From: Fusobacteriaceae bacterium
Lineage (GTDB): Bacteria; Fusobacteriota; Fusobacteriia; Fusobacteriales; Fusobacteriaceae
Direction: 5' to 3'
Assembly (NCBI GenBank): GCA_031272775.1
Contig: JAISTB010000014.1
Location: forward strand, 1-64,000
Length of the DNA: 64,000 nt
Numbering within the stretch: the stretch's first letter is position 1; every line of letters begins with the position of its first letter. The notes under the pieces are model-generated. The model was given only the letters and a program-made list of their open reading frames with translations, made no database searches and was not told where the DNA came from. Shown here piece by piece: positions 1 through 64,000 of this stretch. The translations under genes and the position numbers were made by a program.

Positions 1-242
1 TTCCAATTCCACCAGTTCTGCTTATCTTCGGGAAGTTCCCCGTCATGGTCGGCGTAATACACCGCCAGACGATAACAATACAAAGCGCAGCGGTCAACCG
101 TAAAACCTTTGGCAAGGCAGTCTTTGGCGTAGACTTCGTCGGGGTTCTGTCCTTTAAGGGATTCAATATCCGGGTATCCGGCGGCAATCAGATGTTGCGC
201 CATGTTCTTGCCGATTCCGGGAATTTTCGTCAGGTCGCTCAT
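1..242 (-). CDS. Helix-hairpin-helix protein, Cdd1/pathogenicity-locus type, 3' end cut off
   Basis: The visible 80 residues begin MSDLTKIPGIGKNMAQHLIA, a helix-hairpin-helix motif (IPGIGKNMA) of the kind that contacts nucleic acid backbones. A Cys-rich stretch (KDCLAKGFTVDRCALYCYR) and an aromatic tail (NWWNW) follow, which matches the short Cdd1-like family as I remember it. The reading frame runs off the left edge, so the C-terminus is missing. The ATG overlaps the TGA of the upstream ADP-ribosylglycohydrolase frame in an ATGA arrangement, so the two are probably translationally coupled. The cellular role of this family is not established; the DNA-binding guess rests on the HhH motif alone. 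Confidence 0.72.
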   Translation of the reverse strand, partial: MSDLTKIPGIGKNMAQHLIAAGYPDIESLKGQNPDEVYAKDCLAKGFTVDRCALYCYRLAVYYADHDGELPEDKQNWWNW

Positions 243-1242
243 AGTTCAAAGTCCTCGCTGTGGGAGTGTTTTCCTGCAATCGTATCGACAAATTTCGTAT
301 AAATTTTGTCAAGCAATCCCCGATTCTGCAATTTGGCAAGCCAATCGCCCGGGATGCCGTCCATACCGTAATACAGACCTGCGATTCCGCCTGTTATGGC
401 GGCGACCGTATCGGTATCCAGACCCAGGTTCACAGCTTTCAACGTGGCGTCTTTGTAATTGTCCGTGTTTAAGAGACACCAGATGACGGCTTCCAGGGTT
501 TCCACAACATAGCCGCTGCCTTTGATCTGCTCTTCGGGGGTCTTCGCAAAAACCGCGCAATCCGACAGCCGCTTGTACACATTGATTTCGTCTTTGTATG
601 CGGTATTCCCATAATATTCCAGCGCCTCCAGGGCGCCCCGCTCAATGCAATCGTTCAGGGGATTGCCTCCCGCAACGATTTTATCAATAATCGCAAGATA
701 GACGCCGCAGGCGATTAAATTGCGCGGATGGGCGTGGGTTAGGGCGACGCAGTGGTGATATTCTTTGATGGCCTCTGGATTTTTCCATTGATTCAAGCCG
801 TATTTTGCGAGGATATAAAAAACCATCGGCAAAATCCTCATCAATGAGCCATTTCCGTTGTCCATCTCCCCGCACAACCCGCAGGTATCCGGATCTCTTT
901 GGTCCTCCAGTAATTTAAAATTGCGCCATAACAAGTGCGACCGACGCCAAAGGCCTTGCCGAATACGGCAAATTCTCCACGTTCAAGCCATCTGGAAAAA
1001 TTCTTGCAAACGTCGTTGGCGTTGTATGTACCTTTATCCCCGATGCTTTTGGCCAGGGCTAGGGTCATGGAGGTGTCGTCGGTCCAGGAGCCCGCCGGAA
1101 GATTGAATGTCCCGTACCCGATCATGTCGGTCACGGGTTTTGCTTTGCGCGCCTTGCGCGGTTCAAATTCCACGGGCGCGCCTAAGGCGTCCCCGACAAC
1201 GTGTCCGTAGAGGCTTGCAGAGATTTGTTTTTTTGCTGGCAT
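239..1242 (-). pseudogene. ADP-ribosylglycohydrolase (DraG/ARH type), frameshifted
   Basis: Two frames together spell one protein. The N-terminal part has the metal-binding SWTDDTSM motif and ends its homologous stretch at about GRTCYGAILNY. The C-terminal part resumes with LEDQRDPDTCG, then NGNGSLMRILPM and the second metal site GLDTDTVAAITGGIAG. The switch lies near 905-920, and a single-base change would restore one frame of about 333 residues. All expected catalytic acidic residues are present on the two sides, so this is either a recent inactivation or a sequencing/assembly error. The family removes ADP-ribose from proteins or small molecules. I chose the ATG at 1242 because GGGAGG lies just upstream; an in-frame ATG at 1260 would place that Shine-Dalgarno inside the gene. 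It follows the MATE gene by 22 bases. Confidence 0.75.
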
Positions 1243-1264
1243 ATTTTTTCCTCCCCCCACTCCC

Positions 1265-2626
1265 TCAAGTTTCCTTGACTGTCACATCCATGATCCACTT
1301 GAACGAGCGGTAGCGGATCAAGGCCGCGATACATTTGAGAATCTCGGCCGATTCCACGAAAATCATCAGTTTATGAATCGGGGTCTTGAAGTAAACGCCC
1401 GTAAAGGCGATGGGAATCCCGACAAGCCAGTTGGGCAGCGTCTCCAGCCAGAGGGCGGATTTCGTGTCGCCCCCGGCCCGGAAAAGGCCCAGCAGGATGC
1501 CCCAGTCAATGAGTTTGAAAAACATGAAGACCCCCGCGATCCGGATGACGCCCAGAGCCATGGCGGAAATTTCCGGTTCGAGCTGGTAGAGGCTCACGAT
1601 GGTCGGCGCGGCGAATTCCACAAATACCGCCACCAGCGCCGCCAGAACCGCGCAGATCCGGACGATCTTCCGGGAATAGACCTTGACTTTTTCAAAGTTC
1701 CCTTCCCCGATGGTATGGCCTACAATGACCCCGGCGGAGCTCGAAAGCCCCATAAACACAATGGCCCCGATGGCCATCACGATACCGGCCATCTGCATGG
1801 AAGCCGCCTCCCGGATCCCCAACCTGGCGTAAGCCACATCGAGCAGGATCACGCCGATGATCCAGAGGGATTCCGTCGCGAATACCGGCAAAGACCGCCG
1901 CCAGATCTCCCGGAGAAGCGTTCTTGAAAGGTGGAAGAAATCGCTGATTTTTCCTTTGAGGTCGTAGTCCTTCTTCCAGATCACGAGCAGATACACCGCC
2001 AGCTCCACGAGCCGGGCGAAAACCGTCGCGACGGCCGCGCCTTTTTCCTTCATTACCGGAAAGCCAAAAGCGCCGTAAATCAAGAGATAATTGAAGACCG
2101 TGTTGGTCACGACGCCCAGAGCGGAGGCGACCATGGGGACCTTTGTCTTTCCCATGGAACGGCAGGTGATGCCGATCCCGAAGGAGATCGCGAAGGGGAT
2201 ATAGGAAAAGACCACCCTGCGCAGGTAGGAGACGCTGATCCCGAGGACCGTTTCGTTTCCGGTGTAAACCGAAAGAATCCGCCCCCCCGCGAAAAAAGCT
2301 GTCAGCGTGAAGAACAGCCCCACCACGAGGCCGCAGCGGATCGCGGTTCCCAGGATCTTCCGGATCGTTTTGAAGTCTTTCTTGCCGTAATACTGCGCCA
2401 TAAAGATGCCCATGCCGCTGTTGATCCCGAACAAAAAAAGATCGTAAACCCTGAATATGCTGTTGGCGAAGCCCACGGCGGCGATGTAGTTTTCGCCCAA
2501 TCGTCCGATCATGATATTATCTACAAAGTTAAGCGATGATGTGATCAGCTGCTGGATCACGATGGGGATCCCCAGCGAAAAGATCATTTTGTAAAATTCC
2601 GGCGTATCTGTCTTGAAAAGTTTCAT
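1265..2626 (-). CDS. MATE family efflux transporter
   Basis: This 453-residue polytopic membrane protein has the two-fold MATE architecture: an opening helix with GIPIVIQQLITSSLNFVDNIMIGRLG, the typical start of MATE proteins, and about 12 hydrophobic helices. Family members export cationic drugs or metabolites using a Na+ or H+ gradient, but the substrate here cannot be told from sequence. The length is normal (about 450). It is first in a minus-strand unit with the ADP-ribosylglycohydrolase and HhH genes, and has its own promoter directly after the terminator of the upstream gene. Confidence 0.93.
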   Translation of the reverse strand: MKLFKTDTPEFYKMIFSLGIPIVIQQLITSSLNFVDNIMIGRLGENYIAAVGFANSIFRVYDLFLFGINSGMGIFMAQYYGKKDFKTIRKILGTAIRCGLVVGLFFTLTAFFAGGRILSVYTGNETVLGISVSYLRRVVFSYIPFAISFGIGITCRSMGKTKVPMVASALGVVTNTVFNYLLIYGAFGFPVMKEKGAAVATVFARLVELAVYLLVIWKKDYDLKGKISDFFHLSRTLLREIWRRSLPVFATESLWIIGVILLDVAYARLGIREAASMQMAGIVMAIGAIVFMGLSSSAGVIVGHTIGEGNFEKVKVYSRKIVRICAVLAALVAVFVEFAAPTIVSLYQLEPEISAMALGVIRIAGVFMFFKLIDWGILLGLFRAGGDTKSALWLETLPNWLVGIPIAFTGVYFKTPIHKLMIFVESAEILKCIAALIRYRSFKWIMDVTVKET

Positions 2627-2664
2627 GTTGCTCCCTTATTTTTTGTTTCGTTTTTCGTACCCTC

Positions 2665-2693
2665 ATTATACAGGATTTATGTCAATCCCGCAA
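2665..2693 (-). promoter_or_regulatory. Sigma-70-type promoter of the MATE gene
   Basis: Read on the minus strand: TTGCGG, 17 bases, TATAAT, ending about 39 bases before the MATE ATG. The -10 is perfect and the -35 is weak. It starts right beside the T-run of the terminator of the preceding gene. Confidence 0.6.
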
Positions 2694-2728
2694 TAAAAAA
2701 AACCGCCCCGCTCTTCGGGAGCGGGGCG
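2694..2728 (-). terminator. Rho-independent terminator after the small exported protein
   Basis: On the minus strand a perfect 10-bp stem (CGCCCCGCTC with GAGCGGGGCG, 5-base loop) is followed by eight T residues. It lies 8 bases after the stop codon of the gene at 2737-3168 and separates it from the MATE gene. Confidence 0.9.
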
Positions 2729-2736
2729 CTGTCCAA

Positions 2737-3168
2737 TTAACCCATCCAGGCCGTTTTCTCGCTGTTTTCGGTTGTTTTTTGCTGAAGTTCCTGCTTTTTC
2801 CATTCCTCATAATACTGCTTTTCGAGCTTCGTACGGAACTTTACCCTTTCTGTTGCCATCTCGATGCGGATTTTTTCGATTTTGCTCCAGTCGGGGTTTT
2901 CTTTGTTGAATTCGCGGCGGAGCTCCAGGTCTTTTTCTGCCATAAGGATTCTGAAATCTTCCACATCCCGGGACAAACGCTCGTTTTTTGTGTCGGGAAA
3001 CGTAGTAAACCCTCGGCGAAAACCCCTGTCCCCCAAATTTCCTTCAAAGCAGCGGACGATGATCGTTCCCGCCGGCGTCTCATACCGCCGGACGCTGTCC
3101 CAGGGTCTCGCCTGGGCGACGCCCGTCAGCGTCAGCAATAATGTTCCGATGGTCAGCATTTTTTTCAT
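2737..3168 (-). CDS. Small exported protein with Spy/CpxP-like helical core
   Basis: 143 residues: a signal peptide (MKKMLTIGTLLLTLTGVAQA, cleavage likely before RPWD), then a charged helical region, about residues 68-128, rich in E, K and R with the pattern ILMAEKDLELRREF and KIRIEMATERVKF. That pattern resembles the hooked helices of Spy/CpxP/ZraP periplasmic proteins, which bind unfolded proteins or metals. I see no diagnostic LTxxQ motif, so the family assignment is inference. It is monocistronic: it follows the sigma-54 regulator's terminator and ends in its own. Its start is preceded by an AAGGAGTTGAGATAA-like ribosome site. Confidence 0.6.
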   Translation of the reverse strand: MKKMLTIGTLLLTLTGVAQARPWDSVRRYETPAGTIIVRCFEGNLGDRGFRRGFTTFPDTKNERLSRDVEDFRILMAEKDLELRREFNKENPDWSKIEKIRIEMATERVKFRTKLEKQYYEEWKKQELQQKTTENSEKTAWMG

Positions 3169-3249
3169 TTATCTCAACTCCTTTTCAGATATTGTTTTGC
3201 ATGTACCTATTTGTACCATGAAAAAATGTCGTGAACATGTCAGGGGGTC

Positions 3250-3280
3250 AAAAAAAGAAGCGCGGTATCCCGCGCCTCTT
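3250..3280 (-). terminator. Terminator after the sigma-54 activator gene
   Basis: Minus strand: an 11-bp stem with one G-T pair (AAGAGGCGCGG, loop GATA, CCGCGCTTCTT) running into a T-rich tract. It closes the long minus-strand operon and isolates it from the small exported protein gene. Confidence 0.85.
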
Positions 3281-3311
3281 CGGCGTTTCCAAATGTAGCT
3301 TTTTTGCGACA

Positions 3312-4760
3312 TTAAATTACGCTGGCTTTTCCGTATATCCGGGCCTCTTCCGGGTCTGTACGGAAACCGTACTTTCGGATTTTGTTGGCAAGGCCGTATT
3401 TTTTGATCTTTTTGTAAATCACCGTCCGGTGGATTTGCATTTCCCGGGCCGTATCGTTGCAATTCCAGCCGTTGCGCTCAAGGGCAGCCTCCAGGATGTC
3501 CCGCTCGTAGCTTTCGAGCAGCTCGTGCAGGGACCGCCGCTCGTCCAGGACGGGCTTGCTCATGGTGACCATTCGCGAAGGCAGATCCACAAGCCCGATG
3601 TACATATCGTCGGAACTGGCGTAGGCGCTCTTGATGACGTTGTCGAGTTCCCGGATATTGCCGGGCCAGGTGTATTCCTTGAATATTTTCAAAACTTCCT
3701 TGGAAAAGAGCTTTGCCATGCGCATTTCCCGGTTCAACTCGTCGAGGAAATAGTTGGCAATCTCCAAAATATCGTCTTTCCGTTCCCGCAGGGGAACCAT
3801 CTCAATATTGATCACGTTGAGCCGGTAGAAGAGGTCTTCCCGGAACTCGCCGTTTCTGATCATCTGCTGTAAATCCTTCCGGGTCGCCGCGATGATTCTG
3901 ACGTCGATCGGTATGGTCTCAAGGCTCCCGATGGGTTCTATTTTCCGCTCCTGCAATACGCGCAGCAGCTTTGCCTGCATTTTTAGCGGCATGTCGCCGA
4001 TTTCGTCGAGGAAAATCGTCCCGCCGTTGGCGATCAGGAATTTTCCCTTTTTCCCGCCTTTTTTCGCGCCGGTAAAGGCGCCTTCCTCATAGCCGAAAAG
4101 TTCCGATTCAAGCAATTCTTCGGGGATTGAGGCGCAGTCGATGCTGACCATGGGTTTGTTGGAACGGGCGCTGGTGTTGTGAATGGCGTTGGCGAAAACT
4201 TCCTTGCCCGTGCCGGTCTCTCCGGTCAGGAGCACCGAAAAACTGGTGTTGGCGGCTTTGACGCCGTCCACTTTGTTCTTGAGAAACGAGGGGCTTGAGC
4301 CGATAATGTCGTCGAAGGAACTGCGGCCGCGGCCGATTCTCTTGTATTCCTCGCGGTAGTATTCGAGCTGGTCATATTCGGCCATCAGTTTTTTTGCCAC
4401 GTCCAGCGATTGCAGGCGGAATTTTACCTGGGCCACGCCGGCCACGACTTTGCCTTCCTCGTCTTCCACGTAGGAACGACTGACGATGATTTTTCTTTCT
4501 TTGGAGGTCCCGGCCACGTACGTATGGATCACGCCGTATTCCCGAAAATGGTTCTGGACAATATCAATCATTTTGGAATTGGGGATGATGTTGAGTATGG
4601 TTTTCCCGATCACATCCTCCTTTTTCTTGCCAAAGAAATTGCAGTAGGATTCGTTGATATCCGTAACGTTTCCCTTTGTGTCCACTACGATGAATCCGTC
4701 TTCGGACATCTCGATCAGCTGGTCGAATATATGCTTGTATTCTTCCTTGGGAATCAGCAT
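3312..4760 (-). CDS. PAS-sensing sigma-54-dependent transcriptional activator
   Basis: 482 residues with the classic three-part layout. A PAS domain (about 8-115) senses a ligand or redox state. The AAA+ domain (about 150-380) has Walker A GETGTGKE at 180-187, the sigma-54 contact loop GAFTGA at 227-232 and Walker B GGTIFLDEIGD. A Fis-type helix-turn-helix sits near 430-455 (NDTAREMQIHRTVIYKKIKK). There is no receiver domain, so activation is by direct ligand sensing. It is last in the operon that starts with the GntP permease, whose promoter is a sigma-54 type, so it probably activates its own operon in response to the transported acid or its CoA ester. A strong GGAGG precedes the ATG. The ligand is unknown. 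Confidence 0.95.
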   Translation of the reverse strand: MLIPKEEYKHIFDQLIEMSEDGFIVVDTKGNVTDINESYCNFFGKKKEDVIGKTILNIIPNSKMIDIVQNHFREYGVIHTYVAGTSKERKIIVSRSYVEDEEGKVVAGVAQVKFRLQSLDVAKKLMAEYDQLEYYREEYKRIGRGRSSFDDIIGSSPSFLKNKVDGVKAANTSFSVLLTGETGTGKEVFANAIHNTSARSNKPMVSIDCASIPEELLESELFGYEEGAFTGAKKGGKKGKFLIANGGTIFLDEIGDMPLKMQAKLLRVLQERKIEPIGSLETIPIDVRIIAATRKDLQQMIRNGEFREDLFYRLNVINIEMVPLRERKDDILEIANYFLDELNREMRMAKLFSKEVLKIFKEYTWPGNIRELDNVIKSAYASSDDMYIGLVDLPSRMVTMSKPVLDERRSLHELLESYERDILEAALERNGWNCNDTAREMQIHRTVIYKKIKKYGLANKIRKYGFRTDPEEARIYGKASVI

Positions 4761-4832
4761 GGGTCCTCCTTTTTTGAAGCGCCTCAGGAGCGCCCCTTCG
4801 GACGCCCCTGAAACACTTGCTTAGTCAGGATG

Positions 4833-5864
4833 TTACAACTTCCTTTTTTTTGCCGCTTCGGTCATGGCGGGCACGATCTCGTTGAGATCGCCCACAATGC
4901 CGTAATCACAGATTTTGAAGATGGGCGCGCCCGGATCTTTATTGATCGCCACGATGTACTTGGACTCGCTCATGCCTGCCTGATGCTGGATAGCGCCGGA
5001 AATACCGCAGGCGATGTAAACGTTGGGCCGGACTGTCGTCCCGGTCTGTCCCACTTGATGGGACTGATCGATCCAACCGGAGTCGACGGCCGCGCGGGAC
5101 GCGCCTACTTCTCCGCCCAGGGCTTCGGCCAGGTCTTCGATCAGCTTGAAGTTTTCAGGCTTCTTGAGACCTCTGCCGCCCGACACGATGATTTTGGCGC
5201 CCGTGAGGTTCACGAGCTTCTTTCCCGCCGATTTTACGTCGATGACCTTGGCGCGGATGTCCGAGGCGTTCAGTTTCGGTTCATAGACTTCGACGGTCCC
5301 CGTGGGGCTTTCCTGGTATTTGGCCTTTTCCATGACGCCCGGTCTTACGGTCGCCATTTGCGGGCGGTTTTTGGGACAAATGATGGTCGCCATGAGGTTT
5401 CCCCCAAAGGCGGGTCTGGTTTGCAGGAATTTTTTGTCCTCGGGATCGATCGCCAATTTTGTGCAGTCGGCGGTAAGTCCCGTGCCGACCTTGGCCGCCA
5501 CCCGGGGGGCGAAGTCCCTGCCCAGGGAAGTCGCGCCGAACAGCACGATTTCCGGCTTTTTTTCGAGAATGACCCTTGCGGTCGAAAGGGCGTAGCCTTC
5601 CGTGGAAAATTTGTCCAGCAGGGGATCCTTGACGTAGATGACCTTGTCGGCCCCGTAATGGAGCAACTCTTTCACTTTTTCATCGAGGTCCGCGCCCAGG
5701 AGCACAACCGCCAGCTTTTTTCCCAGTTCCGCGGCAAGCTTTTTGCCCTCGCCGAGGAGCTCTATGGTAATGGGGCTGATGATCCCGTCACGCTGTTCCC
5801 CGATGACCCATACGTCATTGTAGTCTTTCAGATTGATGTCTTGATTTACTTTTGCTCTGGCCAT
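4833..5864 (-). CDS. etfA: Electron transfer flavoprotein alpha subunit
   Basis: 343 residues. The N-terminal Etf domain is followed by the conserved C-terminal FAD domain: SGGRGL, GASRAAVDSGWI, QVGQTGTTVRPNVYIACGIS and SESKYIVAINKDPGAPIF. Etf-alpha with Etf-beta carries electrons to or from acyl-CoA dehydrogenases. It lies 12 bases after etfB and downstream of the acyl-CoA dehydrogenase, so its partner is almost certainly that enzyme. Whether this Etf bifurcates electrons, as in butyryl-CoA dehydrogenase complexes, cannot be decided by eye. FixB-type naming would also be valid. Confidence 0.96.
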   Translation of the reverse strand: MARAKVNQDINLKDYNDVWVIGEQRDGIISPITIELLGEGKKLAAELGKKLAVVLLGADLDEKVKELLHYGADKVIYVKDPLLDKFSTEGYALSTARVILEKKPEIVLFGATSLGRDFAPRVAAKVGTGLTADCTKLAIDPEDKKFLQTRPAFGGNLMATIICPKNRPQMATVRPGVMEKAKYQESPTGTVEVYEPKLNASDIRAKVIDVKSAGKKLVNLTGAKIIVSGGRGLKKPENFKLIEDLAEALGGEVGASRAAVDSGWIDQSHQVGQTGTTVRPNVYIACGISGAIQHQAGMSESKYIVAINKDPGAPIFKICDYGIVGDLNEIVPAMTEAAKKRKL

Positions 5865-5876
5865 ATTCTCCCCCTC

Positions 5877-6665
5877 CTATATCACGTTGGCTGCTTTGAG
5901 CTTGTCGAGCAGCTTGTCCACTATTTCGGTCTTGTCGGCCCCTTCGATGATCTCGCTGTGCTTTTCCTTTGTGGGAACAAAGGAGCTGTGTACGTTGGTG
6001 GGGGAGCCTTTGAGTCCGATCTGCGTCGGATCCACAGGAAGGTCTTCCGAGGTCAGCGTCTTCACCAGATCTGTTGTATATGCCTCAAAGACGCGTTTTA
6101 CCCGGGGATAGCGCGGCGTGTTCAAATCCTGGATCGCCGTGATCAGTACGGGTTTCGTCGTCTCGATGATGTAGTCGACGCCTTCGGTTTTTCTGGTAAT
6201 CACATACTTGTCGCCTTTTTCTTCTATGGCCTTGGCGTAGGTCACCTGGGGGATATCGAGGAATTCCGCGATTTCCGGTCCCACTTGGGCCGTATCCCCG
6301 TCGATGGCCTGTCTGCCGCAGAAGATCAGGTCATAGTTGCCGATTTTTTCAATGGCCGCGGCCACAATGGTGGCCGTTGCCCATGTGTCCGAACCGCCGA
6401 AAGCGCGGTCTGTGATCAGGTAAACTTCGTCGGCGCCCATGGCGTAGGCTTCCTTCAGGGCTTCCTTGGCCTGGGGCGGACCCATGCTGATGACGGTGAC
6501 TTTCCCGCCGTTCTTGTCCCGGAGCTGCAGGGCCGCTTCGATGGCGTTCTTGTCGTCGGGATTGATGATGCTGGGCACGCCGTCCCGGATCAAGGTGCCG
6601 GTTTCCTGATTGATTCTGACTTCATTGGTATCGGGTACCTGTTTGATACATACGATAATATTCAT
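5877..6665 (-). CDS. etfB: Electron transfer flavoprotein beta subunit
   Basis: 262 residues starting MNIIVCIKQVPDTNEVRI, the near-invariant start of Etf-beta/FixA proteins, with CGRQAIDGDTAQVGPEIAEF in the middle, the signature segment of the family. It forms the heterodimer with EtfA encoded 12 bases downstream, and lies 13 bases after the acyl-CoA dehydrogenase gene. The spacing and fixed order (dehydrogenase, beta, alpha) point to co-translation as one redox module in the cytoplasm. Confidence 0.97.
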   Translation of the reverse strand: MNIIVCIKQVPDTNEVRINQETGTLIRDGVPSIINPDDKNAIEAALQLRDKNGGKVTVISMGPPQAKEALKEAYAMGADEVYLITDRAFGGSDTWATATIVAAAIEKIGNYDLIFCGRQAIDGDTAQVGPEIAEFLDIPQVTYAKAIEEKGDKYVITRKTEGVDYIIETTKPVLITAIQDLNTPRYPRVKRVFEAYTTDLVKTLTSEDLPVDPTQIGLKGSPTNVHSSFVPTKEKHSEIIEGADKTEIVDKLLDKLKAANVI

Positions 6666-6678
6666 GCGTCCTCCCCCC

Positions 6679-7821
6679 TTAACCCAACACGGACCTGGAA
6701 ATCACGAGCTTGTGGATTTCGGAGGTTCCTTCATAGATTTCGGTAATCTTGGCGTCTCTGTACATCCGTTCGAGCGGATAATCGTTCATGTAGCCGTAGC
6801 CGCCGTGGATCTGCAACGCGAGGTTTGTGACCTCCCGGGCGCAGATGGACGCGTTGTACTTGGCCATGGCCGCGATCTTTGTGTGGTTCTGTCCCGAGGC
6901 TTTCAGCCAGGCCGCGTGGAAAACGAGCCACTTGGCCGCTTCAATTTTCGTCGCCATATCGGCGATATACCAGCCGACGCCCTGCAGGGCGGCGATGGGT
7001 TTGCCGAACTGAACGCGCTCGTGCATGTACTTCACGCTTTCTTCAAGGGCGCCTTCGGCGATCCCCACAGCCTGCGCGCCGACGCCGATTCTCGCGCCGT
7101 CGAGACAGGTCATGGCCATGCCGAAGCCCCGGCCTTCTTTACCGACAAGGTTTTCCTTCGGCACCCGGCAGTTGTCGAAGATGAGCTCGACGGTTTCGGA
7201 CCCGTGCAGGCCCATTTTGTTTTCGATCTTGCCTACGGAAAATCCCGGCGTTCCCTTTTCCACGATGATACAGGACATGCCCTTCAGTCCCTTGGAAGGA
7301 TCGGTCAGGGCGAATACGAGAACGGCCGAAGCCTGTCCGCCGCCGGAAATAAAGCATTTTGTTCCGTTCAGCACATACTCGCCGGTCTTTTCGTCGAGGA
7401 TGGCCGATGTCCGGGCCGATGCCGCGTCGGATCCCGCGTTGGGTTCCGTCAGGGCAAAAGCCCCCAATTTTCCGCCTTCAGCCATCATGGGCAGATATTT
7501 TTTCTTCTGCTCGTCGTTTCCGAACTTCATGATGCACTGGGCAAATATGGTGTGTATGGAGAGGATGGCCGCTGTGGAAGCGCATTTCTTCGCGATTTCC
7601 AGAACGATAAGGGCTTTGTCGACGTCGTTTCCGCCAGAGCCGCCCTGTTCCACAGGCGTCCCGATGCCGGTAAAGCCGATTTCCGCCATTTTCGCGAATG
7701 TTTCCGCGGGGTAACGGTGCTCCCGGTCTATTACATCGGCAAGGGGCAACACTTCTTTTTCAGCGAACTCCTTTGCCACCCGTTGCAGCATCAGTTGCGC
7801 CTCGGTAAAATTAAAATCCAT
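6679..7821 (-). CDS. Acyl-CoA dehydrogenase (enoyl-CoA reductase direction likely)
   Basis: 380 residues, the usual length. Family marks include FALTEPNAGSDA (flavin/substrate region), the C-terminal QIHGGYGYMNDYPLERMYRD and the YEGTSEIHK motif whose Glu (about residue 364) is the catalytic base in butyryl-CoA-type dehydrogenases. It interconverts acyl-CoA and 2,3-enoyl-CoA with FAD and Etf. In an anaerobe with a dedicated CoA-transferase and Etf it more likely reduces an enoyl-CoA as an electron sink; that direction is inference. The substrate could be crotonobetainyl-, acrylyl-, crotonyl- or aryl-acrylyl-CoA. Confidence 0.95.
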   Translation of the reverse strand: MDFNFTEAQLMLQRVAKEFAEKEVLPLADVIDREHRYPAETFAKMAEIGFTGIGTPVEQGGSGGNDVDKALIVLEIAKKCASTAAILSIHTIFAQCIMKFGNDEQKKKYLPMMAEGGKLGAFALTEPNAGSDAASARTSAILDEKTGEYVLNGTKCFISGGGQASAVLVFALTDPSKGLKGMSCIIVEKGTPGFSVGKIENKMGLHGSETVELIFDNCRVPKENLVGKEGRGFGMAMTCLDGARIGVGAQAVGIAEGALEESVKYMHERVQFGKPIAALQGVGWYIADMATKIEAAKWLVFHAAWLKASGQNHTKIAAMAKYNASICAREVTNLALQIHGGYGYMNDYPLERMYRDAKITEIYEGTSEIHKLVISRSVLG

Positions 7822-7846
7822 AGATACCTCCTGATTTTTGAAAAAA

Positions 7847-9058
7847 CTACTTGTTGACTACGATGGTCCCCTTCTCCAGATATGCTTTGATCGTTTCGTC
7901 GCTGTAGCCGATTTCCTTCAGGATTTCTTCGGAATCTTCGCCGATCAGCGGAGCGTCTTTAATCGGATTCAGTTCGATGTTCTCAAACTTGATGGGCGTC
8001 AGGGCAAGCTTGGTCACAGTGCCGTTCCGGTGCTTAAAATCGGCCACGTAGTTGTTTTCCAGCGCCTGGGCGTCCTTCCAGACGTCGGCGAAGTGCTGGA
8101 TCCGTTCGTTGGCGATGTCGGCCTTTGTCAGCATTTCCACAACTTCGTCCTGGGTGTATTTTACGAACTCCTGATCGAGGATGGCGATCAGCTCGGGCGC
8201 GTTTTTCTTGGCTTCGAGGGTCGTCAGGAACTTGTCGTTCTTGAGATCGGGCCGGCCCAGCAGGTCGCAGAGTACCGGGAAATACCGTTCATGTTCGAGA
8301 ATCGATACGAATACCCACTGTCCGTCTTTACACTTGAAGGAATTGATGACTGCGGATGTGGCGTTCTTTCTTGTCTTGGGATAAACGTCCTCGTACTGGG
8401 TCGTTGCCATTTCCGTACTGGCGCTCCAGATGGCCTGGGATAAGAGCGATACCATTACTTTCTGACCCTTTCCGGTCTTCTGCTGATAGTAGAGGGCCGC
8501 GCAGATACCGCCCGAAAGGCTGCACGCCGTTGTGGCGTCGCCGAATCCGATGGGCGGATTGACCGGGGACGTGTCTTTTTCCACCAAGTCGGCCATGGCG
8601 CCGCTTCTGGCCCAGAAGGCCACGGTGTCAAAACCGGCGTTGTCCTTGGCGGGACCGTAGTCGCCGAAACCGTTGATCTGTGCCCAGATCAGGTGCGGAT
8701 GCTTTTCGTGCAAGGTCTCATAGTCGAGACCGAGCCGCTTCAAAGCGCCCGTCCGGTAACTGGAAACGAAAACATTGGCTGTCTTCAGCAGATCGTCCAT
8801 GATTTTCAGCCCTTCGGGATCCTTCAGATTGATACAGAGCCCTCTTTTGTTGGCATTGTAGGTCGTGTAAACGGGATTGATCTCCCGGTCGATGACGGGG
8901 GCCGTCATGTTGGCGCCCAGTTTTCTGCCGGGATCGCCGAAGCTCGGCTCCACTTTGATAACGTCCGCGCCCCAGTCGCCAAGGATTCTGGCGGTACCGG
9001 GCCCGGCGACGAAGTAGGTAAGGTCTACTACTTTTACGCCTTCCAAAGGTTTATTCAT
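7847..9058 (-). CDS. Class III (CaiB/BaiF) CoA-transferase
   Basis: 403 residues from the ATG at 9058, which has GGAGG 6 bases upstream; an earlier in-frame ATG would only add 11 unlike residues. The start EGVKVVDLTYFVAGPG and GADVIKVEP are typical of the family. The nucleophilic Asp is expected in FGDATTACS (Asp174), matching the formyl-CoA transferase Asp. Members move CoA between carboxylic acids, as in CaiB, FldA and HadA. Placed between a carboxylate permease and an acyl-CoA dehydrogenase, it most likely charges the imported acid using the product acyl-CoA as donor, which makes activation free of ATP cost. Confidence 0.94.
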   Translation of the reverse strand: MNKPLEGVKVVDLTYFVAGPGTARILGDWGADVIKVEPSFGDPGRKLGANMTAPVIDREINPVYTTYNANKRGLCINLKDPEGLKIMDDLLKTANVFVSSYRTGALKRLGLDYETLHEKHPHLIWAQINGFGDYGPAKDNAGFDTVAFWARSGAMADLVEKDTSPVNPPIGFGDATTACSLSGGICAALYYQQKTGKGQKVMVSLLSQAIWSASTEMATTQYEDVYPKTRKNATSAVINSFKCKDGQWVFVSILEHERYFPVLCDLLGRPDLKNDKFLTTLEAKKNAPELIAILDQEFVKYTQDEVVEMLTKADIANERIQHFADVWKDAQALENNYVADFKHRNGTVTKLALTPIKFENIELNPIKDAPLIGEDSEEILKEIGYSDETIKAYLEKGTIVVNK

Positions 9059-9164
9059 ATTATACCTCCATTTGTCGCTTTTTGGCAACATTTATTTATT
9101 TTGTTTTTTTGTCCACGACGGAAACCCTGATTCTCCGGGCTTCAGGTCGTACATTCCGGAAAAA

Positions 9165-10532
9165 TTACGGCCAGTTCGGGAACAACGAGAACAGAATTAC
9201 GCAGATAACCGATCCGACGGCGGGCATAAATACCGTGAGCCAGAAGACCAGTCCGTAAGCGTCTTTATGGGTTTCGTTACAAATACCGTTCGTAACCGTT
9301 ACGATATAACCGTTGTGCGGGAGCGAATCCAGAGCCGCGGAAGAAATCGACATGGTTCTCGAAATGGCTTCGGCGGAAACGCCCTTGGCAAGATATACGG
9401 GACCCAGTAAGGGAGCGGCGATGCCCAAAGCGCCCGAAGCGGATCCGCAGATACCGGCGATGACCGTCGTACCAACCGCTACGCCTACGAGGGGCGGACC
9501 GGGGATGCTGGTCATGGCGTCACGTACTACGGGGAAAGCGGCCGACATGGATACGAGGGTACCGAAGCCCACGACGGCGCAGGTGTTACAGATGGAGCCG
9601 ATGGCGGCCTTGCAGCCGTCGCCCACATGGCCCAGAACTTTGTGATTGTCCTGATATTTGTTGAGCAGGAGCCATGTCAGGATCGTGCCGAACAGAACGC
9701 CGGTTTCGGGCTGAACGATGTTCTTTCCGCCGACTTTCAAGTTGATGATGAAGATCGTTACAACGAGGGGAACCAGAGACAGAATGCCGCTGGGCAGTTC
9801 TCCCTCCACCTCAAATTTGTCAATGTCTTTGGCGACAAAGTGCTCGCCGTTCTTTCTTGCCTTGTCAATGTACCAGAACATGAACAGCGCGCCCAGAACG
9901 AAGATGGCGCCGCAGGAAAGGAATCCCACGATGGTTCCGGCCATGAGTGTTACGGGTCTTCCGGCCAGTTGCGTCATAACCGTCGACGGCGTAAAGTTGT
10001 GAATCTGGGGAGCGCCGGGCGCTACCATGGCGAAGGTCGAACATCCGAACGTCAACGCGCCGGGGAGAAATCTTCGCGGCAGATCCGCTTCACGGAAGAT
10101 TTCCAGGGCAATGGGGAACACCGCGAAACTTACTACGAATACGGTGACGCCGCCATAGGCCAGAACCGCGCAGGAGAGCGGTACGGAAATCAGGGCGTAT
10201 TTTTTACCGAAGATCTTGATGATCAACTTGGCGATGGCCTTCGCACCGTTGGTGATTTCCATGAGTTTCCCCATAAGGGTTCCCGTGAGAAAGATCAGGT
10301 AATTGGCGCTGAAGAATCCGACAAACCCGCGGATGAAGAACGTCTTATAGGCGTTAAACATCGTCAGGGGACCGACTTTTTCGTCAGCCACAAAGCCCAG
10401 CGTCGTAATGGCGACGATGGCGCAGCTGATAAAGACCGTGATGAAGATGTTGACTCCCTTCATGATCATCCAGATCAGCAGGCTGAGTGCTACGATGATA
10501 CCGATGAGACTGATAAGTTGTTGCGTATTCAT
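9165..10532 (-). CDS. GntP family carboxylate permease
   Basis: 455 residues, about 12 hydrophobic helices, beginning QLISLIGIIVALSLLIWMIM. Motifs typical of GntP permeases are visible: YGGVTVFVVSFAVFPIA, GCSTFAMVAPGAPQIHN, and near the end ICGSASGALGIAA and SSAALDSLPHNG, the last as in D-beta-hydroxybutyrate-type permeases. GntP members are H+ symporters for gluconate, hydroxybutyrate or other organic acids. It is the first gene of the sigma-54 operon and probably imports the acid that the CoA-transferase activates. GGAGGA lies 4-9 bases before the ATG. Confidence 0.93.
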   Translation of the reverse strand: MNTQQLISLIGIIVALSLLIWMIMKGVNIFITVFISCAIVAITTLGFVADEKVGPLTMFNAYKTFFIRGFVGFFSANYLIFLTGTLMGKLMEITNGAKAIAKLIIKIFGKKYALISVPLSCAVLAYGGVTVFVVSFAVFPIALEIFREADLPRRFLPGALTFGCSTFAMVAPGAPQIHNFTPSTVMTQLAGRPVTLMAGTIVGFLSCGAIFVLGALFMFWYIDKARKNGEHFVAKDIDKFEVEGELPSGILSLVPLVVTIFIINLKVGGKNIVQPETGVLFGTILTWLLLNKYQDNHKVLGHVGDGCKAAIGSICNTCAVVGFGTLVSMSAAFPVVRDAMTSIPGPPLVGVAVGTTVIAGICGSASGALGIAAPLLGPVYLAKGVSAEAISRTMSISSAALDSLPHNGYIVTVTNGICNETHKDAYGLVFWLTVFMPAVGSVICVILFSLFPNWP

Positions 10533-10617
10533 GCTATCCTCCTATATTATTTTGTGTGATGCCGTTTTTGTACTTCGGATGCCATGGCATGACAAAAATG
10601 TTTCTCCAGTTATACTA

Positions 10618-10634
10618 AGCAATTATTATGCCAA
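10618..10634 (-). promoter_or_regulatory. Sigma-54 (-24/-12) promoter of the GntP-CoA-transferase-Etf operon
   Basis: Minus-strand TTGGCATAATAATTGCT. The GG and GC doublets are separated by exactly 10 bases, as in the TGGCAC-N5-TTGCW consensus; only the last base of the -24 box differs. A start about 12 bases downstream gives a leader near 75 bases before the GntP ATG. The operon ends with a sigma-54 activator gene, which supports the call. Confidence 0.85.
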
Positions 10635-10678
10635 CATTCTGTTTCGGGAAAAAAATTAAAATAATTTTAAAAATGTAC

Positions 10679-10690
10679 TGTTTATAAACA
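10679..10690. promoter_or_regulatory. Candidate upstream activator site
   Basis: TGTTTATAAACA is a perfect 12-bp palindrome about 45 bases upstream of the -24 box. Fis-type activators of sigma-54 promoters bind such inverted repeats. It lies in AT-rich DNA where short palindromes arise by chance, so the call is tentative. Confidence 0.4.
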
Positions 10691-10745
10691 ATTTCGACAA
10701 CATTATGACATTAAAAATCAGGAATTGGACAAAACGGAAACCAGT

Positions 10746-10795
10746 TCAAAAAACAAAAAGTAGTCATCCGGAGACAAAAGTCTCAGAATGACTAC
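10746..10795 (-). terminator. Terminator after rpmA
   Basis: Minus strand: GTAGTCAT paired with ATGACTAC, inner GAGAC/GTCTC with a TTTT loop, followed by TTTTTGTTTTTTG. It ends the rplU-prp-rpmA transcript and insulates the sigma-54 promoter. Confidence 0.88.
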
Positions 10796-10897
10796 ATTGC
10801 TATCGAGGGTCCTCAGCCCCTTATAATCACGAAAGGACGCCGTTTTCCGACGCCCTTTTGCCTTTCAGATCCTGTTCCCTTTTCCCGGAAGGGGTTT

Positions 10898-11200
10898 TTA
10901 TTCGCCGACAACAGGTTTTTCCGCGTAGACGGAAACCTGTTTTTTGTTCCGTTTTCTGTAGCGTTCAAACTTCACAAAGCCGTCGATCAGCGAAAACAGC
11001 GTGTGATCCCTGCCGATCCCCATATTTTCCCCGGCGTGGAAGACCGTGCCGCGCTGGCGTACAATGACGTTTCCGGCCTTTACGACTTCGCCGTCATATT
11101 TTTTGACGCCCAGATATTTGGGGTTGGAATCCCGTCCGTTCTTGACGGAGCCTTGCCCTTTCTTATGGGCGAATTTCTGTATATTGAACGTGAATAACAT
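10898..11200 (-). CDS. rpmA: 50S ribosomal protein L27 with Prp-cleaved N-terminal extension
   Basis: 100 residues. The body [20 protein letters not shown] and [20 protein letters not shown] is unmistakable L27. It is preceded by [10 protein letters not shown], an extension that in Firmicutes and relatives is cut after Phe by the Prp protease before the protein joins the 50S subunit; the mature N-terminus would be AHKKG. The C-terminus is slightly longer than E. coli L27 ([15 protein letters not shown]). GGAGG lies inside the 3' end of prp. Last gene of the rplU-prp-rpmA operon. Confidence 0.98.
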
Positions 11201-11202
11201 CT

Positions 11203-11544
11203 CTATCGAACCTCCTTTTCTACAAGCTTCAAATATTCGGGATACTGTCCCGCAAGATTTTTGACCATCACAACCATGGTTTCAAGCAATGCGCCGATTT
11301 CTTTTTGCCGTTTCGCGTAATCCGCTTCGGGGATCGTTGTCAGATCCACCGCCAACAAGTCGTCTCTGTCGACGTAGTCCGGCCGGAGTCCCAGCACGTC
11401 CTGCAAGCCGCCCAGAGGCGCGTATACCAGCGAAGAAACCCCTGCGCATACGATGTCCGAGCCCGCTTCGGCATAGCCGGAATGTCCGTAAGACTCGTAT
11501 CGCACGATTCTCCCGTTCTTCCGCCAGATCTCAACGGTAGTCAT
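11203..11544 (-). CDS. prp: Ribosomal-processing cysteine protease Prp
   Basis: 113 residues. The catalytic dyad of the family is visible in [20 protein letters not shown]: His near 21 and Cys near 33. Prp removes the N-terminal extension of L27, encoded immediately downstream with that extension. It sits between rplU and rpmA, the standard place. The start ATG is 2 bases after the L21 stop, implying coupled translation. Confidence 0.95.
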
Positions 11545-11546
11545 GG

Positions 11547-11858
11547 CTAGGCTTTGATGGCTGTGATTTTGATTTCCGTAAACAACTGTCTGTGACCGAT
11601 TTTTCTACGGCTTGCTTTTTTCGGCTTGTATTTGAAGTTGATGACCTTGGGTCCTTTGCCCTGAGAAAGTACCTGAGCACTGACGCTGGCGCCGCTTACG
11701 GTCGGGGAGCCTACGGTTACGGCTCCGTCCCCTCCGATCAGCAGGACGTCTGTCAATTCTACGGTGGATTCGATCTCAGCATTTAATTTTTCGACTTTCA
11801 ATACGTCGCCTTCCGCAACTTTGTATTGTTTGCCGCCGGTTTTGATTACTGCGTACAT
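11547..11858 (-). CDS. rplU: 50S ribosomal protein L21
   Basis: 103 residues, [20 protein letters not shown] at the start and [20 protein letters not shown] at the end, both diagnostic of L21, which binds 23S rRNA near L20. First gene of the rplU-prp-rpmA operon. The ATG has GGAGGTG upstream. A leader of roughly 65 bases between promoter and start could carry autoregulatory structure. Confidence 0.98.
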
Positions 11859-11928
11859 CCGCTATACACCTCCAAAGTGAAAATCCGCTGATAAAGGTTG
11901 CTGAATACCTTTCGTCACGCGCTTTATT

Positions 11929-11957
11929 ATTCTATCACATTCACGGCCCTTTGTCAA
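11929..11957 (-). promoter_or_regulatory. Promoter of rplU-prp-rpmA
   Basis: Minus strand TTGACA, 17 bases, TAGAAT, with TGA just before the -10 (extended -10 form). The -35 sits directly behind the stop codon of the SPFH gene. It is one of the strongest promoters in the window, as expected for ribosomal proteins. Confidence 0.85.
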
Positions 11958-11960
11958 ACG

Positions 11961-12887
11961 TTATTTTCCGGGATTGTCCTTTGTCAGGTCCCCAAAAATG
12001 CCGGTCAATGTCGCGATATTTTTCAATTCCGCCGGGATAATGAGCTTTGTGGCCTGTCCGTTGGCCATTTTCGTAAAGGCGTCCAGACCCTGAAGCGCGA
12101 TAAACTTGTCGTCCGCCCCGGCCTCTTTGATGACCCGGATCGCTTCGGCGCGCCCTTCGGCTTCTTTGATCATGGCCTGTTTGATGGCTTCGGCCTTCAG
12201 AATTTCCGCCTCTTTGGCGGCCTCGGCCCGGAGGATCGTCGATTCCCTTTCCCCCTCGGCCACGAGGATGACGGCCTGCTTCTGTCCCTCTGCCCGCAAG
12301 ATGGCCTCGCGCTTTTCGCGGTCGGCCTTCATCTGACGTTCCATGGCGACTTTGATCTCCTGCGGGGGATCGATGTTTTTCAATTCCACCCGGGTGATCT
12401 TCATGCCCCAGGGATCCGTGGCCTCGTCCAAAATAATCAGCATTTCGGCGTTGATCTTGTCCCGGGACGTCAGCGTCTCCTCAAGGTCCATGCCGCCGAT
12501 GATGTTTCGGAGCGTGGTGGCCGTCAGGTTCTCGATGGCGATCATGGGGTTTTCAATGCCGTAGGTGTAGAGCTTGGGATCCGTGATCTGGAAATAGAGC
12601 ACCGAGTCAATCTGGATCGTCACGTTGTCCTTGGTGATCACAGGCTGGGGTTTGAAATCGATTACCTGTTCCTTCAGCGAAATATTCTTCCGGATTTTGT
12701 CAATAAAAGGAAAGAGCACGTTGATGCCGCTCGTCCAGGTCGTCGAATACTTCCCGATGCGCTCGATGACATAGGCCCTGGATTCGGGCACCGTCCGCAC
12801 ATGGGTAAAGATCACAAACAGAAAGACGAGCAGGAGAATCGCTCCCACGACCAGTTTCAATCCGCTCAATCCCGCTACCATATCCAT
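11961..12887 (-). CDS. SPFH/band 7 (stomatin-like, QmcA-type) membrane protein
   Basis: 308 residues. An N-terminal membrane helix (LVVGAILLLVFLFVIFTHV) leads into the SPFH domain (ESRAYVIERIGKY, NISLKEQVIDFKPQPVITKD, VLYFQITDPKLYTYGIENP). A coiled coil rich in A, E, K and R (ADREKREAILRAEGQKQAVI and repeats, about 190-255) follows. Such proteins oligomerise at the membrane and often assist FtsH or organise microdomains. No NfeD partner gene is next to it. GGGAGGGAAGA precedes the ATG. Confidence 0.94.
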   Translation of the reverse strand: MDMVAGLSGLKLVVGAILLLVFLFVIFTHVRTVPESRAYVIERIGKYSTTWTSGINVLFPFIDKIRKNISLKEQVIDFKPQPVITKDNVTIQIDSVLYFQITDPKLYTYGIENPMIAIENLTATTLRNIIGGMDLEETLTSRDKINAEMLIILDEATDPWGMKITRVELKNIDPPQEIKVAMERQMKADREKREAILRAEGQKQAVILVAEGERESTILRAEAAKEAEILKAEAIKQAMIKEAEGRAEAIRVIKEAGADDKFIALQGLDAFTKMANGQATKLIIPAELKNIATLTGIFGDLTKDNPGK

Positions 12888-12949
12888 ATTCTTCCCTCCC
12901 CAAGAGATCCCTTGTCTCTTGTTACCTTAACTTACCATGTCGCTTGTTT

Positions 12950-13306
12950 TCAGAAAAGCCCCGGGATGCTGACGCCGCCGGTGACTTTGTTCATTTCCGC
13001 TTCGGCCAGCTCGTCGGCCTGCCGCATGGCTTCCCTGACGGCCGACAGGATCAGGTCTTCGAGCATTTCCTTGTCCTGGGCGCCTTCTTTGAGGATGTCC
13101 TCGCTGAGCTTTACCGCCAGGAGCTCCTTCTGTCCGTTGACCTTGGCGATGACGGCGCCGCCGCCCACCGAGGCCTCAAGTTCCTTTGCCTTTAATTCTT
13201 CCTGGATTTCCAGCATTTTTTTCTGCATATCCTGGGCCTGCCGCAGGATGTCTTCCTGATTGCCCGCAGCCGCAGGCGTTTTCGTTGTCTTCAGTTTTCT
13301 GACCAT
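12950..13306 (-). CDS. YbaB/EbfC nucleoid-associated protein
   Basis: 118 residues; MQKKMLEIQEELKAKELEAS and the Gly-rich VGGGAVIAKVNGQKELLAVKL strand are the family core, with LILSAVREAMRQADELAEAEMNKVTGG at the end. YbaB dimers bind DNA and help organise the nucleoid. It usually sits beside dnaX-recR, which are not here. Its own promoter lies 31 bases upstream of the start, and GGAGG precedes the ATG. Confidence 0.95.
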   Translation of the reverse strand: MVRKLKTTKTPAAAGNQEDILRQAQDMQKKMLEIQEELKAKELEASVGGGAVIAKVNGQKELLAVKLSEDILKEGAQDKEMLEDLILSAVREAMRQADELAEAEMNKVTGGVSIPGLF

Positions 13307-13336
13307 TTTTTCCTCCGTTATTTGTTCGCGTATGCT

Positions 13337-13365
13337 ATTATAGCAAAGTACGCTGGTTTTTTCAA
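13337..13365 (-). promoter_or_regulatory. Promoter of the YbaB gene
   Basis: Minus strand TTGAAA, 17 bases, TATAAT, about 30 bases before the ATG. A good match to the vegetative consensus. Confidence 0.8.
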
Positions 13366-13381
13366 GGATTTTTTGCGGGTA

Positions 13382-15097
13382 TCAGCGGATGTCGTAGGGA
13401 AAATAGGGGAGCGGCGTAAAATAATATTCCTTCGTGAGATCGGCGCTCTCCACCAGGCGAAAGAGCCTGCTCATCGGCACGTAGTCCTCAAGGAAGGAAT
13501 CGATCCCCGGAATCGTGGTGATCTCCACGACCGAATACTCCCTGACGTCGTAATCCCGCGCGAGCCCCGCTATACACTCGCCCAGCCCCCCGATCTCATC
13601 GACAAGGCCGTTTTTCACGCCATCCACGCCGAGCCAGACTTTGCCGCCCGCGATTTTTTCGATGTCTTCCACATTTCTGTTGCGGCCCGCGGCCACGGCC
13701 CGGAGAAAATCTTCGTAGACCGCTTCGGCGGACGCCTGCAGCTTTTGCATGCGTTCGGCCGTAAAGGGCGTCCCCACGGAATAGAGATCCGTATAATCGC
13801 CTTTTTTGATGGTCTCGACGGCGACGGCTCCTTTTTCGTTGAGGAGTTTGCTCAAATTGGGAATGAGACTCACAACGCCGATGGATCCCGTGACGCTCCC
13901 CGCGGAGGCGTAGATCTTGCTGCCGGCCGAGGCGATGTAGTAGCCCCCCGAGGCGGCCATGCCGCCGATGGAGATGTAGACGGGCTTCTGCGCCCGGACC
14001 TCGCGGATCTTGGCCGCTATGATGTCCGAAGCGAGGGCCGATCCGCCGGGGCTGTTGATCCTCAGGACAATTCCCTTGATGTCGGCGTTTTTCCGCGCCT
14101 TTTCGAGATCGGCGATCAGACCGGCGGGGTAGATGTATCCGCGGCTCTTGCTCCGGGTATTGATGATGTCCCCTTCGGCGGTGATCACGGCGATTTTGTT
14201 CTTTTTCGGGTTCCGCGAGCCGATATTGTTCGCGAAAATGTATTTGTTGATGTTGACGAGCCGGTCTCCCATGGGGGCCGTGAGGTCGCTGTAGTACTGC
14301 GTTTCGTCAATGAGTCCCAGCGCTTTCAGCTTTGCGGGGGAAGAGGCCATCAGCTCCCCTTTGAGGAGAAGGGCCTCAAGGGTCGAGCGGTTCTGCTTGC
14401 GGGCCACGGCAATATCCCTGAGAAAAGCGCTCAGAATCTTGTCGTAAATCTCGGTCAAATTCCGCCGGTACTCGGGCGACATGCGATCCCGGATAAACGT
14501 CTCCCCATAGGATTTGTACTCCCCCACATGGATGACCTGGACCGCTATCCCCAATTTATCCAAAAGGCCTTTGAAATAGCCGATTTCCGTATAATATCCG
14601 CCGAGATTGACCGAGGCGCCCGCCGCGGGCGGCATGACGATCCTGTCCGCCGTCGAGGCCAGCCAGTATCTGCCGTTGTTGAGCCCCGTCGTCCAGGCGT
14701 AGACGGTCTTTCCCTTGAGCTTCATCTCCCGGATCAGAGCCGAAATCTCCTCGATCTGCCCGTAGGAGAGGGACATGCCGTCCAGTCGCATAATGACCCC
14801 GGTCACGTTGGCGTCGTCGCCGATGGCCTTGAGGCTTTCCAGAAGCGTAAAGAAGCTCAGGTCCCGTTCGCCGAAGAAGCTCGGGAGATTGGTCTTTTTT
14901 TCGTAGATTTTCCGGTTGAGGTCCACCTCCACCCAGGAATTTTTCGCGATGGTTGTCTCCCGCACGATTTTTTTCGTGGAAAGGATCCCCACGATGGAAA
15001 CGATCACGAAAAGCAGTAAAAACAGCTTGATGAAGAAAGACAGGATTTCCTTGACGATAAAAAGCAAAAATTTTAAGATGAGATTGACGATTTTCAC
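13382..15097 (-). CDS. sppA: Signal peptide peptidase SppA, long (67K) type
   Basis: 571 residues, the long two-domain form found in Gram-negative bacteria. An N-terminal membrane anchor (LILKFLLFIVKEILSFFIKL) is followed by two ClpP-like S49 repeats. The nucleophile Ser lies in GGMAASGGYYIASAGSKIYA, preceded by LRINSPGGSALASD; the general-base Lys is expected in the first repeat. SppA degrades cleaved signal peptides at the membrane. The start is GTG with GGGAGG 5 bases upstream. It lies 21 bases after the oligoendopeptidase F gene, so both are one peptide-degrading unit. Confidence 0.95.
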   Translation of the reverse strand: MKIVNLILKFLLFIVKEILSFFIKLFLLLFVIVSIVGILSTKKIVRETTIAKNSWVEVDLNRKIYEKKTNLPSFFGERDLSFFTLLESLKAIGDDANVTGVIMRLDGMSLSYGQIEEISALIREMKLKGKTVYAWTTGLNNGRYWLASTADRIVMPPAAGASVNLGGYYTEIGYFKGLLDKLGIAVQVIHVGEYKSYGETFIRDRMSPEYRRNLTEIYDKILSAFLRDIAVARKQNRSTLEALLLKGELMASSPAKLKALGLIDETQYYSDLTAPMGDRLVNINKYIFANNIGSRNPKKNKIAVITAEGDIINTRSKSRGYIYPAGLIADLEKARKNADIKGIVLRINSPGGSALASDIIAAKIREVRAQKPVYISIGGMAASGGYYIASAGSKIYASAGSVTGSIGVVSLIPNLSKLLNEKGAVAVETIKKGDYTDLYSVGTPFTAERMQKLQASAEAVYEDFLRAVAAGRNRNVEDIEKIAGGKVWLGVDGVKNGLVDEIGGLGECIAGLARDYDVREYSVVEITTIPGIDSFLEDYVPMSRLFRLVESADLTKEYYFTPLPYFPYDIR

Positions 15098-15118
15098 GGT
15101 TCCTCCCGGGTACAGATC

Positions 15119-17059
15119 TTATTTGAGTTTCGCCAATTCGCCCTCGAGGATGTCCAGCAGCCGGTCGAATTCCTTGCCTACGGCGTCAAAGCTCTCGGGC
15201 TTTGAAAGATCCACGCCGGCCTTTTTCAACTGGGCCATGGGGTTGTCGTCGCCGCCGGAGCGCAAAAGCTCCAAATACTGATCCAGAGCCTGTTTCCGTT
15301 CCGCTTCGCCGTGTTTTTCGTTCGTGATCCTGTCGTAGAGGTTCGCCGAACTCGCGAAGCTCGTGGAATACTGGTAGACATAGTAGGGGGAATTGAAGAA
15401 ATGGGGGATTCTCGCCCAGATCACGTTTTGCAGCTCGTCCTTCGTCAGGACGTCGCCGAAATATTGCGTAAAGAGCCCGTCCATAATGGCGCTCAGGCTG
15501 TCGGGGGTGACCGGCTTCTGGTCTTCCACCAGCTTGTGGGCCTGGTACTCGTAGTTGGCGAAGAGCGTCTGGATGTAATAGGTCCCCACGATGTTGCCGA
15601 GGGCCTGCTCAAGAAGGGCGATCTTCTCCACGGGGTCCTTGCTCTCCCGGATCATGTGATCAAGGAGCAGGCGCTCGTTGAAGGTCGAGGCGACTTCAGC
15701 TACAAAAATAGTATAATTTGACGTCGGGAAGGGCTGGGTCTCATGGGAGAGCATCGTATGGATCGTGTGCCCCAGCTCATGGGCCAGCGTAAAGACGTCG
15801 TCCAGCGTGGACTGATAGTTCAGGAGCATATAGGGGTGGACGCCGTATATTCCGATGGAGTAGGCGCCGCTCCGCTTGTTTTCCGTCTCGAAGACGTCAA
15901 GCCAGCCTTCGCCGATGGCCCGCTTGATTTTTCCCGCATAGTCCTCCCCCAGGGGGGCTACGGCCTTGATGACGATCTCCTTGGCCTCGTCATAGGGGAA
16001 GACGCGCTTGTAGTCGACGATGTTGATGGAATTGTCGTAATAATGGTATTCGGAAAGGCCCATGGCCTTTTTCCGGAGCGCCACGTAACGCTTGAGGGGC
16101 GCGGTATTCTTGAGGGCCGAATCGAGGAGCGCCATATAGACTTCGGGCGCCACGTTCTTGGGCTCCAGAGCCCGTTCCAGCGACGAGGCGTAGTTCTTGG
16201 CCTTCGATACGGCCGCGTCCCGTTGCAGGAGCGCCCGGTAAATGGCCCCGTAGGTATTTTTGCTCTCCTCATAGACGCCATACATGGCCTCAAAGGCCTT
16301 TTTCCGGTCTTCCTGACTGCGGTTGGTCGAGAGAATCTTCGAATAGGCCCCGTTGGTCACCGGGCCCTTGAAGCCGTCCGAGAGCTCCACCTCCCGGAAC
16401 TTGACGTCGGAAATGGACAGCTCGCTGTAGACGTCGTGGGGAGCGCCCAGATACTGCCCGAAATAGGAGAGGAGTTTCTCCCGTTCGGGGTCCAGCACGT
16501 GGCGCTGCATCCGGTAGAGTTCTCGCAGATTGAAGGCGTGGGGTTTCAGGGCGTCATATTTGGCGATCCATTCTTCCATGGTCGCCTGCGGGATCGTGAG
16601 CAATTCCGGCGTCATCCAGGCCGTATTGACCGAGTATTCGGTCATGACCGCGTCCATGAGCTGCAGGCGCTCCGAGGCCTCCGTGTCTTTGGAATTGAGG
16701 TCCTTGCGCATATAGGGGTACAGGTAGAGTTTGTCGGCCAGCTTGGACAATTCCTCGTCCGTCGTCATGACCTTGACGAAATTCTCCGCGCTTTGGCTCA
16801 TTTTCCCTTGATAGGAAACGATTTCCGCCATGAGTTTTCTTGCTTTTTCCAGATCGCCGTCCCAGGTTTTCCAGTCGGCATAGATATCCGTAAGGTTCCA
16901 TTTGTATTTTGCATCGATTTCTTCACGTTTCATGATTTTGTTTTCTCCCTTTTGCGTTTGGGGATTTCCGTTTCCCGCGGCGGCGCAGGAAAAACATACC
17001 AACAGCGCCGCAAGGAAGGCCTTTGTGGTTCTGCTTGCGTCTTTAAGGCTTTTCTTCAC
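15119..17059 (-). CDS. pepF: Oligoendopeptidase F (M3B), possibly with alternative secreted form
   Basis: 646 residues. Zinc motif HELGH at 427-431 inside TLAHELGHTIHTML, with the downstream Glu expected in STFNERLLLDHMI. The core (KYKWNLTDIYADWKTW onward) is the normal PepF length. The longest frame adds 42 residues holding a signal-peptide-like segment (AFLAALLVCFSCAAAG). Both starts have good ribosome sites: GTG at 17059 after GGAGGAAAAAAGCA, and ATG at 16933 after AGGGAG. So a secreted or lipid-anchored form and a cytosolic form may both be made. The GTG start overlaps the upstream coiled-coil gene by 17 bases. It hydrolyses peptides of roughly 7-17 residues. Confidence 0.93.
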   Translation of the reverse strand: MKKSLKDASRTTKAFLAALLVCFSCAAAGNGNPQTQKGENKIMKREEIDAKYKWNLTDIYADWKTWDGDLEKARKLMAEIVSYQGKMSQSAENFVKVMTTDEELSKLADKLYLYPYMRKDLNSKDTEASERLQLMDAVMTEYSVNTAWMTPELLTIPQATMEEWIAKYDALKPHAFNLRELYRMQRHVLDPEREKLLSYFGQYLGAPHDVYSELSISDVKFREVELSDGFKGPVTNGAYSKILSTNRSQEDRKKAFEAMYGVYEESKNTYGAIYRALLQRDAAVSKAKNYASSLERALEPKNVAPEVYMALLDSALKNTAPLKRYVALRKKAMGLSEYHYYDNSINIVDYKRVFPYDEAKEIVIKAVAPLGEDYAGKIKRAIGEGWLDVFETENKRSGAYSIGIYGVHPYMLLNYQSTLDDVFTLAHELGHTIHTMLSHETQPFPTSNYTIFVAEVASTFNERLLLDHMIRESKDPVEKIALLEQALGNIVGTYYIQTLFANYEYQAHKLVEDQKPVTPDSLSAIMDGLFTQYFGDVLTKDELQNVIWARIPHFFNSPYYVYQYSTSFASSANLYDRITNEKHGEAERKQALDQYLELLRSGGDDNPMAQLKKAGVDLSKPESFDAVGKEFDRLLDILEGELAKLK

Positions 17060-17402
17060 TGCTTTTTTCCTCCACGACTTCCGCCTTTTCCACGGCTTCG
17101 GTTTTCACTTCGCCGGCTTCTTCCTTAACTTCGGTCCTGGCGGCTTCGGCCTTTTCTTTCACCTTTTCCACGACCGCTTCGGTTTTTTCTTTTGCCGCTT
17201 CCACTACGGCTTCGGTCTTTTCTTTAGCCGCTTCCACAACCGCTTCGGTCTTCGCTTTCGCCTTTTCCACGACGGTTTCCGTCTTTTCCACGGTCCCCTT
17301 GTACCAGCGCTCAATTTTGTTCTCGCCGCCGGTAAAGACGCCGCTGAAATAGCCGAGGGCCGCAAAAATTACCAGAAGAATAATAAAAATGTATTTTTTC
17401 AT
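17043..17402 (-). CDS. Membrane-anchored Lys/Glu/Ala coiled-coil protein
   Basis: 119 residues: a short N-terminal membrane helix (YIFIILLVIFAALGYFSG) followed by an 80-residue highly charged helix with an 11-residue repeat (KTEAVVEAAKE, KTEAVVEAAKE, KTEAVVEKVKE). The 11-residue period is the hendecad pattern seen in LEA-like and YtxH-type proteins, which lie along membranes. There is no catalytic motif and the function is unknown. It overlaps the start of the PepF gene by 17 bases, so the two are co-translated. Confidence 0.8.
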   Translation of the reverse strand: MKKYIFIILLVIFAALGYFSGVFTGGENKIERWYKGTVEKTETVVEKAKAKTEAVVEAAKEKTEAVVEAAKEKTEAVVEKVKEKAEAARTEVKEEAGEVKTEAVEKAEVVEEKSSEEKP

Positions 17403-17435
17403 GTCTATTCACCTTCCTTGTGTGAGATTGAATAC

Positions 17436-17464
17436 ATTATATCATATTCGGCTTTATTTGTCTT
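17436..17464 (-). promoter_or_regulatory. Extended -10 promoter for the coiled-coil/pepF/sppA unit
   Basis: Minus strand AAGACA, 17 bases, TATAAT, with TGA immediately before the -10. The -35 lies inside the 3' end of uraA, so this unit can be transcribed independently. Confidence 0.65.
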
Positions 17465-18692
17465 GCGGTAAAATTTTATTGAGGAAAATTCCCACGAGGG
17501 CCGCGATGGTCAAGCCCGAAAGCGAAAGGGTCTGCCAGATGGCGATTTCGTTGATGGCAATGCCCGAGACGAGAATCAGCGCCGCGATCAGAAGATTTCT
17601 CGAGTTGGAAAAATCGAGCTTCGCGTCGACCACCATGCGTACGCCGATGGCGGCGATCATTCCGAACAGGATCACGGAAATACCGCCCATAACCGGCGTG
17701 GGGATCGTTTGCAGGATCACGCCGAATTTTCCCAGCAGGCCCAGGATAATCGCGTATACCGCGGCAATCTGGAGCACCCGGGGGTCATAAATCTTGGTGA
17801 CGGCCAGAACGCCGGTATTTTCCCCGTATGTCGTATTGGAAGGACCGCCCAGCAGGCCCGCCAGCGAGGTCGCCAGCCCGTCGCCCAAAAGGGTCTTGTG
17901 CACGCCGGGATCGACGAAGAAATCTTTTCCGGCCACGGCCCCGATCGTGGTGATATCGCCGATGTGCTCGATAAAGGTCACGATGGCGATGGGGGCGATG
18001 GCCAGGATGGCGCCCGCGGAAAAGGAAGGCAGGGCCGTGAGGTCACGCATGGCGTCGGCCGAGAGGCCGAACCATTTGGCTTCGCCGATAACCGAGAAAT
18101 TCACCATGCCCATGGCCGCCGACACGAGATAGCCCACGAATACGGAAATCAGAATCGGAACAAGCCGGAAGAACGAATGGCCGAGACTCGAAACGACGAT
18201 CATCGTCGCGATCACGACGAGGGCCACGAAAAGGTAGCTCAGGTTGAAGGCGCCGTCCTTGTACATAGCCATGTTGATGGCCACGGGGCTCAGGCGCAGA
18301 CCGATAACCATAATCACGGGGCCTGTCACGACCGGGGGCAGAAAGGACGTGACCTTTGCCGCGCCGTAGGTCTTCACGAGCCAGGCGAGGATCACGTAGA
18401 TCAGGCCCGCCACGATGACGCCGCCCTTGACCGCGGAAATCCCCTGATTTTTCAAAACCAGCTGGATCGCGCCGATAAAGGCGAATGAAGAGCCCAGAAA
18501 AGCGGGTACTTTGCCCTTGGTCACAAAATGGAACAGCAAGGTCCCCGCGCCCGCGGCGATCAAGGCGATGGACGGGTTCAGCCCCGTCAGAAAGGGGACG
18601 AGGACCGTCGACCCGAACATGGCCAACACGTGCTGCGCCCCCAGAATCAGTTTCGTTCTGCCTGCCAATTTGAATTCATCCACTTTTTTCAT
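17454..18692 (-). CDS. uraA: Uracil permease, NCS2 family
   Basis: 412 residues, 14-helix NCS2 architecture. Diagnostic segments: LGAQHVLAMFGSTVLVPFLT at the start, FIEHIGDI (with the uracil-contacting Glu) and LLGGPSNTTYGENTGVLAVT. These favour uracil over xanthine or urate. It is a proton symporter in the cytoplasmic membrane. A stem-loop with a T-run lies only about 30 bases upstream of its start, leaving almost no room for a separate promoter, so expression likely depends on read-through from the thioesterase gene. Confidence 0.95.
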   Translation of the reverse strand: MKKVDEFKLAGRTKLILGAQHVLAMFGSTVLVPFLTGLNPSIALIAAGAGTLLFHFVTKGKVPAFLGSSFAFIGAIQLVLKNQGISAVKGGVIVAGLIYVILAWLVKTYGAAKVTSFLPPVVTGPVIMVIGLRLSPVAINMAMYKDGAFNLSYLFVALVVIATMIVVSSLGHSFFRLVPILISVFVGYLVSAAMGMVNFSVIGEAKWFGLSADAMRDLTALPSFSAGAILAIAPIAIVTFIEHIGDITTIGAVAGKDFFVDPGVHKTLLGDGLATSLAGLLGGPSNTTYGENTGVLAVTKIYDPRVLQIAAVYAIILGLLGKFGVILQTIPTPVMGGISVILFGMIAAIGVRMVVDAKLDFSNSRNLLIAALILVSGIAINEIAIWQTLSLSGLTIAALVGIFLNKILPQDK

Positions 18693-18724
18693 CCCTCCGT
18701 TAAATTTTTGATATTGTCCGAAAA

Positions 18725-18748
18725 AAAAGACAGGAAATCCTATCTTTT
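18725..18748 (-). terminator. Stem-loop with T-run between thioesterase gene and uraA
   Basis: Minus strand AAAAGATAGGA, TT, TCCTGTCTTTT followed by more T residues; one G-T pair. The thioesterase stop codon lies inside the left arm. It may be a plain terminator or an attenuator controlling uraA. Confidence 0.65.
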
Positions 18749-19117
18749 CATTTTAGCCATAAATTTTTCCATATTGATGATGTAGCGCTCATGGACGGCT
18801 TCCCCGACAAGTTCCCCCGCGTAGTCCACCGTGATATGAAATGTGAGTTTTTTTCCCTCGATCTTGTCGAGCCGCGCCGTGCAAGTGATTTTGTCGCCGA
18901 CGGCGTTGGCCTTCAGATGCTTGAGGTTGGCCGAGAGGCCCACCGTAGATTCTCCCGGGCCCAGATGGGGCTCCGCCAGCGTAAAAGCCGTATTTTCCAT
19001 AAAAGCCAGCAGCATCGGCGTCGAGAACACGTCGGCCGCCCCGGAGGTCAAAACCCTGGCCGTTTCACCGGGACCCACGGTCTTTTCCGCCTTTTTGGTC
19101 ATTCCTTCCTGCAGCAT
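18740..19117 (-). CDS. Hotdog-fold thioesterase, FlK (fluoroacetyl-CoA thioesterase) type
   Basis: 125 residues from the ATG at 19117, which has GGGAGGAG just upstream; an earlier in-frame start adds residues unlike the family. ADVFSTPMLLAFMENTA and LGPGESTVGLSANLKHLKA match the FlK-like family, including the Thr/Glu-bearing N-terminal helix. It probably hydrolyses small acyl-CoA esters; the true substrate in non-Streptomyces members is unknown. It ends in a terminator-like hairpin before uraA. Confidence 0.85.
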   Translation of the reverse strand: MLQEGMTKKAEKTVGPGETARVLTSGAADVFSTPMLLAFMENTAFTLAEPHLGPGESTVGLSANLKHLKANAVGDKITCTARLDKIEGKKLTFHITVDYAGELVGEAVHERYIINMEKFMAKMKR

Positions 19118-19244
19118 TTCTCCTCCCGTAGTCTTATGTCGTCCGCAGGATCGCGAACACAAATTTTTTCTATTTTATCACTCCCGGCCCCCTTTTGTCA
19201 ATAAGGACATTTCGGGTTTTGCGAAGGGGGCGGGTCCCCCGGGA

Positions 19245-19892
19245 TCAGGAAAAATCAAGCGCTTTCGTGGAAACGACGCAGAAAAGTTGTCCGCTTTCAA
19301 ATTTTACGAAACATTTTTCTGCCGTGGCCACGTTGCTCACGCAAAGGGAGCTGCCGGGCCAAAGAACGGCGTCTGTGAGCGGATAGCGGAAGCCTTCCAG
19401 AAAAAGCCCCCGGACGGGTCCCCCGACCGCGAGAAAAGAGACCGTCGCGCCCAGGCAATCTTCGAGGACGGCGCCGCTTTCGACCGCGAACATCTCCTCG
19501 CCTTCGGCCAGAAAAACCAGCCCCTCAAAGCGAAAGGCCAGCTGCAGGTTCATGAGAAAATGATCGCTCCGTCCGCCGGTCCCCGCGAGAATAAAGATCT
19601 TTTCATAATGCCGGTCGGCCAAAGCTTCCAGCAGGATTTCGCCGTCGGTCTTGTCCTTCCGGACCGGGAAACGATGAATTTCCACGCCCTGTCCCGCGTA
19701 TCGGGAAAGGAGCGCGGGATCGGCGGAATCAAAATCGCCGTAGAGGGCCAGGGGCGTGATCCCGAGATATTCAGCGTGGCGCGCGCCGCCGTCGGCGCAA
19801 AAGACATCCCCGGGCGTCTCCGCCAGCCGTTTCCGGTAAAAGTCCGGGGATCCTCTGAGTTCCCCGTTTAAAATCACATAGGCCACAGCCAT
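19245..19892 (-). CDS. Thiamine pyrophosphokinase
   Basis: 215 residues with all the usual marks: FCADGGARHAEYLGITPLALYGDFDSADP (nucleotide/thiamine site), KDKTDGEILLEAL and TGGRSDHFLMNLQLAF. It transfers pyrophosphate from ATP to thiamine to make the cofactor ThDP. It lies 12 bases after the exported nuclease gene in the same direction. No thiamine riboswitch was seen nearby. Confidence 0.95.
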   Translation of the reverse strand: MAVAYVILNGELRGSPDFYRKRLAETPGDVFCADGGARHAEYLGITPLALYGDFDSADPALLSRYAGQGVEIHRFPVRKDKTDGEILLEALADRHYEKIFILAGTGGRSDHFLMNLQLAFRFEGLVFLAEGEEMFAVESGAVLEDCLGATVSFLAVGGPVRGLFLEGFRYPLTDAVLWPGSSLCVSNVATAEKCFVKFESGQLFCVVSTKALDFS

Positions 19893-19904
19893 CGCAAACC
19901 CCTT

Positions 19905-20720
19905 TTAATCGTCGTCTTCCGTCGTATCCACAACGATAAATACCGGCAAATGGTCGGAAACGGCGGCTTTTGCCCCGGCATAATCGCCAGCCGTAAAATC
20001 AAGGGCGCCGCTCTGCCCGGTAAATTCGTCCGTGTGGACGAGGGAGAGAAAAATATTGTCGTAGGAACTGGCCAGTTTTCCCGTCCCCAAAGTCGTTTTG
20101 ATCAGGGGATCCATAGCCGGGATAATCCGGTCTTTATGGCCCGTGAGATTTTCAAAGGCCTCGTCCAGGGCGCTCATATTGAAGTCGCCTGCGATGATCA
20201 CGTCGTTTTCGGCGGGATCGGCGTCCTGAAAGAAGGCGTAGACCCGGTCCAGGCGGAAGATCTCGCTCCGCCGGCGGCTTTCATTGTCCCCGAAGATGAT
20301 GTGGACCAAAACAAAGGTGAAATCGAAGTTCCCGATCCGGAAGTCCGCCCCGCAGGGTTCCCGCGAGAACCCCTCTCCACCGGGGTAAAAGCCCGCTTCT
20401 TTGAGGAAAGCGACCCGGTCCTTCCGGTATACCCAGGCGTAATATTCCCGGTACTCGCCGCTTCCCACGGCATAAGGGGAGAGATGATAGCCCCATTTCC
20501 CTCCGGTCTTTTTTTCGAGGGCCCGGATCAATTCCTCGACGCCCGCCCGGTTCATGACCTCCAAAAGACCGGTGATATCGAATTGGGAGACGACGCCCGC
20601 CAGCCGTCCGTAGTCTTTTTTGGACTTTCCGAGCCTGAGGACATTGAAAGAGGCGATTTTCGCGGTATCCGCAAGCATAAGGGACGAGAGGGCAATGAGC
20701 AGCGCCAGTACCTTTTTCAT
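19905..20720 (-). CDS. Exported endonuclease/exonuclease/phosphatase (DNase I-like) protein
   Basis: 271 residues from the ATG at 20720. A signal peptide (MKKVLALLIALSSLMLADTA) precedes the fold: KIASFNVLRLG (Asn for metal), AGDFNMSALDEAF (catalytic Asp/Asn) and SDHLPVFIVVD (final Asp-His). These are the metal-dependent phosphodiesterase residues of the DNase I superfamily. Export suggests a periplasmic or extracellular nuclease for nutrient or biofilm DNA, but a phosphatase is possible. Promoter 34 bases upstream; divergent from the HAD gene. Confidence 0.88.
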   Translation of the reverse strand: MKKVLALLIALSSLMLADTAKIASFNVLRLGKSKKDYGRLAGVVSQFDITGLLEVMNRAGVEELIRALEKKTGGKWGYHLSPYAVGSGEYREYYAWVYRKDRVAFLKEAGFYPGGEGFSREPCGADFRIGNFDFTFVLVHIIFGDNESRRRSEIFRLDRVYAFFQDADPAENDVIIAGDFNMSALDEAFENLTGHKDRIIPAMDPLIKTTLGTGKLASSYDNIFLSLVHTDEFTGQSGALDFTAGDYAGAKAAVSDHLPVFIVVDTTEDDD

Positions 20721-20753
20721 CGTAAACACATCCTTTTTCGAAAGATTTTCCCT

Positions 20754-20782
20754 ATTGTAACATACCCGGGGCCGTTCGTCAA
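20754..20782 (-). promoter_or_regulatory. Promoter of the exported nuclease gene
   Basis: Minus strand TTGACG, 17 bases, TACAAT. It is back to back with the plus-strand promoter at 20828-20856, with 45 bases between the two -35 boxes. Confidence 0.8.
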
Positions 20783-20827
20783 CGGGAAAAAGGAAATCCG
20801 GGCCGGACAATGACGCAAGCATTTCAT

Positions 20828-20856
20828 TTGACAACGGGCGGGTTATCCGCTATAAT
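20828..20856 (+). promoter_or_regulatory. Full-consensus promoter of the HAD/activase operon
   Basis: TTGACA, 17 bases, TATAAT: both hexamers perfect with optimal spacing. Predicted start near 20863, giving a leader of about 55 bases. Confidence 0.9.
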
Positions 20857-20866
20857 AAAAGCAGAA

Positions 20867-20892
20867 ACAAAAATCCGGTTTCCGGTTTTTGT
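20867..20892 (+). terminator. Leader hairpin with T-run (possible attenuator)
   Basis: ACAAAAATCCGG, TTT, CCGGTTTTTGT: a stem with one bulged base at the very 5' end of the HAD transcript, ending in five T residues. It could reduce transcription from the unusually strong promoter just upstream. Confidence 0.45.
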
Positions 20893-20918
20893 AATTCCTT
20901 TCTCCCGGGGTGATCCTC

Positions 20919-21641
20919 ATGATTGCGGCCTTCTTTGACATTGACGGCACCATATACCGAAATTCCCTGTTGATCGAACATTTCAACAAACTGATCCAGT
21001 ATGACCTCGTGGACCCGGGCGTCTATGACAGCCGGGTAAAGGAAAACTACAAGCTCTGGGACGAGCGCAAAGGCGACTACGACAAATACCTCGAGGGTCT
21101 CGCGGATACGTATAAAGACGTCATCAAGGGGCTGCCCGAGGCCTACAACGACTTTGTCTCCGACCAGGTCATGCAGACAAAGGGGGGCAAGGTCTACAAG
21201 TACACCCGGGGCATGATCCGCCGGCACAAGGAGCAGGGACACCTTGTGATCTTTATCTCGGGAAGCCCGGATTTTCTGGTCTCCCGCATGGCGGAAAGAT
21301 TCGGCGCGGCTGATTTTTGCGGCTCCGTCTATCATACGGAGCAAGGGAAACTGACCGGGGAAATCTCCCCGATGTGGGACGCGAAACACAAACTGCAGGC
21401 CATTGACCGCTTCTGTCAAAAATACGACATCGCCCTTCCCGAAAGCTACGCCTACGGCGATACGAACGGAGACGTGACGATGCTGAGGCTCGTGGGCCAT
21501 CCCCGGGCCGTCAATCCTTCCCGGGAGCTCCTGAGGGCCCTCGGCGGGGACCCCCTCCTCAAGGCCAAAACCGACGTCATCATCGAACGGAAGGACGTCA
21601 TTTATAAAGTAAACGCCGATGTAGAAACCATCGAGATCTGA
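20919..21641 (+). CDS. HAD-IB family hydrolase (SerB-like phosphatase)
   Basis: 240 residues. FFDIDGTIYR is the DxDGT nucleophile motif, VIFISGSPDFLV is motif II (Ser) and YAYGDTNGDVTMLRLVG holds the metal-binding Asp pair. The helical cap is inserted after motif I, as in HAD-IB phosphoserine-phosphatase-like enzymes. The substrate is not predictable. I chose the ATG at 20919, with GGGG spaced 8 bases before; a GTG at 20910 is in frame. It stands 22 bases before the giant activase gene and is presumably co-transcribed with it. Confidence 0.9.
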   Translation: MIAAFFDIDGTIYRNSLLIEHFNKLIQYDLVDPGVYDSRVKENYKLWDERKGDYDKYLEGLADTYKDVIKGLPEAYNDFVSDQVMQTKGGKVYKYTRGMIRRHKEQGHLVIFISGSPDFLVSRMAERFGAADFCGSVYHTEQGKLTGEISPMWDAKHKLQAIDRFCQKYDIALPESYAYGDTNGDVTMLRLVGHPRAVNPSRELLRALGGDPLLKAKTDVIIERKDVIYKVNADVETIEI

Positions 21642-21663
21642 ATCCATCAAAAGGCGGTTGTGC

Positions 21664-24600
21664 ATGAATACATTTTTTACCGGCGTCGACGTGGGATCGA
21701 CCACCATCAAGGTCGTCTGCCTCGACGAACACAATGAAATTATCTACTCTCTGTATCAGCGCCATCTCTCGAGCGTGCGGGAGACGGCGAAAAATCTGGT
21801 TCTGGAGTTTTTGCGGGCCATGGAGGAGCGCTACGGCAAAGACAACGCTTACAAGATCTGCTTTACGGGATCGGCGGGCATGGGCATAGCCGAATACATT
21901 GACCTCCCCTTTGTCCAAGAAGTCATCGCCTGTCTGGAATCCATCCAGCAGCGCATTCCCGAGACCGACGTAGCCGTGGAGTTGGGCGGCGAGGACGCCA
22001 AGATCACGTTTTTGCAAGGGACCATGGACCAGCGCATGAACGGCTCCTGCGCGGGGGGGACCGGGGCCTTCATCGACCAGATCGCGACGCTCCTCAATAC
22101 CGACGCCACAGGCCTCAACGAGCTCGCCAGGAATTATGACACGATCTATCCCATCGCGGCCCGCTGCGGCGTCTTCGCCAAGACCGATATCCAGCCGCTC
22201 CTCAACGAAGGGGCGAAAAAAGAAAATATCGCGGTTTCCGTGCTGCAGGCCGTCGTAAATCAGACGATCACGGGCCTCGCGGGCGGGAAAAAGATCCAGG
22301 GCAAGGTGGCCTTTCTGGGCGGCCCCCTCTTTTTCCTGAGCGAATTGCGCAAGCGCTTTATCGAGACGCTGAATCTCAGCCCCGATGACGTGATCTTCCC
22401 GGAAAATTCCCAGCTCTTCGTGGCCATTGGCGCGGCCCTCTACGCGGCGGCCAACGGGCAGGCCCTGGGGGCGGACGATATCGCCGCGAAAATCGATCTT
22501 TTGAACAGAAAGGAAATGTCCGACACGTCCCGCCTGCCGAGGCTTTTTTCGGACGAGGCGGATCTCGCGGCTTTCCGGGCCCGACACAACAAAAAGGCCG
22601 TGGCCACGGGGGATCTGGCGAGCTGGCGTGGAGACGTGTACCTTGGCATCGACGCGGGTTCCACGACGATCAAGGCCGTGCTGATTTCCGGGGACAACCG
22701 GATTTTGTATTCCTTTTACGCGGGAAATAACGGCATGCCGCTGGAGACCATCGTCAAAATCCTCAAGGACATCTACGGTAAGCTGCCCGAAGGCGTAACG
22801 ATCCGCTCGAGCTGCGTGACGGGCTACGGGGAAAACCTCCTGAAAACGGCCCTCAAGATCGACACGGGCATCGTGGAAACCATGGCCCATTACGAAGGGG
22901 CGCGGTTTTTCCAGCCCGATGTGGACTTCATCCTCGACATCGGCGGCCAGGACATGAAGTGCCTCAAGATCGAAGACGGCGTCATTACGTCCATTTTGCT
23001 CAACGAAGCCTGTTCCTCCGGTTGCGGCTCATTTTTGGAGACCTTCGCCAAATCCCTCGATCTCACGATCGGCGAATTCGCCGAACAGGGCTTGCTCGCA
23101 AAAGCCCCGGCGGACCTCGGCACCCGCTGTACGGTATTCATGAACAGCAAAGTCAAACAGGCGCAAAAAGACGGCGTCGACGTCGGGGACATCTCGGCGG
23201 GGCTCTCCTATTCCGTCATCAAGAATACGCTGTTCAAGGTCATCAAAATCAAGAACAAAGACGATCTCGGCGAGCACATCGTCGTGCAGGGGGGAACCTT
23301 CCTCAACGAGTGCGTCCTGAGGGCTTTTGAGATCATCTCGGAACGGGAAGTTATTCGGCCTAACGTGGCGGGCCTTATGGGCGCCTTCGGGGCCGCCCTT
23401 GTGGCCCGGGAAACGGCCGGGGACGCTTCGACCCTGCTGAGTCTCGAAGAGTTGGAAAACTTCCATTACACGACGAACCTCACCCGCTGCGGGCTCTGCA
23501 CGAATCGCTGTCTTCTGACCGTCAACAAATTTGACGACGGCAGCAGGTTTATTTCCGGCAATCGCTGTGAGCGCCCCCTGGGCAATTTGAACCGCGAAAA
23601 CGCGCCCAATATGATCGATTATCAGTACAACCGGGTCTTCAATTACACCCCGCTGGAGCCCAGTCAGGCCCCCCGGGGGGAAATCGGAATTCCCCGGGTA
23701 TTAAATATTTACGATTCTTATCCGTTTTGGTTTACGCTTCTGACGAAACTGGGGTTCCGGGTCATCCTCTCGAGCGATTCCTCCAAGAGGCTCTATGAGA
23801 AAGGGATCGACACCATTTCCTCCGATTCGGTCTGCTATCCCGCGAAACTCGTCCACGGCCATATCGTCGATCTCATCGAAAAAGGCGTCAAACGGATCTT
23901 TTACCCCTGCGTGATGTTTGAGGAAAAAGAGGACAGCAAATCCCACAACCAGTACAACTGCCCCGTGGTCATGTCCTACCCCGAAGTCATCAAGCACAAC
24001 ATGGACATTCTCAAAGAGCGGAACATTGATATTATGACGCCCTTCTTCTCCTTCCAGAACTGGGAAATGCTGGAAAAGACCGTGCTGGAGGAATTTGACC
24101 GGCTCGGCGTCACCCGCTACGAAGTGCGCCTCGCCGTGGACGCGGCCCTCAAGGAGAAGCACCGCTACCGAAAGGACCTCCGGGAAAAGGCCCTCGAAAT
24201 CATAAAAGACCTTGAAACCAAGGAAAAACCGGGAATTGTGGTGGCCGGACGACCCTACCACCTCGACCGGGAAGTCCATCACGGGATCCCCAACATCATC
24301 AATTCCTTCGGCATGGCGGTCCTGACCGGCGACGCCGTGGCGACCCTTTCGTCCCTCGACGAAGACCTGCGGGTCGTGGACCAGTGGACCTACCACTCCC
24401 GGCTGTACCGGACGGCCACCTATGTGGGCAAATCGAAGAATTTGGAGCTCGTGGAGCTGAACAGCTTCGGCTGCGGCCTCGACGCCGTGACGACGGACCA
24501 GGTGTCGGAAATCCTCGCCAACCACGGGAAGACCCACACCTTACTGAAAATCGACGAAATCAGCAATCTGGGCGCCGTGAGAATACGGCTCCGGAGCCTT

Positions 24601-25893
24601 TTGGCGGCCCTTGAATACAAGAAAAAACGGATCGCCAAGACGATCCGCAAAAAAATGTACGTCAAAATCCCCTTTACGGAGAAAATGCGGCGAAAATACA
24701 CGATCCTCGTGCCGCAGATGGCGCCCATGCACTTTGATCTGATCAAAACGGCCTTCGCCACGGAGGGCTACAACCTTGAAGTGCTGGAAGAAACGCCCCA
24801 GGCGCTGGAATGCGGCCTCAAATACGTCAATAACGACGCCTGCTATCCTTCGATCCTCGTGATCGGGGAGTTGATTTCGGCCCTGCAATCGGGCCGCTAC
24901 GACCTCAACCGGGTGGCGGTCATGATCTCCCAGACCGGCGGCAGCTGCCGGGCCACCAACTACATGGGCTTCCTCAAAAAAGCCATTATGGACGCCGGTT
25001 TCGGCTATGTCCCGATCATTTCCCTGAACGCCTCGGGCTTTGAGAAGCAGGAAGGCTTCAAAATGACCATGGATTTGATCAACCGCTGCCTCATGGCCGT
25101 CAGTTACGGGGATCTCCTGATGAAGCTCGTCTACGCGATCCGCCCCTACGAGACTGTCAAGGGAACCACGGACAGACTGTACGAAGTCTGGAACGAGCGG
25201 GTCAAGGAAAACCTGAAATTGGCCTTTTTCCGCGATTTCAAAAAGGACGTGAACCGTATCGTTGAGGATTTTACGGCCATCGAAACGACCTGGGAGGAAA
25301 AGATCAAAGTCGGCATCGTCGGCGAGATTTTGGTGAAATTCAGCCCCTTCGCCAACAATCACCTGGCCGATTTCATCGAAAAGGAAGGGGGCGAGGTCTA
25401 CACCTCGAGCCTCATGGGCTTCGTCAAATACTGCATCTACAGCGAGATTTACACGCAAAACCGCTTCCGGGGCCCCTTTGCCACGCTGAAGCTGTGGGCG
25501 GTGTTGTTTTACATCAACCGCTACTCAAAGGTCCTGAACAAGGCCTTGTCCCGCTACAAGGGCCGCTTTATGCTCGAGCGCCCCATCCAGGACATCGCGA
25601 AGATCACCTCAAAGTTCATTTCCATCGGCAACCAGTCGGGGGAAGGCTGGTATCTCCTCGGGGAAATGATCGAATTTATCGAGCACGGCGTCGGCAATAT
25701 CGTGTGTACGCAACCCTTCGGCTGCCTGCCGAACCACATCACCGGCAAGGGCATGATCAAGCAGCTGCGGGAAAATTTCCGCAACGCCAATATCGTGCCG
25801 ATCGACTATGACCCGGGATTTTCCGAGGTCAATCAGCTCAACCGGATCAAGCTCATGCTCTCGGTCGCCCGGAAAAATCTCCGCAGGGCCTGA
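21664..25893 (+). CDS. Giant acyl-CoA dehydratase activase-related protein (two ASKHA domains + DUF2229)
   Basis: 1,409-1,411 residues depending on the start; the ATG at 21664 follows AAGGCGG. Domain order: a first BcrAD/BadFG ATPase domain (GVDVGSTTIKVVCLDE, ELGGEDAK, NGSCAGGTGAFIDQ); a second (GIDAGSTTIKAVLISG, DIGGQDMKCLK, NEACSSGCGSFLE) with the Cys expected to ligate a 4Fe-4S cluster; a Cys-rich segment (CGLCTNRCLLTV...CERP); then long HgdB/DUF2229-like regions (DSVCYPAKLVHGHI, NNDACYPSILVIGE). Activases of 2-hydroxyacyl-CoA dehydratases inject electrons using ATP; this fused form is common in anaerobes but its job is unknown. No dehydratase subunits flank it. A GrdX-like gene follows. 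Confidence 0.93.
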   Translation: MNTFFTGVDVGSTTIKVVCLDEHNEIIYSLYQRHLSSVRETAKNLVLEFLRAMEERYGKDNAYKICFTGSAGMGIAEYIDLPFVQEVIACLESIQQRIPETDVAVELGGEDAKITFLQGTMDQRMNGSCAGGTGAFIDQIATLLNTDATGLNELARNYDTIYPIAARCGVFAKTDIQPLLNEGAKKENIAVSVLQAVVNQTITGLAGGKKIQGKVAFLGGPLFFLSELRKRFIETLNLSPDDVIFPENSQLFVAIGAALYAAANGQALGADDIAAKIDLLNRKEMSDTSRLPRLFSDEADLAAFRARHNKKAVATGDLASWRGDVYLGIDAGSTTIKAVLISGDNRILYSFYAGNNGMPLETIVKILKDIYGKLPEGVTIRSSCVTGYGENLLKTALKIDTGIVETMAHYEGARFFQPDVDFILDIGGQDMKCLKIEDGVITSILLNEACSSGCGSFLETFAKSLDLTIGEFAEQGLLAKAPADLGTRCTVFMNSKVKQAQKDGVDVGDISAGLSYSVIKNTLFKVIKIKNKDDLGEHIVVQGGTFLNECVLRAFEIISEREVIRPNVAGLMGAFGAALVARETAGDASTLLSLEELENFHYTTNLTRCGLCTNRCLLTVNKFDDGSRFISGNRCERPLGNLNRENAPNMIDYQYNRVFNYTPLEPSQAPRGEIGIPRVLNIYDSYPFWFTLLTKLGFRVILSSDSSKRLYEKGIDTISSDSVCYPAKLVHGHIVDLIEKGVKRIFYPCVMFEEKEDSKSHNQYNCPVVMSYPEVIKHNMDILKERNIDIMTPFFSFQNWEMLEKTVLEEFDRLGVTRYEVRLAVDAALKEKHRYRKDLREKALEIIKDLETKEKPGIVVAGRPYHLDREVHHGIPNIINSFGMAVLTGDAVATLSSLDEDLRVVDQWTYHSRLYRTATYVGKSKNLELVELNSFGCGLDAVTTDQVSEILANHGKTHTLLKIDEISNLGAVRIRLRSLLAALEYKKKRIAKTIRKKMYVKIPFTEKMRRKYTILVPQMAPMHFDLIKTAFATEGYNLEVLEETPQALECGLKYVNNDACYPSILVIGELISALQSGRYDLNRVAVMISQTGGSCRATNYMGFLKKAIMDAGFGYVPIISLNASGFEKQEGFKMTMDLINRCLMAVSYGDLLMKLVYAIRPYETVKGTTDRLYEVWNERVKENLKLAFFRDFKKDVNRIVEDFTAIETTWEEKIKVGIVGEILVKFSPFANNHLADFIEKEGGEVYTSSLMGFVKYCIYSEIYTQNRFRGPFATLKLWAVLFYINRYSKVLNKALSRYKGRFMLERPIQDIAKITSKFISIGNQSGEGWYLLGEMIEFIEHGVGNIVCTQPFGCLPNHITGKGMIKQLRENFRNANIVPIDYDPGFSEVNQLNRIKLMLSVARKNLRRA

Positions 25894-25921
25894 AATTCCC
25901 GATAAAAATTTTCCTCCGCTA

Positions 25922-25950
25922 TTGACTTCACGCCAAAAATGTGATAATAG
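25922..25950 (+). promoter_or_regulatory. Promoter of the GrdX-like gene
   Basis: TTGACT, 17 bases, TAATAG; shifting two bases gives GATAAT with a shorter spacer. TGTGATA precedes, similar to the extended -10 sequences elsewhere in the window. It starts 28 bases after the activase stop. Confidence 0.55.
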
Positions 25951-25978
25951 AATATGTGAATCATACGGAGGAATCGCA

Positions 25979-26359
25979 ATGGAAATGATAATCATTACAA
26001 ATAACAGCAAGGTGTACCATTTTTACAAGGAAACCAACGAGACGCTGTTTTACCAGAAAAAAGACTTGATCGAGCTCCTGGAAATCATCCGGGACAAGGT
26101 CTACGAGGGCCACAGACTGCTTTCGGATCCCATTTATTCCGCGCTGGAACGGCCGGAAAATCCCTACAAGTCCGTGGCCGTGACCCGCATCCGCTACGAG
26201 GACAACAGCGATCACCGGAAAATGATCGACGGGGTCCTTTCCATCGCGCGGAAGATCGAGAACCGAAAGAAATTCTATGAATTTCATGAAAACAACCTCG
26301 ACGAATACCGCTATATCGATCTGAATCTGCTTAACGAGAGCGTAAAAAATCTGGAGTGA
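25979..26359 (+). CDS. GrdX-like protein
   Basis: 126 residues starting MEMIIITNNSKVYHFY. The features EGHRLLSDPIYSALERPENP followed by YKSVAVTR recall GrdX (start MxxIITNNP, middle HxLLSHPLSGSxKPNxTPYKS), the small protein encoded at the head of glycine, sarcosine and betaine reductase operons. GrdX has no proven function. Here it stands alone, with no grd or prd genes in view, directly after the giant activase. GGAGGAATCGCA precedes the ATG; I rejected longer in-frame starts that would overlap the activase. Terminator at its end. Confidence 0.68.
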   Translation: MEMIIITNNSKVYHFYKETNETLFYQKKDLIELLEIIRDKVYEGHRLLSDPIYSALERPENPYKSVAVTRIRYEDNSDHRKMIDGVLSIARKIENRKKFYEFHENNLDEYRYIDLNLLNESVKNLE

Positions 26360-26391
26360 AAAAGGGTGAGGCTTCGGCAGCGCCCTTTTTT
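26360..26391 (+). terminator. Terminator after the GrdX-like gene
   Basis: AAAAGGGTG paired with CGCCCTTTT around a GC-TTCG-GC tip, ending in six T residues, immediately after the stop codon. Confidence 0.8.
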
Positions 26392-26416
26392 GTTGCGCAA
26401 CTGCCGCCGATTTTTA

Positions 26417-26459
26417 TTGACATTTCAGAAATTTCGTGTATAATGGAATTAAATTCCAT
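26417..26459 (+). promoter_or_regulatory. Consensus promoter with overlapping palindromic operator
   Basis: TTGACA at 26417-26422, 16 bases, TATAAT at 26439-26444. A perfect 17-bp palindrome, ATGGAATTAAATTCCAT (26443-26459), begins within the -10 and covers the expected start of transcription, the classic position of a repressor site. The DUF4143 ATPase gene starts 18 bases further on. Confidence 0.8.
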
Positions 26460-26476
26460 TTTTTAAGAGGTAAAAG

Positions 26477-27700
26477 ATGTATATCTATCGACACATTGAA
26501 CCCGTTATCAAACGCATCGCAAAGCGAAAACCCGTCGTTGTCGTCACCGGCCCGCGACAGGTGGGCAAATCGACGACGCTCAAAGAAATTCTGAAGGATA
26601 CGAATTACGTGGCCCTCGACCGGCCGCTCGTCCGGCAGAGCGCCATGGAAACCCCTTCGTTGTTTTTCGAGGTGAACAAGCCCCCGATTATTGTCGATGA
26701 AATCCAAAAAGCCGCGTCTTTATTTGAGTATATCAAAGATCTTGTCGATACGGATAAAACAAAAGGCCGGTTTTTCTTGACCGGCTCCCAAAGCTTGAAG
26801 CTCATGAAAAACGTCAGCGACAGCCTCGCGGGAAGAGCGGGCGTCATTCGGCTGCTCGGTCTGTCCGTCCGGGAAATCCTGGGATCGGCGGAACGGGCGC
26901 CCTTTGTTCCGGACGCGCCTTATTTGAGAGAACCGGCCCGTCAAGGGCTTGATTATACGGAATTGACCCGCACGATCCACCGGGGTTTTTATCCCGAACT
27001 CTACGAAACCGAAAGCGAACCCGGCGACTGGAATGATTTCTATAGTTCGTATTTTCAGACCTACATCGAACGGGATATTCGGGATGTGCTGAATATTCAG
27101 GACGAGAGCGCTTTTATCAAATTCGTCCGGGCCGCGGCGGCGCTTACTGGCGAACTGGTCAATTACGCCACGCTGGCCGAAATCTGCGGTAAAGACGTCA
27201 AGACGTGCAAAGCCTGGCTGTCGGCCCTGGTGTCAAGCGGCCTTGTCTACACGCTCGAACCCTATTACAACAATCATCTGAAGCGGATGATCAAGACGCC
27301 CAAACTTTATTTTTTGGATACGGGATTCGCCTGCTGGCTTTCGGGCTGGAACACGCCGGAGCAGCTCGCTCGCGGCGCCCGTTGGGGCCATATTTTTGAG
27401 ACTTTCGTCGTTGCGGAAATCCTGAAAAGCTGGTACAACGACGGCATTGTGAACGCCCCACTGTACTTTTACCGGGACAACGACAAAAACGAGATTGATC
27501 TCGTGATCGAAAACGGCGATACGCTTTATCCCGTGGAAATCAAGACAACCGCGGATCCGTCGAAATCCATGATCAAAAATTTCCGTTGTCTCGACAGCAT
27601 TCCGGAAAAGAAAAGAGGGCAGGGCGCGCTGATCTGCCCGGCAAAGGAATTCCTGCCGCTGACGGAAGACGTCTGGATCGTACCGGCGGGCAGATTGTAA
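26477..27700 (+). CDS. AAA ATPase with DUF4143 domain
   Basis: 407 residues. Walker A GPRQVGKS (25-32), Walker B PPIIVDEIQKAA (69-80), the sensor segment FFLTGSQSLKLM and the C-terminal DUF4143 part ending in a PD-(D/E)xK-like set (NEIDLVIENGDTLYPVEIKTT). Proteins of this layout are abundant in anaerobes and archaea, often in many copies per genome, and their function is unknown; a nuclease or regulatory role has been suggested from the C-terminal fold. A second member lies at 59028-60314. It is preceded by a strong promoter with operator and followed by 33-bp repeats. Confidence 0.92.
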   Translation: MYIYRHIEPVIKRIAKRKPVVVVTGPRQVGKSTTLKEILKDTNYVALDRPLVRQSAMETPSLFFEVNKPPIIVDEIQKAASLFEYIKDLVDTDKTKGRFFLTGSQSLKLMKNVSDSLAGRAGVIRLLGLSVREILGSAERAPFVPDAPYLREPARQGLDYTELTRTIHRGFYPELYETESEPGDWNDFYSSYFQTYIERDIRDVLNIQDESAFIKFVRAAAALTGELVNYATLAEICGKDVKTCKAWLSALVSSGLVYTLEPYYNNHLKRMIKTPKLYFLDTGFACWLSGWNTPEQLARGARWGHIFETFVVAEILKSWYNDGIVNAPLYFYRDNDKNEIDLVIENGDTLYPVEIKTTADPSKSMIKNFRCLDSIPEKKRGQGALICPAKEFLPLTEDVWIVPAGRL

Positions 27701-27705
27701 AGGGC

Positions 27706-27833
27706 ATTCCTTCGGAAAACGTGTATGAACCAGCAGTTATTCCTTCGAATTATGTGTATGAACCGGCAATTATTCCTTCGGAAAATGTGATAGTCCGATA
27801 TTTTGGCGGGTTTTAGAGGCACTCCGAAGGAAT
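27706..27833 (+). repeat. 33-bp tandem repeat with an inverted terminator copy
   Basis: Two full units (27706-27738 and 27739-27771) and part of a third (27772-27790) begin ATTCCTTCG and contain GTGTATGAACC. An inverted copy, CCGAAGGAAT (27824-27833), runs into TTTTTATTTT, so any of the three units could pair with it as a terminator arm. Translated, the units read IPSENVYEPAV/IPSNYVYEPAI, beginning just after the DUF4143 stop codon. Confidence 0.8.
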
Positions 27834-27884
27834 TTTTATTTTCCAGCAAAAAAAATTTCCGCCCCACATAAATTCTACACATTT

Positions 27885-27909
27885 TTTTGCTACAGTACAG
27901 GTAGCAAAA
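27885..27909. promoter_or_regulatory. 25-bp palindrome upstream of the copper cluster
   Basis: TTTTGCTAC, 7 bases, GTAGCAAAA: perfect 9-bp arms, 16 bases before the first small gene of the cluster. It is a good candidate for the binding site of the cluster's response regulator or another metal-responsive repressor. I could not place a convincing -35/-10 pair around it. Confidence 0.6.
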
Positions 27910-27925
27910 GAAGGGAGATGATCAC

Positions 27926-28063
27926 ATGTCAATTTTTCAGCGGATCAGAAAAGCAGTCGGGGACTTTCTGAACAGACTGGGGCAAAAAAACAGCGAGGCC
28001 TTCGACGGCGAAGTACCGGATTGCTGTAAAATCAACCGAAAACCGGAACACAAAACCAAATGA
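27926..28063 (+). CDS. Small Cys-Cys protein at the head of the copper cluster
   Basis: 45 residues: MSIFQRIRKAVGDFLNRLGQ, then KNSEAFDGEVPDCCKINRKP and a basic tail. AAGGGAG sits 10 bases before the ATG. An amphipathic N-terminal helix is followed by an adjacent Cys pair preceded by Asp, a plausible Cu(I) site. The stop codon overlaps an ATG of the next gene (ATGA). I do not recognise a family. Its position, first behind the palindrome and coupled to a copper-domain protein, suggests a role in metal handling. Confidence 0.65.
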   Translation: MSIFQRIRKAVGDFLNRLGQKNSEAFDGEVPDCCKINRKPEHKTK

Positions 28064-29415
28064 CGGGGTGCGGAAAAATGGATGAAGTATTTCGGAAAGA
28101 AACATTGCGCATCGGCGGGATGACCTGCGTCAACTGCCAGAACAAAATCGAAAGGAAACTGAAAGACACGGAGGGAATCCGGGATATTCGCGTCAGTTAC
28201 AACGACGGGACCGCTGTTGTAACCTACGATACGTCCCTGATTTCCCTCGAAGGCATCAAAAACATCATCGCGAAGCTCGATTATGAGGTCCTGGGCAAAA
28301 ATACGGGCGGCGCGACAAAGGATCAGCTCCTCGCCGTAGTTCTCTTTATCACCTGCGGGTACCTGATTCTGCGCATGCTGGGCGTGACCCATTTTCTCCA
28401 AATGTTTCCGGTCGTCAGGGCCCGGACCGGTTACCCGGTGCTGTTCCTGATCGGCGTATTCACGTCCTTCCATTGCATCGCCATGTGCGGCGGCATCAAC
28501 CTGACCCAGTGCATCGGCGGCGGTTCTTCCTCTCTGCTTCCGAGCGCTCTCTACAACGGCGGCCGAATCATTTCCTACACGATCGTCGGCGCCATCGTCG
28601 GCGTCATCGGATCCGTCGTGGAATTCCCGGGGGCCTTCAGGGGAATCGTGCAGATTGTCGCCGGGATTTTCATGGTCATCATGGGCGTCAATCTGCTGGG
28701 CCTCTTTACAGGGCTCCGTCGCTTCAATCTGCGATTGCCGCGCTTTTTCTCCCATAAGATTGAGGGGACGAAGGAAAAGAGCAAGAGTCCTCTGATTGTG
28801 GGTTTGCTGAACGGTCTGATGCCCTGCGGCCCCTTGCAGGCCATGCAATTGTATGCCCTTTCCACGGGGAGCGCCGTGGAAGGCGGGCTCTCCATGCTGG
28901 CCTTTTCGCTGGGGACCCTGCCGCTGATGTTCGGTCTCGGGGCCCTGTCGACATTCCTCAGCCGAAAATCCGCAGACAAGATCCTGAAATTCGGGGCCGT
29001 TCTCGTGGTCTTTCTGGGAATCTCCATGTTCTCCGACGGCTGGGCCCTCTCGGGCCTGAAAATCCCCTTTGTGTCGGCCTATCTCGCGAAAATTACCGCC
29101 AAAAGCGAAAGAACGCCGGCGGTCACCACGGTCACCGTCGAGGACGGCGTGCAGATCGTCAAGAGCGAGCTCCGGAAATGGGAGCGCTACCCCTCGATCA
29201 CGGTCAAAAAAGGACTGCCGGTCAAATGGACCATCGACGTCGAATACGGGGCCCTGAACGGCTGCAATGAGCGGATCGTGATTCCCGACTACGGCATTGA
29301 GCACACCTTCGCGGTCGGGGAAAACACCATTGAATTTACCCCCGACAAGGCCGGAAGGATCACCTACAGCTGCTGGATGGGGATGTTGCGCGGCTACATC
29401 ACCGTCGAAAATTAA
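28060..29415 (+). CDS. HMA - SafE/TauE-like membrane - cupredoxin fusion protein
   Basis: 451 residues. An N-terminal heavy-metal-associated domain has GGMTCVNCQ (Cys23, Cys26). A six-helix SafE/DsbD-like membrane region follows, with FHCIAMCGG and NGLMPCGPLQAMQLY. The C-terminal cupredoxin-like domain has a Cys-His-Cys-Met set (GCNERIVIPDYGIEHTF...YSCWMGM). The layout fits passing Cu(I) from the cytosolic side through the membrane to an external site, or the reverse. The ATG at 28060 overlaps the previous stop; an ATG at 28078 with GGGG upstream is a good alternative and loses only six residues. Confidence 0.9.
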   Translation: MTGCGKMDEVFRKETLRIGGMTCVNCQNKIERKLKDTEGIRDIRVSYNDGTAVVTYDTSLISLEGIKNIIAKLDYEVLGKNTGGATKDQLLAVVLFITCGYLILRMLGVTHFLQMFPVVRARTGYPVLFLIGVFTSFHCIAMCGGINLTQCIGGGSSSLLPSALYNGGRIISYTIVGAIVGVIGSVVEFPGAFRGIVQIVAGIFMVIMGVNLLGLFTGLRRFNLRLPRFFSHKIEGTKEKSKSPLIVGLLNGLMPCGPLQAMQLYALSTGSAVEGGLSMLAFSLGTLPLMFGLGALSTFLSRKSADKILKFGAVLVVFLGISMFSDGWALSGLKIPFVSAYLAKITAKSERTPAVTTVTVEDGVQIVKSELRKWERYPSITVKKGLPVKWTIDVEYGALNGCNERIVIPDYGIEHTFAVGENTIEFTPDKAGRITYSCWMGMLRGYITVEN

Positions 29416-29425
29416 GGAGGAAAAC

Positions 29426-29536
29426 ATGAATTTTCTGTACGCCCATTGGCACTGCATTCTGCCCCTGGCAGGCATCGTCATCGCGGTTCTCTTGATGAAA
29501 AAGCATGATGAAAAAAACGAAAAGGACGATCGCTGA
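29426..29536 (+). CDS. 36-residue single-helix membrane peptide
   Basis: MNFLYAHWHCILPLAGIVIA followed by VLLMKKHDEKNEKDDR. AAGGAGG lies 5-11 bases before the ATG, the best ribosome site of the cluster, which supports real translation. The N-terminal HWHC group faces the membrane edge and could bind metal; the rest is one membrane helix and a charged tail. No known family. It sits between the SafE fusion and DUF2318 genes. Confidence 0.72.
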   Translation: MNFLYAHWHCILPLAGIVIAVLLMKKHDEKNEKDDR

Positions 29537-29588
29537 AAAAAGAAAAAGAAAAGAAAAAGAAAAGAGAAAAAAGAGAAAAAAAAAGAAA
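29535..29588 (+). repeat. 54-base uninterrupted purine tract
   Basis: Only A and G from the stop codon of the 36-residue gene to 29588, made of A-runs split by single G residues, followed by more A-rich sequence up to the DUF2318 ribosome site. It fills nearly the whole gap between the two genes. Confidence 0.9.
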
Positions 29589-29615
29589 TTGAAAAAATAA
29601 AATGAGGAGAGTATA

Positions 29616-30137
29616 ATGAAAAAAAGACTGTTTGGCGTTACCATCGCTTTACTTGTCGTGTTGATTCACGCGCTTGCCTTTACCGCGCAGCCGGCCTTCG
29701 GATTTTTGCAAAAAGTCCTGGGTCCCTCGGTACAGGTCGCCTCAAAAGACGGGGAAATCCCCGTGACAAAGGACGCCGACCTTATCATTCCCGTGGCGGA
29801 AGTCACGGAAAACGCGCGATTTTATCCCGTGGAGATCGAAGGGACGAAGCTCGAGGTTATCGCGGTCAGGGCCTCCGACGGCACGATCCGGACCGCCTTC
29901 AACACCTGTCAGGTCTGCTATGCCTCGGGCCGCGGCTACTACGTGCAGCAGGGAAAATATCTCGTCTGCCAGAATTGCGGCAACCGCTTCGGCATGGATC
30001 AGGTGGAGGTCCGTTCGGGCGGATGCAACCCGCTGCCCATTTTCCCCCAATACAAGGAGGTAAACGACAGGGAGATCAAAATCAAGAAGGAATTCTTTTC
30101 CAAGGTACGGGAAATCTTTGCCAACTGGAAAAATTGA
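29616..30137 (+). CDS. DUF2318 exported metal/Fe-S-type protein
   Basis: 173 residues: a signal peptide or anchor (LFGVTIALLVVLIHALAFTA), then the DUF2318 core with CxxC pairs NTCQVCYASGRGYYVQQGKY and LVCQNCGNRFGM, and a late Cys (SGGCNPLPIF). DUF2318 proteins accompany iron and copper transporters (FTR1/P19-like) and are thought to be extracytoplasmic redox or metal partners; that is family context, not proof. It lies between the SafE fusion and CopA. GAGGAGAG precedes the ATG. Confidence 0.9.
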   Translation: MKKRLFGVTIALLVVLIHALAFTAQPAFGFLQKVLGPSVQVASKDGEIPVTKDADLIIPVAEVTENARFYPVEIEGTKLEVIAVRASDGTIRTAFNTCQVCYASGRGYYVQQGKYLVCQNCGNRFGMDQVEVRSGGCNPLPIFPQYKEVNDREIKIKKEFFSKVREIFANWKN

Positions 30138-30176
30138 CGGATCATTTGAATATACGATAAAAGGAGTATAGTTTTC

Positions 30177-32435
30177 ATGGAAAGCAAAGTTTTGGATATC
30201 AGAGGCATGACCTGCGCCGCCTGCGCCCAGCGGATCGAACGGGCGGTCCGGAAAATGGAAGGGATCGGCCTCATCAACGTCAACCTCGCTACGGAACGGG
30301 CCACGGTCTCCTTTGAGCCCGGGCGGATATCCCTCGACGACATCAAGGCCAAAATCGAAAAAATCGGCTATCAGGCGCTGGAGCTCGTCAAAAGGGACGC
30401 CGTCGACGGGGATAGAATCCGCAAACAGAAAGAAATCCGGACATTATGGACAAAGTTTATCATCGCGGCCGTATTTTCGCTGCCGTTGCTCTATATCGCC
30501 ATGGCCCCCATGATCCGTTTCGTGCGCCTGCCTTTCCCGGCGGCCCTGGATCCCATGCAATTTTCCCTGCTGTACGCCCTGGTGGAGTTTTTGCTGGTAT
30601 TGCCGGTCATCGGCGTCGGGTACAAGTTCTACACCGTGGGCTTCAAAGCCCTCGTCCAGCGGAGCCCCAACATGGATTCCCTGATCGCCGTGGGGACCTC
30701 GGCGGCCTTCCTCTACAGCGTCTACAATACCTGGCAGATCGCCGCCGGCAATTTTGCCGCCGTGGACGCGCTCTACTACGAATCGGCGGGCGTCATCATC
30801 ACGCTGATCCTCCTGGGGAAGTCCCTTGAAGCGGTATCCAAGGGCCGGACCAGCGAGGCCATCAAAAAACTGATGGGTCTCGCGCCCAAGACCGCCATCG
30901 TCGTGCGCTGCGACCATGAGCGGGAAATCCCCATCGAGGAAGTGGTCGTAGGCGATATCATCGTCGTCAAACCGGGCTCCAAGATCCCCGTGGACGGATC
31001 CGTCACAGAAGGACACACTTCCATAGACGAATCCATGCTGACCGGCGAGAGTATTCCCGTTGACAAGAAAGCCGGGGACAAAGTCTACGCGGCTTCCCTC
31101 AATACCACCGGAGCCATCCGCTTCCGGGCGGAAAAAATCGGCGCCGACACGGCCCTCGCCCAGATCATCAAACTCGTGGAAGACGCTCAGGGCTCCAAGG
31201 CCCCCATCGCGCAATTAGCTGATATTGTGGCGGGATATTTCGTGCCCGTTGTCTGCGTCATCGCCGTCGTCGCGGGTATCGCCTGGTACCTGGGGACTCG
31301 CAACCTTAAATTCGCCATGACGATCTTTATCTCGATCCTCGTGATCGCCTGTCCCTGCGCGCTGGGCCTGGCGACCCCCACGGCCATCATGGTGGGAACC
31401 GGAAAAGGGGCGGAAAACGGGATTTTGATCAAAGGCGGCGAAGCCCTCGAAACGGCCCACAAGATCAATACCATCGTATTTGATAAAACCGGCACCATTA
31501 CCGAAGGAAAGCCCGAAGTGACCGATATCATCACAAACGGGAACCTTGACGGGAAGGAACTTCTGCGCTTGACGGCCTCCGCCGAAAAAAGCTCCGAGCA
31601 CCCGCTGGGAGAAGCCATCGTCAATGAAGCGGCCGAAAAAGAGCTGGAACTCCTGACGGTAACGGAATTCTCAGCCCTTGTGGGACGCGGGATCGAAGCC
31701 CTTATGGACGGTAAACGGGTCCTCGTGGGAAACCGCAAGCTCATGGAAGAAAAAAGCATTTCCCTCGAAACGCTGGAAAAAGAGAGCGGAAGGCTGGCTT
31801 TGGAAGGCAAGACCCCCATGTACGCAGCCGTGGACGGGACGGCGGCGGGGATCATCGCCGTAGCCGACGTCGTGAAAAAATCCAGCTTCGCGGCCATCAA
31901 AAAATTGCATGAATTGGGGATCGAGGTCGCTATGATTACCGGAGACAACCGGCAGACCGCGACGGCCATCGCCCGGGAAGTGGGGATTGACCGGGTATTG
32001 GCGGAAGTGCTCCCCCAGGACAAATCCAACGAAGTCAAAAAACTCCAGAACGAAGGCCGGAAAGTGGCCATGGTTGGCGACGGCATAAACGACGCGCCGG
32101 CCCTGGCCCAGGCCGACATCGGGATCGCCATCGGATCGGGGACCGACGTCGCCATGGAATCGGCCGATATTGTTCTCATGCGTTCCGATCTCATGGATGT
32201 GCCGACGGCCATCGACCTCAGCAAACGGACGATCCGGAACATCAAGGAAAATCTCTTCTGGGCCTTCGGCTATAATGTCATCGGAATCCCCATCGCGGCG
32301 GGCGTTCTCCATCTCTTCGGAGGACCTCTCCTGAACCCCATCTTTGCCGCCGCCGCCATGAGTCTGAGTTCCGTTTCCGTATTGACCAACGCGCTGCGCT
32401 TGAAGCGATTCAAGCCGGCCACTGACAAAGGATAA
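30177..32435 (+). CDS. copA: Copper-exporting P1B-type ATPase
   Basis: 752 residues. One HMA domain (GMTCAACAQ, Cys13/Cys16), eight membrane helices, the metal-site CPC in IACPCALGLATPTAIMVG, TGES in the actuator, phosphorylation motif DKTGTITEG, HP motif SSEHPLGEAIV and hinge VAMVGDGINDAPALAQAD. The CPC motif plus the C-terminal YN and MSLSSVSV helices point to Cu(I) or Ag(I). It exports copper from the cytoplasm. A CopZ chaperone gene and a two-component system follow. Confidence 0.97.
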   Translation: MESKVLDIRGMTCAACAQRIERAVRKMEGIGLINVNLATERATVSFEPGRISLDDIKAKIEKIGYQALELVKRDAVDGDRIRKQKEIRTLWTKFIIAAVFSLPLLYIAMAPMIRFVRLPFPAALDPMQFSLLYALVEFLLVLPVIGVGYKFYTVGFKALVQRSPNMDSLIAVGTSAAFLYSVYNTWQIAAGNFAAVDALYYESAGVIITLILLGKSLEAVSKGRTSEAIKKLMGLAPKTAIVVRCDHEREIPIEEVVVGDIIVVKPGSKIPVDGSVTEGHTSIDESMLTGESIPVDKKAGDKVYAASLNTTGAIRFRAEKIGADTALAQIIKLVEDAQGSKAPIAQLADIVAGYFVPVVCVIAVVAGIAWYLGTRNLKFAMTIFISILVIACPCALGLATPTAIMVGTGKGAENGILIKGGEALETAHKINTIVFDKTGTITEGKPEVTDIITNGNLDGKELLRLTASAEKSSEHPLGEAIVNEAAEKELELLTVTEFSALVGRGIEALMDGKRVLVGNRKLMEEKSISLETLEKESGRLALEGKTPMYAAVDGTAAGIIAVADVVKKSSFAAIKKLHELGIEVAMITGDNRQTATAIAREVGIDRVLAEVLPQDKSNEVKKLQNEGRKVAMVGDGINDAPALAQADIGIAIGSGTDVAMESADIVLMRSDLMDVPTAIDLSKRTIRNIKENLFWAFGYNVIGIPIAAGVLHLFGGPLLNPIFAAAAMSLSSVSVLTNALRLKRFKPATDKG

Positions 32436-32445
32436 GGTGAAAAAC

Positions 32446-33162
32446 ATGAAAAAATCGATAAAAATTCTCGGGGTTGTTGTGCTTGTACTGGTACTCGTGG
32501 CCGTATTCCTCACATCCGTTCTGAAAAAAGCCGGCGGAAGCCTCGATGTGGTCGGCAAGGAATCCGTCACGACCTTTGAAACGGTCTTGAACTCTCTGCC
32601 CGAAAATGTCGCCGCCGATGAAAAACAGGGCGGTTGGGCCCTGACGGCTCCCGACGGTTCCGTGCGTTTCATCTGGAGCAAAGATTTCGGGAAAAGCCCT
32701 CTCTATGACGTCCTCCTGGAATTTGACGCCGCGCCCTTTGTAAGCGCGGGCCTCGATCCGGAAAAACTGCCGCAAAATTATCGCGTGGACGGAGACAATA
32801 TCGTCGTCGGGAGAAAACTGGGCGACGCCAAAAGCGCGGCCACCACGACGGCCCTTGCCGCCTATCAGGAAATTGTGGGGAAATACCGCTCCGCCGTCGG
32901 TTATCACGGACAGCTGGACCATTACAATATCGATCTGGGCGGCGGCAACCTCTTTGAATGGGCCAAGGATTTCGCCAAAAATGGCGCCACCGGAGAAAAT
33001 CAGGATAAGGACATTGTTTTCGTTCTGAACCCCGATCCCTTTACGGCGGCGGGCGTCGATCCCGCCAACGTGGAAGGCTGGGTTTACGGCGAAGTCGTCG
33101 TCGATATCGACAATAAACCGACCAATGTAATGAAGTTTTTAAAACCCTTTAACATCAAATAA
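32446..33162 (+). CDS. Anchored extracytoplasmic protein with two related half-domains, unknown function
   Basis: 238 residues. An N-terminal membrane anchor (ILGVVVLVLVLVAVFLTSV) is followed by an exterior domain that seems duplicated: the FDAAPFVSAGLDPEKL block recurs as LNPDPFTAAGVDPANV, each after an [WS]xKDF segment. I recognise no family. It lies 10 bases after copA and before copZ, so an extracytoplasmic copper-related role is likely by context. The ATG at 32446 has AAGGTG 6 bases upstream; a GTG nine bases earlier is in frame. Confidence 0.75.
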   Translation: MKKSIKILGVVVLVLVLVAVFLTSVLKKAGGSLDVVGKESVTTFETVLNSLPENVAADEKQGGWALTAPDGSVRFIWSKDFGKSPLYDVLLEFDAAPFVSAGLDPEKLPQNYRVDGDNIVVGRKLGDAKSAATTTALAAYQEIVGKYRSAVGYHGQLDHYNIDLGGGNLFEWAKDFAKNGATGENQDKDIVFVLNPDPFTAAGVDPANVEGWVYGEVVVDIDNKPTNVMKFLKPFNIK

Positions 33163-33186
33163 ATTCTATTTCCGGAGGTTATAAAA

Positions 33187-33396
33187 ATGACAAAATCTGT
33201 ATTGAATGTGGAAGGCATGTCCTGTCAGCATTGCGTTAAGGCCGTAACGGAAGCGGTATCGGCTATTCCCGGCGTATCGGACGTCGCGGTGAGTCTCGAA
33301 AAAAAGACCGTGACATTTACCCATGATCCCGAAAAAGCGCCCTTGAAGAAAATCGCCGATGAGATCGAAGACATCGGCTATGACGTGAGCAAATAA
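33187..33396 (+). CDS. copZ: Copper chaperone CopZ (HMA protein)
   Basis: 69 residues, a single HMA domain with VEGMSCQHC (Cys13, Cys16) and the usual IGYDV ending. CopZ carries Cu(I) to CopA and to regulators. CGGAGG precedes the ATG. The GMxCQHC version, with His next to the second Cys, is typical of stand-alone CopZ rather than of HMA domains within ATPases. Confidence 0.95.
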   Translation: MTKSVLNVEGMSCQHCVKAVTEAVSAIPGVSDVAVSLEKKTVTFTHDPEKAPLKKIADEIEDIGYDVSK

Positions 33397-33414
33397 AAAT
33401 CGCAGGAGGACATC

Positions 33415-34116
33415 ATGCCATCCGATCCGAAAACAATCCTCGCCGCAGACGACGAACCGAAGATTCTGGACGTGCTGTCCTCCTTTCTGAGCGCCAAGGG
33501 GTACCGGGTGCTGACGGCAAAAAACGGACGGGAAGCCCTGGCGGTCTTCGAGCGGGAGAATATCGCGCTGGTCCTCTTGGATCTTATGATGCCCGATATC
33601 CCGGGAGAGGAAGTCTGCCGGGCCATCCGGAAGAAATCCCGGGTTCCCTTGATCATGCTGACGGCCAAGGTCGAAGAGGAGGATCTCCTGCGGGGGCTCG
33701 CCATCGGCGCCGACGACTATATCACGAAACCCTTCAGTCTGAAAGAGCTGAACGCGCGGATAGAGGCGCTTTTGCGCAGATCAGGGAGCGATGTTTCGCG
33801 CTTTTCCGGGGAACTTTCCCTGGGAGGCGGAGACCTCACGGTGGATTTCGAAAAAAAACTCGTCCGCAAGAAAGGAAACGACGTGGCGCTCACGCCCAGC
33901 GAGCTCAAAATTCTCTCGGCCCTGATCAAAACCCCGGGAAAGGTCTTTTCCCGGGAGGATTTGATCGAAAAGGCCCTGGGTCCGGATTTTGACGGCTATG
34001 ACCGGGCCGTCGACGTCCATATCAAGAATTTACGCCAAAAAATCGAGGACGACACGAAAAATCCCCGCTATGTGCTGACCGTCCACGGTCTCGGCTACAA
34101 ATTCGGGGGGATGTAA
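33415..34116 (+). CDS. OmpR-family response regulator (copper cluster)
   Basis: 233 residues. The receiver domain has the acidic pair DDE near the start, phospho-acceptor Asp in LVLLDLMMPDI, Thr in MLTAK and Lys in ITKPF. The C-terminal winged helix has TPSELKILSALI and RAVDVHIKNLRQKIEDD. Its kinase follows after one base. By position it is the likely regulator of the copper cluster and possibly the binder of the 25-bp palindrome at 27885. Confidence 0.95.
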   Translation: MPSDPKTILAADDEPKILDVLSSFLSAKGYRVLTAKNGREALAVFERENIALVLLDLMMPDIPGEEVCRAIRKKSRVPLIMLTAKVEEEDLLRGLAIGADDYITKPFSLKELNARIEALLRRSGSDVSRFSGELSLGGGDLTVDFEKKLVRKKGNDVALTPSELKILSALIKTPGKVFSREDLIEKALGPDFDGYDRAVDVHIKNLRQKIEDDTKNPRYVLTVHGLGYKFGGM

Positions 34117-34117
34117 A

Positions 34118-35500
34118 ATGCAGACGCTCAAGCGGCAATTGTCCCTGACCATTGTCTTTTTGGTATTTGTGACCGTAAGCCTCATCAGTTTTGTCTCCAA
34201 TACCATGATCCGGCACAAATTCGAATCCTATGTGACCAAGCGCCAGGAGGAAAAATCCCGGAGCATCGTGGAAACCATGGAAATGCTCTACAACCGGGAG
34301 ACGGCCGATTGGAACCGGGATTCCATCCACACGCTGGGCATGAACGTCCTGCAGGAAGGGTATATCATCAAAGTCAGCGACGCGGAGGGGCAAATCGTCT
34401 GGGACGCCGAAAACCACGACATGAGCTACTGCCACGAAGTCATGAGCCAGATAGAGCGCCGCATGAAAAGCTACGGGACCCCGGGGGAATTTGTGACGAA
34501 AAATTATCCTTTGACCCAGGGAGGACAGCCCGTCGGGGGCATGGACATTATCTATTTCGGCCCCTTTTTCTTAAACGAGAGCGACTTTTCCTTTTTGAAC
34601 TCGCTGAATCTGATTATCGTATTGATCGGTCTTGCGGCCCTGGCCGTGGCCTTCGTGATCGGAGGCGTCCTCGCCCGAAGGATCGCGGCGCCTGTGGCTG
34701 AGACGGCAAAGGCCGCGAGGGACATCGCGGCCGGACATTATGACGTCAAGGCCCGGGACAACACGAAGACCCGGGAGCTGCACAACCTTGTGGGGGCAAT
34801 CAATCAGCTGGCCGCAGCCCTTTCGGAACAGGAAAACCTGCGGAAATGCCTGTGCGCAGACGTGGCCCATGAGCTGCGGACGCCCCTCACGACGCTGGGA
34901 ACCCATTTGGAGGCCATGATCGAAGGCATATGGGAAGCGACGCCCGAGCGGCTCCGGAGTTGCCATGAGGAAATTGAGCGCCTGGGCAAGCTCGTTTCCG
35001 ACGTGGAAAATTTGCAGCGGGTCGAAAGCGATAATCTGAAGCTCCGGAAAAAACCCGTGGAACTGCTGGCTCTGGCCAAAAGCGTCGGGCAGTCCTTCGA
35101 AGGGATCCTTGCGCAAAAGGAGCTGAAGCTCATGATTTCCGGAGAAGAAACCACGGCCGACGCCGATCCCGACAAGATCCGGAGCGTTTTGGTCAATCTC
35201 ATTTCAAACGCCGTCAAATATACGGAAGCCGGCGGTGAAATTACCATTCGGACCGCGGATCAGACGGAGAAAAGCAGGATTGTCGTCGAAGATACGGGAC
35301 CGGGCATTACGCAAGCGGAGCTTCCCCGGATATTCGAACGTTTTTACCGGGCGGACCGTTCCCGCAATCGGGAAACCGGCGGATCCGGCATCGGTCTTGC
35401 CATCGTAAAGGCTGTCGTGACGGCCCATGGCGGCAGCGTCCGGGCGGAGAACGTCACGCCGCACGGAGCGCGATTCATTGTGGAAATCGGGAAATCTTGA
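34118..35500 (+). CDS. Sensor histidine kinase (copper cluster)
   Basis: 460 residues. Two membrane helices (about 10-28 and 160-185) enclose an external sensor of about 130 residues, then HAMP, the HisKA box VAHELRTPLTTLGTHLE, N box NLISNAVKYT, G1 DTGPGI and G2 GGSGIGLAIVK. The sensor holds a cluster NHDMSYCHEVM (His100, Met102, Cys105, His106, Met109), a composition suited to Cu(I) binding. It is encoded directly after its response regulator. The copper signal is inference from the cluster and gene context. Confidence 0.93.
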   Translation: MQTLKRQLSLTIVFLVFVTVSLISFVSNTMIRHKFESYVTKRQEEKSRSIVETMEMLYNRETADWNRDSIHTLGMNVLQEGYIIKVSDAEGQIVWDAENHDMSYCHEVMSQIERRMKSYGTPGEFVTKNYPLTQGGQPVGGMDIIYFGPFFLNESDFSFLNSLNLIIVLIGLAALAVAFVIGGVLARRIAAPVAETAKAARDIAAGHYDVKARDNTKTRELHNLVGAINQLAAALSEQENLRKCLCADVAHELRTPLTTLGTHLEAMIEGIWEATPERLRSCHEEIERLGKLVSDVENLQRVESDNLKLRKKPVELLALAKSVGQSFEGILAQKELKLMISGEETTADADPDKIRSVLVNLISNAVKYTEAGGEITIRTADQTEKSRIVVEDTGPGITQAELPRIFERFYRADRSRNRETGGSGIGLAIVKAVVTAHGGSVRAENVTPHGARFIVEIGKS

Positions 35501-35520
35501 TTTCCCGTATCTCCCGCCTC

Positions 35521-35549
35521 TTTACAAATCGTCGAACATGTGGTATAAA
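35521..35549 (+). promoter_or_regulatory. Promoter of the exported YwqK-like gene
   Basis: TTTACA, 17 bases, TATAAA, 29 bases before the ATG at 35579. It separates this gene from the copper cluster. Confidence 0.7.
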
Positions 35550-35578
35550 TGGAGTACTATTCAAAAGGAGGACAGCGC

Positions 35579-36313
35579 ATGAAAAAGAAAATACTGACAA
35601 CAGCCATTATCGCCCTGTTTTGTGCGGCAACAGCGTTTGCGGCCCCCGCCAAAAAGCATAAAGAGAACGCGGGAGACCGCTTTTTCAACAAACTCTCGAA
35701 AAAGACCGGCCTCAAAAGAAAAGACGCCGATACTTCACCCCGGGCGGCAAAAAAATCCACGCCAGCCAAAAAAGCGCCTGTCAAAGTGACGGAACTGACC
35801 GTGGAGCAAGTGGAGGTCAAAAATAACCTGCTCTATGAAATAGGAAAAGAAAAACCTTTCACAGGCGTTTTGTTCAGCCGGTTCCCCGACGGAAAACCCG
35901 AGACGAAGACGGAGTGGAGAAACGGACTCTTGAACGGGACATACGAGACGTATTTCGAGGGCGGCGGGACCAGGGCCAAGAGTACCTGGACCAACGGGCA
36001 GATGACGAAGAAAACGACCTGGTATCTGGGCGACGGTTCCGTCGACAAAAATCCGCCCGCTACGGCCGCGCAGGATCTGGATTCGATCTTGAACCGGAAG
36101 CAAGAAGCGCCCCCGGTAAGCGAAACTCCGCCGGTAGAGACGCCGCCGGTTGTGACGGCCGACCCGCCTGTCGGGGAGATCGTCCCCGCGGAGACGACAC
36201 AAACGGAAGAAAATCAAGCTGAGGTAGAAACGCCGGACGTGGTGGAAAACCAATTGAGGGAAGAAGAATTCGCCGCGGAAGAAAACCAGGCGGCGGAAGA
36301 GGAACCGGATTGA
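35579..36313 (+). CDS. Exported YwqK/MORN-like protein with acidic Pro-rich tail
   Basis: 244 residues: signal peptide (ILTTAIIALFCAATAFA), a basic Lys-rich linker, one toxin-antitoxin YwqK/MORN-like stretch (KPFTGVLFSRFPDGKPETKT, RNGLLNGTYETYFEGGGTRA, WTNGQMTKKTTWYLGDG) and a long tail of Pro, Val, Thr and Glu. MORN-like strands with YxxG spacing are common in exported Fusobacterium proteins. The basic head and acidic tail suggest surface or periplasmic electrostatic contacts. No enzymatic motif. AAAGGAGG lies 7 bases before the ATG. Confidence 0.75.
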   Translation: MKKKILTTAIIALFCAATAFAAPAKKHKENAGDRFFNKLSKKTGLKRKDADTSPRAAKKSTPAKKAPVKVTELTVEQVEVKNNLLYEIGKEKPFTGVLFSRFPDGKPETKTEWRNGLLNGTYETYFEGGGTRAKSTWTNGQMTKKTTWYLGDGSVDKNPPATAAQDLDSILNRKQEAPPVSETPPVETPPVVTADPPVGEIVPAETTQTEENQAEVETPDVVENQLREEEFAAEENQAAEEEPD

Positions 36314-36314
36314 T

Positions 36315-36343
36315 TTGCTCGCGGCGCCGATCTGTGATATAAT
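36315..36343 (+). promoter_or_regulatory. Extended -10 promoter for the 48-residue gene and acyl-activating fusion
   Basis: TTGCTC, 17 bases, TATAAT with TGTGA immediately before the -10. Predicted start near 36350, 29 bases before the small gene's ATG. Confidence 0.8.
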
Positions 36344-36378
36344 ATTTTCATAAGCACAATCGTACGAAGGAGAGTCCA

Positions 36379-36525
36379 ATGAATTTTTATATCAAACTGA
36401 TCATCAAAATCCTTGAGAAAACCTCAAGCGGCGCGGAAAGTCTGATTCTTGAAAAACTGAAATCCGGAAAAGATCTGGACGCCTCGGAAAAAGAGGAGCT
36501 GGAACAGTTGATCGACAACATCTGA
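36379..36525 (+). CDS. 48-residue helical protein upstream of the acyl-activating fusion
   Basis: MNFYIKLIIKILEKTSSGAE, then SLILEKLKSGKDLDASEKEE and LEQLIDNI. GAAGGAGAG precedes the ATG with good spacing and an extended -10 promoter lies just upstream, so it is likely expressed. An amphipathic first helix and an acidic second helix are apparent. It ends 11 bases before the fusion gene, so the two form an operon; it may help that lipid enzyme at the membrane. No known family. Confidence 0.68.
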   Translation: MNFYIKLIIKILEKTSSGAESLILEKLKSGKDLDASEKEELEQLIDNI

Positions 36526-36536
36526 CGGGAGGAAAG

Positions 36537-39038
36537 ATGCGTTTTATCTACGACAGAAACAAAACAGCCGTAATCTATAAAGACAGACACTATTCCTACC
36601 GCGATTTGCTGATCTATCTGAAATATTACGCGTCGATTTTTGACGCGAAGCCCGGTGAAAAGGTCGTAATTTTCATGGAAAACAGGCCGGAGGTCATGTT
36701 TTGCCTTTTTGCCGTGTGGGAAAGAAAATGCGTCGCCGTTGTCGCCGACGCCGAATCGTCCATAGAGCAGCTGGCCTATATGCTGCGGGATTCCGAGGCC
36801 TCGTATATCTTCACGACCGACGCTCATCTCAAAGTGGCCCGTCGCGCCATGGAAAGCGTGGAGCAGGACGTCCGCATCCTCAATTTCGATGAAATTTCCC
36901 TGCCGGCGGACTTTCTTCCCGACGAGATGGAAATGCACATCGAGGATCGCGCGCAGGTGGCCGTCATCCTCTATACCTCGGGCACGACAGGCGAACCCAA
37001 GGGCGTCATGCTGACCTATGACAACCTGTTGTCCCAGTCCGATTCCGTAAAAGAAACGGGGGTTATTGTCGAAAGCGACCGCTTTCTCGCCATGCTCCCT
37101 TTCCATCATGTGCTGCCGCTCAACACGACCATTATCCTCCCGATCTACTTCGGGACCTTTGTCGTGATCCTCGACGAACTCAATTCCGAAGCGCTGAAAA
37201 AGGCCATGAAAGAAAATCAGCTGACCGTGATCATCGGCGTGCCGCGAATTTATGAGCTGCTCCACAAGGGCATCATGGCGCAGATCAACAGGCGCTTCCT
37301 GACCCGGACGCTTTTCAACTGGTGCAAAAAAATCAACTCATTTACCCTGAACAAAATCATCTTCGGAAAAGTCGGACGCGAGCTGGGAGGGGCCATCAAG
37401 CTCCTCGTCTCGGGCGGCGCGAAACTGGACGCCGGCATAGGGCAAAATCTCTACACCCTTGGCCTTCCGGTTATCGAAGGCTACGGGCTTACGGAGACGT
37501 CGCCCCTCATTTCCTTTACGCGACCCTGGAACATCAAGATCGGCTCAGTCGGGGAACCCATTCCCCATGTGGAAGTCAAAGTAGCCGAGGACGAAGAGCT
37601 CCTGGTCAGGGGCCCCAACGTCATGAAAGGGTATTACAACAAGCCCGAAGCGACCTGGGAAGTCATCGACGCCGACGGTTGGCTTCATACGGGCGATCTG
37701 GCCACGGTCACCGACAACGTGATCACGATTATCGGGCGCAAAAAAGAAATGATCGTGCTTTCCAACGGAAAAAACATCAATCCGGCTGATATCGAAAACG
37801 AGATTATCCGCGGGAGCAACCTGATCCGGGAAATCGCCGTGACCGAGCATGAAAACCATCTGATTGCCATTGTGTATCCGGATTTTGACCTCGTCAGGAA
37901 AAACAAGGTCACGAATATCGCCGAGACGCTGAAGTGGGAGATTATCGACAAATACAACCTGACGGCCCCCGCCTACCGCAAGATATTGGAGATAAAAACC
38001 GTCAAGGATGAATTGCCCAAGACGCGGATCGGAAAAATCAGGCGTTTTATGCTGGCGGAATTTCTGAAAGCCCACGAAAATGACGAGGGACAGGAGACGC
38101 CCGCGACGGAAACCGCCGTGCCCGAAGAATTGAAGGACATTTACGGAATCCTCAAGGAAAACATCGAAACGGGCCGCTCGGTCAAAGTGACGCCCGAAGC
38201 CCATATGGAGCTCGATCTGGGTCTCGATTCCCTCGATATGGTCGAAATTTTGAGCTTTATCGAAAACAGTTTTTCCGTGAAAATTTCCGAAGACAAGCTG
38301 AGCGAAATGAAAAATATCCTCGAAATCGTCCGTTACATCCATGAAAACGGCGGCGCTTTCGAAGACCGGACCTCGGACCTCAAGGACATCCTTGCCGAAG
38401 AGATCCCCATGGAGTTGCCGAAATTATCCCCGCTCAGTATTTTCGCCTTTTTCCTGATCCGGATCTGCTTCAAGCTCTACTTCCGGATGCGGGTCATCGG
38501 CAGGGAAAAAATCGTCGGCAATCAATACATCATCGCGGGAAACCACCAGAGCTATCTGGACGCGCTCTATGTTCCGATCGCGCTCCCCCGCAGATTCCTT
38601 CGGGACACGTATTTTCTGGCGGTCGCCATTCATTTTGACAGCCCCTTCCGGCGCTGGATTGCCCGTCAGTGCAACGTAATCCTCATCGACATCAATAAAA
38701 ACCTCAAACTTTCGCTGCAAATGGCCGCAAAAGTCCTGAAGGAGGGGAAAAATCTCGTGATCTTCCCCGAGGGGGCAAGAACCCGTGACGGCAACCTGCA
38801 GCCCTTCAAGAAGACCTTCGCGCTCCTCTCGACGGAGCTGGGCATTCCGGTCCTGCCCTTCGGCATAGACGGATCCTTTGCCGCGCTGCCCTTCGGGACC
38901 ACGATCCCGAAACCGGCCAAAGTCACGCTGCGCTTCTTTGATCCCGTCGTCGCGGAGTCCGGCAAGGCCGACGAACTGATCTCCACGGTCACGACGGAGA
39001 TCCGGGAGTTTATTCTTTCACCCCGAACATTCGGTTGA
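36537..39038 (+). CDS. Acyl-activating enzyme - ACP - PlsC acyltransferase triple fusion
   Basis: 833 residues in three parts. An AMP-forming acyl-CoA/ACP synthetase (about 1-510) has VILYTSGTTGEPKGVMLTYD, GYGLTETSPLISF and WLHTGDLATV with catalytic Lys expected near KTRIGKIRRF. An acyl carrier domain (about 535-610) has the phosphopantetheine Ser in LDLGLDSLDMVEI. A 1-acylglycerol-3-phosphate acyltransferase (about 640-833) has GNHQSYLDALY and FPEGARTRDGN. It could activate a fatty acid, hold it on its own ACP and pass it to a lysolipid, a self-contained version of Aas salvage. GGGAGGAAAG precedes the ATG. The 3' end overlaps the convergent telA gene by 29 bases. Confidence 0.92.
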   Translation: MRFIYDRNKTAVIYKDRHYSYRDLLIYLKYYASIFDAKPGEKVVIFMENRPEVMFCLFAVWERKCVAVVADAESSIEQLAYMLRDSEASYIFTTDAHLKVARRAMESVEQDVRILNFDEISLPADFLPDEMEMHIEDRAQVAVILYTSGTTGEPKGVMLTYDNLLSQSDSVKETGVIVESDRFLAMLPFHHVLPLNTTIILPIYFGTFVVILDELNSEALKKAMKENQLTVIIGVPRIYELLHKGIMAQINRRFLTRTLFNWCKKINSFTLNKIIFGKVGRELGGAIKLLVSGGAKLDAGIGQNLYTLGLPVIEGYGLTETSPLISFTRPWNIKIGSVGEPIPHVEVKVAEDEELLVRGPNVMKGYYNKPEATWEVIDADGWLHTGDLATVTDNVITIIGRKKEMIVLSNGKNINPADIENEIIRGSNLIREIAVTEHENHLIAIVYPDFDLVRKNKVTNIAETLKWEIIDKYNLTAPAYRKILEIKTVKDELPKTRIGKIRRFMLAEFLKAHENDEGQETPATETAVPEELKDIYGILKENIETGRSVKVTPEAHMELDLGLDSLDMVEILSFIENSFSVKISEDKLSEMKNILEIVRYIHENGGAFEDRTSDLKDILAEEIPMELPKLSPLSIFAFFLIRICFKLYFRMRVIGREKIVGNQYIIAGNHQSYLDALYVPIALPRRFLRDTYFLAVAIHFDSPFRRWIARQCNVILIDINKNLKLSLQMAAKVLKEGKNLVIFPEGARTRDGNLQPFKKTFALLSTELGIPVLPFGIDGSFAALPFGTTIPKPAKVTLRFFDPVVAESGKADELISTVTTEIREFILSPRTFG

Positions 39039-40062
39039 ATTCTGTCTTCATTTGATCGAGCTTTTTCCGGTCCTGCTCCCGCTGTCGGGCGATGCCGTCC
39101 TGGATCTGCTTTGTCTCGGCGATCCCCTGAATGATGGTTTTCCAGGTCGCCTCAAGGGTCTCGGTCTTGATGGAAGAACCCGCGGCCAGCCGCGCGGTCA
39201 GTTTCGCCTGCTCCGCCGCGTTCTGCGCGTTTTTGACGAGCATCTCGTTCGTGGTTTTGTCCAGAGCCGCCAGCGATTCGGCCTGAATCTGCTGGCGTTT
39301 CAGCAACACGGCCTGGGCCAGGGCCTGCTTGAAAACCGGCAGGGTGACGATAAAGGCCGAATTGATCTTCCGGACAAGGTTGAGATTGCTGAATTCCATG
39401 GTTTTCAGCATGGGAATGGACTGCATGGCCACATTTTCAGCGATGCGCAAGTCCATGACCCGGGCTTCCAAGAGGCTCAGGGCCTCCTGCAAATTTCCGG
39501 TCTCCGTCCGGATTTTGTTTTTTTCCGTCTCGCTTCCGGCAGTCTCCCAGGCCGCCTGACGCTCCTCTATGTCTCCTTTGAGCTTGAGGATGGCCTGCTC
39601 TCCCGCCGTAATGTAATCCAGCAGCTCATGATAAAAGTTCATATTTTCTGTATACATACTTGCCAGGTGTTTATTGGACGCGCCGATTTCCGTCTCGTAC
39701 TGCCTGAGCCGCACGTAGACTTTTTCGATCTCCTCGCCGATTGTCTGGTACTTGGCGAGGACCTTCCCGACCTGATCCTTTACCCCGCCGAACAGTTTTC
39801 CCAGGACTCCCGGTTTTTCCTTCAACTCCCCGAGATCGAACCTTTCCATGATTTTGGCCAGCATGGTGAGCATGTCGCCGGTATCATTGACAAGCGCCAT
39901 GTTCATGCTGTTCAGAACCGTGTCGGAGACTTCCGAGAGTCCCTTGGCCGCCTCGCCTCCAAAAGTATTGATCGTTGCGGGATCGCCGACGGAAATGGAT
40001 TCCACCAGGGCCGTCAACCGGCTATCGACATCCCGCTCGTTTTTGAACAATTCGTCTGTCAT
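39010..40062 (-). CDS. telA: Toxic anion resistance protein TelA
   Basis: 350 residues, largely helical. Family segments include ERFDLGELKEKPGVLGKLFG, YQTIGEEIEKVYVRLRQYET, AAWETAGSETEKNKI and LPVFKQALAQAVLLKRQQIQ. TelA proteins go with tellurite, antibiotic and phage stress resistance, often with Ter/YceG modules; the mechanism is not known. It lies 4 bases after the YceG-type gene. Its 3' end overlaps the convergent acyl-activating fusion gene by 29 bases. Confidence 0.94.
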   Translation of the reverse strand: MTDELFKNERDVDSRLTALVESISVGDPATINTFGGEAAKGLSEVSDTVLNSMNMALVNDTGDMLTMLAKIMERFDLGELKEKPGVLGKLFGGVKDQVGKVLAKYQTIGEEIEKVYVRLRQYETEIGASNKHLASMYTENMNFYHELLDYITAGEQAILKLKGDIEERQAAWETAGSETEKNKIRTETGNLQEALSLLEARVMDLRIAENVAMQSIPMLKTMEFSNLNLVRKINSAFIVTLPVFKQALAQAVLLKRQQIQAESLAALDKTTNEMLVKNAQNAAEQAKLTARLAAGSSIKTETLEATWKTIIQGIAETKQIQDGIARQREQDRKKLDQMKTEFNRMFGVKE

Positions 40063-40066
40063 TTGC

Positions 40067-41629
40067 TCACCACCTGAATAATTTTCGGAAAAATCCGTTT
40101 TCCGTTTCTGTTTTTACCGTTTCAAAATCCGGAACATGGAGTTGATATTGATAGGGACCCGCCTCATGCTCCGTAAAAAATCGCTCCCGAAACCATGATT
40201 CGACGCTTTGATAGCCGGTCGGCGCGAAAAACACGACGTCAAAGCCCAGTTGCCGCGCGAAGGCAAGAAACGCGGCGTCTTCCGGGGATCCATGGCTTTC
40301 CCCCGCGTGGAGGCACAGGAGCTTGGGGACGCTTTTGGGAAAATCCTGACTGTTGACGAGATTCACGAAGCGGCTGTCCAAATTGAGGAAAACGCTCAAG
40401 ATCAGCTTCACCCGGCCGCTTTCCGCCGGAATCCGCAAAAGATTGCCGTCCATCACTTTTTGCAGGCAGTCGAGGACATAGTCCTGCTTTTCTTTGCGCA
40501 AAAATTTCAGGGGATAACGGGGATGCTGACGGATTTTTTCCCGGTAGAGCCGTCCTTGGGGGGCCATGGCCTCAAAATTGCTCCGGAGCGTCTCGGGCCG
40601 GATCCGGATAAAGGGAAAGTCCGAAAAATACAGATAGTTTCCTTTCATGAATCCCTTGATCCAACGCCAATAGGCTTTGATCTCTCCGCCGGGTACGCCC
40701 AGAATCTTCGCGCAAAGGAGGGGAATCACGACTTTATCCCTCAACGATTCAAAGCCGGGCCGGAATCCCGCGTCTTGGGGCCAGAGAAGGCCGATTTCCT
40801 CGAGGGTCGTCTTGAGAATCAACGGAATGGCGTCCTGAAAAACCTGATTTTCATAGATTTCCGTCCCGCCGTAGAGCGCTTTCCGGATCTCCTGCTGCGC
40901 CCGGGAAGCGGTCGTGCCGATGGGGGCCCCTGCCGCGATATCGGGAAATTTTCCCGCCTCCATGGTCGTTTTGCCCTCGATCGTCAGAAGATCGGGAATC
41001 TCCGTGAGGAAGGCGCTCTCTCCTTCGGGCTGAAAGATCAGCACATCGCAGGGGAGCCTCGACAGCAGTCTCAAAAACAGCGTTCCCGTTTCACCGGGGC
41101 GCAGGTTGTACCCGATAAATACCGGATAGTTTTCATCATTTATTTCGGGAAAAAGGGCCGGAATATAGCGCTTGATCCACGAGAGCAGCGCGGCGGCCCG
41201 TTGCCTGGTCACGTCGACCGAAACGACGCCGTCCCCAAGGAGCAGTGCCAGAAAGGCGTTTTTAATTTTTGTCTCCAGCTCCGGCCGGGCGGGGAAATAA
41301 ATCCGGGCCCCGTAGTTTTGGGCGATCTCGAAGGACGTGACGCCGTCGTCGCCGGCTTTCGTCGCTTCTTCGTGTTCCGGAGTGGGGAATTCCCCTTCGA
41401 CGAGGACAAGGGGCCTGCGGAGATGATCGAGGCGGAGTTTCCATTTGCCGAGAGTTTCCGCGTATTCATAGGGATTTTCCGCGCCCCGCGCTTCCACAAA
41501 AAGGGTATGGCAAACTCCGGGCGTCTCCCCCCGTTCCCCCTTGGGCAACAAAGCGCTTTCAAGGATGTCCGCGCGCATCCAGTCGTTTATGACTGTCCCG
41601 GGACCGGCCGCTCTCTCATTTTTTTTCAT
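40067..41629 (-). CDS. YceG-type protein (Ter-associated biosynthetic module)
   Basis: 520 residues. It resembles the Bacillus YceG family, described as a putative component of a Ter/TelA-linked biosynthetic module: an N-terminal region with KRYIPALFPEINDENYPVFI, a central helical part (IKGFMKGNYLYFSDFPFIRI) and a C-terminal Rossmann-like part (LGFDVVFFAPTGYQSVESWF). The pairing with telA supports the call. It begins inside the GTPase gene (14-base overlap) and ends 4 bases before telA. No catalytic residues can be assigned by eye. Confidence 0.8.
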   Translation of the reverse strand: MKKNERAAGPGTVINDWMRADILESALLPKGERGETPGVCHTLFVEARGAENPYEYAETLGKWKLRLDHLRRPLVLVEGEFPTPEHEEATKAGDDGVTSFEIAQNYGARIYFPARPELETKIKNAFLALLLGDGVVSVDVTRQRAAALLSWIKRYIPALFPEINDENYPVFIGYNLRPGETGTLFLRLLSRLPCDVLIFQPEGESAFLTEIPDLLTIEGKTTMEAGKFPDIAAGAPIGTTASRAQQEIRKALYGGTEIYENQVFQDAIPLILKTTLEEIGLLWPQDAGFRPGFESLRDKVVIPLLCAKILGVPGGEIKAYWRWIKGFMKGNYLYFSDFPFIRIRPETLRSNFEAMAPQGRLYREKIRQHPRYPLKFLRKEKQDYVLDCLQKVMDGNLLRIPAESGRVKLILSVFLNLDSRFVNLVNSQDFPKSVPKLLCLHAGESHGSPEDAAFLAFARQLGFDVVFFAPTGYQSVESWFRERFFTEHEAGPYQYQLHVPDFETVKTETENGFFRKLFRW

Positions 41630-42644
41630 TTTTTTCCGCGGAATCTTTTTCCGCTTCCCAATCGATCAGTTTCGCCTCGTCCTTCGCTTCCTCGAATTTT
41701 TCTTTGAGGACGGAAACGTCAAGCTTCATGTCCGATTCAAAATAGGCTTTGGCCGCCTTTCCGACGCCGTAGGTGACCGCGGCCGCAATGGGGATCTTGA
41801 GCCCCGGCAGAAAGCTCGCCAGCGCCTTTCCCACAACGCTGCCGCCGGCGACGCCGCCCAGCATGGTGACAATGGATTCGTTTGTCGTATAGCCGTAGAT
41901 GCCGGCCATTTTTTTGATCATGTAGGCCTCGTTGGCAATAAGCGGCGCCACATCCGCCAGGGGGAGCGGCACGAGGGCAATGACGGCGGCTCTTCCCGCC
42001 GCCCAACGGATGAGTTCGTCGGCTTCGGCGCCGACCCGCTCTTTCCAGAGATTTCTTTTTTTCTCATAATAGAGGTCCCAGCGTCGCTTGAATTCTCCGT
42101 TTTGCATATCGGGGCCCTTCATGGTCTTTTCAAGTATGGCCCAGGTCCGCTCAAGGAGCTTTTTGAGCCCCGTCTGTTTTTTCGCTGAAACGACGACGAT
42201 TTCGTCGGTCGTGAGGAATTCCCGCAGGCCGGGGAGTAAGCGTTCCGACTCTTCTTTCGTCATTTCATCGGATTTGGTCACGAGGGTCAGAGAGGCGTCG
42301 TCCAGCGTCTTGATGAAGGAGACGCTTTGGCTGTCGATCACGCCGGAGCTGCCGTCCACACAATACCAGACGGCGTGAATGACCTTTTCCCCGGGGCCCG
42401 CGTCGGGATCCCAGGCCTTTTGCGCTTCCGCCGCGCGACGGTAATCGGCGGCCGATTGTCCGGGATTCAAGCCGTCGGCGTCGATAAAATCCGCCACGTC
42501 GGTCTCATAAACCGTGAACTGATCGAGTCCCGCGCCGCCAATACCGATGTTCTCATCGGGGACGGTCCCGAACTTTGTGAGCGCCTGAATCAGGGTGGTT
42601 TTTCCCGCGCCTGTGGGGCCGCATACCAATATATTCGCTTTCAT
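41616..42644 (-). CDS. GTPase with C-terminal DUF697-like membrane region
   Basis: 342 residues from the ATG at 42644, chosen for the AAGGAGG upstream. G1 CGPTGAGKTTL, a G3-like region around HAVWYCVDGSSGV, and G4 LVTKSDEM are visible. The C-terminus has hydrophobic segments (GRAAVIALVPLPLADVAPLI, GVAGGSVVGKALASFLPGLK) typical of DUF697 GTPases. It leads a three-gene unit with YceG and TelA, behind a consensus promoter. A membrane-stress role is plausible by analogy with TelA systems, but unproven. Confidence 0.87.
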   Translation of the reverse strand: MKANILVCGPTGAGKTTLIQALTKFGTVPDENIGIGGAGLDQFTVYETDVADFIDADGLNPGQSAADYRRAAEAQKAWDPDAGPGEKVIHAVWYCVDGSSGVIDSQSVSFIKTLDDASLTLVTKSDEMTKEESERLLPGLREFLTTDEIVVVSAKKQTGLKKLLERTWAILEKTMKGPDMQNGEFKRRWDLYYEKKRNLWKERVGAEADELIRWAAGRAAVIALVPLPLADVAPLIANEAYMIKKMAGIYGYTTNESIVTMLGGVAGGSVVGKALASFLPGLKIPIAAAVTYGVGKAAKAYFESDMKLDVSVLKEKFEEAKDEAKLIDWEAEKDSAEKNEKK

Positions 42645-42711
42645 GGCATCCTCCTTGTCCTCTCGTGAATTTTTCCGCGGTCGCCGAATTTCGCCGCGGT
42701 CTTCTGCTTTC

Positions 42712-42740
42712 ATTGTAAGGGTTTTCTCCGCGCTTGTCAA
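42712..42740 (-). promoter_or_regulatory. Promoter of the GTPase-YceG-TelA operon
   Basis: Minus strand TTGACA, 17 bases, TACAAT. The leader of about 65 bases contains CCGCGG twice, flanking an inverted repeat around CGAAATTCG, which could fold. Confidence 0.85.
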
Positions 42741-42763
42741 GAAAAAAAGGGCGGGGTGAAAAG

Positions 42764-43228
42764 CTACTTTTTCGCGCTATTGGGTTTAGCGTTGCCGGGT
42801 TTACCGGTCAATTTGTTGAATTCAGCTTCTTTGATGGGTTTGCCTTTTTGATTGTAATATTTCGCGGATAATTTCTTTTTCATATCCTGGTCATTTACTA
42901 TTTCTGCACCCAATTGTCCGTTTTCATAGTATTCCCGATAAGTAATTTTCTCGGGGTTTCTATAGTCTATGAATATGCGCAATTGCCCGCTTTCATAATA
43001 AATTTCCGCCATTTTGACGGTTTTTGTGTCGGTCTTTTTGCCAATATTTTCATAAAATAAACTCTGGTAAGGTTTTTTTGCTTTAAGATAAGTAAAAGCG
43101 GTATAACTTATACCATCTCTCGTTTCGTTGTGGTAATCCATATTGTCTGGAGGTAAATCTTCCCATTTTGTGCTTGATCCAAACAGTAAAAAGCTTAGAA
43201 ATAAAGCGGTAAAAATCATTTTTTTCAT
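42764..43228 (-). CDS. Exported YwqK/MORN-like protein, AT-rich
   Basis: 154 residues: signal peptide (MIFTALFLSFLLFGSS) and YwqK-like strands (AEIYYESGQLRIFIDY, TYREYYENGQLGAEIV, SAKYYNQKGKPIKEAEF). This repeat pattern marks the so-called toxin-antitoxin YwqK family, whose members in Fusobacteria are usually exported and of unknown function. The gene is visibly richer in A+T than its neighbours and lies next to a palindrome array, which may point to separate acquisition. AGGAGG is 6 bases before the ATG. Confidence 0.75.
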   Translation of the reverse strand: MKKMIFTALFLSFLLFGSSTKWEDLPPDNMDYHNETRDGISYTAFTYLKAKKPYQSLFYENIGKKTDTKTVKMAEIYYESGQLRIFIDYRNPEKITYREYYENGQLGAEIVNDQDMKKKLSAKYYNQKGKPIKEAEFNKLTGKPGNAKPNSAKK

Positions 43229-43259
43229 AACAGCCTCCTAAATTGATTTAATTTGCTTC

Positions 43260-43427
43260 TGTCAACTTTGACAGGGGATAACCAGGGTTTAAACCTTGGT
43301 CCCGGGCCAGTCAGGGGCTCCGCCCCTGACCGGCCCACTCTTAAGAGATGCAGCGCGGCCCCTTCGGGGCCGCGCCGCAAAGGGTTCCGCTCAAACTTGG
43401 GGAAGTCGCGCTCGTGAAGTAGAACCC
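43260..43427. repeat. Array of five adjacent hairpins plus a long-range stem
   Basis: In order: TGTCAA/TTGACA (43260-43273); ACCAGGGTTT/AAACCTTGGT (43281-43300, one G-T pair); a 15-bp stem with one mismatch, GGGCC-A-GTCAGGGGC with GCCCCTGAC-C-GGCCC (43304-43336); CTCTTAAGAG (43338-43347); GCGCGGCCCC/GGGGCCGCGC (43353-43375). GGGTTC (43382-43387) can pair with GAACCC (43422-43427). Nothing in it codes. Confidence 0.85.
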
Positions 43428-43511
43428 GTGATAGTTTATCATATCACATTTTGAATATGCTGTCCAGAAGAATCCACAAAAATGCTCTGATATGGCGGAT
43501 GAAAATAAAGC

Positions 43512-43540
43512 TTGCATTGTAGGTCAAAATTCTTTATAAT
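43512..43540 (+). promoter_or_regulatory. Promoter of the D-aminoacylase-type gene
   Basis: TTGCAT, 17 bases, TATAAT. Predicted start near 43547, 75 bases before the ATG. Confidence 0.75.
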
Positions 43541-43621
43541 GGCAACAAGCGCCAAAAAAAGAACAACGATTTCTCCAATAAAACAACGAAAACGACCAAC
43601 CCAAAAACCCACGGAGGACCC

Positions 43622-44977
43622 ATGACCACAGCCATCAACAACGGAACCCTGATAGATCCCGCCAACCGCATATTTTCCAAGCTGAACATCGGCTTCGAAG
43701 ACGGCGTAATCACGTCGGTCTCAGCGACGCCCATGGCTGCCGACCGTGTCCTCGACGCCTCGGGAAAATACGTCTGCCCGGGTTTTGTGGACCTTCACAT
43801 GCACGAGGACTATGTGTCGGCGGGAGAAATCCGTCTCAACATCTTCCATAAAATGCTGAAAATGGGCGTGACCACCGCCATCGGCGGAAACTGCGGCATC
43901 TGTACCGACGATCCCGCCCGGTATCTCGACCTCGTGGACCGCGGGAACCCCATCCATTTCGGCATGCTGCTCCCCCATGAATACCTGCGCCGCGCCGCGG
44001 GCGTCACAGACCGCTACGGGCCGGTTTCTGCCGCTACGATCAGGGAAATGTCCACGCACGGCAAGCGGCTCATGAAAGAAGCGGGTCTCCTTGGCGTAAG
44101 TTTCGGGATCCGCTATGTTCCAGGCGCGGACTTCGCGGAGCTTTCGGAAATCGCGCGACTCGGCCGGGGCGCTTGCCTCTGCGCCCATGTGCGGGACGAC
44201 GCGGCCGCGATTTTTCCTTCCATCGAGGAATTCTTGAGCCTCGCCGACGGAACGGACACGCATTTCCAGATTTCCCATATCGGAAGCATGGCCGGATTCG
44301 GACAAATGCGGCAAGTCTACGCCATGGTCGACGAAACCCGCGCCGCCCGGGGACTGTCCGTTTCCTTTGACTGCTATCCCTACGGCGCTTTCTGCACGGC
44401 CATCGGCGCAGCCACCTATGACGAAGGCTTTCTTGAGCGTTACGGCGCGGGCTATGGGGACCTCGAGGTCGCCGAAGGCCCCCATAAGGGAGAACGCTGC
44501 ACAGAGGCCCTTTTCCGGGAAATTCGGGCGAAAAGCCCCGGGACCCTGCTGATCGCCCATGTGATGCAGGAAGAGGAAATCGCCTTCGCCCTCGCGAATC
44601 CCAACACGGTCGTCGCCAGCGACGGGATCCTCGGCGAGACCGGCGACGGCCATCCGAGAGCCGCCGGGACCTTTCCTCGTTTCCTCAGCTGCTATGTCCG
44701 CGACCAAAAGACAATGTCCTTGTACGAGGGAATTCGGAAAATTACCGCCATGCCCGCCGATATTCTGGGGACTCACAAAGGCCGCCTCTCCGTCGGCGCC
44801 GACGCCGACCTCGTCATTTTCGATTATGAAAAACTGGCGGACCGGGCCGCATTTGCCGAAAGCGCCCTGCCCCCCGAGGGGATTGACTGCGTCATTGTGG
44901 GCGGGGAGATCGCGTACCGGGACGGCGTCATCCGAAACGACCGCGCCGGAAGGAGCGTCAGAAAAGCAAAAAATTAA
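43622..44977 (+). CDS. N-acyl-D-amino-acid deacylase-type amidohydrolase
   Basis: 451 residues. Amidohydrolase metal motif GFVDLHMHEDY (HxH), the GGNCGIC loop with the metal-bridging Cys typical of D-aminoacylases, HIGSMAGFGQMRQV, and ASDGILGETGDGHPRAAGTF, where the Asp and the HPR loop are diagnostic. It hydrolyses N-acyl-D-amino acids or related cyclic or D-peptides; E. coli-type dihydroorotases lack the GNCG loop. It is followed by three oligopeptide-type binding proteins, so it may process imported D-amino-acid-containing material. GGAGG precedes the ATG by 6 bases. Confidence 0.92.
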   Translation: MTTAINNGTLIDPANRIFSKLNIGFEDGVITSVSATPMAADRVLDASGKYVCPGFVDLHMHEDYVSAGEIRLNIFHKMLKMGVTTAIGGNCGICTDDPARYLDLVDRGNPIHFGMLLPHEYLRRAAGVTDRYGPVSAATIREMSTHGKRLMKEAGLLGVSFGIRYVPGADFAELSEIARLGRGACLCAHVRDDAAAIFPSIEEFLSLADGTDTHFQISHIGSMAGFGQMRQVYAMVDETRAARGLSVSFDCYPYGAFCTAIGAATYDEGFLERYGAGYGDLEVAEGPHKGERCTEALFREIRAKSPGTLLIAHVMQEEEIAFALANPNTVVASDGILGETGDGHPRAAGTFPRFLSCYVRDQKTMSLYEGIRKITAMPADILGTHKGRLSVGADADLVIFDYEKLADRAAFAESALPPEGIDCVIVGGEIAYRDGVIRNDRAGRSVRKAKN

Positions 44978-45034
44978 ATCCGGATCGGCTCCGGCCGGTT
45001 CCGACACAGGAAAATCAAAAATCCTTGTTTTCAC

Positions 45035-45063
45035 TTGCAAATTTATCGGGAATATAATAAAAT
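45035..45063 (+). promoter_or_regulatory. Promoter of the first peptide-binding protein gene
   Basis: TTGCAA, 17 bases, TAAAAT; a TATAAT four bases earlier is too close to this -35. The same TTGCAA -35 is used before the second paralogue. Confidence 0.55.
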
Positions 45064-45101
45064 AGTATCGTACAACCGATTTTAATTTTAGGGAGGAACT
45101 T

Positions 45102-46607
45102 ATGAAAAGATTTTGGAAACTACTATGTCTGACCCTGCTCGGTCTGCTTGTCCTGACTTCGGTCGTGGCGGCCGCGCCCAACGAACTGATCGTCGTACAG
45201 CAAACCGACGCCAAATCCCTGGACCCCACCGGTTCCAACGACGTGTATTCCCACAACCTGAATCTGAACATCTATGACAGACTGTTCGACTGGTCGCCGG
45301 AAATGAAAGTGGAGCCGAGTCTGGCGGAAAGTTACAAGCAGATCGACCCGCTGACCCTTGAAGTCAAGATCAAAAAGGGCGTAAAATTCCATAACGGCGA
45401 CGAGCTGACGGCCGAAGACGTGAAATTTACCCTCGAACGGGCTTCCAAACAACCCCAGGTCATCACGTATTTCTCCCCGATCACGGGCGTAGAGATCGTC
45501 GATCCCTATACGGTCAAAATCACGACGGAAAAACCCTACGGGCCCCTGATCAACGCCTTGGCCCACGCGGGCGGTTCCATCGTCAACAAAAAATACGTTA
45601 CGGCCGACGAAAAGAAGGCCTTCCTTGAACCCGTCGGCACGGGCCCCTTCAAGTATGAGTCCTGGCAGTCGGGCGACAGGATCGTCCTCGCGGCCAATAA
45701 GGACTATTTCAATGGCGCGCCCGGCGTTGACAAGATCACGTACCGGGTTATCCCCGAAAGTGTAAACAGAGCGATTGCGTTGGAGACAAAAGAAGTAGAC
45801 GTTGTTCTCGTGGTGGATCCTGTTGACGCTCCCAACGTAAAAGCGAAAAAGTACATCAAAGTCTATGAGCTGCCTGCCCTTTCGATGACCTATCTCGGCT
45901 TTAACTGCGAGAAAGCGCCTCTGGACGACGTTCGCGTGCGCCAGGCCATCGTTTACGCGATCAACCTGCCCGACATAGTGGACACCGCCTTCCTCAAGGC
46001 CGCCGTTCCCGCCAATTCCGCCGTACCTCAGGGCGTTATGGGCTACAACAAGAATCTCCAGTCCCCCGTACGGGATGTGGAAAAATCCAAGGCCCTCTTG
46101 AAAGAAGCCGGCATCAAGGACAGACTGAAATTGAAGCTGTGGATCAACGAAAACAAGTCCCGGGAAGATTCCGCCGTCATTATGCAGGCGCAGCTGGCCG
46201 AAGTGGGCATTGACGTCTCCATCGAAAAGCTCGAATGGGGCGCCTACCTCGACAAACTGGGCAGAGGCGAGCACGATCTCTTTATCCTCGGCTGGTCGAC
46301 GTCCCCGGATCCCAACGAAGCCATGAACGCCCTCTTCAACAGCAAGAACAAGGGACACGCGGGCAACCGTTCCTTCTATGGAAATCCCAGAGTGGACGAA
46401 CTTCTGGATAAGGGTCAGGAAGTCACCGACCCCGCCGTCCGGATCCCCATGTATGAAGAAGCCCAGGAAATCGTTTGCCGCGAAGCGGCCGTTCTCCCCA
46501 TGGTCAACCCCTACAGCATCGTGGCCGTACAGGACTATGTGGAAGGCTTTGAAATGAACCCGCGCAGCATGTACATGATGAAAAACGTAAAAAAGAACAA
46601 GAAATAA
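45102..46607 (+). CDS. ABC peptide-binding protein, SBP family 5 (paralogue 1 of 3)
   Basis: 501 residues: signal peptide (LLCLTLLGLLVLTSVVAAAP), then the family 5 pattern QQTDAKSLDPTGSNDVYSHN, KGVKFHNGDELTAEDVKFTL, PVGTGPFKYESW and GDRIVLAANKDYF. Family 5 proteins deliver oligopeptides, dipeptides, glutathione or nickel to an ABC permease; none is encoded nearby. No lipobox is visible, so it is probably free in the periplasm, which implies an outer membrane. Own promoter and own terminator. Confidence 0.95.
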   Translation: MKRFWKLLCLTLLGLLVLTSVVAAAPNELIVVQQTDAKSLDPTGSNDVYSHNLNLNIYDRLFDWSPEMKVEPSLAESYKQIDPLTLEVKIKKGVKFHNGDELTAEDVKFTLERASKQPQVITYFSPITGVEIVDPYTVKITTEKPYGPLINALAHAGGSIVNKKYVTADEKKAFLEPVGTGPFKYESWQSGDRIVLAANKDYFNGAPGVDKITYRVIPESVNRAIALETKEVDVVLVVDPVDAPNVKAKKYIKVYELPALSMTYLGFNCEKAPLDDVRVRQAIVYAINLPDIVDTAFLKAAVPANSAVPQGVMGYNKNLQSPVRDVEKSKALLKEAGIKDRLKLKLWINENKSREDSAVIMQAQLAEVGIDVSIEKLEWGAYLDKLGRGEHDLFILGWSTSPDPNEAMNALFNSKNKGHAGNRSFYGNPRVDELLDKGQEVTDPAVRIPMYEEAQEIVCREAAVLPMVNPYSIVAVQDYVEGFEMNPRSMYMMKNVKKNKK

Positions 46608-46654
46608 AGCCGAAAACCGTGGACACAGGATTTCGATAGTGTAAGAAAGCAGGT

Positions 46655-46686
46655 AAAAAGGGGCGAAGCGCGCTTTGCCCCTTTTT
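46655..46686 (+). terminator. Terminator between binding-protein paralogues 1 and 2
   Basis: AAAAAGGGGC paired with GCCCCTTTTT, extended inward by GAAG/CTTT, with a CGCG tip. The stem is symmetric, so it could act in either direction; it follows the stop of paralogue 1 by about 50 bases. Confidence 0.85.
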
Positions 46687-46710
46687 GCGTGGAAAATTTC
46701 CAGAAAAAAC

Positions 46711-46739
46711 TTGCAAAAACTCCACAATAACGCTACAAT
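46711..46739 (+). promoter_or_regulatory. Promoter of binding-protein paralogues 2 and 3
   Basis: TTGCAA, 17 bases, TACAAT, 33 bases before the ATG at 46773. Confidence 0.8.
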
Positions 46740-46772
46740 CACTTATATCGCATATTCATCAGGAGGCATGAG

Positions 46773-48269
46773 ATGAAAAGACAACTCAAGGTAAAACTTA
46801 TGGCATTGCTGCTCCTCGTATTCTGCGGGGTTCTGCAGGCCGCGGGGGAGCTCGTGATCGCCCAGCAGGCGGACGCCAGGTCACTGGATCCCTCATTTTC
46901 AAATGACGTGTATTCCCACAACGTCAACGTCAACATCTACGACAGGCTTGTGGACTGGTCCCCGACCATGACGCCGGAAAATTCCCTCGCGGAAAGCTTC
47001 AAGCAGCTGGATCCCCTGACGCTGCAGGTGAAAATCAAAGAGGGCGTAAAATTCCACAACGGCGACGAGCTGACGTCCGAAGACGTCAAATTCACCATTG
47101 AACGGAGCTCCAAGGTGCCGGCGGCCAAGACGTATTACGGCGACGTGGACCATGTGGACATTGTGGACAAATATACGGTTAACATCGTTACCAAAATCCC
47201 CTACGGTCCCATCATGAATACGCTGGCCCAGACAAGCGGCTCCATTTTGAACAAAAAATACGTGGAAGCCAACGGCGACAAGGCCTTCCAGCAACCTGTG
47301 GGCACGGGACCCTTCAAATTCAAATCCTGGCAGTCGGGGGACCGGATCATTCTCGACGCCAACAAGGACTATTTCCGCGGCGCGCCCGGCACAACAGGCG
47401 TTATTTTCCGCGTCATCCCCGAAAGCACGAACCGGACCATCGCCCTTGAGACAAAGGAAATCGACATGGCCCTCGTGATCGACCCCGTGGATGCCGCTAC
47501 GGTCCGGAGCAGGGACTATCTGAAGCTCCATGAGATGCCCTCGCTCTCGTTTACCTATCTCGGCTACAACTGCAAGAAAGCGCCTCTCGACGACGCCCGG
47601 GTCAGAAAGGCCATCGCCCTCGGCATCAACCTCCCCGATATCGTGGATACGGCGTTCCAGAAAGCGGCTGTGCCCGCCTATTCCGTCATCGCGGAGGCGA
47701 CCCTCGCTTACAAGAAGGACCTCCCGAGACCCAAGCGGGACGTGGAGGCGGCCAAAGCGCTCTTGAAGGAAGCGGGCTTTGAAAAGGGCCTGAAACTCAA
47801 GCTCTGGCTCAACGAAAACCAGTCGCGGAAGGACTCCGCCGTCATCATTCAGGCGCAGCTGGCGGAAATCGGCATCGACGTCACGATCGAAATCCTCGAG
47901 TGGGGCGCTTATCTGACGAGACTCAGCAACGCCGAACACGAGCTCTTCCTGCTCGGCTGGTCCGGATCTCCCGATCCCGACGGCGGCATGTACGCGCTGT
48001 TCAATTCCAAGAATTTCGGCGAGGGCGGCAACAATTCCTTCTACAAAAACGACCGTGTGGACGAGCTTTTGGACAAAGGACGGGCCACAACCGACGCGGC
48101 GGCGCGAATTCCGCTCTATGAGGAAGCCCAGGAAATCCTGATCGAGGAACAGGCCGTATGCCCGCTGGTCAATCCCATCAATATGGTCGGCGCCCAGGCG
48201 TCCCTGACAGGTTTTGACATGAATCCGCGCAGCGTATACTTCTTCCGGAACATCAAAAAGGCAAAATAA
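46773..48269 (+). CDS. ABC peptide-binding protein, SBP family 5 (paralogue 2 of 3)
   Basis: 498 residues, colinear with its neighbours: signal peptide (MALLLLVFCGVLQAAG), QQADARSLDPSFSNDVYSHN, EGVKFHNGDELTSEDVKFTI and PVGTGPFKFKSW. The middle segment MPSLSFTYLGYNCKKAPLDD differs from paralogue 1 at scattered positions, suggesting divergence in ligand choice after duplication. It shares a transcript with paralogue 3, which begins 35 bases on with no terminator between. Confidence 0.95.
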   Translation: MKRQLKVKLMALLLLVFCGVLQAAGELVIAQQADARSLDPSFSNDVYSHNVNVNIYDRLVDWSPTMTPENSLAESFKQLDPLTLQVKIKEGVKFHNGDELTSEDVKFTIERSSKVPAAKTYYGDVDHVDIVDKYTVNIVTKIPYGPIMNTLAQTSGSILNKKYVEANGDKAFQQPVGTGPFKFKSWQSGDRIILDANKDYFRGAPGTTGVIFRVIPESTNRTIALETKEIDMALVIDPVDAATVRSRDYLKLHEMPSLSFTYLGYNCKKAPLDDARVRKAIALGINLPDIVDTAFQKAAVPAYSVIAEATLAYKKDLPRPKRDVEAAKALLKEAGFEKGLKLKLWLNENQSRKDSAVIIQAQLAEIGIDVTIEILEWGAYLTRLSNAEHELFLLGWSGSPDPDGGMYALFNSKNFGEGGNNSFYKNDRVDELLDKGRATTDAAARIPLYEEAQEILIEEQAVCPLVNPINMVGAQASLTGFDMNPRSVYFFRNIKKAK

Positions 48270-48304
48270 CAGATTCAAAATGAAAATTCCAAAACGGAGG
48301 TAAC

Positions 48305-49804
48305 ATGAAAAGAGTATCACAACTGATTTTACTGGCTTTACTGCTCGCATTGACCTCTTTTGTTCTCTCGGCGAGAAATACCGACGCGCTGATCGTCGTC
48401 CAGCAATCGGACGCGAAGACGCTGGATCCCTCGGGATCTTCCGACGCCTATTCCAGCAATGTGAACCTCAATCTCTACGACAGGCTCTTTGACTACAATA
48501 CCGAAATGAAGATTACGCCGAGCCTGGCCGAAAGCTACCGGCAGCTGGATGAGCTGACGCTGCAGGTCGTCCTCAAGAAAGGCGTCAAGTTCCATAACGG
48601 AGACGAGTTGACGGCCGAAGACGTGAAATTTTCCCTCGAGCGGGCGGCCTCGGCCCCCGCGGCCCTGACGTACTTCGGCAACGTGGAAAAAGTCGAAATC
48701 GTCGATCCCTATACGGTCAACATCGTTACGAAAAAGCCCTACGGGCCCCTGCTCAACAGTCTCGCCAACGCCCTGGGCTCGATTGTCAACAAAAAATATG
48801 TGGAATCAGCCGGTCCCGAGGCTTTCTTCAAGCCCGTGGGCACGGGACCCTTTATTTTTGAATCCTGGAAAGCCGGCGACCGGATCAGCCTCAAGACAAA
48901 CAAGGCCTATTTCAACGGCCCCTCCAAAGTGGACGGCCTCTTGTTCCGGGTCATTCCCGAGAGCACGAACCGGACCATTGCGCTGGAGACCGGGGAAGTG
49001 GACATTGTCCTGACCGTATCCCCCGTGGACGCCGACGCCGTCGAGAAAAACGACCATCTGAAGATGTACCGTCGGCCTTCCGCGGCGCTGAATTACATGG
49101 GACTCAACTGTGAAAAGGGCGCGACGGCAGATATCCGCGTCCGTCAGGCCATCGCGGCGGCGCTGAATTTGAGCGACGTCAACATCGCCTTCGGGCGTCT
49201 GGCCATCCCCGCGTATTCCGTGATTCCGCCCGATGTGCTGGGCTATGTGGAAAACCCCGAACCGAAACAGAATCTCGAAAAGGCGAAAAAGCTCCTGGCC
49301 GAAGCGGGCTACAAAGACGGGCTGAAGCTGAAATTCTGGACAAACGAAAATTCGGCGCGGAAAGACGCCGCCGTCATTATGCAGGCGCAACTCAAAGAAG
49401 CCGGCATCCTCATCGATATCGAGATCCTTGAGTTCGGCGCTTATCTCGAGCGGCTGAACAAAGGAGAGCACGATCTCTATCTGCTGGGTACCCTGGGTTC
49501 CACGGACCCCGACGGCTCCCTTTACTCGCTGCTGCACTCGGGCAGCAAGGGAAGCGGCGGTAACCGGTCCTTCTACGCGAACAAAACCGTCGACGAGAAC
49601 CTCGACCTAGGTCGCTCCTCCACCGATATCCCCGAAAGGACAAAGGCTTATCAGAAAGTCGCGGAAATCGCCAAAGAAGAAATCCCCGTGGTTCCTCTTG
49701 TCTATCCACCGGTTTCCGTAGGCGCCCAGGATTATATCGAAGGATTTTATCCCTATCCGACCTTTACGTTCTTATTTAAAGACGTGACGAAAATCAGGAA
49801 GTAA
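48305..49804 (+). CDS. ABC peptide-binding protein, SBP family 5 (paralogue 3 of 3)
   Basis: 499 residues with signal peptide (LILLALLLALTSFVLSA), QQSDAKTLDPSGSSDAYSSN, KGVKFHNGDELTAEDVKFSL and PVGTGPFIFESW. It is the most diverged of the three: the second half reads LGTLGSTDPDGSLYSLLHSG where the others have LGW-S-PDP. The last four codons overlap the 3' end of the convergent nucleoside phosphorylase gene by 11 bases. Confidence 0.95.
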   Translation: MKRVSQLILLALLLALTSFVLSARNTDALIVVQQSDAKTLDPSGSSDAYSSNVNLNLYDRLFDYNTEMKITPSLAESYRQLDELTLQVVLKKGVKFHNGDELTAEDVKFSLERAASAPAALTYFGNVEKVEIVDPYTVNIVTKKPYGPLLNSLANALGSIVNKKYVESAGPEAFFKPVGTGPFIFESWKAGDRISLKTNKAYFNGPSKVDGLLFRVIPESTNRTIALETGEVDIVLTVSPVDADAVEKNDHLKMYRRPSAALNYMGLNCEKGATADIRVRQAIAAALNLSDVNIAFGRLAIPAYSVIPPDVLGYVENPEPKQNLEKAKKLLAEAGYKDGLKLKFWTNENSARKDAAVIMQAQLKEAGILIDIEILEFGAYLERLNKGEHDLYLLGTLGSTDPDGSLYSLLHSGSKGSGGNRSFYANKTVDENLDLGRSSTDIPERTKAYQKVAEIAKEEIPVVPLVYPPVSVGAQDYIEGFYPYPTFTFLFKDVTKIRK

Positions 49805-51101
49805 GAATCTCAAGGATCACGTTCCGCCGGGGGACGACGTCCCCGGAAAATCCGAAGGCCCGCCCGAGAAGATCGCGGGCGGCTTCGAGGTTTTCCCCGC
49901 CGTTGTATTGCAAAATGGCGAGGGGCTCCCCCTTGCGGACGGGATCCCCGATTTTTTTCCGGAGCAATATGCCGACCCCGGGATCAATGTCATCCTCTTT
50001 TTTTGTTCGTCCCGCCCCCAGGAGCATGGCCGCCCGACCCACACTCCCGGCGTCCAGTCGGGCGACCCAGCCGTCCGTCGGGGAGAGGCAGGCCGTCTCC
50101 CGGGAAGGTCCGGGCAAAAGCGCGTAGTCGTCGACAACGGCCGGATCGGCTCCCGCGTAGGCGAGAAATTCCCTGAAGCGCGCAAGGGGCTTGCCGCTTC
50201 GGATCATATCGTCGCAAAGCCGCTTGCCTTCTTCCATTCCCTTGGTTTTTCCCGCCATCATCAGTCCCGCCGCGACCAGCGTCGCGACCAGTTCCGTAAA
50301 ATCCGCCGGTCCTTTTCCCTTGAGGGTATCCATGGCCTCCATGACTTCGTTGGCGTTTCCGACCGCAAGGCCCAGGGGCTGCTCCATGTCGGAGAGGACG
50401 CTCACAGTCTTCCGGCCGAGCTTCGCGCCGATGGTCGCCATGACCCGGGAAAGCTCCCGGGCCGAAGGCAGATCCTTCATAAAGGCGCCCGAGCCCACCT
50501 TGACGTCAAGCAGGATTCCGTCGCTGCCGAGGGCCAGTTTTTTGCTCATAATGGAGCTCGCGATCAGGGGAATGCTGTTGACGGTCCCCGTCACGTCCCT
50601 GAGCGCGTAGATTTTTTTGTCCAAAGGGACGATTTTGTCGGTGGAGCCCATGATCCCGCCGCCCAGAGCTTCGACCATGGCGATGAGCTCTTTTTTGTCT
50701 TCGGGGAAATGAAAGCCCGGGATGGCCTCAAATTTGTCGACGGTCCCGCCCGTATGTCCGAGCCCCCGGCCCGAAAGCTTGATCTCGCCGATGCCAAAGC
50801 AGCCGTAAATGCCGGTTAACGCGATGGTGGTTTTGTCTCCGACGCCCCCGGTCGAATGCTTGTCCAGCAAAAATCCGCTGTGTCCGGGAATATCGACGGT
50901 TTCCCCGCTGTCCCGCATGACTTCCGTAAAAGTCAGCAATTCCCCTTCACTCATGCCCCGAAAGTAGACGGCCATCAGAAAGGCCGACATCTGGTAATCG
51001 GGAATGGCGCCCGACAGGTATTCAGTGAGGAAAAAGCGAATCTCCTCTCCGCTCAGCACGCTTCCGTCCCGCTTTTTTTCGATAATCTCGCTTGCCCGCA
51101 T
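49794..51101 (-). CDS. Pyrimidine-nucleoside (thymidine) phosphorylase
   Basis: 435 residues from the ATG at 51101, chosen for GGGGGG nine bases upstream and for the family start MRASEIIEKKRDG. The signature DKHSTGGVGDKTTIAL binds phosphate; KKLALGSDGILLDVKVGSGAFMKD is the second hallmark. It splits thymidine, uridine or deoxyuridine into base and (deoxy)ribose-1-phosphate. The length matches the Pdp/DeoA group of Firmicutes-like bacteria. Salvage context: purine nucleoside phosphorylase lies at 55941 and uracil permease at 17454. Confidence 0.95.
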   Translation of the reverse strand: MRASEIIEKKRDGSVLSGEEIRFFLTEYLSGAIPDYQMSAFLMAVYFRGMSEGELLTFTEVMRDSGETVDIPGHSGFLLDKHSTGGVGDKTTIALTGIYGCFGIGEIKLSGRGLGHTGGTVDKFEAIPGFHFPEDKKELIAMVEALGGGIMGSTDKIVPLDKKIYALRDVTGTVNSIPLIASSIMSKKLALGSDGILLDVKVGSGAFMKDLPSARELSRVMATIGAKLGRKTVSVLSDMEQPLGLAVGNANEVMEAMDTLKGKGPADFTELVATLVAAGLMMAGKTKGMEEGKRLCDDMIRSGKPLARFREFLAYAGADPAVVDDYALLPGPSRETACLSPTDGWVARLDAGSVGRAAMLLGAGRTKKEDDIDPGVGILLRKKIGDPVRKGEPLAILQYNGGENLEAARDLLGRAFGFSGDVVPRRNVILEILTS

Positions 51102-51122
51102 AAAAAATCCCCCCTTTTGTTC

Positions 51123-51183
51123 TGTACACTTGCCTTTCGATGTGCTATAATTTATTCTATCACGTTTCACCGTGAAAAAGCAA
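51123..51183. promoter_or_regulatory. Overlapping divergent promoters with a shared palindromic operator
   Basis: Plus strand: TGTACA (51123-51128), 17 bases, TATAAT (51146-51151) with TGC before it. Minus strand: TTGCTT (51183-51178), 18 bases, TAGAAT (51159-51154) with TGA before it. TTTCACCGTGAAA (51165-51177), a perfect 13-bp palindrome, lies between the minus -35 and -10 and just past the plus start. Confidence 0.7.
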
Positions 51184-51200
51184 TCTCAGGGGGAAATTTC

Positions 51201-52046
51201 ATGGCATACCGAATGCTCGTCACGGACATGGACGACACGCTCCTCAACGAGCGCTCCGAATTGAATCCCCGCGACCGGGAAGCGATCCTTGCGGCCCAGG
51301 CCCGGGGAGTCTGTTTTGTGCTGGCCTCGGGCCGGCCCACCTACGGCATGTGGCCCACGGCCGGGCGGCTGCGCCTGGGGGAATACGGCGGCTGGCTCCT
51401 TTCCTACAACGGCGCCCACATCCTTTCCGCCGCTACGCGGGAAATCGTCTCCCGGACGGAGCTCTCCCGGGAAGACCTGCACCTGCTCTACGACTGCGCC
51501 CTCGGCTACGGGACCGATATCCTGACCTACAAAGACGATATGCTGGTCTCGCCCCATCAGGGAAAATATGTCCTTGAGGACCTGGCCCTTACGAAAATGC
51601 CGGGCTTTGTCCCCGTGGATTTCAAAGCCTTCATGGATTGCGGCGCGCCCAAGTGCATGCTTCTGGCGGAGCCCGACTATCTCGCGGGCGTCGAAAAGGA
51701 GCTGAAAGCCCGTTTCGGCAAGCGCTTCACGATCACCCGTTCCCGTCCCTACTTTCTGGAATTCGTGGCCCCCGGCGTCAGTAAAGGGGTAGCCATGACG
51801 AAACTGGCGGAACGCCTCGGTATCCGGGCGGAGGAAATCATCGCCTGCGGGGACTCCTGGAACGATCTCGATATGATCGAAAAGGCTGGCTTCGGCGTCG
51901 CCGTCGCCAACGCCAACGCGGAGGTCAGGGCCCGGGCGGATTATGTGACCGCCGCAAACACCGAATCCGGTCTGGCAAAGGTTATCGAAAAATACATCAT
52001 GAATGAGGAGCGGACATGCGATCGTTTTACGAAAAAGAAAATCTGA
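51201..52046 (+). CDS. Cof-type HAD phosphatase
   Basis: 281 residues. Motif I VTDMDDTLLN, motif II VLASGRPTY, and motifs III/IV SKGVAMTKLAERLGI with CGDSWNDLDMIEKAGFGVAVANA, the Cof/YidA (HAD-IIB) pattern. It dephosphorylates sugar phosphates or cofactors; the substrate is unknown. It is divergent from the pyrimidine phosphorylase and shares its operator region, so a sugar phosphate from nucleoside breakdown is a reasonable guess. Its 3' end overlaps the next gene by 31 bases. Confidence 0.92.
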   Translation: MAYRMLVTDMDDTLLNERSELNPRDREAILAAQARGVCFVLASGRPTYGMWPTAGRLRLGEYGGWLLSYNGAHILSAATREIVSRTELSREDLHLLYDCALGYGTDILTYKDDMLVSPHQGKYVLEDLALTKMPGFVPVDFKAFMDCGAPKCMLLAEPDYLAGVEKELKARFGKRFTITRSRPYFLEFVAPGVSKGVAMTKLAERLGIRAEEIIACGDSWNDLDMIEKAGFGVAVANANAEVRARADYVTAANTESGLAKVIEKYIMNEERTCDRFTKKKI

Positions 52047-52681
52047 TACAATACGGAAAATTGCTGGCGGGATTGTTTTTCTGCGGTCTGGGCATCGTCA
52101 TGGAAGTCAACTCCAATCTGGGCGGCGCGCCCTGGGACATCTTCCATATCGGCCTTTCCAGGGTGATCGGCATTCCCTACGGCAAAGTCAGCATCATTGC
52201 GGGCGCCGTCGTGATCCTGCTCAACATTGTTCTCGGTCAGGTCATCGGCCTGGGGACCGTCCTCAACATGTGCCTGATCGGTCTTTTTACCGATCTCATC
52301 AACAATTCCGGCCTCATTCCCTCTCCGACCGGGAAAATTCACGGCCAGGCGGCGCTCCTTTTCGGGGGAATGCTGCTCTTCGGCTACGGCACCTATCTCT
52401 ATATGGCCCAGGGCAAGGGGGCCGGTCCCCGGGACGGCCTTATGCAGGTTCTCCATAAAAAGACCGGACTCTCCGTCGCCCTCATCAAAAACGGCATCGA
52501 GGTCGTCGTCCTCGTGATCGGCATCCTGTTAGGCGGCAAGGCCGGGCTCGGAACGTTGATCTACGCGCTTTCCATCGGCTTTATCATTCAGTATTTCTTC
52601 AAACTCCGGAAACTGGACATCCGGGCCCTCAACCACAGCAGAATCCGGGAAGATCTTCTGTCCCTGACGCGCTTCAGGTAG
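52016..52681 (+). CDS. YczE/YyaS-type membrane protein
   Basis: 221 residues, five or six membrane helices. NLGGAPWDIFHIGLS and KGAGPRDGLMQVL are the paired Gly-Pro-Trp/Arg-Asp motifs of the YczE/YyaS/YitT-like family, which has no assigned transport substrate. Its start lies inside the HAD gene, with GAGGAG upstream, so the pair is translationally coupled. A membrane partner of the HAD enzyme is possible. Confidence 0.87.
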   Translation: MRSFYEKENLIQYGKLLAGLFFCGLGIVMEVNSNLGGAPWDIFHIGLSRVIGIPYGKVSIIAGAVVILLNIVLGQVIGLGTVLNMCLIGLFTDLINNSGLIPSPTGKIHGQAALLFGGMLLFGYGTYLYMAQGKGAGPRDGLMQVLHKKTGLSVALIKNGIEVVVLVIGILLGGKAGLGTLIYALSIGFIIQYFFKLRKLDIRALNHSRIREDLLSLTRFR

Positions 52682-52712
52682 TCCGGCGTCTCTTTCCAAA
52701 TGAGGTAAAACT

Positions 52713-53405
52713 ATGCGAATTTTCGGTCTGCAACGGCTTTCTCTGGTCGATTACCCGGGAAAGACCGCCTGTACTGTCTTTACCGGGGGTTGCAATTTCC
52801 GCTGCCCCTTCTGCCACAACAGCGCTCTGGTCCTTGATCCGGATCCCGCCGAAGCCCTTCCCGAAGCCGAAATCCAGGCCTTTCTTAAAAAACGGGCGGG
52901 ACTTCTGGACGGCGTCTGCGTCTCGGGCGGGGAACCTCTGCTGCAAAAAGATCTGGGAGAATTTTTGAAATCGGTCAAAGCCCTGGGTTATCCGGTCAAG
53001 CTCGATACAAACGGCAGTTTTCCGGATCTGCTGGCGGCCCTGCTCAAACAGGGGCTCGTGGACTATGTGGCCATGGATATCAAGAATACCCCCGAAAAAT
53101 ACGGCAAAACCGTCGGGCTTCGGACCTTTGATCCCGGGCCCGTACTGGAATCGGCGGCCCTGCTCATGAAGGGGACCGTGCCCTTCGAGTTCCGGACGAC
53201 GGTCGTCAGGGAATTCCATGAAGAGGAGGATTTCAAGGCCATCGGCCGCTGGCTGCGGGGCGCGCCCCGTTACTATCTCCAGAATTTTGTGGCTTCGGAA
53301 AATACCATCGCTCAGGGACTTCACGGCTATACGCCCCGGGAGCTGGCCCATTTTCGGGATTTGGCGGCGACCTTTTTTCAAAGCGTGGAACTCCGCGGCA
53401 TTTGA
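52713..53405 (+). CDS. nrdG: Anaerobic ribonucleotide reductase activating protein (radical SAM)
   Basis: 230 residues. GGCNFRCPFCHN (Cys27, Cys31, Cys34) is the radical SAM CxxxCxxC site, followed by VSGGEPLLQ. The start LQRLSLVDYPGKTACTVFTG is that of the longer NrdG-like activases. It makes the glycyl radical on NrdD using SAM and a reduced 4Fe-4S cluster. It lies upstream of nrdD, the reverse of the common nrdD-nrdG order. Its stop codon touches the first NrdR box. Confidence 0.92.
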   Translation: MRIFGLQRLSLVDYPGKTACTVFTGGCNFRCPFCHNSALVLDPDPAEALPEAEIQAFLKKRAGLLDGVCVSGGEPLLQKDLGEFLKSVKALGYPVKLDTNGSFPDLLAALLKQGLVDYVAMDIKNTPEKYGKTVGLRTFDPGPVLESAALLMKGTVPFEFRTTVVREFHEEEDFKAIGRWLRGAPRYYLQNFVASENTIAQGLHGYTPRELAHFRDLAATFFQSVELRGI

Positions 53406-53451
53406 CACAACATCTTGTGGTTTGTGAATAAAAAAACACAATATCTTGTTA
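53405..53451 (+). promoter_or_regulatory. Pair of NrdR boxes upstream of nrdD
   Basis: ACACAACATCTTGTGG (53405-53420) and ACACAATATCTTGTTA (53436-53451), both close to the ACACWATATATWGTGT consensus. They are 31 bases apart start to start, about three helix turns, the spacing NrdR needs. They lie just upstream of the nrdD -35. Confidence 0.92.
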
Positions 53452-53458
53452 TTTTTTC

Positions 53459-53487
53459 TTGACTTTAGGCTCGCTTGGTGGTAGAAT
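53459..53487 (+). promoter_or_regulatory. Promoter of nrdD
   Basis: TTGACT, 17 bases, TAGAAT; predicted start near 53494, 35 bases before the ATG. The second NrdR box ends 7 bases before the -35. Confidence 0.88.
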
Positions 53488-53528
53488 AAGGACAAGCACA
53501 AAAACATATTTTATTAAGGAGAATCAAC

Positions 53529-55877
53529 ATGTACCAAGTAATCAAGCGAGACGGAAAAGTGGTCGAATTCAACCTGCAGAAGATCACGAAGGCGATTGAG
53601 AAGGCTTTCAAGTCCCAGGACAAGAATTACAACAACGATATTCTTGAGTTGCTGGCGCTGAGAGTCACGGCCGACTACGCGGCCAAGATCAAAAATGAGA
53701 CCATTACGGTGGAAGAGATTCAGGACAGCGTGGAATCGGTCCTGATCCAGAGCGGATATGACGACGTGGCGAAGGCGTATATCCTCTACCGCAAGCAGCG
53801 CGAAAAGATCCGGAACATGAAATCCACGATCCTCGACTACAAAGAGACCGTGGACAACTACGTAAAAATAGCGGACTGGCGCGTAAAAGAAAATTCCACG
53901 GTGACCTATTCGGTCGGCGGACTCATTCTCTCCAATTCCGGGGCGATAACAGCCAACTACTGGCTGTCGGAAATCTACGACGAGGAAATCAGCAACGCCC
54001 ACCGCAACGCGGATATCCATATTCACGACCTTTCGATGCTGACGGGCTACTGCGCGGGCTGGTCCCTGAAACAGCTGATCCAGGAAGGCCTGGGCGGCGT
54101 GGACGGCAAGATCACTTCTTCCCCGGCCAGTCATCTGGCGACCCTCTGCAATCAGATGGTCAATTTCCTCGGCATCATGCAGAACGAATGGGCCGGCGCG
54201 CAGGCGTTCTCTTCCTTTGACACTTATCTCGCTCCCTTTGTGAAAGCGGACGACCTCTCGTACCGGGAAGTCAAGAAAGCGCTGGAGTCCTTTATTTTCG
54301 GCGTCAATACGCCGAGCCGCTGGGGCACCCAGGCGCCTTTCTCCAACATCACGCTGGACTGGACCGTGCCCAAAGATCTGGCCGAGCTGCCCGCCATCGT
54401 GGGCGGCAAAGAAATGGACTTCAAGTACAAGGATTGCAAGAAGGAAATGGATATGATCAACAAGGCCTTTATCGAGATCATGATCGAGGGCGACGCCAAC
54501 GGCCGCGGTTTCCAGTATCCGATTCCCACTTACTCCATTACGAAGGATTTTGACTGGTCCGAGACCGAAAACAACAAGCTGCTCTTTGAGATGACCTCCA
54601 AATACGGCACGCCCTATTTTTCCAACTACATCAACAGCGATATGGAGGCAAGCGACGTCCGGAGCATGTGTTGCCGGCTGCGCCTCGACCTTCGGGAACT
54701 CCGGAAAAAATCCGGCGGTTTCTTCGGAAGCGGAGAAAGCACGGGTTCCATCGGCGTCGTGACGATCAATATGCCGCGGATCGCCTTCCTTTCCAGGACG
54801 CCCGCCGAGTTTTACGAAAAGCTCGACAAGCTCATGGATCTCTCGGCCCGTTCCCTCAAGATCAAGCGGGATATCGTGAAAAAATTGATGGATGAGGGCT
54901 TGTATCCTTACACCAAGCGCTATCTGGGGACCTTTGACAATCATTTCTCCACGATCGGCCTAATCGGCATGAACGAAGTGGGCTTGAACGCCAAATGGCT
55001 GGGGAAGGACCTGACCCATCCCGAAACTCAGGCCTTTGCCAAGGATGTGCTGAACCACATGCGGGAACGGCTGGCCGATTATCAGGAAAAATACGGAGAC
55101 CTCTACAATCTCGAGGCGACGCCCGCCGAATCGACTACTTACCGGCTGGCCAAGCACGACGTTGAAAAATACCCGGGCATCGTCACGGCCTCCATGGGCG
55201 AGACGCCCTACTATACCAACAGTTCCCACCTGCCGGTCAGCTTTACGAGCGACATCTTTGACGCCCTGGATATTCAAGACGAACTGCAGACCCTCTACAC
55301 CTCCGGCACCGTATTTCACGCCTTCCTCGGCGAGAAACTCCCCGACTGGAAAGCCTCGGCCAATCTCGTCAGAAAGATCGCCGAAAATTACAGACTGCCC
55401 TATTACACGCTGTCGCCGACCTATTCGGTGTGCCGGGAACACGGCTATCTCTCCGGAGAGGCCTTCAGCTGCCCGGTCTGCGGCCGGAAAACGGAAGTCT
55501 ACAGCCGGATCACCGGATATTATCGGCCCGTTCAGAACTGGAACGAGGGAAAAGTCCAGGAATACAAAGAAAGAAAGCTCTACGACATTCCCCATTCCAC
55601 CCTGAAAAAAGGCCGGCAGAGCGCAAACGCGGCGGAACAGCCCAAAAGCCAGCATGAGACGCTGCTCTTTACGACAAAGACCTGCCCCAACTGCAACGTC
55701 AGCAAGGACATCCTGAACAACGCCCACATCGACTACACGGTGGTTGACGCGGAGGAAAGACCCGAACTCGCCGTGAAGTACGGCATCCGGCAGGCCCCGA
55801 CCCTCGTTGTCATCGACGGGGAAAAGGTCGAAAAACACGTAAACGTATCCAATATCAGAAGTTTCCTGCATATCTGA
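53529..55877 (+). CDS. nrdD: Anaerobic ribonucleoside-triphosphate reductase with C-terminal glutaredoxin-like domain
   Basis: 782 residues. An N-terminal ATP cone (YQVIKRDGKVVEFNLQKIT, about 1-90) senses dATP/ATP. The catalytic barrel has DIHIHDLSMLTGYCAGWSL. The Zn site region has CREHGYLSGE and FSCPVCG, then the glycyl radical loop SRITGYYRP (Gly663). Unusually, about 75 more residues follow, forming a glutaredoxin/thioredoxin-like domain (LLFTTKTCPNCNVSKDILNN with CPNC at 719-722, and RQAPTLVVIDGEKV). The fused domain may re-reduce the active-site disulfide, replacing an external donor. NrdR boxes control it. Confidence 0.96.
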   Translation: MYQVIKRDGKVVEFNLQKITKAIEKAFKSQDKNYNNDILELLALRVTADYAAKIKNETITVEEIQDSVESVLIQSGYDDVAKAYILYRKQREKIRNMKSTILDYKETVDNYVKIADWRVKENSTVTYSVGGLILSNSGAITANYWLSEIYDEEISNAHRNADIHIHDLSMLTGYCAGWSLKQLIQEGLGGVDGKITSSPASHLATLCNQMVNFLGIMQNEWAGAQAFSSFDTYLAPFVKADDLSYREVKKALESFIFGVNTPSRWGTQAPFSNITLDWTVPKDLAELPAIVGGKEMDFKYKDCKKEMDMINKAFIEIMIEGDANGRGFQYPIPTYSITKDFDWSETENNKLLFEMTSKYGTPYFSNYINSDMEASDVRSMCCRLRLDLRELRKKSGGFFGSGESTGSIGVVTINMPRIAFLSRTPAEFYEKLDKLMDLSARSLKIKRDIVKKLMDEGLYPYTKRYLGTFDNHFSTIGLIGMNEVGLNAKWLGKDLTHPETQAFAKDVLNHMRERLADYQEKYGDLYNLEATPAESTTYRLAKHDVEKYPGIVTASMGETPYYTNSSHLPVSFTSDIFDALDIQDELQTLYTSGTVFHAFLGEKLPDWKASANLVRKIAENYRLPYYTLSPTYSVCREHGYLSGEAFSCPVCGRKTEVYSRITGYYRPVQNWNEGKVQEYKERKLYDIPHSTLKKGRQSANAAEQPKSQHETLLFTTKTCPNCNVSKDILNNAHIDYTVVDAEERPELAVKYGIRQAPTLVVIDGEKVEKHVNVSNIRSFLHI

Positions 55878-55893
55878 TACAGCTTGAAACAAG

Positions 55894-55924
55894 ACGGGCG
55901 GATTCCGGTTCGCCCGTTTTTTTC
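55894..55924 (+). terminator. Terminator after nrdD
   Basis: ACGGGCG, 10 bases, CGCCCGT followed by seven T residues, 16 bases after the stop codon. Confidence 0.85.
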
Positions 55925-55940
55925 AAAAAAAGGAGGCGCC

Positions 55941-56753
55941 ATGATGGAAAAATATCGCGAATCGGCGGCGTATGTGAAAGAACGGCTCGGCGACCGGGCG
56001 GAGATTGCGGTCATCCTGGGCTCAGGCCTCGGGGCACTCGCTTCGGCCCTCGAAGGGGAAAAAGCGCTCCCCTACGCGGAGATTCCCCATTTTCCCCGGA
56101 AAATGATCGCGGGCCATGAGGGAAAACTCCTCGCGGGGATCATGGACGGCGCGCCCGTTCTGGTTATGAACGGCCGCTTCCACTATTACCAGGGCTACAG
56201 CATGGCCGAGGTGACGTATCCGCTTCCGGTCATGAAGCTCCTCGGGATAAAATACCTCATTGTAAGCAACGCCGCGGGCGGCGTCAACGAGTCCTTTTCC
56301 AAGGGGACGCTGATGATCATCCGGGATTTCATCAATTTTTTCGGGACCAACCCCTTGATCGGAGCGGGCGGAAGCGAACTCGGCCCGCAATTTCCGGATA
56401 TGTCCCGGCCCTTTTCCCCGAAACTCCTGAAGCTGGCCCGGGAGGAGGCGGAACGCCTCGGGATCCCTTACCGGGAGGGCGTTTATCTCGGGACCACGGG
56501 TCCTTCCTTTGAGAGCGCCGCGGAGATCCGGATGATGAGGACGCTGGGCGCCGACGCCGTGGGGATGTCGACGGTACCGGAGATTATCGTCGGAAACTGG
56601 CTGGGCCTTCAGCTTTTGGGGATTTCCTGCATTACGAACATGGCCACGGGACTTGCTCAAGCGCCCCACGACCACGCCGCGGTCCTCGCCGAAGCCCGAA
56701 AGGTCGAAAGCGATTTCTGCCGCTGGGTAAAAGAAATCATAAAAAAAATCTGA
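55941..56753 (+). CDS. Purine nucleoside phosphorylase, trimeric (PNP-II) type
   Basis: 270 residues from the ATG at 55941, which follows AAAGGAGG. VILGSGLGALASALEG, the phosphate site GRFHYYQGYS, VSNAAGGVNESF and GPSFESAAEIRMMRTLGADA with VGMSTVPE are the marks of the PunA/human-type phosphorylase acting on guanosine and inosine. Its stop codon lies inside the terminator stem. It complements the pyrimidine phosphorylase at 49794-51101 in nucleoside salvage. Confidence 0.96.
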   Translation: MMEKYRESAAYVKERLGDRAEIAVILGSGLGALASALEGEKALPYAEIPHFPRKMIAGHEGKLLAGIMDGAPVLVMNGRFHYYQGYSMAEVTYPLPVMKLLGIKYLIVSNAAGGVNESFSKGTLMIIRDFINFFGTNPLIGAGGSELGPQFPDMSRPFSPKLLKLAREEAERLGIPYREGVYLGTTGPSFESAAEIRMMRTLGADAVGMSTVPEIIVGNWLGLQLLGISCITNMATGLAQAPHDHAAVLAEARKVESDFCRWVKEIIKKI

Positions 56754-56775
56754 CCCCTGCAAGGTCAGATTTTTT
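56743..56775. terminator. Bidirectional terminator after purine nucleoside phosphorylase
   Basis: A perfect 13-bp stem, AAAAAATCTGACC and GGTCAGATTTTTT, 7-base loop. T-runs occur on both strands, so it ends the phosphorylase transcript and could also stop transcripts coming from the histidine kinase on the other strand. Confidence 0.9.
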
Positions 56776-56877
56776 ATATATCATATTTTATAGGAGGGTC
56801 AAGGTACTTTATGAGTTCCTTTGAATGTATCATACCTCCGTTATTTGTCGTGAATATGTCAAGAGAAAATCTTTGCC

Positions 56878-58260
56878 TTATTTTTCCGTATTGAAGGCCA
56901 GAATAAATTTTTTTCCCTCGACGGCGATCCGACAGGAGAAGCCGTTCAGCTCAAAAATCCTGCGTACGATGGAAAGGCCCAGGCCGTTCCCCTCGCGGGA
57001 TTTTTCTTCGGCGTTGGCCCCCCGCGCGAAGGGTTCCCACAGCTGCTCGAGCTTTTCGGGGAGAAGCCCGTCGGTCTCATTTTCAAAGACGTATTCGGCC
57101 CCCTGGCGGTACACGCGGATCGTCCCTTCGTCCACGGAATAGCGGAGCGCGTTTTGGACGATATTGTCAATGGCGATGCCGAAGAGACGTCCGTCACAGA
57201 AAACCGTGTTGTCGCCGGGCAGATCCACTTCCCAGCGCAGATCTTTTTCCAATTCGATGTTCTCGTATTTTTCGGCGCTTTCCCGGAAAAAGCTCATAAA
57301 ATCCGCCTCGCTTCTGTCCAGGCGGATACCCGGCGACGACAGGCGGGAAATCGTCAGCAGATTCGTGATGATCTCGTTCATTTCCTTGCTTTTTTTGGCG
57401 ATGGCCTTGTAGTATTTCATGCGCTCCGCTTCTGTCTTGGCGAGCCCCCCGATGAGGCCCTGGGCGTGGGTGCTGATGACCGTAATCGGGGTCTTCAGCT
57501 CATGGGACGCGTCCGAGGCGAATGTGCGCAGGTTTTCAATGGAATTTTCGAGGTTTTCCGACATGGTGTCGATGCTGCGGGACAATTCTCCGATCTCGTC
57601 TTCCGAGTGGATATCGGATTTTTCCGAGAAATCCAAAACGGAGATTTTTCGCGCGATGGAATTCAGTTTTTCGATGTTTCCGGTTATTTTTTTACAGAGG
57701 ATCCGGCCGATGATCATGCTGAACAGGATCCCGATGCCGGTGATGATGATGTTGAAAAAATTGATCTCGGCCTTGTGGACCTTGATGACCGAGAGGGAGG
57801 TCCGCAGGGACATGATGCCCACGTCGGGGATGCTCTCGTTGTAAAAGAGCAGCGTAATATTGGTATTGGGGAGCCGGGTCATGTGGAATTTGCCGGTTTC
57901 CCAGTTGGGTTGGGGCATCCGGGGGCGGCTTCGATTGGAAAAACGGTTCAGCGTCCCCTGATTGATGGGAGACGGCATGTTTTGGAGGCTGCGGGCAAGG
58001 TTCAGCCGGACTTCGTCGACGACGACGATGTCGATCCCCTCGTTGTCCCGGACGTTTTCCACATAGTTGGCAAATTCGACAGGGTCATAGAGTTTTTCCT
58101 TGGCGATTTCCTTGATCGACAAAATCGCGTTTTTCTTCTGGTAAATCAGAAATTTATCGAGGAAAAACACGTTCATGATGTAACTTATGGAAATCGTGAA
58201 AACGACAATAAAGATGGAAAATATAAAGATTTTCCGAAAAAGATTAATTCTTGGTTTCAT
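56878..58260 (-). CDS. Sensor histidine kinase
   Basis: 460 residues. A first membrane helix (IFIFSIFIVVFTISISYIM), an external sensor of about 150 residues, a second helix (FNIIITGIGILFSMIIGRIL), HAMP, HisKA box DASHELKTPITVISTHAQGL, N box NIVQNALRYSV and G2 GNGLGLSIVRRIF. The G1 box is degenerate (ENETDGLLPEKLE in place of DxGxG), though the rest looks functional. It overlaps the 3' end of its response regulator gene by 17 bases. The stimulus is unknown. Confidence 0.93.
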   Translation of the reverse strand: MKPRINLFRKIFIFSIFIVVFTISISYIMNVFFLDKFLIYQKKNAILSIKEIAKEKLYDPVEFANYVENVRDNEGIDIVVVDEVRLNLARSLQNMPSPINQGTLNRFSNRSRPRMPQPNWETGKFHMTRLPNTNITLLFYNESIPDVGIMSLRTSLSVIKVHKAEINFFNIIITGIGILFSMIIGRILCKKITGNIEKLNSIARKISVLDFSEKSDIHSEDEIGELSRSIDTMSENLENSIENLRTFASDASHELKTPITVISTHAQGLIGGLAKTEAERMKYYKAIAKKSKEMNEIITNLLTISRLSSPGIRLDRSEADFMSFFRESAEKYENIELEKDLRWEVDLPGDNTVFCDGRLFGIAIDNIVQNALRYSVDEGTIRVYRQGAEYVFENETDGLLPEKLEQLWEPFARGANAEEKSREGNGLGLSIVRRIFELNGFSCRIAVEGKKFILAFNTEK

Positions 58261-58909
58261 CGAACAGATATCCCATTCCCCTTATGGTACGCAGCATCTC
58301 ATTGTAATTGCCCATTTTTTTCCGGACTCGCTTGACAAGCGTATCGACGACTCTGTCGTTGCCGTCGAAGTCAAATCCCCAGATCTCGTTGAGCAGCTGC
58401 TCCCGGGGGAAAATCATGCCCTTGTTCTTGATCATGTACTCCAGAAACTGGATTTCCCGGCGCGTGAGCTCCATGGATTCGCCGTCCACGACCAGTTCTC
58501 CGCTCTTGAAATCAAAATTGAGCCCTTTGAATTTGTAGGCGCTGTTGCCGTCGATCTTCAGGGCCTTTTTGACCTTCACCGCGAGGATCTTGAGGCTGAA
58601 GGGCTTGGTGATGTAATCGTCTGCGCCGATGGAAAGGCCCTTCAACTCGTCGATCTCCGAATCCCTGGCCGTCATCATGATGATGGGAACGTTGGATTCG
58701 CCGCGGATCTCCTTGCAGATCTCCCAGCCGTTTTTGCGCGGGAGATTGATGTCGAGCAGGATCAGGTCGGGGTTGTACAGGTAGAAGGCGTCCAGTCCCC
58801 GTTCGCCGTCAAAGGCCTTGAAAACTTCAAAGCCTTCCTGGATCAACGTGTCTTCGACGACTTTTTCCAGATCTTTTTCATCCTCTACGATCAGTATTCT
58901 TTTTTTCAT
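58244..58909 (-). CDS. OmpR-family response regulator
   Basis: 221 residues from the ATG at 58909, which has AGGTGAT upstream and the family start KKRILIVEDEKDLEKVVED. Phospho-acceptor Asp in LILLDINLPRKNG, Thr in MMTAR, Lys in ITKPF; winged helix with TRREIQFLEYMI and DRVVDTLVKRVRKKMGNYN. It forms a two-component pair with the kinase gene that overlaps its 3' end. Neighbouring genes give no hint of its regulon. Confidence 0.95.
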   Translation of the reverse strand: MKKRILIVEDEKDLEKVVEDTLIQEGFEVFKAFDGERGLDAFYLYNPDLILLDINLPRKNGWEICKEIRGESNVPIIMMTARDSEIDELKGLSIGADDYITKPFSLKILAVKVKKALKIDGNSAYKFKGLNFDFKSGELVVDGESMELTRREIQFLEYMIKNKGMIFPREQLLNEIWGFDFDGNDRVVDTLVKRVRKKMGNYNEMLRTIRGMGYLFDETKN

Positions 58910-59027
58910 GGCGATCACCTGATTTTTGACTTGTTCTTTCATTTTAGCAGGATAATGTGGCAATACGATGTTTTTGGGGAAATCGGCGTTTTACGAGGTT
59001 GCGATCCCGTCGGGACAAGCGCCGTAC

Positions 59028-60314
59028 TCACGCCCCCAGCAGAGAAGCCGGTACGACAGCGATTCCGTCCGGCCGGCGATAGGCAAGAGGGCCGGTTGTG
59101 ATGATCACCGCGTCTGACAGATTCGCTCTGCTTTTCAGCCAAAGCAGATGGCGGACATCGTGATCAGAAATAAAAGGGGCGGTTTTAACTTCAATCGCGA
59201 CGGTATCCCGTCCCCGCGAAAGGATAAAATCAATCTCCCTGTCGCCTTTCAGCGTCTGGAAATGATACAAATTCGCGTCGCATATGCCGGCATATACGCG
59301 CAAACTCTGAAAAATGAACGCTTCGAACAAGCGACCGATGATATTCCCGTATTTTTCGTCAAAGCGGCTGTCGGGCGCATGTTTCCGATCCGAGCCGTTC
59401 AGCATGTCCACCCTGAGCCCCAGCAGATGAATCGCGAAAGCGGGATCGGCAAGGTAATGCTTCGGCGCTTTTTTCATCCGCGAGCAAAAATCCGCCCCGT
59501 CGGTCCAGATCGGAAGTTCGTCAATCAACCACATGCGTTCCAGCGCTTCCCTGTAGGCAATCGTCGTCTTGATGGCCGGTTTGTTGCCCTCCCTCGGCGT
59601 CGCGGCATCAAGGATCTCTTCGTATTTTGCCGACGTGGAAACCGCAGCCGCATATGCCGACAGCCATCTTTTCAACGCTTCCGGTTGGCGGATACGGATG
59701 CCTTCCTGCTCGAAATCGTGGGTAAGCAAATTGTTGAGGTAGGAATCGAAGGCCAGTTTACGCCGCCTTTCGTTGGCAATCCGCATGCCGGGGAGGCCAG
59801 ACACCGCCATTTCCTCTATATAATCCCCGAAGGAGACGGTCGTCTGCCCTTGAATCGGAGTGGAAAAAGCTTCCCGCTGATCGAGGAGGGTCTCGAGGGA
59901 AACGGTCTTCCGCGCCAGTCCCCTTTCTTCCAGGGACAGGGGAAACATCCGCAAGCGCGCGATCCGCCCCGCGCCCGAATGAACATCGAGGTTCTTGGCC
60001 GAAATCGATCCGGTGAGCAAATAGGCGCAATCGTCCCTTCTGTCATCGACATCGCGTCTGACATAATCCCAAATCTTCGGGATTTTTTGCCATTCGTCAA
60101 TCAAAACAGGCGTTTTCGAGCTGCTGAGTTTTCCGGGATCATTGGAGATCAGCAAAAAATCGCTTTCCCGATCCAGCTTATATACGGTGTTTGCAATGCG
60201 GGATGCGGAGACCGTCTTTCCCACGCCCTTCAGTCCATCTATGGCTACGGCCGGCAAATCGGCCAGCAAATCTTTCAGATATTTTTCCAAAAGTCTGTCA
60301 TACTGTTTTTTCAT
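59028..60314 (-). CDS. AAA ATPase with DUF4143 domain, probably leaderless
   Basis: 428 residues. Walker A DGLKGVGKTVS, Walker B TPVLIDEWQK, sensor YLLTGSISAKNLDVHSGAGR and a C-terminal part ending in the PD-(D/E)xK-like set GDREIDFILSRGRDTVAIEV. It belongs to a different branch from the ATPase at 26477-27700. The promoter's -10 ends 7 bases before the ATG, so transcription should begin at or beside the start codon; no Shine-Dalgarno is present. Three 17-bp direct repeats lie upstream of the promoter. Function unknown. Confidence 0.92.
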   Translation of the reverse strand: MKKQYDRLLEKYLKDLLADLPAVAIDGLKGVGKTVSASRIANTVYKLDRESDFLLISNDPGKLSSSKTPVLIDEWQKIPKIWDYVRRDVDDRRDDCAYLLTGSISAKNLDVHSGAGRIARLRMFPLSLEERGLARKTVSLETLLDQREAFSTPIQGQTTVSFGDYIEEMAVSGLPGMRIANERRRKLAFDSYLNNLLTHDFEQEGIRIRQPEALKRWLSAYAAAVSTSAKYEEILDAATPREGNKPAIKTTIAYREALERMWLIDELPIWTDGADFCSRMKKAPKHYLADPAFAIHLLGLRVDMLNGSDRKHAPDSRFDEKYGNIIGRLFEAFIFQSLRVYAGICDANLYHFQTLKGDREIDFILSRGRDTVAIEVKTAPFISDHDVRHLLWLKSRANLSDAVIITTGPLAYRRPDGIAVVPASLLGA

Positions 60315-60320
60315 GTTTTT

Positions 60321-60349
60321 ATTATACGCTTTATTTTCGCTGAAGTCAA
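60321..60349 (-). promoter_or_regulatory. Promoter of the second DUF4143 ATPase
   Basis: Minus strand TTGACT, 17 bases, TATAAT, then six bases (AAAAAC) and the ATG. This predicts a leaderless message. Confidence 0.85.
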
Positions 60350-60365
60350 GGAATTTATAAAATTT

Positions 60366-60442
60366 AAGTTAACAAATACACCTAAAATAAGTTAATAAAT
60401 GCACCTGTTCTAAGTTAATAAATACACCATTTGAAAGTTAAT
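60366..60442. repeat. Iterons: three 17-bp direct repeats with exact 23-bp period, plus a fragment
   Basis: AAGTTAACAAATACACC (60366-60382), AAGTTAATAAATGCACC (60389-60405), AAGTTAATAAATACACC (60412-60428) and a partial AAGTTAAT (60435-60442). The 6-base spacers differ, so the 17-bp unit is what is conserved. They lie 17-93 bases upstream of the -35 of the DUF4143 gene. Confidence 0.92.
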
Positions 60443-60469
60443 TTTCGCGCCACAAAAATAGTATAGATT

Positions 60470-60507
60470 AAAAAAGGCCGCCGCGGTTGGCGGCAGCCTT
60501 TTTTTAG
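60470..60507. terminator. Terminator after the PheC-like gene
   Basis: AAAAAAGGC, inner CGCC/GGCG stem, GCCTTTTTTT. It is symmetric with T-runs on both strands; on the minus strand it lies 9 bases after the stop of the PheC-like gene. Confidence 0.85.
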
Positions 60508-60515
60508 GGTTTTTC

Positions 60516-61289
60516 TTACTTCAACCACTTGTCGGCGGCTTTCTGCAGTTCTCCCCGGGTCTCCAAAAGATCCCAGAGAAAATTCAGCACGCGCACATAG
60601 TCGGGATCGTCCTTCTGGATCATAAAGCCCAACTTGTTGATCGGCGTCAGCGGTTTATCGATAAAAGCCGCGTAGAGCCTGTCGTCTTTTTGCGCGTAAA
60701 GCAGCGCCTCAAAGGTTTCCGTGATCATGACGTCCCCTTTTCCCTCGGCGATCAATCCCGGAATCTCGGCGTTCTTTTCGTGGGTGGAAACCGTCGCTCC
60801 CGTGAGATTGGCCAGCACAAAGGCCTCGTTTGTCCCGCCCGGGTTCTTGATCACGCGGACTTCGGGCTTGTTCATGCTTTCCAGCGTCGTGTACTTGTCC
60901 TTGTCCGTTTTTCGAATCAGGGCCACTTTACCGAAGGGCGCGTATCCCGGCAGAAACTCGTACTGGGAAACCCGGGTCGGATTTCTCGTGATGCCGCCCA
61001 GGGCAAGGTCGTACTTGTCCTCTTTGAGGTCGGTCAGGAGATTCTTCCAGACCGTCGGCACATACTCGACCGTGACGCCCAGTTCCTTCGCGATGAGCTC
61101 GATGACATCGATGTCATAACCCTCGTATTTTCCGTCGGTCAGCATGGAAAAGGGCCTGTAATCCCCGGGTGTTCCCACCCGCAGCACTTTTTTGGAAAGA
61201 ATCGCGTCCAAACGGTCCCCCGCGTAGGCGCAGGCGGCGGTCAGCACGACCAATACCGCAATCAGCACATTTCTCAAACTTTTTTTCAT
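60516..61289 (-). CDS. SBP family 3 protein resembling cyclohexadienyl dehydratase (PheC)
   Basis: 257 residues: signal peptide (MKKSLRNVLIAVLVVLTAAC AYA region) and a binding-protein fold. LDAILSKKVLRVGTPGDYRP, VPTVWKNLLTDLKEDKYDLA, LGGITRNPTRVSQ and KNPGGTNEAFVLANL parallel the PheC enzymes closely, as does MITETFEALLYA in the region of the PheC catalytic Glu. PheC converts prephenate or arogenate in the periplasm and evolved from amino-acid-binding proteins. No ABC permease is adjacent; instead it follows a TAXI TRAP system. It could be an enzyme or an orphan binding protein. Confidence 0.8.
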   Translation of the reverse strand: MKKSLRNVLIAVLVVLTAACAYAGDRLDAILSKKVLRVGTPGDYRPFSMLTDGKYEGYDIDVIELIAKELGVTVEYVPTVWKNLLTDLKEDKYDLALGGITRNPTRVSQYEFLPGYAPFGKVALIRKTDKDKYTTLESMNKPEVRVIKNPGGTNEAFVLANLTGATVSTHEKNAEIPGLIAEGKGDVMITETFEALLYAQKDDRLYAAFIDKPLTPINKLGFMIQKDDPDYVRVLNFLWDLLETRGELQKAADKWLK

Positions 61290-61340
61290 GGTAACCCCCT
61301 TGCTATAACAGTTATTTTTTTGTTGCTTTTTTACACGATT

Positions 61341-62303
61341 TTATTTGAGTACGCCGATTTCTTTGTAATATTTTTCGGCGCCCGGGTGGAGCGGCAGATT
61401 GGCGATATCGCTGACGGCGTCGGCGGCTTTGACGCCGGTGAGACCTTTGTTGCTCTCGGCCAGTTTCTCCACATTTTCCCAGAATACCTTGGTGAGGTCA
61501 TAGACGGTCTGCTCGCTCAAATCCGCCGTCGTGAACATGACCATTTTGATGGCCGTCGTCTGGATGTCCTTGTCCTGCCCGGCGTAAGTCCCCGCGGGGA
61601 TCGTGAGTTTGGCGTACCAGGGATAATCTTTTTGCAGATTGGCGATCACGGCGTCGTCGATGTTGAGGATCACGGCGCCCGCAGTGGAGGTGGCTTCCGT
61701 CACGGCGGCGTTGCCGAGGGCGGCCATGATCCAGGCCCCGTCAAGCTGCTTGTTCCGGATCATGTCGACGGCTTCCGTAAAGCCGATGTTTTCCACTTTG
61801 ATGTCGTCGGGATACTTCAGTCCGGCGGCGGTAAAATGGTTCTTCGATTCCCCTTCGGTGGAGCTTCCGACGGCGCCTGTGGCAAAGTGGGCGCCCTTCA
61901 TCTTGGCGAGGCTGTCGATGCCCGAGGCCTTCGTGACGATGACCTGGTTGGGGTTGTAGTACAGCCCGCCGATCACGCGGAATTTCTCGTTTTTCCGTCC
62001 GTCAAAGGTCCCGGTTCCCGTGTAGGACTCATAGCAGTTGGAGCTGATCGCGATGCTGACCTGGGCTTCCCCCATGGCGAGAAGGTTCAGATTTTCGACG
62101 CCGCCGCCCGAGGCCTGGGAACTGGCTTTCACATAGTCAATTTTTGTCGTCCAGAGGTTGGTGATGGCGGCCCCCAGCGGATAGAGGGCGCCGGTTGTGG
62201 CGGCCGTGGGGAAATTGATCGTTACCGTAGATTTGGCAAAGGCTGTCGCGCCTGCCAGTAAAACGAGGATCAGTACACAAATTTTGCAGAACAGTTTTCT
62301 CAT
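61341..62303 (-). CDS. TAXI family TRAP transporter solute-binding protein
   Basis: 320 residues: signal peptide (ICVLILVLLAGATAFA) and TAXI features: INFPTAATTGALYPLGAAIT, ASGGGVENLNLLAMGEAQVS, FRVIGGLYYNPNQVIVTKAS and TGAVGSSTEGESKNHF. TAXI proteins bind glutamate or other carboxylates for the fused TRAP permease. The gene starts 4 bases after the permease stop, with AAGGAGATGG inside the permease end. The order permease first, then binding protein, is less common. Confidence 0.94.
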   Translation of the reverse strand: MRKLFCKICVLILVLLAGATAFAKSTVTINFPTAATTGALYPLGAAITNLWTTKIDYVKASSQASGGGVENLNLLAMGEAQVSIAISSNCYESYTGTGTFDGRKNEKFRVIGGLYYNPNQVIVTKASGIDSLAKMKGAHFATGAVGSSTEGESKNHFTAAGLKYPDDIKVENIGFTEAVDMIRNKQLDGAWIMAALGNAAVTEATSTAGAVILNIDDAVIANLQKDYPWYAKLTIPAGTYAGQDKDIQTTAIKMVMFTTADLSEQTVYDLTKVFWENVEKLAESNKGLTGVKAADAVSDIANLPLHPGAEKYYKEIGVLK

Positions 62304-62307
62304 GATG

Positions 62308-64000
62308 TTATTCCATCTCCTTCTTTTTTTGGTATATTTGAATGATAAAAATCACTGCGAACAAGATGAGGCCGGCGACATCAGAAATCCTTTCGGGGCT
62401 GATCGTACAGAGGGCGGCCACAAACAGCGCGGCGCGCACGGGCCAGCCCAGTTTCCGGAAAAACATGCCCTGAAGGGCCGCGGTCAGGCCGATGACGCCG
62501 ATCGTCGCCGTCGCCGCGGCTTGCGCCGTCGTCAGGAAGGGCGCGTCCGTCGCCCCGATCAAAAGGACCGGATTCCCCAGAAAGAAAAAGGGGACAAGAA
62601 AGCCGGTCATGCCCAATTTCATCGCGATAAAGGACGTCTTTGTCTGATTGGCGCCCGCGAGACCCGCGGCCACATAGGAACTCATGGCGACGGGAGGCGT
62701 GATATTGGACAGGCAGGCGTAGATCAGGCAGAACATGTGGGCCGCCACAGGCAACACGCCGATATCGATCAAAACGGGAATCGCCACGGCCACCACAATC
62801 ACGTAAGCCGCGACGCCGGGGACGCCCATGCCCAAGATCGTACTCATGATCATGACCATGAGGCCGCCCAGATAGAGCTGGTCCTTCCCGACGACCGAAA
62901 GGATCACGTAGCCCATGGAAAGCCCGAGGCTCGTCAGAGACACCGTCCCGATGATGATCCCGATTACGACGCAGGAAATCCCGACGCCGACAGCGCCTCT
63001 GGCCCCTTCGTCCAGGGCTTTCAGAATGACGGCCGGGGACATCCGCGTTTCCTTCCGGAAGGCCGCCGCGAGCACCGTCGCGATGATCGCGTAAACGGCC
63101 GCGTAAAGCGGCGTGTAACCCATAAACATCATGGCCATCAGGACCGCGAGGGGAATCACGAGATGACCTTCCTTTTTGATGACTTCCAGAGCGCCGGGAA
63201 TATTTTCGGGCGAAAGTCCCTTGAGTCCCAGCCGTTTGGCCTCGAAATGCACGGCAAACATCAGCGAAAGATAATAGAGAAAGGCGGGAATCGCCGCCGC
63301 AACCATGACCTTGCTGTAGCTCATCCCCAAAAATTCCGCCATGACGAAGCCCACGGCCCCCATGATGGGCGGGCAGAACTGCCCTCCGGTGGACGCCACC
63401 GCTTCCACGGCCGCCGCGAATTCGCTGCGGTAGCCGGTTTCCTTCATCAGGGGGATCGTAATGGTCCCGGTTGTTACCACATTGGCCACGGCGGATCCGT
63501 TGATCATGCCGATCAGGGCGCTTGCCACGACGGCGACCTTGGCGGGCCCCCCCGGCGATCTTCCCACGAGCGTCATGGCCACGTCGTTGATGAACTTGCT
63601 GAATCCGCTGTATTTGAGAAAGGCCCCGAAGAGCACAAAGAGAAAAATATAGCTTGCCGAAACGCCGATCCCGACGCCGAAAATTCCCTGACTGCCCCAG
63701 GAGAGGTGGCTCAGGACCCGGCGCAGGGAAAATCCGTTGTGTCCGAGACTACCGGGGATGTATTTCCCGATAAAATTGTAGAGAAAAAAGACGAGTCCGA
63801 GGACGGCGAGACTGGTCGACGCCCGCCTTGCGGCCTCAAAGACCAGCAGGATCGCGGCTGCTGCGACAATATACTCAAATTTTGTGAAAAAGCCCATGCT
63901 CCGGGCGACTCTCGGATAATTCACGATCATATACCCGAACGTCAGGACGGTCAGCGCGACGAGAACCAGATCCCACAGGGGAGGCGCCGTCCGGCGTTTG
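62308..64000 (-). CDS. TRAP transporter fused permease (DctQM type), 5' end beyond the window
   Basis: At least 564 residues are visible. The frame is open to the right edge with PLWDLVLVALTVLTFGYMIV upstream of the first internal ATG at 63930, so the true start lies outside. SVASTGGQFCPPIMGAVGFV-type segments (EAVASTGGQFCPPIMG), GMINGSAVANVVTTGTITIP and ILGMGVPGVAAYVIV are typical of fused 4-helix/12-helix TAXI-TRAP permeases. It imports a carboxylate by Na+ or H+ symport with the binding protein encoded next. Confidence 0.95.
   Translation of the reverse strand, partial: KRRTAPPLWDLVLVALTVLTFGYMIVNYPRVARSMGFFTKFEYIVAAAAILLVFEAARRASTSLAVLGLVFFLYNFIGKYIPGSLGHNGFSLRRVLSHLSWGSQGIFGVGIGVSASYIFLFVLFGAFLKYSGFSKFINDVAMTLVGRSPGGPAKVAVVASALIGMINGSAVANVVTTGTITIPLMKETGYRSEFAAAVEAVASTGGQFCPPIMGAVGFVMAEFLGMSYSKVMVAAAIPAFLYYLSLMFAVHFEAKRLGLKGLSPENIPGALEVIKKEGHLVIPLAVLMAMMFMGYTPLYAAVYAIIATVLAAAFRKETRMSPAVILKALDEGARGAVGVGISCVVIGIIIGTVSLTSLGLSMGYVILSVVGKDQLYLGGLMVMIMSTILGMGVPGVAAYVIVVAVAIPVLIDIGVLPVAAHMFCLIYACLSNITPPVAMSSYVAAGLAGANQTKTSFIAMKLGMTGFLVPFFFLGNPVLLIGATDAPFLTTAQAAATATIGVIGLTAALQGMFFRKLGWPVRAALFVAALCTISPERISDVAGLILFAVIFIIQIYQKKKEME

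What the first reader, a model, noticed from the sequence alone, without database searches (positions are those of the whole stretch)
10618..10634. Sigma-54 promoter drives an operon that encodes its own activator at the far end
TTGGCATAATAATTGCT has the exact GG-N10-GC geometry of a -24/-12 promoter. Six genes downstream on the same strand, the last gene is a PAS/AAA+/Fis activator with an intact GAFTGA loop. This is a closed circuit: the imported acid or its CoA ester could be the PAS ligand.
Basis: partly seen in the sequence, partly recalled or inferred. Interest (0 to 1): 0.62.

Follow-up and report, generated by a model that had tools for sequence, protein, structure and literature searches.

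The report
Sigma-54 acid-reduction operon with own activator
A gut-type Fusobacteriaceae bacterium switches on genes that import and reduce a short organic acid through a genuine sigma-54 promoter, using an activator encoded at the end of the same gene row; this is a new relative of a regulatory unit already described in Clostridioides difficile, not a new kind of system.

Summary
TTGGCATAATAATTGCT lies on the minus strand (10634->10618), 86 bases upstream of gntP, and equals the published Clostridiales sigma-54 consensus TTGGCATN5TTGCT. It is the only such site in the window (shuffles: 0.017). The genome has one complete rpoN and five GA/SFTGA-type activators, each with a -24/-12 site nearby.

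Orthologous operons in 12 further genomes of Fusobacteriota and Bacillota all carry a matching site upstream. One genome holds the exact promoter published for C. difficile CD0800, an operon whose transcript start was mapped and which is assigned to activator YctR (CD0806). The window's activator is 61% identical to that protein and groups with it.

I also found the likely enhancer: two 16-bp palindromes (GTMTC-N6-GAKAC) 20 bp apart, recurring upstream of most of these promoters. In the window they form a hairpin followed by a T run, so they may also terminate the upstream rpmA operon.

No internal sigma-70 promoter or U-tailed terminator separates etfA from the activator gene, so co-transcription is likely here. 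It is not conserved: in relatives the activator is often divergent or convergent, or has its own promoter. The PAS ligand is unknown. Verdict: a new member of a known kind.

The parts
10618..10634 (-). -24/-12 (sigma-54) promoter TTGGCATAATAATTGCT; transcript start predicted near 10607 (inference)
   Evidence: conserved in 12 further genomes
10780..10795 (-). UAS site 1 GTAGTCATTCTGAGAC (candidate activator-binding palindrome)
   Evidence: leave-one-out motif test, pair p=0.010; hand-listed PWM
10760..10775 (-). UAS site 2 GTCTCCGGATGACTAC, 20 bp from site 1
10748..10796 (-). hairpin formed by the two UAS sites plus T tract: probable intrinsic terminator of rplU-ysxB-rpmA overlapping the enhancer
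   Evidence: RNA fold -25.2 kcal/mol for 10740-10805, z -5.4; 9 of 10 following bases are T
9165..10532 (-). gntP-type permease, 455 aa (Pfam GntP_permease, 26.3 bits against cut-off 22.5)
7847..9091 (-). class III (CaiB-type) CoA-transferase, 414 aa
   Evidence: PF02515, 318.7 bits
6679..7821 (-). acyl-CoA dehydrogenase, probably acting as a short-chain enoyl-CoA reductase; over the NCBIfam cut-off for acryloyl-CoA reductase AcrC (686.9 against 640)
5877..6665 (-). EtfB, electron transfer flavoprotein subunit
4833..5864 (-). EtfA, electron transfer flavoprotein subunit
4777..4818 (-). 19-bp hairpin in the etfA-activator gap, no U tract; similar hairpins in the same gap of both other genus members
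3312..4760 (-). sigma-54 activator PAS-AAA+-Fis HTH, 482 aa, GAFTGA intact; YctR orthologue
3254..3281 (-). intrinsic terminator after the activator gene (12-pair stem, T run overlapping the stem end)

Best explanation
This is a one-component, sigma-54-dependent catabolic operon, the fusobacterial counterpart of the C. difficile CD0800-CD0805/YctR unit. RpoN-polymerase sits closed at 10634-10618. The PAS-AAA+-Fis activator binds the paired palindromes at 10795-10760, about 140-160 bp upstream, and when its PAS domain is in the inducing state it loops over and opens the promoter. The operon makes a GntP-type permease, a class III CoA-transferase and an acyl-CoA dehydrogenase with EtfBA: import a short unsaturated (or 3-hydroxy) acid, pass CoA to it, reduce the enoyl-CoA, and recycle CoA from the product. 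The activator gene is transcribed at the operon's end, probably at lower yield because of the hairpin before it, so induction raises its own level. Shown by sequence: promoter, rpoN, operon order, UAS pair, orthology. Inferred: binding, looping, induction, co-transcription, substrate.
For: Motif identical to the Clostridiales consensus. Complete RpoN. A -24/-12 site directly upstream of the operon in the window, L095 (two operons), L091, L092, L093, L094, L018, L019, L110, L111, L112, L114 and L123. Against the sister genome G050 the gntP-proximal promoter DNA has diverged heavily, but the -24/-12 site, the UAS hairpin and the ribosome-binding site are kept. L121/L123 hold the exact published CD0800 promoter, an operon tied by transcript-start mapping to a -24/-12 promoter and to CD0806/YctR. 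The activator is 61% identical to that protein and in a clade with it (99/99). Palindrome motif: score 81.8 against a shuffle maximum of 51.8; best spacing is 19-21 bp in 11 of 12 promoters when each is left out of training; L123 and L114, outside the training set, show the pair at 20 bp.
Against: No expression or binding data for this organism. In C. difficile the operon is marked NR for the sigL mutant, which may mean only that the inducer was absent. The window's UAS is a divergent version (each site has one canonical half), with weaker scores than in most relatives. The activator's position and orientation vary, so the autoregulatory loop is not a conserved property. The substrate is not determined; the crotonase that heads most related operons is missing here, although four crotonase-family matches lie elsewhere in the genome, one with an internal stop codon.
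Confidence: 0.85

Rival explanations
1. The promoter and activator pairing are right, but the activator gene is expressed from its own weak promoter inside etfA or in the gap, and the sigma-54 transcript stops before it, so there is no closed circuit.
For: Relatives L019 and L108 have a terminator and a good sigma-70 promoter in this gap; in L018, L094 and L107 the activator is divergent with sigma-70-like promoters. The gap holds a strong hairpin.
Against: The window's hairpin has no U tract, and no sigma-70-like site was found on this strand from 6000 down to the activator's start codon (its one nearby hit lies inside the coding sequence).
Confidence: 0.25
2. The -24/-12 match is a chance sequence and the operon is read from a sigma-70 promoter or by read-through from rplU-ysxB-rpmA.
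For: Composition alone predicts a few perfect TGGCAYN5TTGCW matches in a 2.1-Mb genome, about as many as found (the expectation is my own arithmetic).
Against: Conservation upstream of orthologous operons in 12 other genomes, exact Clostridiales consensus, and a UAS pair at the expected distance. No sigma-70-like site on the minus strand between rpmA and gntP. A terminator-like hairpin lies between rpmA and the promoter.
Confidence: 0.03
3. The promoter is sigma-54-dependent but a different activator of the genome drives it.
For: The genome has four other GA/SFTGA-type activators.
Against: Each of those has its own nearby -24/-12 site; the window's activator travels with this operon across two phyla, and the UAS motif recurs with it.
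Confidence: 0.05

Closest known systems
YctR regulon of Clostridioides difficile: crt1(CD0800)-CD0801-CoA transferase-bcd-etfBA2 with activator CD0806/YctR (PMC6615313 Table 1; PMC7438776 Table 4)
   Same: Same permease, class III CoA-transferase, acyl-CoA dehydrogenase and EtfBA in the same order; activator at the far end on the same strand; -24/-12 promoter; paired GTMTC/GAKAC palindromes.
   Different: No crotonase at the head of the operon; Fusobacteriaceae host; the UAS is a divergent pair in a terminator-like hairpin; no U-tailed terminator before the activator gene.
XcgR regulon cotY-gntT-bcd-etfAB of Clostridium/Geosporobacter (PMC6615313)
   Same: Sigma-54 activator controlling GntT permease, CoA-transferase, Bcd and EtfAB.
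   Different: Its UAS is of the TGT-N10-12-ACA type; here the motif is GTMTC-N6-GAKAC. Direct protein comparison not done.
LeuR/hadAIBC-acdB-etfBA leucine-reduction operon of C. difficile
   Same: Sigma-54 control of a CoA-transferase / acyl-CoA dehydrogenase / Etf reductive branch.
   Different: Has a radical 2-hydroxyacyl-CoA dehydratase; the window operon has a permease and no dehydratase.
PA2005/RpoN control of (R)-3-hydroxybutyrate use in Pseudomonas aeruginosa (cited in PMC13390443; the paper itself is not held)
   Same: A sigma-54 activator controls 3-hydroxyacid catabolism; a GntP-type permease in that unit is recalled from memory, not checked.
   Different: Aerobic dehydrogenase route instead of enoyl-CoA reduction.

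Membership tests
sigma-54-dependent promoter | GG and GC elements 10 bases apart within a TGGCAY-N5-TTGCW context | tested here: met
sigma-54-dependent promoter | complete rpoN in the genome (AID, core-binding and DNA-binding domains) | tested here: met
sigma-54-dependent promoter | enhancer sites for an activator upstream of the promoter | tested here: met
   (motif recurrence and spacing; binding itself not shown)
sigma-54-dependent promoter | transcript start about 12 bases downstream, lost without RpoN | not testable with these tools
   no expression data; a start was mapped at the homologous C. difficile promoter
sigma-54 activators (bEBP), PAS-AAA+-Fis type | AAA+ sigma-54 interaction domain with GAFTGA and Walker A/B, Fis-type HTH, PAS sensor | tested here: met
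   (PF00158 235.7 bits, PF02954 42, PF00989 35.8)
YctR orthologous group and regulon | activator orthologous to CD0806/YctR | tested here: met
YctR orthologous group and regulon | target operon crt-gntT-caiB-bcd-etfAB | tested here: inconclusive
   gntT-caiB-bcd-etfBA present in order, crt absent from the operon
YctR orthologous group and regulon | the group's UAS motif as drawn in PMC6615313 Fig. 3 | tested here: inconclusive
   the motif derived here is present upstream of the C. difficile operon, but the published logo could not be read
acryloyl-CoA reductase AcrC (NF042972) | score over the curated cut-off | tested here: met
   686.9 against 640 bits; activity not tested, and EtfA/EtfB fall below the AcrA/AcrB cut-offs

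The most novel reading that the evidence does not exclude
The activator's paired enhancer is at the same time the intrinsic terminator of the upstream ribosomal-protein operon, and imperfect termination there gives the basal transcript that primes a self-activating sigma-54 operon whose activator gene sits last, behind a damping hairpin.
Probability: 0.2. Interest if true: 0.5.

Novelty: new member of a known kind. Interest (0 to 1): 0.3.

Why it matters
It extends the YctR-type sigma-54 unit, described in Clostridioides, to Fusobacteriaceae, a family in which sigma-54 is little described (F. nucleatum lacks it, PMC3162934, but 44 of 61 genomes searched here have a match over the family cut-off). 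It supplies a testable binding motif for this activator group across two phyla, and a simple ligand question: the PAS domain is conserved with the operon, so one inducer assay could settle several genera at once.

Tried and rejected
Counting -24/-12 matches genome-wide as evidence: rejected, since chance predicts similar numbers; position and conservation carry the case. A 10-bp motif search was not distinguishable from shuffles; only longer motifs, 16 bp best, separated clearly. AlphaFold model of the activator from seven sequences: mean pLDDT 53.6, too poor to judge a PAS pocket, so no fold search was made. PDB search with the PAS domain: nearest are CitA and WalK PAS domains at weak E-values, no ligand clue. 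L107 and L109: weaker sites (GTGC instead of TTGC) between crotonase and gntP, and no convincing UAS pair; not counted as support. L108: contig begins inside the crotonase gene, promoter not visible. L110: no UAS pair found. Supplementary tables of PMC6615313 could not be read.

Full report
Observation. The 17-mer TTGGCATAATAATTGCT is present on the minus strand at 10634->10618. The genes it would drive are all on that strand: gntP 10532-9165, class III CoA-transferase 9091-7847, acyl-CoA dehydrogenase 7821-6679, etfB 6665-5877, etfA 5864-4833, activator 4760-3312. The nearest genes upstream, rpmA, ysxB and rplU, lie on the same strand and are separated by a terminator-like hairpin. In the 64-kb window the site is the only one at its score or better; shuffles give 0.05 per window, and 0.02% of shuffles of the gntP-rpmA gap contain one. 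The sequence equals the consensus TTGGCATNNNNNTTGCT used for 57 Clostridiales genomes (PMC6615313).

Sigma-54 machinery. The window's genome (2.09 Mb, 41 contigs) has one RpoN with all three sigma-54 domains. The sigma-54 interaction domain search gives seven strong matches. Five have an intact GAFTGA or GSFTGA loop, and each of these has a -24/-12 site nearby: perfect at C14, C15 (two) and C17 (two), one mismatch at C9 (TGGCAGGATTTTTGCT) and C27 (TGGTATAAAAATTGCT). The other two (L088, GAFQGA; L089, GAFKEV) lack the loop and showed no convincing adjacent site. All five perfect genome-wide sites lie within about 6 kb of an activator gene. Number alone is not evidence: composition predicts a similar count. 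In the family, 44 of 61 genomes have a sigma-54 match over the cut-off, although F. nucleatum lacks it (PMC3162934).

Conservation. Close relatives of the permease were found in Fusobacteriaceae, Peptoniphilus, other Firmicutes and Synergistaceae. Wherever the permease-CoA-transferase-dehydrogenase-Etf operon occurs with enough upstream DNA, a -24/-12 site lies in front of its first gene: L095 (two operons), L091, L092, L093, L094, L018, L019, L110, L111, L112, L114 and L123. The exceptions are G251 and G250 (L107, L109), where the site is weak and lies between crotonase and gntP; they are not counted. Between the window and the sister genome G050 the first 330 bases of gntP are 97% identical, while the promoter region aligns poorly except for the UAS hairpin, the -24/-12 site and the ribosome-binding site.

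Link to a mapped promoter. Eight genomes of one family carry the operon with 62-63% identical permeases. One of them, G685, contains exactly TTGGCATAGTACTTGCTAT, published as the promoter of C. difficile CD0800 and identified through 5'-end RNA-seq and sequence (PMC7438776 Table 4), in an operon crotonase-permease-CoA transferase-bcd-etfBA assigned to CD0806/YctR. That the genome is C. difficile is my inference from this match. Its activator is 61% identical to the window's over about 455 residues, and the two fall in one clade (99/99) that excludes the window genome's other activators. The same unit was predicted by comparative genomics as the YctR regulon (PMC6615313). In the sigL mutant this operon is marked NR; I read this as no effect detected under those conditions.

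Enhancer. Motif discovery on the upstream regions gave a palindrome GTMTC-N6-GAKAC: score 81.8 against a maximum of 51.8 in 20 shuffled sets. With each promoter left out of training in turn, the best pair spacing out of 16-40 bp was 19-21 bp in 11 of 12 promoters; the pair was significant (p 0.005-0.025 against shuffles) in those 11 and absent in L110. The C. difficile operon and its neighbour L114, outside the training set, show ATATCAAAAATGAGAC-TGCA-TTCTCAAAAATGAGAC (one base different in L114's first site and its spacer), 20 bp apart, and a third site. The palindromic profile was built from sites I listed by hand; the automatic leave-one-out result is the unbiased one. In the window the pair is GTAGTCATTCTGAGAC-TTTT-GTCTCCGGATGACTAC (10795-10760), 142-162 bp upstream of the promoter (p=0.010). 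As RNA it folds at -22.5 kcal/mol and is followed by nine T in ten bases; G050 and L019 show the same overlap of paired sites and terminator-like hairpin.

Is the circuit closed? The 72-bp gap before the activator gene holds a 19-bp hairpin with no U tract, and similar hairpins occur in the same gap of both other genus members. No sigma-70-like site was found on this strand between 6000 and the activator start. A terminator follows the activator gene. Co-transcription is therefore likely here. In relatives the activator is co-directional at the end (L091, L096, L019, L108, L110, L111, L114, L123), divergent at the head (L018, L094, L107, L109) or convergent at the tail (L092, L093), and L019 and L108 have a terminator and a sigma-70-like promoter before it. 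Linkage is conserved; self-activation through the operon is not.

Function. The dehydrogenase passes the curated cut-off for acryloyl-CoA reductase, and its closest solved relatives are acyl-CoA and butyryl-CoA dehydrogenases. In most relatives a crotonase heads the operon, and in some a class I CoA-transferase replaces the class III enzyme. Hence the likely substrate is a short 2-enoate, or a 3-hydroxyacid where a crotonase is available; four crotonase-family matches lie elsewhere in this genome, one with an internal stop. The PAS domain is 58% identical to that of YctR and 25-35% to those of the genome's other activators, which fits a ligand shared across the group. The ligand itself cannot be told from these data; the structure prediction was too poor to help.

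Verdict. A real sigma-54 promoter and its cognate activator, correctly read from raw sequence. It is a fusobacterial member of a described regulatory unit, with the enhancer now proposed and the autoregulatory loop likely but lineage-specific.

Noticed in passing
window 10748-10796; L095 ~11002-11050; L019 ~8861-8905: The paired activator sites form a terminator-like hairpin with a T tract at the end of the upstream gene; enhancer and terminator seem to share the same DNA in at least three genomes.
   Followed up: partly
window 7847-10532 against L095/L096 (G050): gntP (97% DNA over the first 330 bp) and the CoA-transferase (99% aa) are nearly identical between two species whose dehydrogenase, Etf and activator are 86-92% identical and whose promoters have diverged: a sign of recent recombination of that block.
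   Followed up: no
L095:1975-10976: G050 carries a second, paralogous operon (CoA-transferase, dehydrogenase, EtfBA, a different GntP permease, second CoA-transferase, activator) with its own -24/-12 site, directly upstream of the gntP promoter.
   Followed up: partly
L087 (G000:C27:1-12000): Another activator of this genome sits before an AtuA / HMG-CoA-reductase operon with a crotonase and a class III CoA-transferase, behind a -24/-12-like site TGGTATAAAAATTGCT; the substrate could be a branched hydroxyacid.
   Followed up: no
L084 (G000:C15:10001-30000): An activator next to a HpaB-family (4-hydroxybutyryl-CoA dehydratase-like) gene and an acetyl-CoA hydrolase/transferase, with two perfect -24/-12 sites.
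   Followed up: no
L088 (G000:C20) and L089 (G000:C33): Two proteins with a sigma-54-interaction-type AAA+ domain but a broken GAFTGA loop (GAFQGA, GAFKEV), so probably not sigma-54 activators.
   Followed up: no
window 4777-4818: Strong hairpin between etfA and the activator gene, with similar hairpins in the two other genus members; possible processing or damping element.
   Followed up: partly
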